A stretch of 36,660 bases of DNA from an uncultured Spartobacteria bacterium (GTDB lineage: Bacteria > Verrucomicrobiota > Verrucomicrobiia > Chthoniobacterales > UBA6821): contig CAIZIQ010000335.1 in assembly GCA_903933015.1 (NCBI GenBank), positions 1 through 36,660 of the forward strand, given 5' to 3'. Below the pieces are notes generated by a model. It ran no database searches. It was not told the origin of the DNA and was given only the letters and a program-made list of their open reading frames with translations. The translations under genes and the position numbers were made by a program. Below, piece after piece: positions 1-36,660 of the stretch; the stretch's first letter is position 1; each line of letters starts with the position of its first letter.

Positions 1-2
1 AC

Positions 3-1283
3 AAGGGTGTCCAGTACCTCCTTGATGCCGTTGTGGATTACCTACCGAGTCCAATCGATATTCCTCCAGCCAAGGGGCAGAATCCGGACAATGGTGATGA
101 CAAGTTCGCGGTCACCGATGATAACGCTCCCTTCTGCTCGCTTGCTTTCAAGCTCTGGAGTGATCCATTCGTCGGAAAGCTCGTCTTTTTCCGGGTTTAT
201 TCTGGCAAACTGAGCAAGGGCGACACGGTTCTCAATCCCCGCACCGGCAAGCGCGAGCGTATCAGCCGACTCATCCAGATTCAGGCCGACAAGCGCGAGG
301 ATATCGACACCTGCTACTCAGGTGATATCGCCGCCATCGTCGGCATCAAGAACATCACCACTGGAGACACGCTTTGCACCGAGGATGACCCGATCGCCCT
401 CGAGCCCCCCTCCTTCCCTGATCCGGTTATCTCCATGGCCATCGAGCCGAAGACAAAGGCGGACCAGGAAAAGATGGGCAACGCCCTCCAGCGCCTCTCC
501 GAAGAGGATCCGACCTTCCGTGTCTTCACGAACGAAGAGACAGGCCAGACCATCATTGCTGGAATGGGCGAGCTTCACCTGGAAATCATCCGTGACCGCA
601 TGATGCGCGAGTTCAAGGTTGAGGCTAACTCCGGCAAGCCCCAGATCGCCTATAAGGAGACCATTCTTACGGCAGCAGACGGCGAGGGTAAACTCGTTAA
701 GCAGTCCGGTGGACGCGGTCAGTACGGTCATGTCGTTATCAAGATCGCCCCGAACGAAAAGGGCAAAGGCGTTACGATCGAGAACAAGACAGTCGGCGGT
801 TCCATTCCCAAGGATTTCATCCCCGCTGTCATCAAGGGCCTCAACGAGGCTGCCCTCAATGGTGTTGTTGGCGGTTATCCAGTCATCGATGTTCATATCG
901 ATATTGTCGACGGCTCCTACCACGACGTGGATTCCAACGAAATGGCATTCAAGATGGCTGCCATCTTCGCTCTCAAGGATGGCCTCAAGAACGCCAAACC
1001 AATTCTTCTCGAGCCGATCATGAAGGTCGAAGCTGTTACTCCCGAGGAGTATCAGGGAGACATCATGGGTGATCTCAACCGCCGTCGCGGCAAGATCATG
1101 TCGATCGAGACCAAGGCGATCGTTACCAGCGTCAACGCAGAGGTGCCCCTCTCCGAGATGTTCGGCTACGCAACCTCCATCCGCTCACTCTCCAAGGGAC
1201 GTGCTTCCTACTCCATGGAGCCTTCCCACTTCGAACAGGTCCCGGCCCAGGTACTGGCCGCGGTTCTCGACCAGAAAAACTAA
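3..1283 (+). CDS. fusA: Elongation factor G, C-terminal part (5' end outside window)
   Basis: EF-G is the cytoplasmic GTPase that drives translocation of tRNA and mRNA on the ribosome. The frame is open from base 3, giving the last 426 residues; the G domain lies upstream of the window. Visible parts in order are the domain II barrel ([18 protein letters not shown]), domain III ([18 protein letters not shown]), domain IV ([14 protein letters not shown]) and domain V ([16 protein letters not shown], then DLNRRRGKI). It ends normally at TAA. rpsJ follows after 12 bases with no tuf gene between, so the str and S10 operons are joined directly. A GTG at 33 lies inside the gene and is not a start. 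The identity is secure. Confidence 0.97.
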
Positions 1284-1295
1284 CCCAATAAGAAT

Positions 1296-1607
1296 ATGGC
1301 CGCAGGACAACGCATCCGCATCCGACTCAAAGGCTTCGATTTCCGCCTTCTCGATATTTCGGCTCTCGAAATCGTCGAGACCGCAAAGCGCACGGGATCG
1401 AAGGTAACCGGACCCATTCCGCTTCCGACTCGCATCGAGAAGTTCACCGTCAACCGCTCCCCGCACGTTGACAAGAAGTCGATGGACCAGTTCGAGATCC
1501 GCACCCACAAGCGTCTTCTCGACATCCTCGAACCGACAGCCAAGACCGTGGACGAGCTCCGTAAGCTCAATCTCCCAGCTGGCGTCGACATTACCATTAA
1601 GATCTGA
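1296..1607 (+). CDS. rpsJ: 30S ribosomal protein S10
   Basis: S10 is a small-subunit head protein that also binds NusB in transcription antitermination. The 103-residue product has the usual length and shows the family core: [13 protein letters not shown] at the N-terminus, [20 protein letters not shown] in the middle (the loop that binds 16S rRNA) and the conserved [13 protein letters not shown] segment. The ATG is preceded by AAGAAT with no Shine-Dalgarno motif. It is the first gene of the S10 segment, 12 bases after fusA and 28 before rplC, so it is presumably co-transcribed with fusA. Confidence 0.98.
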
Positions 1608-1635
1608 CCCATTTACCCACGAACCCAACCATACC

Positions 1636-2283
1636 ATGAGCATCGGCGTTCTCGGCAAAAAAATCGGCATGACCCGTGTCTACGACACCAAGGGTCGTAT
1701 CCGCCCCGTCACAGTAATCGAGGCTGGAGGCAACCGCGTTCTTCAGGTCAAGTCCAAGGACAAGGACGGCTATGCCGCCGTCCAGGTGGGCTTCGGCGAC
1801 CAGAAAGAGCATCGTATTACGAAGGCCCAGAAGGGACACTTCGCAAAGACCGGATCCTCACCCAAGCGTTTTATCCGTGAATTCCGACTCAAGGACGGCG
1901 AGACTGCTCCCGAGGCTGGCGATTGGTCAGTGACCAACTTCCAAGACGGACAGTTCATCGATGTGATTAGCACATCCAAGGGTAAGGGCTTCCAGGGTGT
2001 TGTCAGACGCTTTAAGTTCGCCGGACAGCCCGAGACGCACGGTTCCATGATGCATCGCCGTAATGGTGCGATCGGAAACCGCCTTACTCCTGGCCGTGTC
2101 TGGAAGAACATGGGTATGCCAGGTCACATGGGTGACGAGCGCATCACAACCCAGAACCTCGAGATCGTGCAGGTCCGCGAGGCTGATGGTGTCATCCTCG
2201 TAAGCGGAGCTGTCCCGGGTGCGAAGGGTACCTACGTGGTGCTCCGCCCCTCCAAGAAGAAATCAGCCAAAGCCTCCAAGTAA
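1636..2283 (+). CDS. rplC: 50S ribosomal protein L3
   Basis: L3 is an early-assembling large-subunit protein whose loop reaches toward the peptidyl transferase centre. The start at 1636 gives 215 residues beginning MSIGVLGKKIGMTRVYD, the exact family N-terminus; the open frame extends upstream to 1468 but that part overlaps rpsJ and is not L3-like. The central loop reads KGKGFQGVVRRFKF, then HGSMMHRRNGAIGNR and TPGRVWKNMGMPGHMGD, all recognisable. A Lys/Ser-rich tail (KKKSAKASK) ends the protein. The start has CC before ATG and no Shine-Dalgarno. rplD begins 3 bases after the stop. Confidence 0.97.
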   Translation: MSIGVLGKKIGMTRVYDTKGRIRPVTVIEAGGNRVLQVKSKDKDGYAAVQVGFGDQKEHRITKAQKGHFAKTGSSPKRFIREFRLKDGETAPEAGDWSVTNFQDGQFIDVISTSKGKGFQGVVRRFKFAGQPETHGSMMHRRNGAIGNRLTPGRVWKNMGMPGHMGDERITTQNLEIVQVREADGVILVSGAVPGAKGTYVVLRPSKKKSAKASK

Positions 2284-2286
2284 TCC

Positions 2287-2901
2287 ATGAGCGCCACCAT
2301 TCTCACAGCTGACGCGGCCAAAAAGGCCAAGATCGATATCATCGCCGACGGCAAGGGCACCCAGGCTGTCCATGACGTGGTCGTTGCCATGCGCGCCAAC
2401 CGCCGTAGCGGAACCGCCTCCGTCAAGACCAAGGCCACCGTGAATCTCTCCGGGAAAAAGCCTTGGAAGCAGAAAGGCACCGGTCGTGCCCGTGCAGGAT
2501 ACGCAAGTTCCCCGGTTTGGTCCGGAGGTGGCGTTGTCCACGGACCGCATCCCCGCAGCTACGCCAAGAAGACCCCGAAGGCCGTCAAGCGCCTCGCCTT
2601 CCGCAAGGCTCTCAGCGCCCGCATCCTTGCCGGTGATGTCCTTGTGGTTGATTCCTTTGAGATCAAGGAGCCTAAGACCAGTCAGTTTGTTTCTCTCATT
2701 AAGGGATTTCATGGTGGAGTTCGACGCACTCTTGTCATCTCCGCCTCCTTCAGCGAGTCCACCCTCCTTGCCGGACGCAATGTCGCCAATGACTTGCTCA
2801 TGACGGCTTCCGAGGTGAACACCGAAAACCTTCTCGCATTCGACAAGATCATCATTACCAAGGAAGCCCTTGAGGCCCTTGGCAACCGCCTCCAAGGCTA
2901 A
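2287..2901 (+). CDS. rplD: 50S ribosomal protein L4
   Basis: L4 lines part of the peptide exit tunnel; in E. coli it also represses its own operon, which cannot be judged here. The 204-residue product shows the signature tunnel loop KPWKQKGTGRARAGYASSPV followed by GGGVVHGPHPRSY, then the globular C-terminal region with DVLVVDSFEIKEPKT and the closing NTENLLAFDKIIITKEAL. Length is typical for the family. Only AAGTAATCC separates the rplC stop region from this ATG, so translation is probably coupled to rplC. Confidence 0.97.
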   Translation: MSATILTADAAKKAKIDIIADGKGTQAVHDVVVAMRANRRSGTASVKTKATVNLSGKKPWKQKGTGRARAGYASSPVWSGGGVVHGPHPRSYAKKTPKAVKRLAFRKALSARILAGDVLVVDSFEIKEPKTSQFVSLIKGFHGGVRRTLVISASFSESTLLAGRNVANDLLMTASEVNTENLLAFDKIIITKEALEALGNRLQG

Positions 2902-2906
2902 TTGCC

Positions 2907-3191
2907 ATGAAAGAAGCCCATGACATCATCAAGAGCGTCCTCGTGACGGAGAAGGCCAGCCTTCTTTCCGAAAAGCTCAACAAGTACGTCTTTCGCGTTT
3001 CAACGACCGCGAACAAGATTGAGATCAAGCACGCAATCGAGACCCTCTTCAAGAAGAAGGTTCGCTCGGTGAATACCTTGCAGGTCGAGGGAAAGAAGAA
3101 GCGCGAGCGTCGTGCTGACTTCGGCCGTCGCCCTCATTGGAAGAAAGCCATCGTGACACTCGCGGAAGGCGAGAAGATCGATATCGCCTAA
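2907..3191 (+). CDS. rplW: 50S ribosomal protein L23
   Basis: L23 sits at the tunnel exit and is the docking site for trigger factor and SRP. The 94-residue protein begins [20 protein letters not shown] and contains the conserved [20 protein letters not shown] helix-strand region, the basic extended loop ([20 protein letters not shown]) and the terminal strand [12 protein letters not shown]. The length is normal. It follows rplD by 5 bases and precedes rplB by 35, in the standard S10 order. Confidence 0.97.
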
Positions 3192-3226
3192 TTTCCCAAG
3201 ACGCCAAATCCAACGATTCCACGACC

Positions 3227-4066
3227 ATGGCACTCAAAACTTTCCGCCCACTCACACCGAGCCAGAGATTCAAGGCGCTCCCTTCCTTTGAGGAGATTAC
3301 CAAGAGCAAGCCCGAGAAGTCTCTTGTCGAGAGCAAGAAGCGAACCGGCGGCCGCAACAACATGGGCCGCAAGACCTCCCGTCATCGCGGCGGCGGGCAC
3401 AAGAAGAATTATCGCATTATTGATTTCAAGCGCAGTCGCCGCGATGCGATAGCTGATGTCATCGCCATTGAGTATGACCCGAATCGCAGCGCACGCCTTG
3501 CACTCATCCAGTATCCGGATGGTGAGAAGGCCTACATCCTCGCGGCAGCAGGTCTGACCGTGGGTACAAAGGTTGCCGCAGGCGAGAATGCAGAGCCCAA
3601 TGTGGGCAATGCGCTACCTCTTAAGTCGATCCCGCTTGGACTCGCCCTTCATAATGTTGAACTGACCCCCGGCAAGGGAGGACAGATCGTTCGCAGCGCG
3701 GGTTCCCAGGCGATTCTGAGCAACCGCGAGGGTGGATATGCTCTTATCAAGATGGCCTCCGGTGAACTTCGCAAGGTCAATGAAGAGTGCTATGCCACGA
3801 TCGGTCAGGTCGGAAACATCGAGCACATGAACGTTTCCAGTGGCAAGGCCGGCCGCTCCCGTTGGCTCGGCATCCGCCCTCAGACCCGCGGTATGGCGAT
3901 GAACCCGGTCGACCACCCGATGGGTGGTGGACAGGGAAAGAGCAAGGGTGGTGGCGGGCGCCATCATCCGATGAGCCCCTGGGGTCAGCTCTCCAAGGGA
4001 TTCAAGACCCGCCGCAAACACAAACAGAGCGACACGTTTATCGTTCAGCGCCGCAAAAAGAAATAA
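3227..4066 (+). CDS. rplB: 50S ribosomal protein L2
   Basis: L2 helps organise the peptidyl transferase region and subunit association. Starting at 3227 ([15 protein letters not shown]) gives 279 residues; the frame is open back to 3137 but that part overlaps rplW. Conserved elements are [20 protein letters not shown], the SH3-like barrel with [14 protein letters not shown], and the C-terminal [10 protein letters not shown] with the His corresponding to the essential H229 of E. coli L2 retained. The second His of the usual HPHGGG is Met here. A Gly/Lys-rich stretch ([21 protein letters not shown] region) follows. The start context is CGACC-ATG. Confidence 0.97.
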
Positions 4067-4072
4067 CATACC

Positions 4073-4351
4073 ATGGCACGCTCACTCAAAAAAGGCCCAT
4101 TCGTGGAGTGGAAGCTCCTCGAGAAGATCGACAAGCTCAACGAGAGCAATACAAAAAAGCCCATCAAGACCTGGTCACGTCGTTCGACCGTCACTCCTGA
4201 CTTCGTTGGCCATACCTTCAACGTTCACAACGGACGGTCGTTCATACCCGTCTTTGTTACGGAGAATATGGTTGGTCATAAACTCGGCGAGTTTGCGCCG
4301 ACCCGTATTTTCAAGAAGCACGGCTCCCACACCGCCAAGGTTACCAAGTAA
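4073..4351 (+). CDS. rpsS: 30S ribosomal protein S19
   Basis: S19 is a head protein that contacts the A-site tRNA and bridges to the large subunit. The 92 residues begin [19 protein letters not shown] and contain the family signature [20 protein letters not shown], followed by [20 protein letters not shown]. Both length and motifs are standard. It lies 6 bases after rplB. In nearly all bacteria rplV follows directly; here a non-ribosomal gene starts 25 bases downstream. Confidence 0.98.
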
Positions 4352-4376
4352 ATTCTCAGTTAGAGAGACGCCACTC

Positions 4377-5126
4377 ATGTCCAATCATCGCCATCTTTCA
4401 GCTGCGACTGCCGCCGCCCTTCTTGGGTTGCCGGTTGCGGCTGCGCTTGCCCAGCAGGCGGGTAGCGGCGTTGCTGCGGGTGAGGGAACATCTTCCGTTC
4501 TGCGCGAAAGGCTTCTTATTTCCGAGGCTTCCATTAAGGCGCTCACCGAAAGCCTTGCCATCGCAAACGGCGAGGCTGAGCTTTTTAAGCGTAAGTCCGA
4601 AGATTTGAATGAGCGTGTGGAAGCTCTCGGAATTGCACCTGCCGGCAAGGAGACAGAGATTGTTCGTGACCGCCTTCTCGCTGCCGTCCGAGACCTGCGT
4701 CTTCTTCAGAAGGAAAATGACACGGTTCGCGACCACCTTGTTGCACTCAGCGAATCTGTTATGGAGATGCTCAAGACCACCGAAGGAATCGATGCCAAGT
4801 CGCGCTCCAAGGTGGAGGCAGAACTTCGCTCCGCGGCAGCCGCTTTGCACAAGTCCGATACCGCCGCGGTGAACTCCACCGGACTTACCAGTGGCACGGT
4901 CGTTGATTATAAGCCCAATCTTTCCCTCGTTGTCGCCAACCTTGGTTCCCGTCAGGGAGTGAAGACCGGCATGCCTTTCCAGGTATGGCGCGGTGACCGC
5001 GAGATTGCTTCCGTTCGTGTCGTCGATGTCCGCGACGCCATCAGCGGAGCCATTGTTCAGTCCACTGCCACACCTTCCATGAATGTGCAAGCAGGCGACA
5101 CACTCCGAATCGACACCACACGCTAA
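4377..5126 (+). CDS. Secreted coiled-coil protein with C-terminal beta domain, inserted between rpsS and rplV
   Basis: I do not recognise this as a named gene. The 249-residue product starts MSNHRHLSAATAAALLGL and has a clear export signal: a short basic N-terminus, an Ala/Leu-rich core and an ALA cleavage-type site near residue 25. Residues about 40-157 are charged and helical with heptad-like Leu spacing (RERLLISEASIKALTESLA, VRDRLLAAVRDLRLLQKEND), probably a coiled coil. Residues about 170-246 form a beta-rich module with SGTVVDYKPNLSLVVANLG, GVKTGMPFQVWRG and VQAGDTLRID, a pattern also seen in C-terminal domains of envelope proteins such as FlgT. It should act in the periplasm. It is 25 bases after rpsS and 8 before rplV, on the same strand, with codon use like its neighbours, so it is probably co-expressed with the ribosomal genes. 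The start was chosen because it gives the signal peptide; earlier starts overlap rpsS. Confidence 0.85.
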   Translation: MSNHRHLSAATAAALLGLPVAAALAQQAGSGVAAGEGTSSVLRERLLISEASIKALTESLAIANGEAELFKRKSEDLNERVEALGIAPAGKETEIVRDRLLAAVRDLRLLQKENDTVRDHLVALSESVMEMLKTTEGIDAKSRSKVEAELRSAAAALHKSDTAAVNSTGLTSGTVVDYKPNLSLVVANLGSRQGVKTGMPFQVWRGDREIASVRVVDVRDAISGAIVQSTATPSMNVQAGDTLRIDTTR

Positions 5127-5134
5127 TTCTACCC

Positions 5135-5581
5135 ATGCAAGTCATCGCCACCCACCGCTACGCGCGCATCTCCGCCTTTAAGGCCCGTGAGGTTACCCGT
5201 GAGATCCAGGGCCTTCCTGCCGTTGATGCCCTCCAGCAGCTTGCCTTCATTCCCAAGAAGGCCGCTCCCCTGATTGCCAAGACCCTCAAGAGCGCGATTG
5301 CCAATGCCGAGCATAACAATAACGTCCGCCCCGAGCTCCTTGTGATCAAGGAGGCTGTCATCGGTGAGGCGCCGACCATCAAGCGCGTCCGACCCAAGGC
5401 ACGCGGCAGCGCGGGTCCCGTCCGCAAGCGCAACAGCCACATCCGTATCGTCCTTACCGACGAGGTGCCGATCATTCGTCGCTCCGACAAGCCCAAGTCC
5501 TCCGGGAAGGGCAAGGCCAAGTCAAAGAAGCCCGAGGTTGCCGCTCCGGTAACCGAGGCACCTGCTGAACAATCCGCCTAA
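5135..5581 (+). CDS. rplV: 50S ribosomal protein L22 with C-terminal extension
   Basis: L22 lines the narrow part of the exit tunnel. The product is 148 residues against about 110 usual. The core is clear: YARISAFKAREVTREIQGLP, AAPLIAKTLKSAIANAEHNN and the tunnel hairpin region KRVRPKARGSAGPVRKRNSH ending HIRIVLTDE. After about residue 112 comes an added tail, first Lys/Ser-rich (KPKSSGKGKAKSKKPE), then Ala/Pro/Glu-rich (APVTEAPAEQSA), probably disordered. It follows the secreted coiled-coil gene by 8 bases, with TACCC before the ATG and no Shine-Dalgarno. Confidence 0.97.
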   Translation: MQVIATHRYARISAFKAREVTREIQGLPAVDALQQLAFIPKKAAPLIAKTLKSAIANAEHNNNVRPELLVIKEAVIGEAPTIKRVRPKARGSAGPVRKRNSHIRIVLTDEVPIIRRSDKPKSSGKGKAKSKKPEVAAPVTEAPAEQSA

Positions 5582-5614
5582 AACAAGCCGATCACCATCT
5601 AACGAACACCTACT

Positions 5615-6310
5615 ATGGGACAAAAAGTCAACCCCATCGGCTTCCGCCTTCCTATCACTCGCGACTGGACCTCACGCTGGTACGCCAACGAGAAGGAATT
5701 CGCCGATTTCCTTTACGCCGATCAGCAGATCCGTACTTGGCTCAAGAAGAAGCTCAAGACTGCTGCGGTTTCCCGCATCGTCATCGAGCGTGCCTGGAAC
5801 AGTGTCCGTGTCACCATTTTCACGGCCCGTCCAGGAATTGTAATCGGACGCAAGGGCTCCGAGATCGAGACGATGACCAAGAAGGTCTCCGACCTCGCCG
5901 GAGGCAAGCAGGCCAAGATCGATATCATTGAAATTAAGCAACCGGAGATCGATGCCCAGCTCGTTGCCGAGAGCGTTGCTGGACAACTCGAGCGCCGTAT
6001 CGGATTCCGACGCGCCATGAAGAAGGCAATGCAGATCGCCATGGACATGGGTGCCGATGGTATCAAGATCCGTGCCAGCGGCCGTCTCGGCGGCGCAGAA
6101 ATTGCCCGTACCGAAGTCGTTCGCGCTGGCACAATTCCTCTTCACACCCTTCGCAAAACAATTGATTACGGCTTTACTGAAGCTGATACGGTTGCCGGAA
6201 AAATCGGCGTTAAGTGCTGGATCTGCAAGAAGCCAGAGAAACTTCCCGAACCCCGCAGTGCCAGCAACCCAGGAGCCAATGCTCCAGAGACAACCGAGGC
6301 GGTTGCCTAA
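5615..6310 (+). CDS. rpsC: 30S ribosomal protein S3
   Basis: S3 forms part of the mRNA entry channel. The 231-residue protein begins [18 protein letters not shown] and contains a KH domain with the [10 protein letters not shown] loop, then [18 protein letters not shown] and the C-terminal domain with [20 protein letters not shown] and [14 protein letters not shown]. The family core ends near residue 205; the last 25 residues are a Pro/Glu/Ala-rich tail ([20 protein letters not shown]). It stands 33 bases after rplV and 34 before rplP. Confidence 0.97.
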
Positions 6311-6344
6311 AACAATCAACGGAACCACTTAAAGAAGAATTGCC

Positions 6345-6764
6345 ATGCCCTTGATGCCCAAAAGAGTCAAGTACCGCAAGACCCAGCGCGGAAGCCGCAC
6401 CGGGACAGCCTCGCGGAATATTAACATCGATTTCGGTGAATTCGGTCTTCAGACGCTTGATCGTGCTTGGATTACCAATACCCAAATCGAGGCTGCACGC
6501 GTTGCCCTTACGCGCAACATGAAGCGCAAGGGCAAACTCTGGATTCGCATCTTCCCCGACAAGTCGGTCACAGCCCGTCCGCCCGAAACCCGAATGGGAA
6601 AAGGTAAGGGGCAGCCCGAATACTGGGTTGCAACCGTGCGCCCCGGAAACATTCTTTTTGAACTGGACGGAATCTCGGAAACCGTTGCCCGTGAGTCCCT
6701 GCGTCTCGCTGCCAACAAACTCCCGATCCGCACCAAGTTCGTCACCCGTCACCACGCCTCCTAA
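6345..6764 (+). CDS. rplP: 50S ribosomal protein L16
   Basis: L16 helps position tRNA in the A and P sites and is added late in assembly. The 139-residue product starts [17 protein letters not shown]; a second Met three codons on (6354) is a possible start, but the family usually has residues before MPKR. Conserved segments are [40 protein letters not shown] and [15 protein letters not shown]. Upstream bases AAAGAAGAATTGCC contain a weak purine stretch, one of few in the cluster that could act as a Shine-Dalgarno. Confidence 0.97.
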
Positions 6765-6791
6765 ACAAGGCTGACGATCCAGGAACCAAAT

Positions 6792-6995
6792 ATGACTCTT
6801 GACGAAATCCGCGAATTAACGCCTACTGAGCTCTCTTCCCGTAAAAAGGAATTGCGCCAGGAGATCTTCCATCTCCGTTTGCAGCAGCAGGCAGGACAGC
6901 TTGAAAAGCCCCATCTGCTTCGCACTCTGCGCCGCGAGATTGCCAGGCTTGAAACAGTGCTGACGGCGAAAACCAAGGCAACCAAGGCGCTCTAA
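6792..6995 (+). CDS. rpmC: 50S ribosomal protein L29
   Basis: L29 is a small two-helix protein near the tunnel exit beside L23. The 67 residues match the family throughout: LDEIRELTPTELSSRKKELR, then EIFHLRLQQQAGQLEKPHLL and RREIARLETVLTAK. The length is normal. CCAGGAACCAAAT precedes the ATG. It lies 27 bases after rplP and 21 before rpsQ, the standard order. Confidence 0.95.
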   Translation: MTLDEIRELTPTELSSRKKELRQEIFHLRLQQQAGQLEKPHLLRTLRREIARLETVLTAKTKATKAL

Positions 6996-7016
6996 GCACA
7001 ATAGGCCACCGCACCG

Positions 7017-7304
7017 ATGAACGACACCGCTACTACTTCTAACAAGACTGCCGACGAGAGCCGCTCCTTGCGCAAGACCCGCGTCGGGGAGGTTATTTCC
7101 GACAAGATGGACAAGACCATCGTCGTGAAGACCATCACCCGCGTCCCTCACCCCCTCTTTGGCAAGATCGTCAAGCAGGTGAAGAAATTTCACGTCCACG
7201 ACGAGAAGAACGAGGCCAAGGTCGGAGACCGTGTTTCCATCATGGAGACGCGCCCTCTCAGCCGCCTCAAGCGCTGGCGCCTCGTCGAGGTGATCCGCCA
7301 CTAA
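7017..7304 (+). CDS. rpsQ: 30S ribosomal protein S17
   Basis: S17 is a primary 16S rRNA-binding OB-fold protein. The 95-residue product carries the family core from residue 18 on: [40 protein letters not shown] and the end [20 protein letters not shown]. The first 17 residues ([17 protein letters not shown]) are polar and longer than in most homologues, again a low-complexity addition. No Shine-Dalgarno is visible (CACCGCACCG before ATG). Confidence 0.96.
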
Positions 7305-7331
7305 GACCCCAACTTTTAGGAACCATCTACC

Positions 7332-7697
7332 ATGATCCAGATTCGCTCCCGCCTCGACGTCGCCGATAACACCGGCGCACGCATGGCCACCATGATTGGT
7401 GTCATCGGCAAGCGCACCCTCGTTGCTCGCGTCGGCGATGTCATCACCGCCAACGTCAAGGAAGCCGCTACCGGCGGCACCGTCAAGAAAGGTGATGTTG
7501 TCCGTGCCGTCGTCGTCCGCACCCGACAGCCCGTTCGACGTGAGGACGGTTCCTACCTCCGCTTTGATAACAATGCCATTGTCATTATTGACAAGGATCT
7601 CAATCCCCGCGGCACCCGTATCTTTGGTCCCGTGGCCCGCGAACTCCGCGAGAAGAACTTCATGAAGATCGTCTCGCTGGCTCCCGAGGTTCTCTAA
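7332..7697 (+). CDS. rplN: 50S ribosomal protein L14
   Basis: L14 forms part of the subunit interface and is the docking site of the silencing factor RsfS. The 121 residues match the family at normal length: [59 protein letters not shown], then [20 protein letters not shown] and [36 protein letters not shown] precedes the ATG, a possible weak Shine-Dalgarno. It opens the spc segment of the cluster. Confidence 0.98.
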
Positions 7698-7712
7698 TAC
7701 CTTTTTAAGACA

Positions 7713-8066
7713 ATGCCCGCACTTCAGCTCATCAAAACTCACGTCCACGCCGGCGATACTGTCCGGGTCATTTCCGGAAACCACCGTGGTTCCGAAGGGA
7801 AGGTCCTTCAGGTTATCCGCGCCAAGAACCAAGTCGTCATCGAGGGTGTGCGCATGATCAAGAAGCACGTCCGACGCTCCCAGGAACAGCCCAACGGTGC
7901 TATCATCGAGCGCGAAGGCCCCCTTCATATTTCTAACGTCAAGCTGATCGTCAAGGGAACCCGTGAGGGAGCCTCTTCCAAGGCAAAGGCCGATAACACT
8001 ACCAAGGCACCCAAAGCAAAGAAGGCCGCAAAGCCAAAGGCTGAAAAAGCTCCCAAGGCTGAGTAA
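7713..8066 (+). CDS. rplX: 50S ribosomal protein L24 with basic tail
   Basis: L24 initiates large-subunit assembly through a KOW motif. The 117-residue product shows the KOW region HAGDTVRVISGNHRGSEGKV, then AKNQVVIEGVRMIKKHVRRS, EQPNGAIIEREGPLHISNVK and LIVKG. From about residue 84 to the end there is a Lys/Ala-rich low-complexity tail (KAPKAKKAAKPKAEKAPKAE) in place of the usual short C-terminus with its conserved Arg residues. It lies 15 bases after rplN and 44 before rplE. Confidence 0.96.
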   Translation: MPALQLIKTHVHAGDTVRVISGNHRGSEGKVLQVIRAKNQVVIEGVRMIKKHVRRSQEQPNGAIIEREGPLHISNVKLIVKGTREGASSKAKADNTTKAPKAKKAAKPKAEKAPKAE

Positions 8067-8110
8067 TTCAGCAAGGCCCCAATAAACCAACGACCAAAGG
8101 ATACAGAGAC

Positions 8111-8713
8111 ATGTCACTGCCCATTGCCGAACTTCAGAACGAGTACACCACCCGCATTATCCCAGCACTCAAGGAGAAGCGCGGATATAAGAACGTACAC
8201 CAGGTCCCCCGCCTCGTGAAGGTGGTCATCAACACTTCCATCGCTTCCGCTCCCGATGTCAAGGCAGCCCTTGAAATTGCCAAGGATGAGCTTGAGCTCA
8301 TTACCGGCCAGAAGCCCATCGAGACCATCGCCAAGAAGGCTATCTCGAACTTCAAGCTCCGTGCCGGCCAAGCCATCGGTGCCAAGGTAACCCTGCGCGG
8401 ACGACTCATGTACGAGTTTCTGGAGCGCCTCATTAAGATGTCGCTTCCCCGCATCCGCGATTTCCGGGGTGTCTCTAATCGTGCTTTTGACGGCAACGGC
8501 AACTACACCCTCGGTGTCGCCGATCAGTCAATTTTTCCCGAGGTTGAGCTTGATAAGATCAAGCGCAATATCGGTTTTGACATCACCATTGTCACATCCG
8601 CCACTAGCAATGACGAAGCCCGAGCGCTTCTAACCGAACTCGGAATGCCTTTTGCCGGCCGCAATGCCAAGAAGGTCGAGAAAGCCGAAACCACAGAAGT
8701 CGCCGCTGCCTAA
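8111..8713 (+). CDS. rplE: 50S ribosomal protein L5
   Basis: L5 binds 5S rRNA and makes a bridge to S13. The 200-residue product contains the conserved YKNVHQVPRLVKVVINTSIA, LITGQKPIETIAKKAISNFK, GAKVTLRGRLMYEFLERLI, PRIRDFRGVSNRAFDGNGNY and the C-terminal FDITIVTSATSNDEARALLT. The core ends near residue 180; about 20 added residues (KKVEKAETTEVAAA) form an acidic/Ala tail. An AAAGGAT stretch lies about 11 bases before the ATG. rpsN, which normally follows, is absent: rpsH starts 8 bases after the stop. Confidence 0.98.
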   Translation: MSLPIAELQNEYTTRIIPALKEKRGYKNVHQVPRLVKVVINTSIASAPDVKAALEIAKDELELITGQKPIETIAKKAISNFKLRAGQAIGAKVTLRGRLMYEFLERLIKMSLPRIRDFRGVSNRAFDGNGNYTLGVADQSIFPEVELDKIKRNIGFDITIVTSATSNDEARALLTELGMPFAGRNAKKVEKAETTEVAAA

Positions 8714-8721
8714 TAATTTTC

Positions 8722-9120
8722 ATGAGTGCCCTGACTGATCCCATCGCCGATCTGCTCACCCGAGTCCGCAACGCTGTCAGCGTGCAGAAGGATGAGTTCT
8801 TCGTTCCTTATTCCAAGATCAAGAGCGACATCGTCGCCATCCTCAAGCGCGAGGGTTACATCGAGGAGTATGAACTTGATAACAAGGAGAGCCATCCCCG
8901 CATCAAGATTCGCCCCCGCTATGTCGGCAAGACCCCAGCAATCGCGGGACTCCGTCGCATTAGCCGCCCCGGTCTTCGCCGCTATGTTGGCAGTGAGGAA
9001 ATTCCACGCGTGCTCGGTGGCCTCGGCATCTCAATCCTTTCCACCTCACGCGGAGTCCTCTCCGGTCATGAGGCTCGCAAACAGAAAGTCGGCGGCGAAC
9101 TCCTCGCTTACATCTGGTAA
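8722..9120 (+). CDS. rpsH: 30S ribosomal protein S8
   Basis: S8 is a core 16S rRNA-binding protein and, in E. coli, the repressor of the spc operon. The 132-residue product starts MSALTDPIADLLTRVRNAVS and includes FFVPYSKIKSDIVAILKREG, the middle LRRISRPGLRRYVGSEEIP and the C-terminal signature LGISILSTSRGVLSGHEARK with GELLAYIW. The length is normal. It directly follows rplE, in the slot that rpsN would otherwise occupy. Confidence 0.98.
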   Translation: MSALTDPIADLLTRVRNAVSVQKDEFFVPYSKIKSDIVAILKREGYIEEYELDNKESHPRIKIRPRYVGKTPAIAGLRRISRPGLRRYVGSEEIPRVLGGLGISILSTSRGVLSGHEARKQKVGGELLAYIW

Positions 9121-9134
9121 CCATCCTACCTGCC

Positions 9135-9671
9135 ATGTCCCGTATCGGTAAAACACCCATCTCACTCCCCGACAAGGTCAAGGTCGCCGTCACCGGCAAC
9201 CAAGTCATTATCGAGGGTCCCAAGGGCAAGCTTAATTGGGAGCTTCCCAAGGGCATCACCCTCTCTGTCGAGGGCACTACGGCCAACGTGGTCCGTGCCA
9301 ATGACGACCGCGAGGTTCGTGCACTCCATGGCCTCTCCCGTGCCTTGATCAACAACATGGTTACCGGCGTGAGCGCAGGTTTCCGCAAGGACCTTGAGAT
9401 TCAGGGCGTCGGATTCCGTGCCGCCGTGAAGGGTGATAAGCTTGATCTTTCCATCGGCTACTCCCATCCGGTACTCTTCCCGATTCCTGCGGAAATCAAG
9501 GTTGCCGTCACTGATAATACCAAGATCTCCATCGAAGGCATCGATAAGCATCTCGTTGGCCAAGTGGCCGCCGATATCCGTGCCTACTATCCGCCCGAGC
9601 CATACAAGGGCAAGGGGATCCGCTATGCCAATGAGCAGGTCCGCCGCAAAGAGGGCAAAACAGTCCAGTAA
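9135..9671 (+). CDS. rplF: 50S ribosomal protein L6
   Basis: L6 sits near the factor-binding site at the base of the L7/L12 stalk. The 178 residues begin MSRIGKTPISLPDKVKVAV and show both repeated alpha/beta domains: GPKGKLNWELPKGITLSVEG, LHGLSRALINNMVTGVSAGF, EIQGVGFRAAVKGDKLDLSI, then DKHLVGQVAADIRAYYPPEP and the closing signature PYKGKGIRYANEQVRRKEGK. The length is typical. CTGCC precedes the ATG with no Shine-Dalgarno. Confidence 0.98.
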   Translation: MSRIGKTPISLPDKVKVAVTGNQVIIEGPKGKLNWELPKGITLSVEGTTANVVRANDDREVRALHGLSRALINNMVTGVSAGFRKDLEIQGVGFRAAVKGDKLDLSIGYSHPVLFPIPAEIKVAVTDNTKISIEGIDKHLVGQVAADIRAYYPPEPYKGKGIRYANEQVRRKEGKTVQ

Positions 9672-9695
9672 TCCCAGTAATCCAAGGCTCCGCAT

Positions 9696-10052
9696 ATGTC
9701 CGCCACAAATTCACGCAAACTCCGGCATGTCCGTCTTCGCAAGAAGGTTGCCGGCACCGCCGAGCGTCCCCGCCTCACGGTTCACTTCTCCGGACAGCAC
9801 ATCACCGCCCAGGTCATCGATGATCTTGCCGGTGCCACGCTGGCCAGCGTCAATACGACCGAGGAATCCTTCAAGAAAGACTCCTCCGCCCGCGCCAATG
9901 TCGCCACGGCAATCAAGGTCGGAAAACTCATCGCCGAGCGCGGACTCGCCAAGAAGATCGACAAAGTCGTCTTTGACCGCGGCGGTTTCATGTACCACGG
10001 CAAGGTGAAGGCACTCGCTGACGCAGCCCGTGAGGGAGGACTCCAGTTCTAA
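9696..10052 (+). CDS. rplR: 50S ribosomal protein L18
   Basis: L18 binds 5S rRNA and delivers it to the central protuberance with L5. The 118-residue product has a short basic N-terminus ([20 protein letters not shown]), the strand [20 protein letters not shown], the helix [20 protein letters not shown] and the conserved end [20 protein letters not shown] followed by AREGGLQF. The length is normal. It lies 24 bases after rplF and 8 before rpsE. Confidence 0.97.
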
Positions 10053-10060
10053 TCATTTCT

Positions 10061-10615
10061 ATGGACGATAAACGCCCCAAACGCGGACCACGCCGGGAAA
10101 AACCCGTCGACGACACTCCCAAGGACACGATCGAAAAGGTCGTTTTCATTAACCGATGCGCCAAGGTCGTCAAGGGCGGCCGTCGCTTCAGCTTCAGTGC
10201 TCTTATTGTCACCGGTGACATGAAGGGGCGCGTCGGTATCGGTTTCGGCAAGGCCAACGAGGTCAGCGAGGCCATCCGTAAGGGATCCGAAGCCGCCCGC
10301 AAGGCCATGGTCCCAGTATCCATTTCTGGAACCACGATTCCCCATGAAACTTTCGGTGAGTTCGGCGGAGGACGTGTCCTTCTCCGTCCTGCATCCCCCG
10401 GTACCGGTGTTATCGCCGGTGGAGGCGTTCGTGCCGTCCTCGAGGCCGTTGGCGTTCGTGATGTTCTCGCCAAGTCGCTTGGATCCAACAACCATTCCAA
10501 TGTGGTCAAGGCAACCCTCTCGGCCCTTACCAGCCTTCGTCCCCGTGACGAGATCATGAAACTGCGAGGCAAGAAAGTGCACGCTCCCGAGGCACCCGCC
10601 CCCGTTGCCGCTTAG
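10061..10615 (+). CDS. rpsE: 30S ribosomal protein S5
   Basis: S5 takes part in decoding accuracy and mRNA helicase activity at the entry channel. The 184-residue product has an N-terminal basic/acidic stretch ([18 protein letters not shown]), then the double-stranded-RNA-binding fold [20 protein letters not shown] and [20 protein letters not shown], and the C-terminal domain with [20 protein letters not shown] and [19 protein letters not shown]. It ends in [10 protein letters not shown], a Pro/Ala tail. rpmD (L30), the usual next gene, is missing: rplO starts 23 bases later. Confidence 0.98.
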
Positions 10616-10638
10616 GACAAGTCTAAAATCGATTTACA

Positions 10639-11163
10639 ATGACCACCATGCGACTTCACAATCTCACTCCGCGTCCCGGTGCCAAGCACCGCCGCAAGCG
10701 TCTCGGTATCGGTGAAAGCAGCGGCCATGGAAAAACTTCCGGCCGTGGCCACAAGGGGCAGAAAGCCCGTTCCGGAGGCAGCGTACGTCTCGGATTCGAG
10801 GGTGGACAGATGCCCATCATTCGACGACTTCCCAAACGCGGATTCAACAATGCCGACTTTAAGCCTGTCTATGCCGTGATCAACCTCGACACCCTTGAGG
10901 AGCGCTTTCCTGCGGGTGCCAAGATTGACGAGGCAGCTCTCCGCTCCCTCCGTCTGGTTCATGGCCGCAACGACGGCATTAAGCTTCTCGCTCGCGGAGA
11001 GGTTACCAAGTCCTTCAATGTCGAGGTGGACAAGACCAGTGCAGCGGCCAAGGAGAAGCTTGAGAAGGCAGGGGGATCCCTGGTTCTTCGTGAGCGTCAG
11101 ACCAAGATTGCTGGCAGGGCGATACTCAAGGCCGCCCCGCGTAAAGCAGTTAAGGCTGCCTAA
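10639..11163 (+). CDS. rplO: 50S ribosomal protein L15
   Basis: L15 is a late-assembling protein with a long basic N-terminal extension threading through 23S rRNA. The product of 174 residues from 10639 reads MTTMRLHNLTPRPGAKHRRK; the internal ATG at 10648 gives the usual MRLHNLTP start and has the CC-before-ATG context common here, so either is possible. The signature GIGESSGHGKTSGRGHKGQK is followed by GFEGGQMPIIRRLPKRGFNN. Past residue about 150 it ends in a basic/Ala tail (ILKAAPRKAVKAA). The secY gene follows after 60 bases containing only small weak stem-loops. Confidence 0.97.
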   Translation: MTTMRLHNLTPRPGAKHRRKRLGIGESSGHGKTSGRGHKGQKARSGGSVRLGFEGGQMPIIRRLPKRGFNNADFKPVYAVINLDTLEERFPAGAKIDEAALRSLRLVHGRNDGIKLLARGEVTKSFNVEVDKTSAAAKEKLEKAGGSLVLRERQTKIAGRAILKAAPRKAVKAA

Positions 11164-11223
11164 TTTCAAGGGTAGCCCTCGTTACCGTTCAAGTAACAGA
11201 GAAGGCCGCTTACGAAACACCGC

Positions 11224-12726
11224 ATGATCTCGGCATTCGCCAATATCTTCAAGATTCCCGAGTTAAGGCAACGCGTCCTTTTCACCCTCGGGATGATTGT
11301 TATCATGCGTGTCGGCGCCGCGATAACAACGCCTGGGGTCAATGCCCAGGTGCTGCGTGAGTGGTTCACCAATGTTGCCGACCATAGTGCCGGCGGCGGT
11401 GCAGCAGCGCTCTTCAATCTTTTTTCGGGGGGCGCACTCGGCAACTGTGCAATCTTCTCCTTGGGTATCATGCCCTATATCAGTGCTTCGATCATGCTTC
11501 AGCTTCTCGGGGCCGTGATTCCGAAGCTTGGCCGCCTAGCTCGCGAGGACGGAGGTCGTCAGAAGATCGCCCAGTACACCCGCTATACGACGATTGCCCT
11601 TTGTATTTTTCAGGGATGGCTCCTCGCCCTTTCCTTCGAGAGCCCGCAGTCCAATCCTTTTCTTCCCGGAATCTCGGATACGATTGCCCGCCTTGGTATC
11701 CCTCTCGTCTCCGATCCTGGCATCGCCTTTCGACTTCTGACCGTGCTGATCATGACTGCGGGAACTTTGTTCTTGATGTGGATCGGCGATCAGATTACCG
11801 AACGCGGTGTTGGCAACGGCATCTCCGTTATCATCACGATTGGCATTTTGGCTCAACTTCCTGCCGGTCTTGTCCAGGCATGGCGCACCTTCGTTCCGAG
11901 TGGAGGGGAGGCAACCACTGTCAGCCCTGTCGTGCTTGTCATTCTCTGTGCATTTCTCTTTTTGGTGATTGCATCTGTTATTGCTGTGACTCAGGCAACC
12001 CGCCGCATTAGCGTCCAATATGCTAAGCGCGTTGTCGGTCGCAAGGTCTACGGTGGTCAGACCCAATACATGCCTCTGAAGGTCAACTATGCGGGCGTCA
12101 TGCCGATCATTTTTGCCCAAGCCATCCTACTCTTCCCCTCGACAATCCTAAACATGGCCTTCGGTCACAAGGGATGGGCTATTGAGTTGGCTAACCTTCT
12201 GACGAATGGCTGGTTGCACTATCTCCTCTATGCGCTGCTCATTTTCAGCTTCAGCTATTTCTGGGTGGCTACCCAGTTCCAGCCTGCGCAGATCGCCGAT
12301 GACCTGAAGAAGTACGGGGGATTCATCCCCGGAGTTCGTCCTGGCAAGCCAACGGCTGATTTTCTCGACTACACCATGGGTCGGCTTACATTTGCAGGAG
12401 CCATTTTCCTCGTCATTATCGCAATCCTGCCGCAGCTCCTCAGTCGTGCGCTTCAGGTTCCATACATGGCGGCCCAGTTCTTCGGGGGCACGGGGCTCCT
12501 TATCATCGTCGGCGTGACCCTCGATACCATGCGCCAGGTGGAGACTTTTCTGTTGCAGCGCCATTACGATGGATTCCTCCGCAAGGGGAAGATCCGCGGC
12601 CGCAATGCCTCGCGCCCCTCGGTGGGTGGTTCCACGGTCAGTGACACATCTCTCGTCTGGCTCTATGCCGGCGTGGGACTGCTTGTCATCTCCGGGGTCA
12701 CCATCTACCTGACCACTCATCGCTGA
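11224..12726 (+). CDS. secY: Protein translocase channel subunit SecY, with extra C-terminal membrane segment
   Basis: SecY forms the membrane channel through which SecA pushes unfolded proteins. At 500 residues it exceeds the roughly 430-450 usual. The family core is intact: LGIMPYISASIMLQLLGAVI (helix 2 region), DQITERGVGNGISVIITIGI, QYAKRVVGRKVYGGQTQYMP (cytosolic loop), ADDLKKYGGFIPGVRPGKPT and QVETFLLQRHYDGFLRKGKI, where typical SecY proteins end after helix 10. Here residues 461-476 form a polar linker (NASRPSVGGSTVSDTS) and residues 477-497 (LVWLYAGVGLLVISGVTIYL) make a convincing eleventh membrane helix. adk starts 11 bases downstream. Confidence 0.97.
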   Translation: MISAFANIFKIPELRQRVLFTLGMIVIMRVGAAITTPGVNAQVLREWFTNVADHSAGGGAAALFNLFSGGALGNCAIFSLGIMPYISASIMLQLLGAVIPKLGRLAREDGGRQKIAQYTRYTTIALCIFQGWLLALSFESPQSNPFLPGISDTIARLGIPLVSDPGIAFRLLTVLIMTAGTLFLMWIGDQITERGVGNGISVIITIGILAQLPAGLVQAWRTFVPSGGEATTVSPVVLVILCAFLFLVIASVIAVTQATRRISVQYAKRVVGRKVYGGQTQYMPLKVNYAGVMPIIFAQAILLFPSTILNMAFGHKGWAIELANLLTNGWLHYLLYALLIFSFSYFWVATQFQPAQIADDLKKYGGFIPGVRPGKPTADFLDYTMGRLTFAGAIFLVIIAILPQLLSRALQVPYMAAQFFGGTGLLIIVGVTLDTMRQVETFLLQRHYDGFLRKGKIRGRNASRPSVGGSTVSDTSLVWLYAGVGLLVISGVTIYLTTHR

Positions 12727-12737
12727 GCCTCGTCTCC

Positions 12738-13400
12738 GTGAATCCGTTGAAACAGCGGATTGTCCTGCTGGGACCTCCTGCCTCAGGGAAGGGAACCCAA
12801 GCCGACCGCCTTGCTCAGGAATTTGTGACTCCCCATGTCTCCACGGGTGCCCTGCTGCGCTCCGAGTGTGAGAGGGGGACACCCCTTGGCCGTGAGGCCG
12901 ACGCCTGGACCTGCAAGGGACTGTTGGTTCCCGATGAACTTGCTGTCCGTATTGTGGCGACCTGGATGCAGGAAAACGGTCCCCGCTTTCTCTTCGACGG
13001 ATTTCCCAGGACTGTTGAGCAGGCCAAGCATCTTGATACTGCCCTTGCTGCTATCGAGGCCCCCTTGGATCTCGTGATCCTCCTTCAGATTTCCGACGAG
13101 GCAATTCGTCAGCGCATCCTGAACCGTCTCTCTTGCTTGAAATGCGGTGCGACCTTTAGCACCTCATTGCATGGTATCGCCGAAGGGCAAGCATGCTCGC
13201 GCTGCGGCGCCCCCTTGGTTCGTCGCAAGGATGACTCAGCCGAGGCCTTGGAGCAGCGCCTGAAAGTCTACCGTGAACTCACGCTGCCGGTCGTTGCCTA
13301 CTACGAGCGTACCTCTCCTGCGATCCTTCACCGGATCGACGCGGGCATGGGGAGTGATGCAATCTTTGCCCAACTTTCCACACTGCTCACCACACTCTGA
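12738..13400 (+). CDS. adk: Adenylate kinase, zinc-finger LID type
   Basis: This kinase interconverts ATP, AMP and ADP in the cytoplasm. The 220-residue product uses a GTG start 11 bases after secY. It has the P-loop GPPASGKGT (12-20), the AMP-binding STGALLRSE (35-43) and DGFPRT (87-92) motifs, and a long LID domain from about 130 to 165. The LID carries four cysteines as CLKC (133-136) and CSRC (153-156), 16 residues apart, the spacing of zinc-binding LIDs, in contrast to the Cys-free LID of E. coli. The secY-adk-map order is classical for the spc cluster. Confidence 0.96.
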   Translation: MNPLKQRIVLLGPPASGKGTQADRLAQEFVTPHVSTGALLRSECERGTPLGREADAWTCKGLLVPDELAVRIVATWMQENGPRFLFDGFPRTVEQAKHLDTALAAIEAPLDLVILLQISDEAIRQRILNRLSCLKCGATFSTSLHGIAEGQACSRCGAPLVRRKDDSAEALEQRLKVYRELTLPVVAYYERTSPAILHRIDAGMGSDAIFAQLSTLLTTL

Positions 13401-13425
13401 GTATTCCAAAGGTTTTTTAGCCTTT

Positions 13426-13453
13426 CACTTTCCACTTTTCACCATTCACTTTA
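13426..13453 (+). repeat. Four tandem 7-base units directly before map
   Basis: The 28 bases consist of CACTTTC, CACTTTT, CACCATT and CACTTTA in perfect 7-base register, ending three bases (CCC) before the map ATG. The unit equals the one found, on the other strand, before serS at 31633. There is no Shine-Dalgarno between the array and the start codon. Whether it works at the DNA or the RNA level cannot be read from the sequence. Confidence 0.8.
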
Positions 13454-13456
13454 CCC

Positions 13457-14218
13457 ATGTCCATTCCCATCAAAACACCTGCCGAGATCGAAAAGATGCG
13501 TGCTGCGGGACGTGCCGCAGCGATTGTGCTGGACAGGCTTGCGAAGCTTGTGGAACCGGGTATCACAACCGGTGAGATCGACCGCAGTGCGGCCGAATAC
13601 ATGGCTGAACTTGGATGCAAGAGCGCCTTCCTGGGATATCGTAAATTTCCGGGTCAGACCTGCATCTCCGTGAATGAGCAAGTCGTTCACGGCATCGGCG
13701 GGGAGCGGCGCCTTGCCTACGGTGACATCGTCAAGATCGACACCGGCGTTGTCCTTGACGGATGGATCGGAGACACCGCAACCACCGTCTGCTGCGGCGC
13801 CGTGGATCCGGAAACAGAACGCCTTTGCACCGCTACTAAGCGCATTCTCGAAGGGGCGATCCCGTTTGCCGAGGCGGGACGAAGGCTTGGAGATCTTTCC
13901 AACTACATCGAGACTGAGGCCCTCCGGCAGGGGCTTGGGGTGGTGCGTGAGTTTGTGGGACATGGAGTCGGACGAAAGCTTCACGAAGAACCGCAGATCC
14001 CCAACTATGGACGCAAGGGTTCGGGCCCGAAGTTGAAGGCCGGTATGACGTTGGCTATTGAGCCCATGATCAACCTCGGTGTCGAAGGGGTCCGGATTCT
14101 CGAGGATGGGTGGACTGTGGTGACCCTGGATGGGAAGCCCTCGGCCCATTTCGAACACACCATTTTGGTCACAGAAAATGAACCGGAAGTGTTGACATGC
14201 CTGCCTCCGATAGCTTAA
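13457..14218 (+). CDS. map: Methionine aminopeptidase, type I
   Basis: It removes the initiator methionine from nascent proteins. The 253-residue product has the type I length. All metal and catalytic residues of the pita-bread fold are present: H78 (VVHGIG), D95 (KIDTG), D106 (GWIGDTATT), H169 (FVGHGVGRKLHEEPQIPN), E202 (LAIEPMIN) and E233 (AHFEHTILV). It lacks the N-terminal SEC-C zinc extension found in some type I forms. A 56-base gap with a heptad repeat array separates it from adk, so it may have its own control. The last 22 bases overlap infA. Confidence 0.97.
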   Translation: MSIPIKTPAEIEKMRAAGRAAAIVLDRLAKLVEPGITTGEIDRSAAEYMAELGCKSAFLGYRKFPGQTCISVNEQVVHGIGGERRLAYGDIVKIDTGVVLDGWIGDTATTVCCGAVDPETERLCTATKRILEGAIPFAEAGRRLGDLSNYIETEALRQGLGVVREFVGHGVGRKLHEEPQIPNYGRKGSGPKLKAGMTLAIEPMINLGVEGVRILEDGWTVVTLDGKPSAHFEHTILVTENEPEVLTCLPPIA

Positions 14219-14439
14219 AACACCAGGCCCTAGTCGTAGAGAGACTGTCCAGGGCGCGCTTCCGAGTGGAGCTTGCCGGGGGCAGAAGAATGTTGGCTAC
14301 GGTGTCTGGTTTGTTGCGTCTGAGGTTCACTCGCATCGCTCCGGGACACCACGTGGTTATCAGCATTTCCCCCTACGATCTCAATCAAGGAACAATCATC
14401 CAGCGACTCCCGCAGTCACCATCCAGCCCTAGCCAATAA
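14197..14439 (+). CDS. infA: Translation initiation factor IF-1, divergent
   Basis: IF-1 occupies the ribosomal A site during initiation. The 80-residue product aligns without gaps to the 72-residue E. coli protein from memory: [19 protein letters not shown] and [17 protein letters not shown] are the two most telling stretches of the OB fold. It is unusually diverged: where E. coli has GKMRKNYIR it has GLLRLRFTR, the GD of TGDKV is GH, and the Arg after SKG is Thr. A short Pro/Ser tail follows. It begins inside map (22-base overlap), so translation is probably coupled. A second, more typical infA elsewhere in the genome is possible; the position before rpmJ supports the assignment. Confidence 0.85.
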
Positions 14440-14479
14440 CAAGACATTCCTCGACGCCAACACGTCGCTGATTTCACGC

Positions 14480-14593
14480 ATGAAAGTCCGAGCTTCCGTC
14501 AAACGCCTTTGCGAAACCTGCAAGATCGTCCGCCGCAACAACGTGGTCCGAGTCGTCTGCAAAAATCCCCGTCACAAGCAGCGCCAGGGCTGA
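14480..14593 (+). CDS. rpmJ: 50S ribosomal protein L36, zinc-binding form
   Basis: L36 is the smallest ribosomal protein, stabilising rRNA near the L7/L12 stalk base. The 37-residue product, [20 protein letters not shown] and on to PRHKQRQG, has the full zinc ligand set C11, C14, C27 and H32 with standard spacing, so this is the zinc-containing paralogue type. It lies 40 bases after infA and 59 before rpsM, the normal infA-rpmJ-rpsM order. The upstream TTCACGC has no Shine-Dalgarno. Confidence 0.95.
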
Positions 14594-14652
14594 CACTAGA
14601 CGTTTAGACATCACTAATTCCCAGGCACCCACCACACCAAGCACCCACGATC

Positions 14653-15030
14653 ATGCCACGACTCCTCGGCGTAGAAATCCCCGGCGACAAGCGCATCGAA
14701 GCCTCGCTCGTTTACATTTACGGCATTGGCCCGAAGACCTCCAAGCGCGTCCTCGAACAGGCCAACATCAATCCCGACATCCGTGCCAAGGAACTCTCGC
14801 CCGAGCAGATCGGTTCCATCATCACCGCCATCACCGCCCAGAAAGTCGTGATCGAAGGTGACCTCCGTCGCGAACTTCAGGGAAATCTCAAGCGCCTCCA
14901 GGCGATCAACTGCTATCGTGGCCTCCGCCACCGTCGCGGACTTCCCGTCCGCGGACAGCGCACCCAGACCAACGCCCGCACCCGCAAGGGACCCCGTAAG
15001 ACCGTTGGCGTCGTCCGTGCCAAGGAATAA
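14653..15030 (+). CDS. rpsM: 30S ribosomal protein S13
   Basis: S13 lies in the subunit head and contacts P-site tRNA and L5. The 125 residues start [20 protein letters not shown] and include the helix-hairpin-helix [20 protein letters not shown], then [20 protein letters not shown] and the C-terminal signature [20 protein letters not shown] followed by [10 protein letters not shown]. Length and motifs are standard. It opens the alpha segment, in the usual order with rpsK and rpsD. Confidence 0.98.
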
Positions 15031-15065
15031 CCGTCACCGATCCGAGCTAACAGCACCGACCATTC

Positions 15066-15650
15066 ATGTCTGAAGAAACGCCCGTCACCCCTGAGTCCCC
15101 CGAGGTTCCCGCCGCAGCTCCTGCTGCAGCTCCCGAGGCCGCAGCCCCTGCAGTAAAAGCTGAAAAAGCCAAAGAGCCTAAGGCCAAGAAGAGCAGCAAG
15201 GAAAAGAAAGCAGAGGAGGCCGCCACTCCCGCCGCTCCCGTCAGCTTTAACCTCGATGACCCCATCGAGCCGCCCAAAATCGTCAAGGCTAAGGGCAGCA
15301 AGAACATCACTCAGGGGATCGCTCACGTTCAGGCCACCTTTAACAACACCATCGTCAGCGTCACCGACCTGCGCGGTGCTGTTCTCGGCTGGTCCAGCGC
15401 CGGCAAGATGGGCTTCAAGGGCTCCCGCAAGAGCACTGCCTACGCTGCTCAGATGGTCGCTCAAGATGCCTGCCGTCAGGCCATGGGACATGGTCTTAAG
15501 GAAGTCGAAGTTCGCGTCAAGGGCCCCGGTTCGGGTCGCGAATCAGCCGTCCGCGCCATGCAGGCGATTGGACTTGAGATCTCCGTCATCCAGGATGTCA
15601 CCCCCGTTCCCCATAACGGTTGCCGTCCTCCGAAACAGCGCCGCGTCTGA
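15066..15650 (+). CDS. rpsK: 30S ribosomal protein S11 with long N-terminal extension
   Basis: S11 is a platform protein of the small subunit. The product has 194 residues against about 125-130 usual. The family core begins near residue 73: [60 protein letters not shown] and [17 protein letters not shown]. The preceding 70 or so residues are low complexity, first Glu/Pro/Ala ([17 protein letters not shown]), then Lys-rich ([20 protein letters not shown]). No in-frame Met nearer the core was seen, so the extension appears to be translated. Confidence 0.96.
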
Positions 15651-15687
15651 TTCAGGATTCAATCTTCCACCCTTAATTTTTTTTACA

Positions 15688-16299
15688 ATGGCCCGTTACA
15701 CAGGACCCAAAACCAAAGTCAGCCGCCGCTACGGCGTCCTTCTCGCCGGATCCGCCCGCGCTTTCGAGCACAAGGCATATCCTCCCGGCATGCACGGCCC
15801 CAAAGGCTCCCGCCGCAAGATTTCCGAGTACGGCACCGCCCTTGCAGAGAAACAGAAGCTTCGCTTCCAGTACGGCGTGCTTGAGCGCCAGTTCCGTCGC
15901 TACTTCGAGACCGCACTCAAAACTCGTGGCGTCACCGGACTCATCCTGCTTCAGCTTCTTGAGACCCGCCTTGATAACGTCGTTTACCGTATGGGCTTTG
16001 CCAAGACTCGTTCAGCTGCCCGCCAGATGGTCTCCCACGGTCACATCAATCTGAACGGCCGCAAGACAGACATCTCCTCCGCGACACTCAAGGTTGGCGA
16101 TATCGTCTCCGTCCGTACCAAGGATGGTTCCAAGCGTCTCGCTCTGCGCGGACTTGACCAGACCCAGATTGTTGAGGCTCCGGATTGGCTTCTCGTTGAT
16201 AAAGAAGCCCTCAGCGGCAAGGTTGTTCGTGTTCCGACCCGTGAGGAGATCAACCCCGTCGTTAATGAACAGTTGGTTGTGGAGTTGTATTCTCGCTAA
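15688..16299 (+). CDS. rpsD: 30S ribosomal protein S4, zinc-free form
   Basis: S4 nucleates small-subunit assembly and can regulate the alpha operon. The start at 15688 gives 203 residues beginning MARYTGPKTKVSRRYGVLLA; the frame is open upstream but overlaps rpsK. The N-terminal region has no Cys cluster, so it is the C- (zinc-independent) type. The core has RFQYGVLERQFRRYFETAL, LLQLLETRLDNVVYRMGFAK and the S4 RNA-binding domain TRSAARQMVSHGHINLNGRK. A strong terminator follows 17 bases after the stop; rpoA and rplQ are not present downstream. Confidence 0.98.
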   Translation: MARYTGPKTKVSRRYGVLLAGSARAFEHKAYPPGMHGPKGSRRKISEYGTALAEKQKLRFQYGVLERQFRRYFETALKTRGVTGLILLQLLETRLDNVVYRMGFAKTRSAARQMVSHGHINLNGRKTDISSATLKVGDIVSVRTKDGSKRLALRGLDQTQIVEAPDWLLVDKEALSGKVVRVPTREEINPVVNEQLVVELYSR

Positions 16300-16315
16300 A
16301 TAGATTTCCCTTCAA

Positions 16316-16353
16316 AAGAAAGCCGCCCGGAGCGATCCGTGGCGGCTTTTTTA
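16316..16353. terminator. Intrinsic terminator, probably bidirectional
   Basis: Arms AGCCGCC (16321-16327) and GGCGGCT (16341-16347) pair perfectly, and an inner CGG/CCG pair extends the stem. A run of six T (16347-16352) follows on the + strand, and the A-rich AAAAGAA before the stem gives a T-rich tail on the - strand. It lies between the convergent rpsD and EVE genes and should end both transcripts. Confidence 0.9.
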
Positions 16354-16390
16354 TTGCCGGGTTTCTAGAATAAAAAATCGGGCACACCAC

Positions 16391-16798
16391 TCAGGATCCC
16401 ATCTTCAGGATCCGTTCGTATTCTTTTTCGGTAAGAGGCATCACGCTGAGGCGTGATTGCTTGATCAGAGCTATCTCGGCAAGTGTTTTATCTTCTTTGA
16501 TCTTGGCTAGTGTCACGGGCGACGAGAGTGCTTTTATGGGGGAGAGGTCGATACAGCTCCACTCGCCCGTCGTTGCTGTGGGATCGGGATAGGATTCCTT
16601 GATCACCTTGGAGACACCCATCACCGAGGGATCTGTCACACTCTGGTAGAAAAGGACGAGATCCCCCTTCTTCATTGCACGTAGATTGTTTCTGGCTTGG
16701 AAATTTCGGACACCGGTCCAAGCGGTCATTCCATCCCTGATCAGATCGGACCATGAATAGGCTGAGGGTTCGGATTTGACGAGCCAGTGATGATGCAT
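16391..16798 (-). CDS. EVE domain protein
   Basis: EVE domains are PUA-like folds related to YTH domains and are thought to read modified bases in DNA or RNA. The 135-residue protein begins MHHHWLVKSEPSAYSWSDLI and continues with WTGVRNFQARNNLRAMKKGD and LVLFYQSVTDPSVMGVSKVI, the family hallmarks including the conserved KSEP and W-x-GVRN-x2-ARN motifs. It is a single-domain form, the type often kept in core genomes, with no nuclease or McrB-like partner nearby. It is convergent with rpsD and divergent from tmk across 116 bases. Its cellular target is not evident. Confidence 0.93.
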   Translation of the reverse strand: MHHHWLVKSEPSAYSWSDLIRDGMTAWTGVRNFQARNNLRAMKKGDLVLFYQSVTDPSVMGVSKVIKESYPDPTATTGEWSCIDLSPIKALSSPVTLAKIKEDKTLAEIALIKQSRLSVMPLTEKEYERILKMGS

Positions 16799-16914
16799 TC
16801 ACGACTTTTAGACGATCATGTGTAAAAGATCCACTCAGGCCTATCGCTCAGATTGGGGATATGTGTGATTCGCGGATTGTTCCCGTGGGACAGAGATATT
16901 AAAGTGATCCCTTC

Positions 16915-17556
16915 ATGGCGGAAACAGGCCTCTTCATCACCTTCGAGGGTTCCGAGGGATGCGGCAAATCTACCCAGATTCGCCGTATCGCTGAGAAGCT
17001 TCGTGCCGATGGTCGCGAGGTGATTTCCCTTCGTGAGCCGGGTGGAACACCCATCGGGGAGCAGATACGAAATCTGCTCCAATACGACGATGACGCCTCC
17101 GCGATGACATCCGAGGCCGAGCTTCTTCTCTTTGCGGCCAGCCGTGCCCAACTCGTCCGGGAAGTGATTCGTCCTGCATTGGAACGTGGTGCTGTAGTGC
17201 TGTGCGACCGATTTTTCGATTCCACTACCGTTTATCAGGGGGTGGCACGCGCGCTTCCAGCTGCCGAGGTTGCTGCAATCAATGTCTTCGCTGTCGGAAG
17301 CACCCTGCCAGATCTGACCCTGCTGCTTGATCTAGATGCCGCCGAGGGGCGTCTCAGGGCATCTCTTCGCAAGGGACCTGTAGACCGGATGGAGCAGGAG
17401 GGTGGGGAATTTTACGAAGCCGTGCGCCGCGGGTATCTGGAACTTGCCCAGAAAAATCCATCCCGATTCGTTGTCATTGATGCGTCTCCGGACGAGAGTG
17501 TCGTCGCGGCCTCCATCGAGGCCGCGATCATGTATCGTTTAAAGGAGGTCGTCTGA
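16915..17556 (+). CDS. tmk: Thymidylate kinase
   Basis: It phosphorylates dTMP to dTDP for DNA synthesis. The 213-residue product has the P-loop GSEGCGKST (12-20), the DRF motif in CDRFFDSTTVYQG (97-109) and the LID region around LRKGPVDRMEQEGGEF, where the family binds ATP. LREPGGTPIGEQIR (residues 39-52) is the conserved dTMP-binding segment. The length is normal. It heads a + strand run; its TGA overlaps the ATG of holB by one base, a common tmk-holB pairing. The 116 bases upstream, shared with the EVE gene, should hold its promoter, but I see no confident -35/-10. Confidence 0.97.
   Translation: MAETGLFITFEGSEGCGKSTQIRRIAEKLRADGREVISLREPGGTPIGEQIRNLLQYDDDASAMTSEAELLLFAASRAQLVREVIRPALERGAVVLCDRFFDSTTVYQGVARALPAAEVAAINVFAVGSTLPDLTLLLDLDAAEGRLRASLRKGPVDRMEQEGGEFYEAVRRGYLELAQKNPSRFVVIDASPDESVVAASIEAAIMYRLKEVV
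17541..17549 (+). promoter_or_regulatory. Consensus Shine-Dalgarno for holB inside tmk
   Basis: AAAGGAGGT is a full complement of the usual 16S 3' end and lies 6 bases before the holB ATG at 17556, within the last codons of tmk. It contrasts with the lack of such motifs before most ribosomal genes here and shows that the organism probably keeps a normal anti-Shine-Dalgarno. Confidence 0.75.
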
Positions 17557-18497
17557 TGGCCTTCGCTCGCGAGGAAGCCTACCGCCTCTTGGAGAAGGCC
17601 CTGCTAGAGGGACGCCTCGGACATGCCTACCTGATTTCCGGTGCCCAGGGATCAGGAGTCGATGGTTTTGCCAACGAGCTGGCCGCCCTCTTTCTTGAGA
17701 GCGGCTCCCTTCAGGTGGAGGGGCATCCTGATTTTCATGTGATCGCTCCGGGATCGAAATCACGACGCCTGCTTATCGAGCAGATCCGAGAGCTTGAGGA
17801 GTCGATTCACCGCACTCCCGAGAAGGGGCCCAGAAAAGTTGCCGTCGTGCGCGATGCCGACCGTCTTATGCCACAGGCCGCGAATGCTTTCTTGAAAACG
17901 CTCGAGGAGCCGCCGGCCGGATCGCTATTGCTGCTCACGACTGAGCTGCCCGAGGCACTTCTTGAGACAATCCGTTCCCGCTGCATCTCCGTGGTGCTCC
18001 ACTCTTCCACGCCACCCCCCATCAGCTCTCGAGAGGAACGCCTTGCTGCCGCCATGCCCCGTTTATTCGGTTCCGAGTCCCGTACCGATGCGACTGCCGC
18101 CTTCGGGTTGACCAGGATCTTCCGGGATCTTCTCGATGAGGTGAGGGAGGAGGCTGCCGAACGCATCAAGGAGGATCTCAGCGCCGAGAAATCTCGCTTT
18201 GGAAAGACAACCGACAGCGACTGGGAAGAGCGCGAGGAGACACTCAAGGCCAGCTCCGAATCCGAGGTGCTGCAGGAGCGATCCCGTTTGCTAGGCGTGA
18301 TCGCAGCCCATTTCGGATCCGCCCTCAGGAAACTGCATGTTGATGGCCATACCACCGGTACCGCTGAGACACGACGCCTGCTCCTCTCCCTCGAGGCCCT
18401 GGAGAGACTCCGCACCTCGCTGGAACGGGGTGTTCAGGAGGGATTGGCCCTCGAGGCGGGATTTCTGGAACTGATGATCACCTTTGGGGCAGAATAA
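17556..18497 (+). CDS. holB: DNA polymerase III delta' subunit-like protein
   Basis: This is an AAA+ clamp-loader subunit of the delta' type. The 313-residue protein shows GHAYLISGAQGSG where a P-loop would be, but the catalytic Lys is replaced (GSGVDGF), as in non-ATPase delta' subunits. The sensor region VVRDADRLMPQAANAFLKTL with LEEPP and the trans-acting SRC motif (141-143, IRSRCISVVL) identify it. There is no Cys4 zinc module after the P-loop, unlike E. coli HolB. The C-terminal third is rich in Glu/Arg/Ser (KFRDLL-like helices) and diverged. Coupling to tmk through a one-base overlap supports the call. Confidence 0.88.
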   Translation: MAFAREEAYRLLEKALLEGRLGHAYLISGAQGSGVDGFANELAALFLESGSLQVEGHPDFHVIAPGSKSRRLLIEQIRELEESIHRTPEKGPRKVAVVRDADRLMPQAANAFLKTLEEPPAGSLLLLTTELPEALLETIRSRCISVVLHSSTPPPISSREERLAAAMPRLFGSESRTDATAAFGLTRIFRDLLDEVREEAAERIKEDLSAEKSRFGKTTDSDWEEREETLKASSESEVLQERSRLLGVIAAHFGSALRKLHVDGHTTGTAETRRLLLSLEALERLRTSLERGVQEGLALEAGFLELMITFGAE

Positions 18498-18503
18498 CCG
18501 AGC

Positions 18504-19289
18504 ATGAAGAAGCGTCCCGTCGTCCTGAAATTCGGCACCGGAATCCTGGCCAAGGAGGGAGGTTGCTCCCTTGACGAGGGGCAGTTCCGCCGCCTCTGCT
18601 CCGAGATCGCAGGACTTCATGCCGAGGGAATCCCCTGTATCGTCGTTTCGAGCGCAGCCGTGGCCGCAGGGGTTGATGCTTTGAAACTCCCCAAGCGTCC
18701 GACAGATCTCGCCGGAAAACAGGCTTGTGCCGCTGTTGGACAGCCTGCCCTGATGACCGCCTATGCGCGTCATTTGGCAAGACACGGATTGCGTCCCGCC
18801 CAGTTACTGCTCACTCATGACGATATTTTTGATACCGGCCGACGGCGCAATGCGAGCGTCACGCTGACCCGCCTTCTCGAGTCGCCTGGAGTCATCCCGG
18901 TCATCAACGAGAATGACTCCGTCGCAGTCGAAGAGCTCCGCTTCGGTGACAACGACCGCCTTTCCTCCGAGGTGGCCCAGTTGGTGAAGGCCCGCCTGCT
19001 GATTCTGCTGACGAGTGCCGACGGCCTGATGGCTCGTCCCTCTCCGGGGGCTTCTTCCGAGCGCCTTCCCGTCGTGAAGGATATCAAGGCTGCCTTTCGC
19101 CACGTGACGCCCGACAAGGGGGAGCACTCCACCGGCGGAATGCAGGCCAAGCTGCAGGCCGTACAATCCGCCGTGGCTGCCGGAATTGAGACCCTCATCG
19201 CGCACGGTCGGAGGAAGGGAAGCATCCTCGATGCGGTCCACGGTGAGGATGTCGGGACCCGCTTTCCCGTGAAAAAACGCTCCAAGTAA
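18504..19289 (+). CDS. proB: Glutamate 5-kinase without PUA domain
   Basis: It catalyses the first step of proline synthesis, making glutamyl 5-phosphate. The 261-residue product is an amino-acid kinase fold: VVLKFGTGILAKEGG at the N-terminus, VVSSAAVAAGVDAL (residues 47-60), INENDSVAVEELRFGDNDRL (134-153), the nucleotide-binding LLILLTSADGL and GGMQAKLQAV. It ends at MQAKL plus about 40 residues, lacking the C-terminal PUA domain of the 367-residue E. coli enzyme; short forms are known. proA is not in the window. It lies 6 bases after holB and 12 before the permease gene. Confidence 0.94.
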   Translation: MKKRPVVLKFGTGILAKEGGCSLDEGQFRRLCSEIAGLHAEGIPCIVVSSAAVAAGVDALKLPKRPTDLAGKQACAAVGQPALMTAYARHLARHGLRPAQLLLTHDDIFDTGRRRNASVTLTRLLESPGVIPVINENDSVAVEELRFGDNDRLSSEVAQLVKARLLILLTSADGLMARPSPGASSERLPVVKDIKAAFRHVTPDKGEHSTGGMQAKLQAVQSAVAAGIETLIAHGRRKGSILDAVHGEDVGTRFPVKKRSK

Positions 19290-19301
19290 CGCCCTCTCCC
19301 G

Positions 19302-20177
19302 ATGAACGCAGCACTGCACGCCCCCGCCCGTATCGTGGCTATCGGACGAAACACCTTTACTGAACTCGTTCGGCAGAAGGTCTTCTACTTTCTGCTCCTT
19401 TTCGGCTTGATCGTGATCGGCAACTCCGCCTTCCTCGCGAAATTTTCTTTTCAGGAGGAGTTTCAGATGCTCAAGGATGTGGCCCTTGGGGCGATCTCGG
19501 TTTTTCTGAGTCTTCTGGCAATTCTGGCGACAGCGAACCTCCTTCCCCGTGACCTTGAGGACAGGACTATCTTCACAATTCTCTCCAAACCTGTGCCCCG
19601 CTACGAATACCTTCTGGGAAAACTCCTTGGAGTGATGATTCTGCTCACTCTTTCCACGCTTGTGATGGGTGCTCTTTTTCTGCTGGTGCTTATCATTAGG
19701 GAGCAATCCGCTCTTGCTGAAACCATGAAAGGCTTCCAGGGATCACCTCAAGATCTGAAGGTTGCGCTTGGTGAAATCAAAAAAGCCTCCTTGAGCTGGG
19801 ATCTCCTTCCAGCCATTGCACTGCTTCTCGTGAAGTCGGTACTCCTTGCCTCGCTGACTCTCCTGATTTCCACCTTTGCCACTTCGGGCATCTTCGCGAT
19901 TCTCGTGGCTGCCTGCACCTACTTTATTGGTCATCTCCAGGTGACTGCACGGGAGTACTGGATGAGCGGTATCGGCATCCATTGGTGGACCCGTATCTTC
20001 ACTGCCGTGATCGCTCTCATTTTCCCAGATCTTCAGGCATTCAACCTGACGGATGATATTGTGGCCGGAACCGTCATTCCCATGGGGCTCTTCTGGCAGA
20101 CTGTAGCACTGGGCGGAGTCTATGCCTCCGTCTACTATGCAGTCGCCTGCTTCCTTTTTCAGAACAGAGAGCTCTGA
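19302..20177 (+). CDS. ABC-2 type transporter permease
   Basis: The 291-residue protein has about six hydrophobic segments, for example VFYFLLLFGLIVIGNSAF (near 30-47), GAISVFLSLLAILATANLLP, LLGVMILLTLSTLVMGALFL and IFAILVAACTYFIGHL. The stretch NLLPRDLEDRTIFTILSKPV, with PVPRYEYLLGKLLGV after it, is characteristic of ABC-2 permeases of the NosY/YhaP kind. No ATP-binding subunit lies nearby, so its ATPase must be encoded elsewhere. The next gene starts 2 bases downstream, suggesting joint function with that membrane-anchored protein. The substrate is unknown. Confidence 0.85.
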   Translation: MNAALHAPARIVAIGRNTFTELVRQKVFYFLLLFGLIVIGNSAFLAKFSFQEEFQMLKDVALGAISVFLSLLAILATANLLPRDLEDRTIFTILSKPVPRYEYLLGKLLGVMILLTLSTLVMGALFLLVLIIREQSALAETMKGFQGSPQDLKVALGEIKKASLSWDLLPAIALLLVKSVLLASLTLLISTFATSGIFAILVAACTYFIGHLQVTAREYWMSGIGIHWWTRIFTAVIALIFPDLQAFNLTDDIVAGTVIPMGLFWQTVALGGVYASVYYAVACFLFQNREL

Positions 20178-20179
20178 GT

Positions 20180-21007
20180 ATGACGGGAAGGGTATCCATC
20201 CTGAGGAGTTTGATTGCAGTCCTCCTGATTGCAGTGGTTGGGGCGCTTCTAATCCCATGGCAGGTAGAGCTCCAAAAGACGGCTCAGGCCCATCATTTTC
20301 GGACAGCAGCTCTTTCCCTCGGTCTCCGTGAGCAAATCGGGCAATCGGGGTTCCTTGCCGCGCTCAGTGGTTTCCGCGCGCCGGTGGCCGCGTTTCTCTG
20401 GATCGAGGCCCACACGGCTTGGGAAAAAACCGAGTGGGGCAGAATGGCGGGTATCTTCAATACTGTCACCACCCTCCAACCGCACACCCTTCTCTATTGG
20501 GATATTGCTGCATGGCACATGGCTTGGAATGCCAGTATCTCGGCACAGCAGGATCGCAAGCAGCCGAGTGAGGCACTGAGAGAGAGAGCCCGTCGCCAGT
20601 ATATTCAGATGGGGCGCGAGATCCTCGAGAATGGGATCAGGAACAATCCTGACAGCTACCTCCTTAATGAGCGCCTTGGTATTCTCCTACGTGATAAGGT
20701 TGGGGATCATTCCGCATCAGCCGATGCCTTTGCCACGGCTGCATCCTTCGCCGATGCCCCGGCCTATATCCACCGCTTTGCTGCCTACGAGATGGCGAAG
20801 GTGCCAGGGAGGGAGCATGAAGCCTATGATCTCCTTCTCTCGCTTTACCGGGAAGGGGAGAAGCAGCGGATGCCGGCACTTCTCTCGAAGATCCGGGAAC
20901 TGGAAGTGAAGCTCGATATTCCCCGCGAACAGCGTATTCCAGGACCCTCTTTCAGAACTCCAAACTCTGTGGATCAAAGCAATCCCACCATACGACCCCG
21001 TAACTGA
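20180..21007 (+). CDS. Membrane-anchored helical-repeat protein of unknown function
   Basis: I do not recognise a named family. The 275-residue product has one N-terminal membrane helix (LIAVLLIAVVGALLIPW, about residues 12-28) followed by an exported, mainly helical body. The body contains TPR-like segments (GREILENGIRNNPDSYLLNE, SADAFATAASFADAPAYIHR, DLLLSLYREGEKQRMPALLS) and Trp-rich stretches (WIEAHTAWEKTEWGRM, LYWDIAAWHMAWNAS). The tail is polar and Pro-rich. It starts 2 bases after the permease stop and shares one base with the next gene, so it is translated as part of the run. A role as partner of the permease is inference only. Confidence 0.75.
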   Translation: MTGRVSILRSLIAVLLIAVVGALLIPWQVELQKTAQAHHFRTAALSLGLREQIGQSGFLAALSGFRAPVAAFLWIEAHTAWEKTEWGRMAGIFNTVTTLQPHTLLYWDIAAWHMAWNASISAQQDRKQPSEALRERARRQYIQMGREILENGIRNNPDSYLLNERLGILLRDKVGDHSASADAFATAASFADAPAYIHRFAAYEMAKVPGREHEAYDLLLSLYREGEKQRMPALLSKIRELEVKLDIPREQRIPGPSFRTPNSVDQSNPTIRPRN

Positions 21008-21738
21008 TGCGCTGCGCGATTCTGGGAGATATTCATGGCAACCTTCAGGCCCTCGAAGCCGTTATCGCGGATGCGAGGGAGTATGGTTGCGTCGAATTTT
21101 ACTGTCTCGGGGATGTGGTCGGTTACAACGCAAATCCCTCAGAATGCGTCGATATCGTAAGGAATCTCCCCGGCATCTGCGTCATGGGAAATCATGACGA
21201 GGCGGCGGCAGGTTCCAGACCACTCTCCGGATTCAGCACCGATGCCGCAATTTCCATGGAATGGACACGAGAGCAGCTTGATAGTGAGCAGAAAGAATGG
21301 TTAGGAGCTCTTCGTCTGCAGCGGCAGATCCGGAAATTCACCTTCGTCCATGCCACTCTCGACTCCCCTTCTTCCTGGGGATATATCCGCACCCTCCACG
21401 AGGCGGAGATGAGCATTGCACTCCAGAGTACTCCTCTCTGCTTCATCGGACATACCCATGTGCCGCGTGCTTTCGGCAAGGGAGTCGGTGAGATCCAGCT
21501 TTTTGACGAGACAAACGAGGGAGTCCACCTTCCCCAAGATGGGAAAATCCTTATCAATGCAGGATCGGTCGGTCAGTCTCGCGATGGCGACTGGCGTGCT
21601 GCCTACCTGATCCATGACGAGGCGAGCGAGGGGCTCTGGCTTCGTCGTATCGAATATGATGTCGAGGGTGCAGCCCAGGCCGTGCTTGCTGCAGGCCTTC
21701 CTGAGAAATTGGCAACCCGCCTCCGGACCGGATCATGA
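21007..21738 (+). CDS. Metallophosphoesterase, YfcE/MJ0936-like
   Basis: The 243-residue protein has the full set of calcineurin-like metal motifs: GDIHGN (7-12), GDVVGY (35-40), GNHD (61-64), VHAT (114-117) and GHTH (148-151, CFIGHTHVPRAF). INAGSVGQSRDGDWRAAYLI near residue 180 is the typical end of the fold in this subgroup. It probably hydrolyses phosphodiesters in the cytoplasm; the natural substrate is unknown. It overlaps the preceding gene by one base and the heptosyltransferase by four. Confidence 0.92.
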   Translation: MRCAILGDIHGNLQALEAVIADAREYGCVEFYCLGDVVGYNANPSECVDIVRNLPGICVMGNHDEAAAGSRPLSGFSTDAAISMEWTREQLDSEQKEWLGALRLQRQIRKFTFVHATLDSPSSWGYIRTLHEAEMSIALQSTPLCFIGHTHVPRAFGKGVGEIQLFDETNEGVHLPQDGKILINAGSVGQSRDGDWRAAYLIHDEASEGLWLRRIEYDVEGAAQAVLAAGLPEKLATRLRTGS

Positions 21739-22706
21739 GCTTTCCAAAGCGCATCCTGCTCGTGAAACCGAGTTCCCTCGGCGACGTGATCCATGCCCTG
21801 CCAGTTGTCTCTGAAATTCATCGTCACCATCCCGGTACTGAGATCCGCTGGCTTATCCATCCCTCCTGGCGTTCGCTTGTGGAGGGACATCCGGGTGTTT
21901 CCGGAACGATCCTCTTCCCACGCGACAAATTTCGGGGCCCATCAGGTTGGCTCCGATCCGTTGCTTGGCTTCGAACTCTCCGCGACTGGAAGCCCGATCT
22001 GGGAATCGATCTTCAGGGGCTCCTCCGCAGTGCGCTATTTTCTCGCATTTCCGGAGCGGAATGCGTCATCGGTCTTTCCGATGCGAGAGAGGGGGCCTCA
22101 TTGCTTCATGGCAGGAAGGCGAAAGTTGATCCGCAGGCGCATGCGGTCACTCGATACCTCTCCGTTTTGAGGGTTCTGGGTATTCTGCAGCCCGATCGCC
22201 CCGAGTTTTTGCTGCCCCCAGGGAGGCTTCCTGAGGGATTTGATCCCTCGACTCCCTACCTGGTGATCCACCCCTACGCACGGGGCAAAGGAAAAAGCCT
22301 CACGCCTGATCAGATCCGCGCGTTTGTCCGTGGTGCCGGGGATGTACGCGTCATCATCGTCGGCCGGGGTGAGGGGACCGGTAATCTACCCGCAACGGCC
22401 GAGGATTGGAGCAACAAGACCGACCTGCTGGAGCTCACCGGCATCCTGCGAAATGCCTCCTTCATTGTCAGTTCCGACAGTGGTCCGATGCATCTCGCTA
22501 CGGCATTGCAGCCCTCCCGGACCCTGGCCATTCACCTCTGGAGCGATCCGCTCAAGGTCGGTCCGTACTTCCCCGAGTCCTGGGTCTGGAAAAACGGGTG
22601 CATCTCACGTGTCTCTGAACTTGAGAAATCGTGCCGAGTCGAAGGCCGGACGCCCACGGAGGGGGAAATGGAGTCGCTGGGACGCCTCGCTGCCGAAAAA
22701 GTATGA
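21735..22706 (+). CDS. Glycosyltransferase family 9 (heptosyltransferase-like)
   Basis: GT9 enzymes add heptose to the lipopolysaccharide inner core. The 323-residue product begins KRILLVKPSSLGDVIHALPV, the N-terminal signature, has GIDLQGLLRSALFSRISGA in the first Rossmann domain and SDSGPMHLATALQ (247-259) in the second, the ADP-heptose-binding motif. The length is typical of WaaC-type enzymes. It ends the tmk-to-GT9 run, overlapping the phosphoesterase by ATGA. It implies a Gram-negative envelope. WaaC versus WaaF cannot be told apart here. Confidence 0.9.
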   Translation: MSFPKRILLVKPSSLGDVIHALPVVSEIHRHHPGTEIRWLIHPSWRSLVEGHPGVSGTILFPRDKFRGPSGWLRSVAWLRTLRDWKPDLGIDLQGLLRSALFSRISGAECVIGLSDAREGASLLHGRKAKVDPQAHAVTRYLSVLRVLGILQPDRPEFLLPPGRLPEGFDPSTPYLVIHPYARGKGKSLTPDQIRAFVRGAGDVRVIIVGRGEGTGNLPATAEDWSNKTDLLELTGILRNASFIVSSDSGPMHLATALQPSRTLAIHLWSDPLKVGPYFPESWVWKNGCISRVSELEKSCRVEGRTPTEGEMESLGRLAAEKV

Positions 22707-22810
22707 AGCCAGAAGGACAAATGATGAAAGGGTGATAGACGATTGCCGTTTGAATGGGACATCGGGTTATTCTTCATACTTCATTCCTCTTCCTTCATAA
22801 TTCCCATTTC
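22705..22810. repeat. Intergenic region bounded by mirrored 7-base arrays (before thiH)
   Basis: From 22705 the bases read in 7-base steps GAAGCCA, GAAGGAC, AAATGAT, GAAAGGG, TGATAGA, all purine-rich. After a unique core, 22766-22807 reads GTTATTC, TTCATAC, TTCATTC, CTCTTCC, TTCATAA, TTCCCAT, then TTC and the thiH ATG. The two ends are thus roughly inverted copies. No TPP riboswitch elements were seen in the region. Confidence 0.6.
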
Positions 22811-23926
22811 ATGGTTTTTTCCAACCTCATCGACTCTCAACTGGCATCGCCCTCTCCCGGGTTGCAGGCATTCCGTCGTCTACTTGAGCCGTGCGGTGTC
22901 GTGGAGTTGGAGAATCGAGCCCAGAGGTCCTCAGCACTAACCCGCCGTCATTTTGGCCGGACGATGCGACTCTTCGCTCCCCTCTACCTCTCCAACGAGT
23001 GCGTCAATAACTGCGCCTACTGCGGATTCTCCCGCGACAACGCCATCGTGCGTGTCACTCTGGAGATTGAGCAGGTTGCGACCGAGGCACGCCATCTCGT
23101 GGCAGAGGGATTCCGGAATATCCTGCTTGTCGCAGGAGAGCATCCTAAATTCGTTTCAGGAGACTATCTTCAGCGCTGTATCACGCGTCTGAAGCGCGAG
23201 GTCCCGAGTATCTCACTGGAGGTAGCCCCGATGGAAACATCCGACTATCTTCCTCTGGTGGCTGCAGGTTCCGATGGACTCGTCGTCTATCAGGAGACCT
23301 ACGACCGGGAGGTCTACCGTGAGCTTCACACCGCAGGTCCGAAAAAAGACTACGACTGGCGTCTTGATACCCCGGAGAGGGCCCATGAGGCAGGATTCAG
23401 GAGGATTGGGATAGGCGTTCTGTTCGGTCTCTCCGATTGGCGTGGAGAGGCCACGGCATTAGCAGCCCATCTCTTCCACCTCCAGCGCGTCTGCTGGACT
23501 TCCCAGCTTACGGTTAGTATGCCGCGCCTACGGCCTGCGGCTGGAGAATTTCAGCCGCGATTTCCATTTGATGACCGCGATTTCACCCAACTCCTGTGCG
23601 CTCTTCGGATCACCTTTCCGCAGATTGGAATCGTGCTCAGCACGCGTGAACCAGCTCCGCTCCGTGATGCTCTGGCGCCGCTTGGGTTCACGATGATGAG
23701 CGCGGGCAGCCATACCGAACCGGGAGGCTACACCGGGCAGGGATCCGATCAACTCCATCAGACCGTGAGGGGTCGCAAGTTGGAGAGCACCTGCAGCGCA
23801 ACTTCCGCCACAGAGCAGTTTGCAATCAGCGATGAACGCTCCTCCTCCGAGATTGCCGGAATGCTTCATACACGTGGTCTCGAGCCCGTCTGGAAGGACT
23901 GGGATGCAGCGATTCTCTCACCATGA
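22811..23926 (+). CDS. thiH: 2-iminoacetate synthase (radical SAM)
   Basis: ThiH cleaves tyrosine to give dehydroglycine for the thiazole of thiamin. The start at 22811 gives 371 residues (MVFSNLIDSQLASPSPGL); the frame is open 19 codons further up, but that part is the pyrimidine-rich repeat. The radical SAM cluster is C64-x3-C68-x2-C71 in APLYLSNECVNNCAYCGFSR. VAPMETSDYLPLVAAGSDGL, QETYDREVYRELHTAGPKKD and RIGIGVLFGLSDWR are characteristic of ThiH. The C-terminus holds a further SAG-x-HTEPGGY segment. It overlaps thiS by four bases. HydG and FbiC-like families are related, but the neighbour favours ThiH. Confidence 0.93.
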   Translation: MVFSNLIDSQLASPSPGLQAFRRLLEPCGVVELENRAQRSSALTRRHFGRTMRLFAPLYLSNECVNNCAYCGFSRDNAIVRVTLEIEQVATEARHLVAEGFRNILLVAGEHPKFVSGDYLQRCITRLKREVPSISLEVAPMETSDYLPLVAAGSDGLVVYQETYDREVYRELHTAGPKKDYDWRLDTPERAHEAGFRRIGIGVLFGLSDWRGEATALAAHLFHLQRVCWTSQLTVSMPRLRPAAGEFQPRFPFDDRDFTQLLCALRITFPQIGIVLSTREPAPLRDALAPLGFTMMSAGSHTEPGGYTGQGSDQLHQTVRGRKLESTCSATSATEQFAISDERSSSEIAGMLHTRGLEPVWKDWDAAILSP

Positions 23927-24123
23927 TGAAGCTTTTTATCAACGGGGAGGAGAAGTCGGTCGCCTCCGAGAGGCTTGGCCCGCTTTTTTCCGAGCTGGGT
24001 CTTCCTGCGGCCCTGCTGCTTGTGGAGCATAATGGTCAGGCGCTTCACCGCTCCGAGTGGCCTGCGATCAAGCTCGCCGAGGGGGATCGTCTCGAACTCC
24101 TCTCAGTAGCCGCCGGAGGCTGA
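23923..24123 (+). CDS. thiS: Sulfur carrier protein ThiS
   Basis: ThiS carries sulfur as a C-terminal thiocarboxylate to thiazole synthase. The 66-residue ubiquitin-like protein begins MMKLFINGEEKSVASERLGP and ends RLELLSVAAGG with the essential Gly-Gly. VEHNGQALHRSEWPAIKLAE is the typical middle. Its ATG overlaps the thiH stop (ATGA). thiG and thiF, its partners, are not in the window, so the pathway is split across the genome. Confidence 0.93.
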   Translation: MMKLFINGEEKSVASERLGPLFSELGLPAALLLVEHNGQALHRSEWPAIKLAEGDRLELLSVAAGG

Positions 24124-24226
24124 GAAAATGAATGAGGTTAGAATGATGAGCCATGAAAATGGTGAGAACATATAGGCATAGCAGTCATTTGTTGGCTCAT
24201 AATTCAACACTCGTCACTTGATTGAC
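24124..24226. repeat. Intergenic region with degenerate mirrored 7-base arrays and an inverted repeat
   Basis: After the thiS stop, 24134-24168 reads GAGGTTA, GAATGAT, GAGCCAT, GAAAATG, GTGAGAA in 7-base steps. Near the next gene, 24198-24218 reads CATAATT, CAACACT, CGTCACT. In addition 24141-24157 and 24189-24205 form an imperfect inverted repeat (14 of 17 matched, core ATGAGCCA/TGGCTCAT), which could fold into a hairpin. No T-run follows, so it is not a plain terminator. Confidence 0.45.
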
Positions 24227-26674
24227 ATGCCGCCTTCTCCCGAGTTACTTGCCCCCGCCGGGGGGTGGGATTGTCTTAAGGCTGCTGTGGCCAACGGCGC
24301 CGATGCTGTTTTCTTTGGTCTGCCCCGATTCAATGCCCGCATCCGTGCGGACAACTTCACCGAAGAAGAGCTTCCCGAGGTAACGGCTTTCTGCCACCGC
24401 CATGGGGTGAAGGCTTATGTCACCCTCAACACCCTCGTCTTCACTAGTGAACTCGATGACGTCGCGGAGTATCTTCGCCTGCTCAATCACTGTGGCGTTG
24501 ATGCTCTGATCGTTCAGGATATCGGGCTTGTCCGACTTGCGGCTGCGATTGTCCCGGAGCTTCCTATTCATGCCTCCACCCAGATGACCCTTACCTCCCC
24601 CGAGGGAGTCGAGGTGGCACGGGGACTTGGGATTACCCGTTCTGTACTGGCAAGGGAACTTTCCCTGAGGGAACTGAAGAGATTCGATGCCGCCCGCATG
24701 CCGCTCGAGGTCTTTGTCCATGGCGCCCTCTGTGTCGCCTACTCCGGGCAGTGCCTCACCAGCGAGTCACTGGGCCAGCGCAGTGCCAACCGCGGCGAAT
24801 GCGCTCAGGCCTGCCGGATGCCCTATGAGTTGGTTGTGGACGGAGACATGCACGACCTTGGTGACCGCCGCTACCTCCTCTCCCCGCAGGATCTGGCCGC
24901 CGTAAACGACATCCCGCAGTTGATCACAAACGGCGTTTCGAGTTTCAAGATCGAGGGGCGTCTGAAATCCCCTGAATACGTCGCAGCAGTCTGCCAGGTC
25001 TACCGCAAGGCGATCGATGCCGCCTTGGCAGGGATTCCGCACGAGGAGAGTACCGAGGATCGGTATCAGCTTGAGATGACCTTTTCCAGGGGGCTCTACT
25101 CCGGGTGGATGCACGGGGTGAACCATCAGGAACTCGTTCATGCCCGTTTCGGGAAAAAGAGGGGTCCCTTTGTCGGCACCATCGCGTTGCTTGGTCCCGA
25201 CTTTGTTGCCTTTGATGCACAGGTTCCTATCAAGCCGGGCGACGGAATTGTCTTTGATACGGGAAGCGACACTGATCAAGAGCAGGGGGGGCGCATCTAC
25301 GAAATCCGTCAGAACCGCCACTACTTCCGCCACGGCCACCTCGACACCTCGCGTCTGAAGGTCGGTGACCGCATCTGGAAAACCGACGACCCCGAACTCG
25401 ACAAGCGCCTTCGGCAATCCTATGGCGGCCGCATCGAGCCAAGGCATCTGCGTCCTTTCGATGTTGTGGTGACCGGACGTGCCGGGGAACCGCTCGTTCT
25501 CGAATCCTCCGGCATCGGCATCCGCTCCCTTCTTCCCCTGGAGGCCGCGCGGAACGCTCCCCTCACCGAGGAGAAACTCCGCGCCCAGCTTGAGAAAACG
25601 GGTGAAACCGGAATGAAACTACACGCCCTAACACTTCAGCTTGAGGGTGACGTGATCTTGCCACTCAGCGAGATCAACCGGATGCGTCGCGAACTTCTGG
25701 AAAAACTCCTGATTGCCGCAGAACTTCCCCGCCCTGACCATCCCGGCACCTGGAGGGAACTCTTTGAGCGTACAGCCCCTCAAATGTTGCCCATCATCGA
25801 TATTGGGGATCCAGTTCTCCGGGTGCTCTGCCGTTCCATGGAGCAGATTGAGGCCGCCCTTGATGCTGGTATCTCTGAACTCTATGCCGACTTTGAGGAT
25901 ATCCGCCGGTACAAGGATGCCGTTGCTTTGATCAGAACCCATCCATCGAATCGATCCGCCCGCATCCTGCTGGCCACACCGAGAATCCAGAAAGCCGCCG
26001 AGGAGGGCTTCTTCAAACTTATCGCCAATGCCGAACCCGATGGTGTCCTCATCCGCAACCTCGGAGCCATCTCCCACTTTCAGGGGAGCGGCTTGAAAAC
26101 CGTCGGTGATTTTTCCCTGAATGTGGCCAATCCCCTCACTGCACAGTTCTTCATGGCAGGGAATGGGGGGAGGGGCCTCGAACGTGTCACCATCAGCTAT
26201 GACCTGAATGTATCCCAAGTGCTCGATCTCCTGAAGACCGCTCCTCCCGAGTGGTTCGAGCTCACTCTTCACCAGCACATGCCGATGTTTCACATGGAGC
26301 ATTGCGTTTTTGCCGCATTCCTTTCCAAGGGAAAGGACTACACGGACTGCGGCCGTCCCTGTGAGGCACACCGTGTTCACCTAAGGGATCGTGTTGGGAT
26401 GAAGCACCCTCTCCGGGCTGATGTTGGATGCCGCAATACCCTCTTCAATGCCGTTGCCCAGACGGGTGCCGGTTATTTTTCCGAACTCCGCGCCGCGGGC
26501 CTGCGGAACTTCCGTGTCGAGCTTCTCGAGGAATCGGCCGGGGAAACCACGGCCATTCTCCATGCCTACTCTAGTCTTCTCAGCGGGGAGACCGAGGGGG
26601 TGGATCTCTGGCGTAGCCTCCGTGCGCGCTCTCAGCTGGGTGTCACAACGGGAACATTAGAGGAGAGAGGATAG
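24227..26674 (+). CDS. U32 family protein with two U32-like halves (RlhA-like)
   Basis: U32 proteins are iron-sulfur proteins; members such as RlhA and TrhP hydroxylate RNA bases. From ATG 24227 the product has 815 residues; a TTG at 24218 is less likely. The first half has ELLAPAGGWDCLKAAVANGA, STQMTLTSPEGVE and the U32 signature EVFVHGALCVAYSGQCLTSE with cysteines 169, 176, 192 and 196. A middle barrel-like region (about 290-500) fits the DUF3656 part of RlhA. The second half, from about 525, repeats the theme (TVGDFSLNVANPLTAQFF) with cysteines 693, 708, 712 and 735 (HMEHCVFAAFLSKG, DYTDCGRPCEAH). It is longer than the roughly 650 residues of E. coli RlhA. An RNA-hydroxylase role is inferred from the family. 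Confidence 0.88.
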   Translation: MPPSPELLAPAGGWDCLKAAVANGADAVFFGLPRFNARIRADNFTEEELPEVTAFCHRHGVKAYVTLNTLVFTSELDDVAEYLRLLNHCGVDALIVQDIGLVRLAAAIVPELPIHASTQMTLTSPEGVEVARGLGITRSVLARELSLRELKRFDAARMPLEVFVHGALCVAYSGQCLTSESLGQRSANRGECAQACRMPYELVVDGDMHDLGDRRYLLSPQDLAAVNDIPQLITNGVSSFKIEGRLKSPEYVAAVCQVYRKAIDAALAGIPHEESTEDRYQLEMTFSRGLYSGWMHGVNHQELVHARFGKKRGPFVGTIALLGPDFVAFDAQVPIKPGDGIVFDTGSDTDQEQGGRIYEIRQNRHYFRHGHLDTSRLKVGDRIWKTDDPELDKRLRQSYGGRIEPRHLRPFDVVVTGRAGEPLVLESSGIGIRSLLPLEAARNAPLTEEKLRAQLEKTGETGMKLHALTLQLEGDVILPLSEINRMRRELLEKLLIAAELPRPDHPGTWRELFERTAPQMLPIIDIGDPVLRVLCRSMEQIEAALDAGISELYADFEDIRRYKDAVALIRTHPSNRSARILLATPRIQKAAEEGFFKLIANAEPDGVLIRNLGAISHFQGSGLKTVGDFSLNVANPLTAQFFMAGNGGRGLERVTISYDLNVSQVLDLLKTAPPEWFELTLHQHMPMFHMEHCVFAAFLSKGKDYTDCGRPCEAHRVHLRDRVGMKHPLRADVGCRNTLFNAVAQTGAGYFSELRAAGLRNFRVELLEESAGETTAILHAYSSLLSGETEGVDLWRSLRARSQLGVTTGTLEERG

Positions 26675-26768
26675 GAAAAGTGGAAGTGAGAGTTGAAAGG
26701 TGTATCCGTGCCGTTGGACTACCACCTTTTCTTGAGTTCCAGATGAATCCCTTTAGCCTTTCTCCCTT
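26675..26768. repeat. Intergenic region with degenerate 7-base arrays (before proS)
   Basis: Directly after the upstream stop, 26675-26702 reads GAAAAGT, GGAAGTG, AGAGTTG, AAAGGTG. Directly before the proS ATG, 26749-26769 reads CCCTTTA, GCCTTTC, TCCCTTA, the last base being the A of ATG. TTTAGCCTTTC (26752-26762) also occurs before map (13416-13426). The order purine array, core, pyrimidine array is the same as before thiH. Confidence 0.45.
26696..26733 (+). terminator. Weak terminator-like hairpin after the U32 gene
   Basis: Arms AAAGGTG (26696-26702) and CACCTTT (26723-26729) pair perfectly across a 20-base loop and are followed by TCTT. The stem is short and the T-run is interrupted, so termination may be partial. 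The left arm is also the last heptad of the purine array. Confidence 0.3.
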
Positions 26769-28301
26769 ATGAGCAAAGGCCAAGAAAGCGCTATTTCCCC
26801 GCGTCGCGAGGAGGATTTTCCCGAGTGGTACCAGCAAGTTGTGCGGAGTGCCGAGATGGCTGAAAACTCCGAGGTCCGAGGCTGCATGGTGATCCGCCCC
26901 TGGGGCTACGCACTCTGGGAGCGCATGCAGGGAGCCCTCGACGGCATGTTCAAGGCCACCGGACACAAGAACGCCTACTTCCCCCTCTTTATTCCACTCG
27001 GACACCTTCAGAAGGAAGCCGAGCATGTCGAGGGATTTGCAAAAGAGTGCGCTGTCGTCACCCATCACCGTCTTGAACTCAAGGATGGCAAGCTCGTGCC
27101 TGCCGGCGAACTGACCGAGCCTCTCATTGTCCGTCCCACTTCCGAGACCATCATAGGCTCCACCTATGCAAAGTGGGTAAAGTCCTACCGCGACCTGCCG
27201 ATCCTGCTGAACCAGTGGGCGAATGTCGTCCGCTGGGAGCTTCGTCCCCGACTCTTCCTTCGTACCGCCGAGTTTCTCTGGCAGGAGGGACACACTGCCC
27301 ACGAGACAGAGGCCGAGGCGATCGATGAGACTGTGAAGATGCTCGGTGTATATGAGACCTTCGCGCGCGACTGGCTAGCAATCCCCGTCATCCGCGGAGA
27401 GAAGACCGCCAGCGAGCGTTTCCCCGGTGCCGTCCGCACCTACTGCATCGAGGCCATGGTTCAGGACCGCAAGGCCATTCAGGCCGGTACCTCACACTTC
27501 CTAGGTCAGAACTTTGCCAAGGCCTCCGGCATCAAGTTCCTCTCGCGTAACAACACCGAGGAACTCGCATGGACCACCAGTTGGGGCGTCAGCACCCGAC
27601 TCATCGGCACCCTGCTTATGGCACACGGGGACGACGACGGTGCCGTCCTGCCTCCGCGCATTGCAGGCACCCAGGTCGTCATCGTTCCGATCACTCCGAA
27701 GGAGGAAACACGGGCCGCCGTCCTTGCCAAGACCGAGGAGGTTGCCGCCGCACTCCGCGCTGCAACCTATGCAGGAGAGCCGCTCCGCGTCGAAATCGAC
27801 AGCCGTGACATCGGCGGAGGTACCAAGACCTGGGAATGGATCAAGAAGGGTGTGCCCGTTCGCATAGAAATCGGTCCCCGTGATCTCGAATCTGGGAGCG
27901 CCGCCATTGCCCGTCGTGACAAGGGGCCCAAGGAAAAGGAATTCCTCCAAACCGATACCCTTGCAGCACGCATCTCAGAAATTCTCGGCGAGATCCAGCA
28001 GAGCCTCCTCGACCGTGCCCTGGCCTTCCGCCGCGAGCACACCCGCAAGATCGACACCAAGGAAGAGTTTTACGCCTACTTCACGCCGAAGAATCCCGAT
28101 AAGCCCGAGATCCACGGCGGCTTTGCCCTCACCCATTGGAATGGCAGCGCAGAGGTCGAGGCGAAGATCAAGGAGGAGCTCAAGGTGACGATCCGCTGCA
28201 TCCCCGAGACCGATGATACAGAGTTCACCGAGGAAGCCGGCATCTGCCCATTCTCCGGGGAATCGAGTGCAAAGAGGGTTATTTTCGGCAAAGCCTACTA
28301 A
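26769..28301 (+). CDS. proS: Prolyl-tRNA synthetase, archaeal/eukaryotic (ProS type 3) form
   Basis: It charges tRNA(Pro). The 510-residue length and the absence of the editing insertion mark the type 3 form. Class II motifs are present: RPTSET (122-127), motif 2 as RWELRPRLFLRTAEFLWQEG (155-174) with HTAHET, and motif 3 as SWGVSTRLIGTLLMAHGDDD (271-290). The anticodon-binding domain runs from about 300 to 410. The C-terminal domain ends GKAY, as in the family, but its zinc site looks degraded: WNGSAEVE (457-464) stands where WCGxxxCE is usual and GICPFSG (491-497) where two Cys are usual, leaving C477 and C493. Type 3 enzymes occur in many bacteria. Confidence 0.96.
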   Translation: MSKGQESAISPRREEDFPEWYQQVVRSAEMAENSEVRGCMVIRPWGYALWERMQGALDGMFKATGHKNAYFPLFIPLGHLQKEAEHVEGFAKECAVVTHHRLELKDGKLVPAGELTEPLIVRPTSETIIGSTYAKWVKSYRDLPILLNQWANVVRWELRPRLFLRTAEFLWQEGHTAHETEAEAIDETVKMLGVYETFARDWLAIPVIRGEKTASERFPGAVRTYCIEAMVQDRKAIQAGTSHFLGQNFAKASGIKFLSRNNTEELAWTTSWGVSTRLIGTLLMAHGDDDGAVLPPRIAGTQVVIVPITPKEETRAAVLAKTEEVAAALRAATYAGEPLRVEIDSRDIGGGTKTWEWIKKGVPVRIEIGPRDLESGSAAIARRDKGPKEKEFLQTDTLAARISEILGEIQQSLLDRALAFRREHTRKIDTKEEFYAYFTPKNPDKPEIHGGFALTHWNGSAEVEAKIKEELKVTIRCIPETDDTEFTEEAGICPFSGESSAKRVIFGKAY

Positions 28302-28318
28302 CCTTTTTCAAAGTCGTT

Positions 28319-29326
28319 ATGGCCGGCAACCTCTCCCTGCTCTGCGTGGTGGAGGATCCTGCAATCAGTCCGAGCAGCCGTTTGAGGATTTACAAGCATC
28401 TTGAAACCCTACGTGCATCGGGAATTAGGACGGAGGTGATGCTTCAGCCAAAGAGTGCCTCAGCATGGCGAGAGTTGCTCAGCAAAGCGCGTTCCTACGA
28501 TGCGGTTCTCTGGCAGAAGGTGCTTATAAGCCACTGGAATGCTCTTCGCCTCCGTATGGCTTCAAAACGGCTCCTTTTTGACCTCGATGATGCCGTATGG
28601 ATGGGAAAGAAAAACCATGTTCCCTACGTCAGTGGGAAGCAGGCGAGACGCTTCTGGTTTCTCGTGAAGCTTCTGGATGGTGCCTTGTGTGGAAGTCCTG
28701 TGCTGGAAAAGAAAGTCAGGTCTATCAAACCCCGACTGACGACCGCACTCATCCCTACGAGTGTTCCTGAACTTCCATTTGAGGATCATCTAGAGTCTGG
28801 AAGCCTCCCTTCAGTCGTTTGGGTCGGCATGGGGCCCAACGTGGTCCAGGTGGAGGCGATCGAGGAGGAATTAGTCGCAGCTCATGAGCAGCATCCGTTT
28901 CTTTTGAGGATCGTTAGTAACAGGAAGCCCTCATTTCGCGAGTTCTCCTCATGGAAATTCACCGAGTGGAGCGAGGTAGCCGAGTACGAGGCCATTCGCT
29001 CCGCCGATCTTGGGATCATGCCACTCATTGATGATGGGTTTACCCGGGGAAAATGCGCCTACAAGGCACTTCAGTACATGGCCTGCGGTTTACCAGTTGT
29101 GGCCAGTGATGTGGGGGTGAACCGTGAATGGATCGGGGAGACAGGATCCGGTTTTGTCGTGAGCCCCGGAGGGTGGGCCAAGGCATTGGGTGATCTTTTC
29201 TCAGATTCCTTGATGAGGAGAGAGATGGGACGCTCAGGATGGGAGGTTGTGAGAGCACGGTTCAGCGATGTGCAAGTCAGTCGCCAGTTGGCCGCCTCGC
29301 TTCAACAGTTAATCACTACTCGATAA
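28319..29326 (+). CDS. Glycosyltransferase, GT4-like
   Basis: The 335-residue protein has the C-terminal half of a GT-B fold: SVVWVGMGPNVVQVEAIEEE, then EYEAIRSADLGIMPLIDDGF and KCAYKALQYMACGLPVVASD (from residue 245), where the conserved nucleotide-sugar contacts of GT4 enzymes lie. LLFDLDDAVWMGKKNHVPYV near residue 85 is typical of a subgroup found in polysaccharide clusters. The donor and acceptor are unknown. It follows proS by 17 bases and converges on tilS, overlapping it by 11 bases at the 3' ends. No other polysaccharide genes lie beside it. Confidence 0.83.
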   Translation: MAGNLSLLCVVEDPAISPSSRLRIYKHLETLRASGIRTEVMLQPKSASAWRELLSKARSYDAVLWQKVLISHWNALRLRMASKRLLFDLDDAVWMGKKNHVPYVSGKQARRFWFLVKLLDGALCGSPVLEKKVRSIKPRLTTALIPTSVPELPFEDHLESGSLPSVVWVGMGPNVVQVEAIEEELVAAHEQHPFLLRIVSNRKPSFREFSSWKFTEWSEVAEYEAIRSADLGIMPLIDDGFTRGKCAYKALQYMACGLPVVASDVGVNREWIGETGSGFVVSPGGWAKALGDLFSDSLMRREMGRSGWEVVRARFSDVQVSRQLAASLQQLITTR

Positions 29327-30308
29327 AAAGTATACCAGCCCTCCTGCGGGCGTGCCGGTTGCCGGGTAGGTTAATTTTGGCACGGCCTTCAGCGTCGAGT
29401 AGGGAGGCGACGCGTTCGACCTCGGCAAAGCCCGGCTCCTCAATGCCCCTGTTCTTGAGCCAGGCATGGATGACACGCCTGCGTAAAGCGGGATGAAGTT
29501 CCCTAAGAAGCTTTAGCGGGAGTGTCTCGTGCTGTGCCATGGGTGAAGAAAGCGAGGAAAGCAGGTCTTCCTCATCGGCGAGGAGGAGAGCGTTTCTAAC
29601 GATCGATCCCTTGAAGGATATGCCGAGCAGTTTCTCGATCAGTGGAAGGACTTTGAGCCGGAGTTTGTTCCGTGAGGCCTTTGCCACGGCATTTGTGTTA
29701 TCCTCACGGAACCGGATCTTTCCTGACTTTAGATAGCCGAGTAGCCCGGCCTTCGGGATTGAGAGCAGGGGGCGGAAAAGTTCGAGATCCATGCCATCCA
29801 CTGTCCGCTTGGAATGTGGTTTCATTCCGGAAAGTCCGGCGATGCCGGAGCCACGCAGGAAGTTGAACAGACAGGTCTCTACCTGATCATCTGCGTGATG
29901 CGCGAGAACCAGCACATCTGCCTTGTGCTTCTTCGCCGCGGAGCTCAGGAATCTGTAGCGCTCCTCTCTTGCTGCGGTTTCGATCGAGAGTTTTTGCTTT
30001 TTGGCATGGGTCTTCACATCCGCTGATCCTCCTTCAAAAGGGAGATCCAACTTCGCGGCGAGTTTTTTCACGAACGATGCATCCCCATCAGAGGCTTTGC
30101 CCCGCAGTCGATGATTGAAATGTGCTACCACCAGGTTTTCGTGTCCCGCCTCCAGCAGGAGATGAAGCAGGGCTACCGAGTCGGCTCCTCCGGATACAGC
30201 AACGACAAGGCGCTTCTTTTGAGTCACATCAAGCGCGCGCTTCACCTCAGATGCCAAAGGCGAGTTGTTATGAGTCGTCGAAGAAGTCTGTTTCAAAAGT
30301 CTCTTCAT
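29316..30308 (-). CDS. tilS: tRNA(Ile)-lysidine synthase
   Basis: TilS converts the wobble cytidine of the CAU anticodon to lysidine, so that the tRNA reads AUA. The 330-residue product has the PP-loop SGGADS (39-44) in RLVVAVSGGADSVALLHLLL, AHFNHRLRG, ETAAREERYRFLSSAAKKHK and LAHHADDQVETCLFNFLRGS, all standard. RFREDNTNAVAKASRNKLRL corresponds to the conserved D-x-SN-x5-RN-x-R region. It is shorter than E. coli TilS (432), near the compact form without the C-terminal appendages. It lies 55 bases downstream of serS on the same strand and may share its transcript. Confidence 0.95.
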   Translation of the reverse strand: MKRLLKQTSSTTHNNSPLASEVKRALDVTQKKRLVVAVSGGADSVALLHLLLEAGHENLVVAHFNHRLRGKASDGDASFVKKLAAKLDLPFEGGSADVKTHAKKQKLSIETAAREERYRFLSSAAKKHKADVLVLAHHADDQVETCLFNFLRGSGIAGLSGMKPHSKRTVDGMDLELFRPLLSIPKAGLLGYLKSGKIRFREDNTNAVAKASRNKLRLKVLPLIEKLLGISFKGSIVRNALLLADEEDLLSSLSSPMAQHETLPLKLLRELHPALRRRVIHAWLKNRGIEEPGFAEVERVASLLDAEGRAKINLPGNRHARRRAGILFIE

Positions 30309-30363
30309 TCCCTAATAGTCTACAGCCCAAACTGCTAACAGCCTTTGCGGCCCATTGATGCAA

Positions 30364-31629
30364 TCAGCCGATCTGCGCCGCTCCGAAGTAGGGCTGTAAT
30401 GGCTCGGGAAGGATCAGCGGGCCCCCGGGCTTGGTGTGGGTTTCGAGCAATGCCACATAGAGTCGGGGAAGGGCGGTTCCGGAACCATTCAGCGTATGGC
30501 AGAATTGGTTTTTTCCCTCGGCGTTACGGTAGCGGAGATTCATCCGTCTTGCCTGATAGTCTCCGAAGTGAGAACAACTCGAGACTTCCAAGTAGCCTCC
30601 TTGGCCCGGGGCCCAGACCTCGAGATCGTAGGTTCGGGAGGATGAGAACCCGATGTCCCCGGTGCAGAGTTCAAGCACACGGTAGGGAAGTTGCAGTAGT
30701 TGGAGCACCTTCTCAGCATCGGCGGTTAGTGATTCCAGTTCGGCCTCCGCCTGTTGCGGAGTGGTGATCTTGACCAGTTCCACCTTGTCGAACTGGTGCA
30801 TTCGGATCATTCCGCGCGTCTCGCGTCCAGCGGATCCTGCTTCGCGACGGAAGCAGGGGGTGCAGGCAGTGTATTTTAGCGGGAGCTCTGATTCGGCAAC
30901 GATCTCATCGCGGCGGATATTGGTGAGGGAAACCTCGGCGGTCGGTGTCAGGAACGCCGCACCCCCGTCAAACCCGTACATATCATCCTCAAACTTTGGT
31001 AGCTGGCCAGTTCCCTCCATACACTCACGGCGCACCAGCACCGGGGGAGCGATCTCCGTATAGCCGTGGGCGCGTGTCTGCAGATCCAGTAGGAAATTAA
31101 TGAGTGCACGCTCCAGACGTGCGCCGGCACCGGTGAAGAGCATATAGCCACTGCCACTGATCTTCGCGGCACGCTCCAGATCGAAGAGGCCGAGTCTTTC
31201 CCCGATCGACACATGATCCTCCGGATTCATAGGAGCAGGTTCCCCCCAGTGGCGGATCGCCACATTGGCATCGGCATCCTGTCCCTCGGGCAGTCCAGGC
31301 GCCGGGAGATTTGGTACGCGCAATAGCAGATCGCGCTGCTCGGCGTCCAGCTCTGCCGCAGTGCGGCCGAGTTCCTCCATCTCCGTGGCAAAACCCCTTA
31401 CCTTGGCTTCCAGATCCGAGGAGTCTCCTCCCGACTTCTTGATGATGCCGATTTCCTTGCTCAGGCGATTGCGTTCTGCCCGCAGATGCTGGACACGTGT
31501 CTCGCTCTCGCGCCGGCGGGCATCGCAGGCAAGGATCTGGTCGACAAGATCAGAGTACTGGCCGGAACGCATGGCGAGGCGGGCCTTTACGGCGGTCGCA
31601 TCCTCGCGGAGGAGTCGAATATCGAGCAT
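30364..31629 (-). CDS. serS: Seryl-tRNA synthetase
   Basis: It charges tRNA(Ser) and tRNA(Sec). The 421-residue product has the N-terminal two-helix coiled-coil arm (about 25-105, with RNRLSKEIGIIKKSGGD), then the class II core: LTPTAEVSLTN (the TxE serine-binding motif), motif 2 as FRREAGSAGRETRGMIRMHQ and motif 3 as NGSGTALPRLYVALLETHTK. GYLEVSSCSHFGDYQARRMN is also diagnostic. The length is normal. Its start is preceded on the sense strand by three CACTTTT heptads and TTAG, with no Shine-Dalgarno. It diverges from dnaJ across 138 bases. Confidence 0.97.
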   Translation of the reverse strand: MLDIRLLREDATAVKARLAMRSGQYSDLVDQILACDARRRESETRVQHLRAERNRLSKEIGIIKKSGGDSSDLEAKVRGFATEMEELGRTAAELDAEQRDLLLRVPNLPAPGLPEGQDADANVAIRHWGEPAPMNPEDHVSIGERLGLFDLERAAKISGSGYMLFTGAGARLERALINFLLDLQTRAHGYTEIAPPVLVRRECMEGTGQLPKFEDDMYGFDGGAAFLTPTAEVSLTNIRRDEIVAESELPLKYTACTPCFRREAGSAGRETRGMIRMHQFDKVELVKITTPQQAEAELESLTADAEKVLQLLQLPYRVLELCTGDIGFSSSRTYDLEVWAPGQGGYLEVSSCSHFGDYQARRMNLRYRNAEGKNQFCHTLNGSGTALPRLYVALLETHTKPGGPLILPEPLQPYFGAAQIG

Positions 31630-31767
31630 CTAAAAAGTGAAAAGTGAAAAGTGACGGGTGAAAAGACGAATCAGAAGACTCTTGGGGGACTGTATCCAAA
31701 TTCAGAATCCTTTTTTACCTTCAGACTTTCACTTTCAGACTTTCACTTTTAACTTTTCCTTATTCCC
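31630..31767. repeat. Divergent intergenic region with mirrored heptad arrays (serS/dnaJ)
   Basis: At 31633-31667 the + strand reads AAAAGTG three times, then ACGGGTG and AAAAGAC, in exact 7-base register; on the serS sense strand this is CACTTTT repeated. At 31722-31749 the 14-mer CAGACTTTCACTTT occurs twice in tandem, followed by TAACTTT and TCCTTAT up to the dnaJ start. Both arrays are pyrimidine-rich in the sense of the gene they precede. The core between them (31668-31721) is unique sequence and should hold both promoters; I could not assign -35/-10 boxes. Confidence 0.8.
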
Positions 31768-32724
31768 ATGGCTGCACAGTTCCGAGATTACTACGAGACC
31801 CTTGGCGTCGCCAAGGGTGCCTCTGCCGACGATATCAAGAGCGCTTTCCGCAAGCTTGCCCGGAAGCATCACCCCGACCTTGCCAAGGACAAGAAGGCTG
31901 CGGAGGAGAAGTTCAAGGAGATCAACGAGGCCTACGAGGTTCTCAGCGACCCCGAGAAGCGCAAGAAATACGACGAATACGGCGCCAACTGGCAGCACGC
32001 CGGAAATGGCTTCCCCGGTGGAGGAGGAGGACGCAGCAGAGCAGGTGGTGCCGGAGGTTTTGGGGGCTACGGGGAAGGTGATGCCTCGGATTTCCATTTC
32101 GGAGGCACCGGCTACAGTGATTTCTTCGAGCAGTTCTTCGGCACCCGTCGCGGTCGCGGCTACGGTGGCGGGGGCGGAGGTGTCGAGTTCGAGGAGACAC
32201 CCCAGAGGGGAAGGGATGTCGAGGCCGATATTCTGGTCACCCTGGAGGAAGTGCTCAACGGGGCCACGCGCCAAATCTCCTTCCGCAAGGGGAACTCCCC
32301 CGAGATCCAGACCTACACCGTCAAGATCCCCAAGGGCGTCCGCGAGAGTCAGCGCATCAGGCTTGCCGGCCAGGGAGGATCAGGTGGGGCCCGTGGAGAG
32401 GCTGGAGACCTCTACCTTCGAGTGAAACTCCAACAGCATCCCGACTACCGCTTCGAGGGAGTGGATATCTATCATGAGGTCGATGTGCCCGCATGGCAGG
32501 CTGTCCTCGGGGGTGAACTCACTATCCCGACACCCGACGGTCGTGCCAAGCTGAAGATCCCGGCGGGTACCCAGAACGGGAAAAAGTTCCGCATCCCTGG
32601 ACGTGGTCTTCCAGAAAAGGGGGGAGGGCGCGGCGATTACTACGCACTGATAGAGATTGCTATTCCCGAAACCATCACCCCGGAGCAGAAAGCTCTTTGG
32701 GAGCAGATTGCAGCTTTGGGCTAA
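31768..32724 (+). CDS. DnaJ/CbpA-type co-chaperone
   Basis: It should stimulate a DnaK-type Hsp70. The 318-residue product has an N-terminal J domain (residues 5-72: [23 protein letters not shown] at 35-37, [20 protein letters not shown]), a long Gly/Phe-rich linker (about 75-150, with [18 protein letters not shown] and [12 protein letters not shown]) and the two C-terminal substrate-binding beta domains ([20 protein letters not shown] to [20 protein letters not shown]). The four-repeat Cys zinc domain of true DnaJ is absent, so it is the CbpA class. It diverges from serS. No partner chaperone gene is near. Confidence 0.95.
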
Positions 32725-32772
32725 GGAATAGTGACAACCAGCAATGAATGGGTCTCTGCCCTGATTTATTCA

Positions 32773-32788
32773 ATTGATGAGCATCAAT
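32773..32788. other. Short perfect palindrome at convergent gene ends
   Basis: ATTGATG-AG-CATCAAT spans the stop codon of the oxidoreductase gene, in the 59-base convergent gap after dnaJ. No T-run follows on either strand, so a terminator role is doubtful; chance cannot be excluded. Confidence 0.3.
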
Positions 32789-33806
32789 AAGTGACACCGA
32801 CTTCAGCTAGCCAAGCATCGAGCGCTGCTGCATTGCCTCGGGAATCATCCCAACACATTTCAGGAGATTCCTTTTCGCCAGCGGCCACGGCCCGTCCCAC
32901 CTCGTCGATTTCGTAGGCATAGAGATCCTCCTCGGGATGCGTCGTCTGCTGAATACGCGTTTCTCCGGTCACATGGTTAGTTGTCTGCACAAACGACTCT
33001 CCATGTCGCACAGCCCAAGGGCAGCCCACGGTGATGGTACCCTTTTCCCCCTCAATCCGGACGAGGTTTTCTCCTTTGAGGGCGATGCCACTCTGAACCA
33101 TGGCGATTAGGTCTCCATCGAAACGGAGCAGGGCGGCTGCCGTAAGATCGGTCTTTTCCCGGGGTTCTAAGCGTGCGAATCCCTTGACCTCGATAGGATC
33201 AGAAAATCTTTTGCCGATGATTTCTCCCGCGATGAGTCGTGACATCGAGACACCGTAGCATCCTACGTCGAGGATGGATCCGCCGCCGAGTTCACGGGCG
33301 TAACGGCGTTCCTCTGGATTATATGTTGGCGCCGGGTAGCTGAAGGTCGCATGAATCATGCGGATCGCACCGATGTCGTCCCTGCTAAGCGTTTCACGCA
33401 GGAGTCGCGTCTGGGGGTGGCAACGATACATGAAGGCTTCCATGAAGAAGACGCCGTTGGCCTTCGCGGACGCGAGCATCTCCTCGAGTTCTGACTGATT
33501 CATTCCAGCAGGCTTTTCACAGAGGATATTCTTGCCAGCCTCGGCGCATCGAATGGCCCACTCTTTGTGCATCGGATGGGGAGGGGCGATGTAGACCGCC
33601 TCGACTTCGGGATTGGCAATCAGGGAGGCATAGTCCCCATGGGCATGGGTTGCATCGAATTCCCGGGCAAAATCCTTGGCCTGCTCTTCCGTTCTGCTGG
33701 CCACGGCAGTCAAGGAACCGGTGGATGATTTCTTTAGGGAAGCGGCGAATCGTCGGGCGATCGATCCAGTACTAAGGATGCCCCAGTGCAGTTTTGAGAG
33801 ATTCAT
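32784..33806 (-). CDS. Gfo/Idh/MocA-family oxidoreductase
   Basis: Such enzymes oxidise or reduce sugars and related compounds with NAD(P). The start at 33806 gives 340 residues (MNLSKLHWGILSTGSIARRF); a start at 33851 would add 15 residues but is less family-like. The Rossmann motif GILSTGSIARRF is at 9-20, the EKP motif at 97-99 (LCEKPAGM), then FMEAFMYRCHPQ (121-132) and GGGSILDVGCYG (174-185), where the catalytic Lys and the Asp/Tyr environment lie. It resembles dihydrodiol/xylose dehydrogenase-like members. It diverges from the sialate O-acetylesterase gene, which suggests, without proof, a shared role in sugar use. Confidence 0.9.
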   Translation of the reverse strand: MNLSKLHWGILSTGSIARRFAASLKKSSTGSLTAVASRTEEQAKDFAREFDATHAHGDYASLIANPEVEAVYIAPPHPMHKEWAIRCAEAGKNILCEKPAGMNQSELEEMLASAKANGVFFMEAFMYRCHPQTRLLRETLSRDDIGAIRMIHATFSYPAPTYNPEERRYARELGGGSILDVGCYGVSMSRLIAGEIIGKRFSDPIEVKGFARLEPREKTDLTAAALLRFDGDLIAMVQSGIALKGENLVRIEGEKGTITVGCPWAVRHGESFVQTTNHVTGETRIQQTTHPEEDLYAYEIDEVGRAVAAGEKESPEMCWDDSRGNAAALDAWLAEVGVTY

Positions 33807-33826
33807 AGAGGAAAAAGCTACTTTCG

Positions 33827-33851
33827 GTGTTTTCTCCCGGGAAGTGAACAC
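33827..33851. promoter_or_regulatory. Imperfect 25-base palindrome, candidate operator
   Basis: The sequence has outer arms GTGTT (33827-33831) and AACAC (33847-33851) around a CCCGG centre; 9 of 12 symmetric positions pair about base 33839. It lies between two divergent carbohydrate-type genes, a usual place for a regulator site. No regulator gene is next to it. Confidence 0.35.
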
Positions 33852-33881
33852 TTACATTTCGAGGCTGAACATAGCCCCTCC

Positions 33882-35402
33882 ATGAAGACCTATCCTCGGT
33901 TCCTCCTCTTTTCTCTCATACTACTTCATCCGATTTTTGCGGATGTTGTTCCCAATCAGCTTTTTTCAGACAATGCCGTGCTCCAGCAGGGAATGCAGGT
34001 TCCGGTCTGGGGTACAGCCGGAGAGGAAGAAAGAGTCACGGTGGAATTTGCCGGACAGAAGATTTCAACCATGGCCACAAACGGTGCCTGGAGTATCCGA
34101 TTGCAACCCCTCACCGCTGCAACGAATCCCCAAACCATGACGATTACGGGTTCCAATACGGTGACCCTGACAAATCTTCTGGTGGGTGAAGTCTGGCTCT
34201 GCAGCGGCCAGTCGAACATGGAGCGCCAGCTTGGTCTCAGGAATGGGCAGAAACCCTTGGTGAATTGGGAGCAGGAGGCAGCTTCAGCCAATTATCCGGA
34301 AATCCGGCAGTTTCTCGTGAAGGACACGATCGCCACGAATCCCCTCACTACGGTCGTTGGATCCTGGGCTATTTGTTCCCCTTCGACCGTCACGAATTTC
34401 ACGGCGGTGGGTTATTTCTTTGGTCGTGATCTCCACAAGAAACTGAAGGTGCCCATCGGTTTGATTCACTCCTCATGGGGAGGGACTCCCGCCGAGACCT
34501 GGACCAGACATGAGGTTCTCGCTACCAACCCTGCACTGGCTCCGATCATCCCACGCTTCACCAATGACATTGCAACATTTGCCGATCGTTTGGCGAAGTA
34601 TCAGGCCGATGAGCCTAAGCTCAAAGCCGAGTACACGAATGCCTGTGCGCAGGCGCTTGCCCAAGCCAAGCCAACACCCCGACCACCTTCCCAACCCAAG
34701 GATCCTCTTAAGAGCCAGAACAGTCCCTCGATGCTTTTCAACGGAATGATCAATCCGCTGCTTCCCTATGCCATCCGTGGTGCCATCTGGTACCAGGGGG
34801 AATCGAATGGAGGGCGGGCAAAGGAGTACCGAGATCTCTTCCCCGCGATGATCGCCGATTGGCGATTGCTCTGGAATCAGGGTGATTTTCCATTCCTTTT
34901 CGTCCAGTTGGCTCCTTACAAGGGGACTGGCCCCGAAATCCGGGAGGCACAGTTCCTGACACTTCAGAAGTCAACGAACACCGCCATGGCCGTGATCACT
35001 GATTATGGTGATGCTGACAATATTCATCCGACCGAGAAGGAACCGGTCGGCCAGCGTCTCGCGCTTGCAGCTCGTGCCCTCGCCTACGATGAGAAGGTTG
35101 AATACTCCGGCCCGCTTTACTCTGGTTCGCAGGTCCAGGGAAACAAGTTGACGATTACGTTCACCCATATCGGTGGCGGTCTTCTTTCAAAAGATGGTCC
35201 CCTGAAAGGCTTCACAATCGCGGGAGCGGACAAGAAATTCCTGCCTGCTCAAGCTGAAATCACCGGCGAGACCGTTACGGTTTCCAGTCCCGAGGTGAGT
35301 ACACCCGTCGCCGTCCGCTATGGATGGACGAATGTTCCCGATGTGAATCTCTTTAATAAAGAGGGTCTTCCTGCTTCTCCTTTCCGTACCGATGTTGAAT
35401 AA
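33882..35402 (+). CDS. Secreted sialate O-acetylesterase (SGNH hydrolase)
   Basis: This family removes acetyl groups from sialic acids or other glycans. The 506-residue product has a signal peptide (KTYPRFLLFSLILLHPIFAD, cleavage near 20). The N-terminal segment VVPNQLFSDNAVLQQGMQVP and VWGTAG is typical of secreted members. SGNH residues are visible: S111 in CSGQSNME, the block III-like IWYQGESN (302-309), and D379/H382 in DADNIHPTE. A Pro/Lys-rich insertion occurs near residues 260-280 (AKPTPRPPSQPKDPLKSQ). It is likely to act in the periplasm or outside the cell on host or plant glycans; the exact ester is unknown. The next gene overlaps by 11 bases. Confidence 0.92.
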   Translation: MKTYPRFLLFSLILLHPIFADVVPNQLFSDNAVLQQGMQVPVWGTAGEEERVTVEFAGQKISTMATNGAWSIRLQPLTAATNPQTMTITGSNTVTLTNLLVGEVWLCSGQSNMERQLGLRNGQKPLVNWEQEAASANYPEIRQFLVKDTIATNPLTTVVGSWAICSPSTVTNFTAVGYFFGRDLHKKLKVPIGLIHSSWGGTPAETWTRHEVLATNPALAPIIPRFTNDIATFADRLAKYQADEPKLKAEYTNACAQALAQAKPTPRPPSQPKDPLKSQNSPSMLFNGMINPLLPYAIRGAIWYQGESNGGRAKEYRDLFPAMIADWRLLWNQGDFPFLFVQLAPYKGTGPEIREAQFLTLQKSTNTAMAVITDYGDADNIHPTEKEPVGQRLALAARALAYDEKVEYSGPLYSGSQVQGNKLTITFTHIGGGLLSKDGPLKGFTIAGADKKFLPAQAEITGETVTVSSPEVSTPVAVRYGWTNVPDVNLFNKEGLPASPFRTDVE

Positions 35403-36660
35403 CCCGACGGCTTTCCCTCAATTAAGGGCACTGGCAGTCGGTGGATTGCTTTTACTATCGCTTGCTCCAGCTCGTTCCGCCGAGCAAACGACGCTCTACG
35501 CCTCCCCTGATGGATCGGGATCAAAGGGTACCAAGGACGCTCCCTGCTCCCTGACGGGAGTGCGTGATCTCGTTCGGACGATGAACCGGTCCATGACCGG
35601 AGACATCGTGGTCATGCTCCATGGGGGAGTCTATCGACTGGAAAAGCCTTTTGAACTTTTGGAGAGCGATCAGGTCCACGATTCGGGGAGCAATGGATTC
35701 CGGATCATCTACAACAACTTCCCCGGAGAGACGCCGGTGTTCATCGGCGCCATCCCGGTGACCGGATGGACCCTCTTCGATAAGTCGAAGAACATCTATC
35801 AGGCCAAGGTTCCTGCCGGGACGCAATCGCGCCAATTCTACGTGAACGGCATCCGTGCGGAGCGGGCACGCGGGGAATTGCAACCAAAGGACTGGTTCAA
35901 GACGGCATCCGGTTGGGGTTGTCTCGACCTTTCCGTCGCCTCGTGGAGGAATCCATCCGACATCGAGATCGTTTCGCGAAGTTCGTGGAAGCACTTGCGC
36001 TGCGGTGTTTCCTCGATCTCCGTGGACATCGTCACCCCTCTGCCCAAGCCTTCCCCGCGCGCCAAGCCAGGGGAGCCGAAGCCTACTCCCTATCCCTCCC
36101 CCACGCCGGTCCGGGCGGCAAGGGTCGACATGAAGACCCCCGGTTGGCTGAATGCCTCCAAATCCCCCAAGCTTGGTCCTCCGGCCAATGGAGGAGGAAC
36201 CCAGCAGATGAACAACGTCGAGTGGGTCGAGAACGCTTTCGAACTCCTGACCAAGCCTGGTCAGTGGTACCTCGACCGTAAGGAGTCCCGTCTCTATTAC
36301 ATTCCCCGTCCCGGAGAGGATGTCGCATCGATGAAGGCTGAGCTTCCCGTCCTGGAGAAGCTTCTTGATGCACGGGGAACTGATTTTAAGCATCGGATCC
36401 ATGACATCAGCATCGAGGGAGTCGTCTTCAAATACGCGACCTGGCTGCAACCGAGCGGTGACCAAGGCTACGCAGACAATCAGACGGGCGTCGTCTGGGT
36501 CAATGTACCGCCCACCTCCAACAAAACCCCAGGAGCTGTCTCCGTTCAGTACGGGCAGAGGGTGAGATTCAATGGCAATGTGGTGACCCACATGGGTGGA
36601 GCGGGCATTGATTTCGGTCACGGGCCCCAGCATTGCTCCATCATCGGCAACTGCCTCTAT
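35392..36660 (+). CDS. Secreted right-handed beta-helix protein (3' end outside window)
   Basis: The frame is open from ATG 35392 to the window end (423 codons), so the gene is incomplete. It starts inside the esterase gene (11-base overlap), giving a signal peptide (LRALAVGGLLLLSLAPARSA, cleavage near 34) followed by TTLYASPDGSGSKGTKDAPC, the common start of secreted parallel beta-helix proteins that act on polysaccharides. MLHGGVYRLEKPFEL and GFRIIYNNFPGETPVFIGAI fit the family, as do NNVEWVENAFELLTKPGQWY with LDRKESRLYYIPRP and, at the end, VRFNGNVVTHMGGAGIDFGH. Residues 216-239 are a Pro-rich insert (PLPKPSPRAKPGEPKPTPYP). The substrate is unknown; lyase and glycosidase are both possible. 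Confidence 0.87.
   Translation, partial: MLNNPTAFPQLRALAVGGLLLLSLAPARSAEQTTLYASPDGSGSKGTKDAPCSLTGVRDLVRTMNRSMTGDIVVMLHGGVYRLEKPFELLESDQVHDSGSNGFRIIYNNFPGETPVFIGAIPVTGWTLFDKSKNIYQAKVPAGTQSRQFYVNGIRAERARGELQPKDWFKTASGWGCLDLSVASWRNPSDIEIVSRSSWKHLRCGVSSISVDIVTPLPKPSPRAKPGEPKPTPYPSPTPVRAARVDMKTPGWLNASKSPKLGPPANGGGTQQMNNVEWVENAFELLTKPGQWYLDRKESRLYYIPRPGEDVASMKAELPVLEKLLDARGTDFKHRIHDISIEGVVFKYATWLQPSGDQGYADNQTGVVWVNVPPTSNKTPGAVSVQYGQRVRFNGNVVTHMGGAGIDFGHGPQHCSIIGNCLY

Follow-up and report, generated by a model that had tools for sequence, protein, structure and literature searches.

A gene for a predicted exported protein beside rplV in the S10 ribosomal operon of Verrucomicrobiota

Few gene orders in bacteria are as well conserved as that of the S10 operon, whose usual non-ribosomal members serve basic functions. 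The window analysed here, the whole of a 36,660-nucleotide stretch of DNA from an uncultured Spartobacteria bacterium (contig CAIZIQ010000335.1), raises the question of why a gene for a protein with an export signal should lie in this operon, between rpsS and rplV. The gene, denoted X in the following, its neighbours and its predicted protein regions are located as follows:

4073..4351, + strand: rpsS, upstream neighbour of X
4377..5126, + strand: gene X, predicted exported helical/beta-barrel protein (open frame, positional orthologues, dN/dS 0.06-0.16 within the genus)
4377..4451, + strand: signal-peptide-like N-terminus, residues 1-25 (MSNHRHLSAATAAALLGLPVAAALA; hydropathy maximum 1.95)
4491..4865, + strand: helical, coiled-coil-like region, about residues 39-163 (low-confidence AF2 helices, composition, weak heptad signal)
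4872..5123, + strand: predicted C-terminal six-strand beta-barrel domain, residues 166-249 (AF2 pLDDT 72; kept from short to long forms; sub-threshold Pfam FlgT_C)
5135..5581, + strand: rplV, downstream neighbour and conserved partner of X

The gene and its predicted protein

The open frame at 4377-5126 starts with ATG, encodes 249 amino acids with 0 internal stops and lies on the same strand as its neighbours, 25 bases after rpsS and 8 bases before rplV, in agreement with the first-pass annotation of this DNA. The alternative considered there, a chance relic, fails: orthologues 62-73% identical to X are present in 15/15 genus relatives, and all strong homologues with a fetched locus occupy this interval. 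Searches of Pfam and NCBIfam returned nothing above curated cut-offs for the tabulated proteins, window X included, and the family is without a curated model. No description of X was found in the open-access literature, and the gene seems not to have been described before. Two ribosomal frames of the same window have features of their own: the rplV product (148 aa; 5135-5581) carries a C-terminal tail that is lysine-rich and then acidic, and in the apparent rpsK frame (15066-15650) the usual S11 sequence is preceded by ~65 extra N-terminal residues, among which A, E, P and K abound.

The signal peptide proposed in the annotation is consistent with a maximum 15-residue hydropathy of 1.95 and with an ALA|QQ cleavage-like site. 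By the same criterion, a simple hydropathy test and not a trained signal-peptide predictor, a 15-residue stretch above 1.3 occurs in 65/66 X orthologues and one above 1.6 in 62/66; the highest value among the ribosomal-protein controls (n=64) was 1.43. For the single orthologue without an N-terminal signal, L099, a late start codon had been taken; further upstream, its open frame encodes a membrane stretch. The predicted signals are of several types (cleavable-type, lipobox, uncleaved-looking membrane anchor), with lipoprotein forms at loci L091 and L114 and membrane-anchored forms at L095, L100, L109 and L123. The suggestion that X is an envelope component is thus supported as far as export signals go, the location itself being read from these signals. 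The uncleaved-looking anchors of some lineages (L095, L100, L109) could also be taken to mean that X is attached to the inner membrane with its helical part facing the ribosomes, as a ribosome-to-membrane tether. However, cleavable-type signals or lipoboxes are found in many of the orthologues and would put the remaining protein outside the cytoplasm, and we regard a tether as very improbable.

A coiled coil had been proposed at about residues 40-157. Helices were predicted by AF2, with low confidence, at residues 36-63, 67-83, 91-111, 115-133 and 140-163, and the helical character of this region is clear from its composition. The canonical heptad repeat, however, is weakly supported, the heptad score being equalled by 21/300 shuffles. 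The full-length AF2 model (pLDDT 54.6, from an alignment of 10 sequences) was too poor for use. Modelled alone, the C-terminal domain reached pLDDT 72 with six strands, and the predicted six-strand barrel, together with the strand predictions, agrees with the beta domain that had been annotated there.

Distribution, genomic partner and descent

A match to X at E<=0.001 was obtained in 61 of the 77 order relatives, many weaker matches being a paralogue described below, and all strong homologues with a fetched locus (L001, L003-L031, L032-L040) sit between rpsS and rplV. A related gene occupies the same interval in the fetched regions of other families of the class and phylum. Across Verrucomicrobiota, the X domain profile found matches in 168 of 230 genomes; since it was built from genes at the S10 site, this search measures constancy of place and not how common the domain is elsewhere. 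Of the 67 matches with E<1e-16, 66 are immediately downstream of rpsS; the remaining one, in genome G194, lies 1 base upstream of rplV. X directly follows rpsS in 74/230 genomes and, with a further 38 in which it directly precedes rplV, occupies the rpsS/rplV site in 112/230 genomes from at least 39 families, the window's order included, a count of position relative to rpsS or rplV in which rplV downstream was read in the fetched loci and not in all 74 genomes. The median gaps on the two sides of X are 18 and 13 bases, and X shares with the S10 operon its strand, small gaps and conserved neighbours.

The proteins encoded at this site differ in length. Signal, helical part and barrel are combined in families f15, f18 and f19, and forms with signal and barrel and without the helical part are found in f14, f17 and f20-f23. 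In profile comparisons the window family matched the class set with prob 100 over 244 columns, other classes with prob 99.5 and the short forms with prob 97.8. In genomes of family f27 (G083:C8, G095:C10, G127:C90, G282:C6), two neighbouring X-domain matches were seen away from the S10 operon.

One deep clade, from which 22 loci were fetched, and the separate genome G194 do not have X beside rpsS, and where it could be read in those loci the operon break falls after rpsS. Among 52 tested genomes, X stands directly before rplV and not beside rpsS in 38, mostly in operons broken after rpsS, and in G194 the gap between the two genes is 1 base. The rplV-linked proteins of broken operons likewise combine an export signal and a barrel with a long helical part, and their profile aligns with that of the window family over 192 columns, helical part included (prob 98.5; 99.1 against the class set). 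In the tree, the breaks map to two or more distinct branches. Because X is retained directly before rplV where it is not beside rpsS, its conserved neighbour is rplV; the rpsS-rplV setting originally noted holds for the window, but the pair as such is not the conserved partner. The S10 operon appears to be broken between rpsS and rplV in the whole of the clade L131, L133-L153 as well as in L090 and L094, probably Lentisphaeria and Kiritimatiellia, the position after rpsS being taken by a dapA-like gene in L090 and L094.

X is under purifying selection, with dN/dS of 0.06-0.16 within the genus (0-0.09 for the neighbouring ribosomal genes). Its protein distances correlate with those of rpsS, rplV and rpsC (Mantel r 0.918; 0/2000 permutations as high), as expected of a gene that is old in the phylum and has been inherited vertically. 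Selection, vertical descent and the occurrence of homologues at this one site in two deep parts of the phylum tree bear out the earlier statement that X is not a fresh insertion, and the comparison of the rpsS-rplV interval proposed with it gave the 112/230 genomes reported above. On the ribosomal trees, the pattern of presence requires a minimum of 13-14 changes, or 17 losses under a single gain of X; the trees are without an outgroup, so that the age of X within the phylum is unproven. These many losses indicate that X is dispensable in many lineages. In most X-less genomes of the order, rpsS and rplV are cleanly and closely spaced, at 6-17 bases in the sister genus and 9-28 bases in family f5. 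Longer empty intervals were found in two genomes of 0.9 Mb (148 bases in one, 313 in the other) and in one further genome (552 bases). A profile search of the empty intervals recognised no X remnants, and the long intervals of the 0.9 Mb genomes are only suggestive of decay. Shortened forms of 174-180 aa with a degenerate C-domain lacking the GD motif (L049:1769-2308, L050:1794-2315) are possibly genes on the way to loss.

This history also accommodates the strongest rival to a functional reading, namely that a useful envelope gene landed before rplV and could not easily leave an essential operon, its co-regulation being without purpose. Vertical descent without relocation, the number of clean losses (several lineages without X have intervals of 6-28 bases) and a codon use that is intermediate and not of the maximal ribosomal-gene type would all fit such a trapped gene. 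However, X was kept beside rplV, and not rpsS, on both sampled break branches, two events being weak statistics, and its tight spacing is preserved phylum-wide. On balance a trapped gene appears rather unlikely.

Expression and proposed role

The codon adaptation of X to the ribosomal set of the window is 0.576, higher than that of secY, adk and map (0.50-0.54) and of the X paralogue (0.492) but below 18/19 ribosomal genes (range 0.46-0.77), in a comparison confined to the fetched DNA. The codon use described in the first-pass annotation as matching that of the ribosomal genes is therefore better called intermediate, and would fit moderately high expression and not the full ribosomal-gene level. 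A consensus scan for promoters and terminators at the X locus gave no excess over chance. Together with gaps of a few bases, this layout, on which the proposed joint expression depends, would fit co-transcription of X with the S10 genes. Growth-rate-dependent envelope building, the example given for such joint expression, may follow from it.

In the best reading, for which we put the case at about even, X is a protein that scaffolds or assembles the envelope and whose production keeps step with that of the ribosomes. X would be transcribed and translated within the S10 (or rplV-rpsC) operon, so that its amount would follow ribosome synthesis, and would be exported by Sec, to stay periplasmic or membrane-anchored depending on the lineage. 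The helical part may oligomerise or span a distance, and the C-terminal barrel, of the broad type of the FlgT and TsaP C-domains, may bind a partner, X thereby acting as a scaffold or assembly factor for the envelope whose supply would have to match growth. This reading was favoured on account of the constant position, the retention beside rplV, the dN/dS and Mantel r values, the export signals, the small gaps and the TsaP and FlgT_C matches. Weighed against it were the many losses, the short forms without a helical part and the weak likeness to FlgT_C and TsaP, as well as the cytoplasmic ATPase barrels as nearest PDB folds and the presence of secretins with and without X alike.

The conservation of a predicted exported protein in the S10 operon across the phylum points to a connection of the envelope with ribosome supply, and suggests that bacteria with X couple the synthesis of an envelope component to that of ribosomes. 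As a more tentative extension, possible if somewhat doubtful, the coupling may be phylum-wide, an envelope protein being held at a fixed ratio to ribosomes by the place of its gene before rplV, so that operon structure by itself would adjust envelope capacity to growth rate. Independently of its role, X is a rare genomic character for the phylum tree, with the states inside the operon, at the head of the broken half, and lost.

Comparison with known systems

The genome of the window also encodes a paralogue of X (L002:1113-1919, contig C119) between argH and ruvC/lipB. It shares the C-domain with X (hhalign prob 95.9), has a membrane anchor and a coiled coil, and is 27% identical, but unlike X it lies outside the ribosomal operon and has lower codon adaptation. 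Genes resembling it appear in many relatives. The PVC signature protein CT421.2, conserved and uncharacterised in PVC bacteria, measures 53 to over 80 aa (PMC3444138) and is much smaller than X (249 aa, with an export signal), the two being set apart here by published size and not by alignment.

SecM and the other Sec-monitoring arrest peptides resemble X in that the gene for an exported product immediately precedes another gene of its transcription unit, putative in the case of X. X could be a monitoring substrate whose translation or export controls how the ribosomal genes behind it are translated, in the way SecM acts on secA, and the few bases between X and its possible target would suit such a role. 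Known arrest peptides, however, have C-terminal motifs and are described upstream of secA, secDF or yidC (PMC10987492). X has a large folded domain, a different downstream gene and no conserved C-terminal arrest motif; its tails vary between families, and the barrel runs almost to the stop codon. Moreover, the spacing ranges from 0 to 105 bases, and the X-rplV junction of 16 genus members gave no supported conserved structure or hairpin hiding the ribosome-binding site, with compensatory change in 1/8 pairs. As both tested hallmarks, arrest motif and hairpin, are absent, a SecM-like role is disfavoured and seems highly implausible.

MreC shares with X a layout of anchor, coiled coil and beta barrel, and the MreC barrel model touches 3/32 X domains weakly (best E 0.0088). 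Identification of X as MreC was rejected, the barrel core being below the cut-off and a genuine MreC being encoded elsewhere in 73/77 order relatives, the window's genome included; among these relatives, MreC presence did not track X. A Foldseek and VIA-align comparison of the barrel model gave N-terminal barrels of F1-, V- and related ATPases among the matches listed (Z about 10). FlgT, TsaP and MreC were not among the fold matches listed, which excludes nothing. The N-terminal barrels of F1-ATPase are cytoplasmic. An ATPase function was not adopted for X, the fold matches being taken as a common barrel arrangement from which no function is drawn.

The structure and profile checks proposed for residues ~165-249 thus gave the predicted barrel (pLDDT 72) and weak matches to two families. 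Pfam FlgT_C (PF16538) weakly matches 14/32 X domains, below its gathering score (25.1-25.2 bits for the domain alone and 20.9 for the whole protein, vs 27). The FlgT N and M domains were not found in X, and the gene lies outside a flagellar locus. Among solved structures, the best profile match of the C-domain is TsaP, the type IV pilus secretin-associated protein (PDB 3jc8, marginal at E 0.0011; 6ve2, E 0.52), the resemblance running via the TsaP C-terminal region; TsaP has an N-terminal LysM domain, whereas X has no LysM match at E<=10. Secretins are present in 77/77 order relatives, with or without X, and are not informative. FlgT and TsaP are proteins of envelope rings. The barrel of X may be distantly like those of FlgT_C and TsaP, a weak likeness that for FlgT_C comprises the common short core LVVLNxGxxxGVxxGM in proteins that both belong to the exported class.
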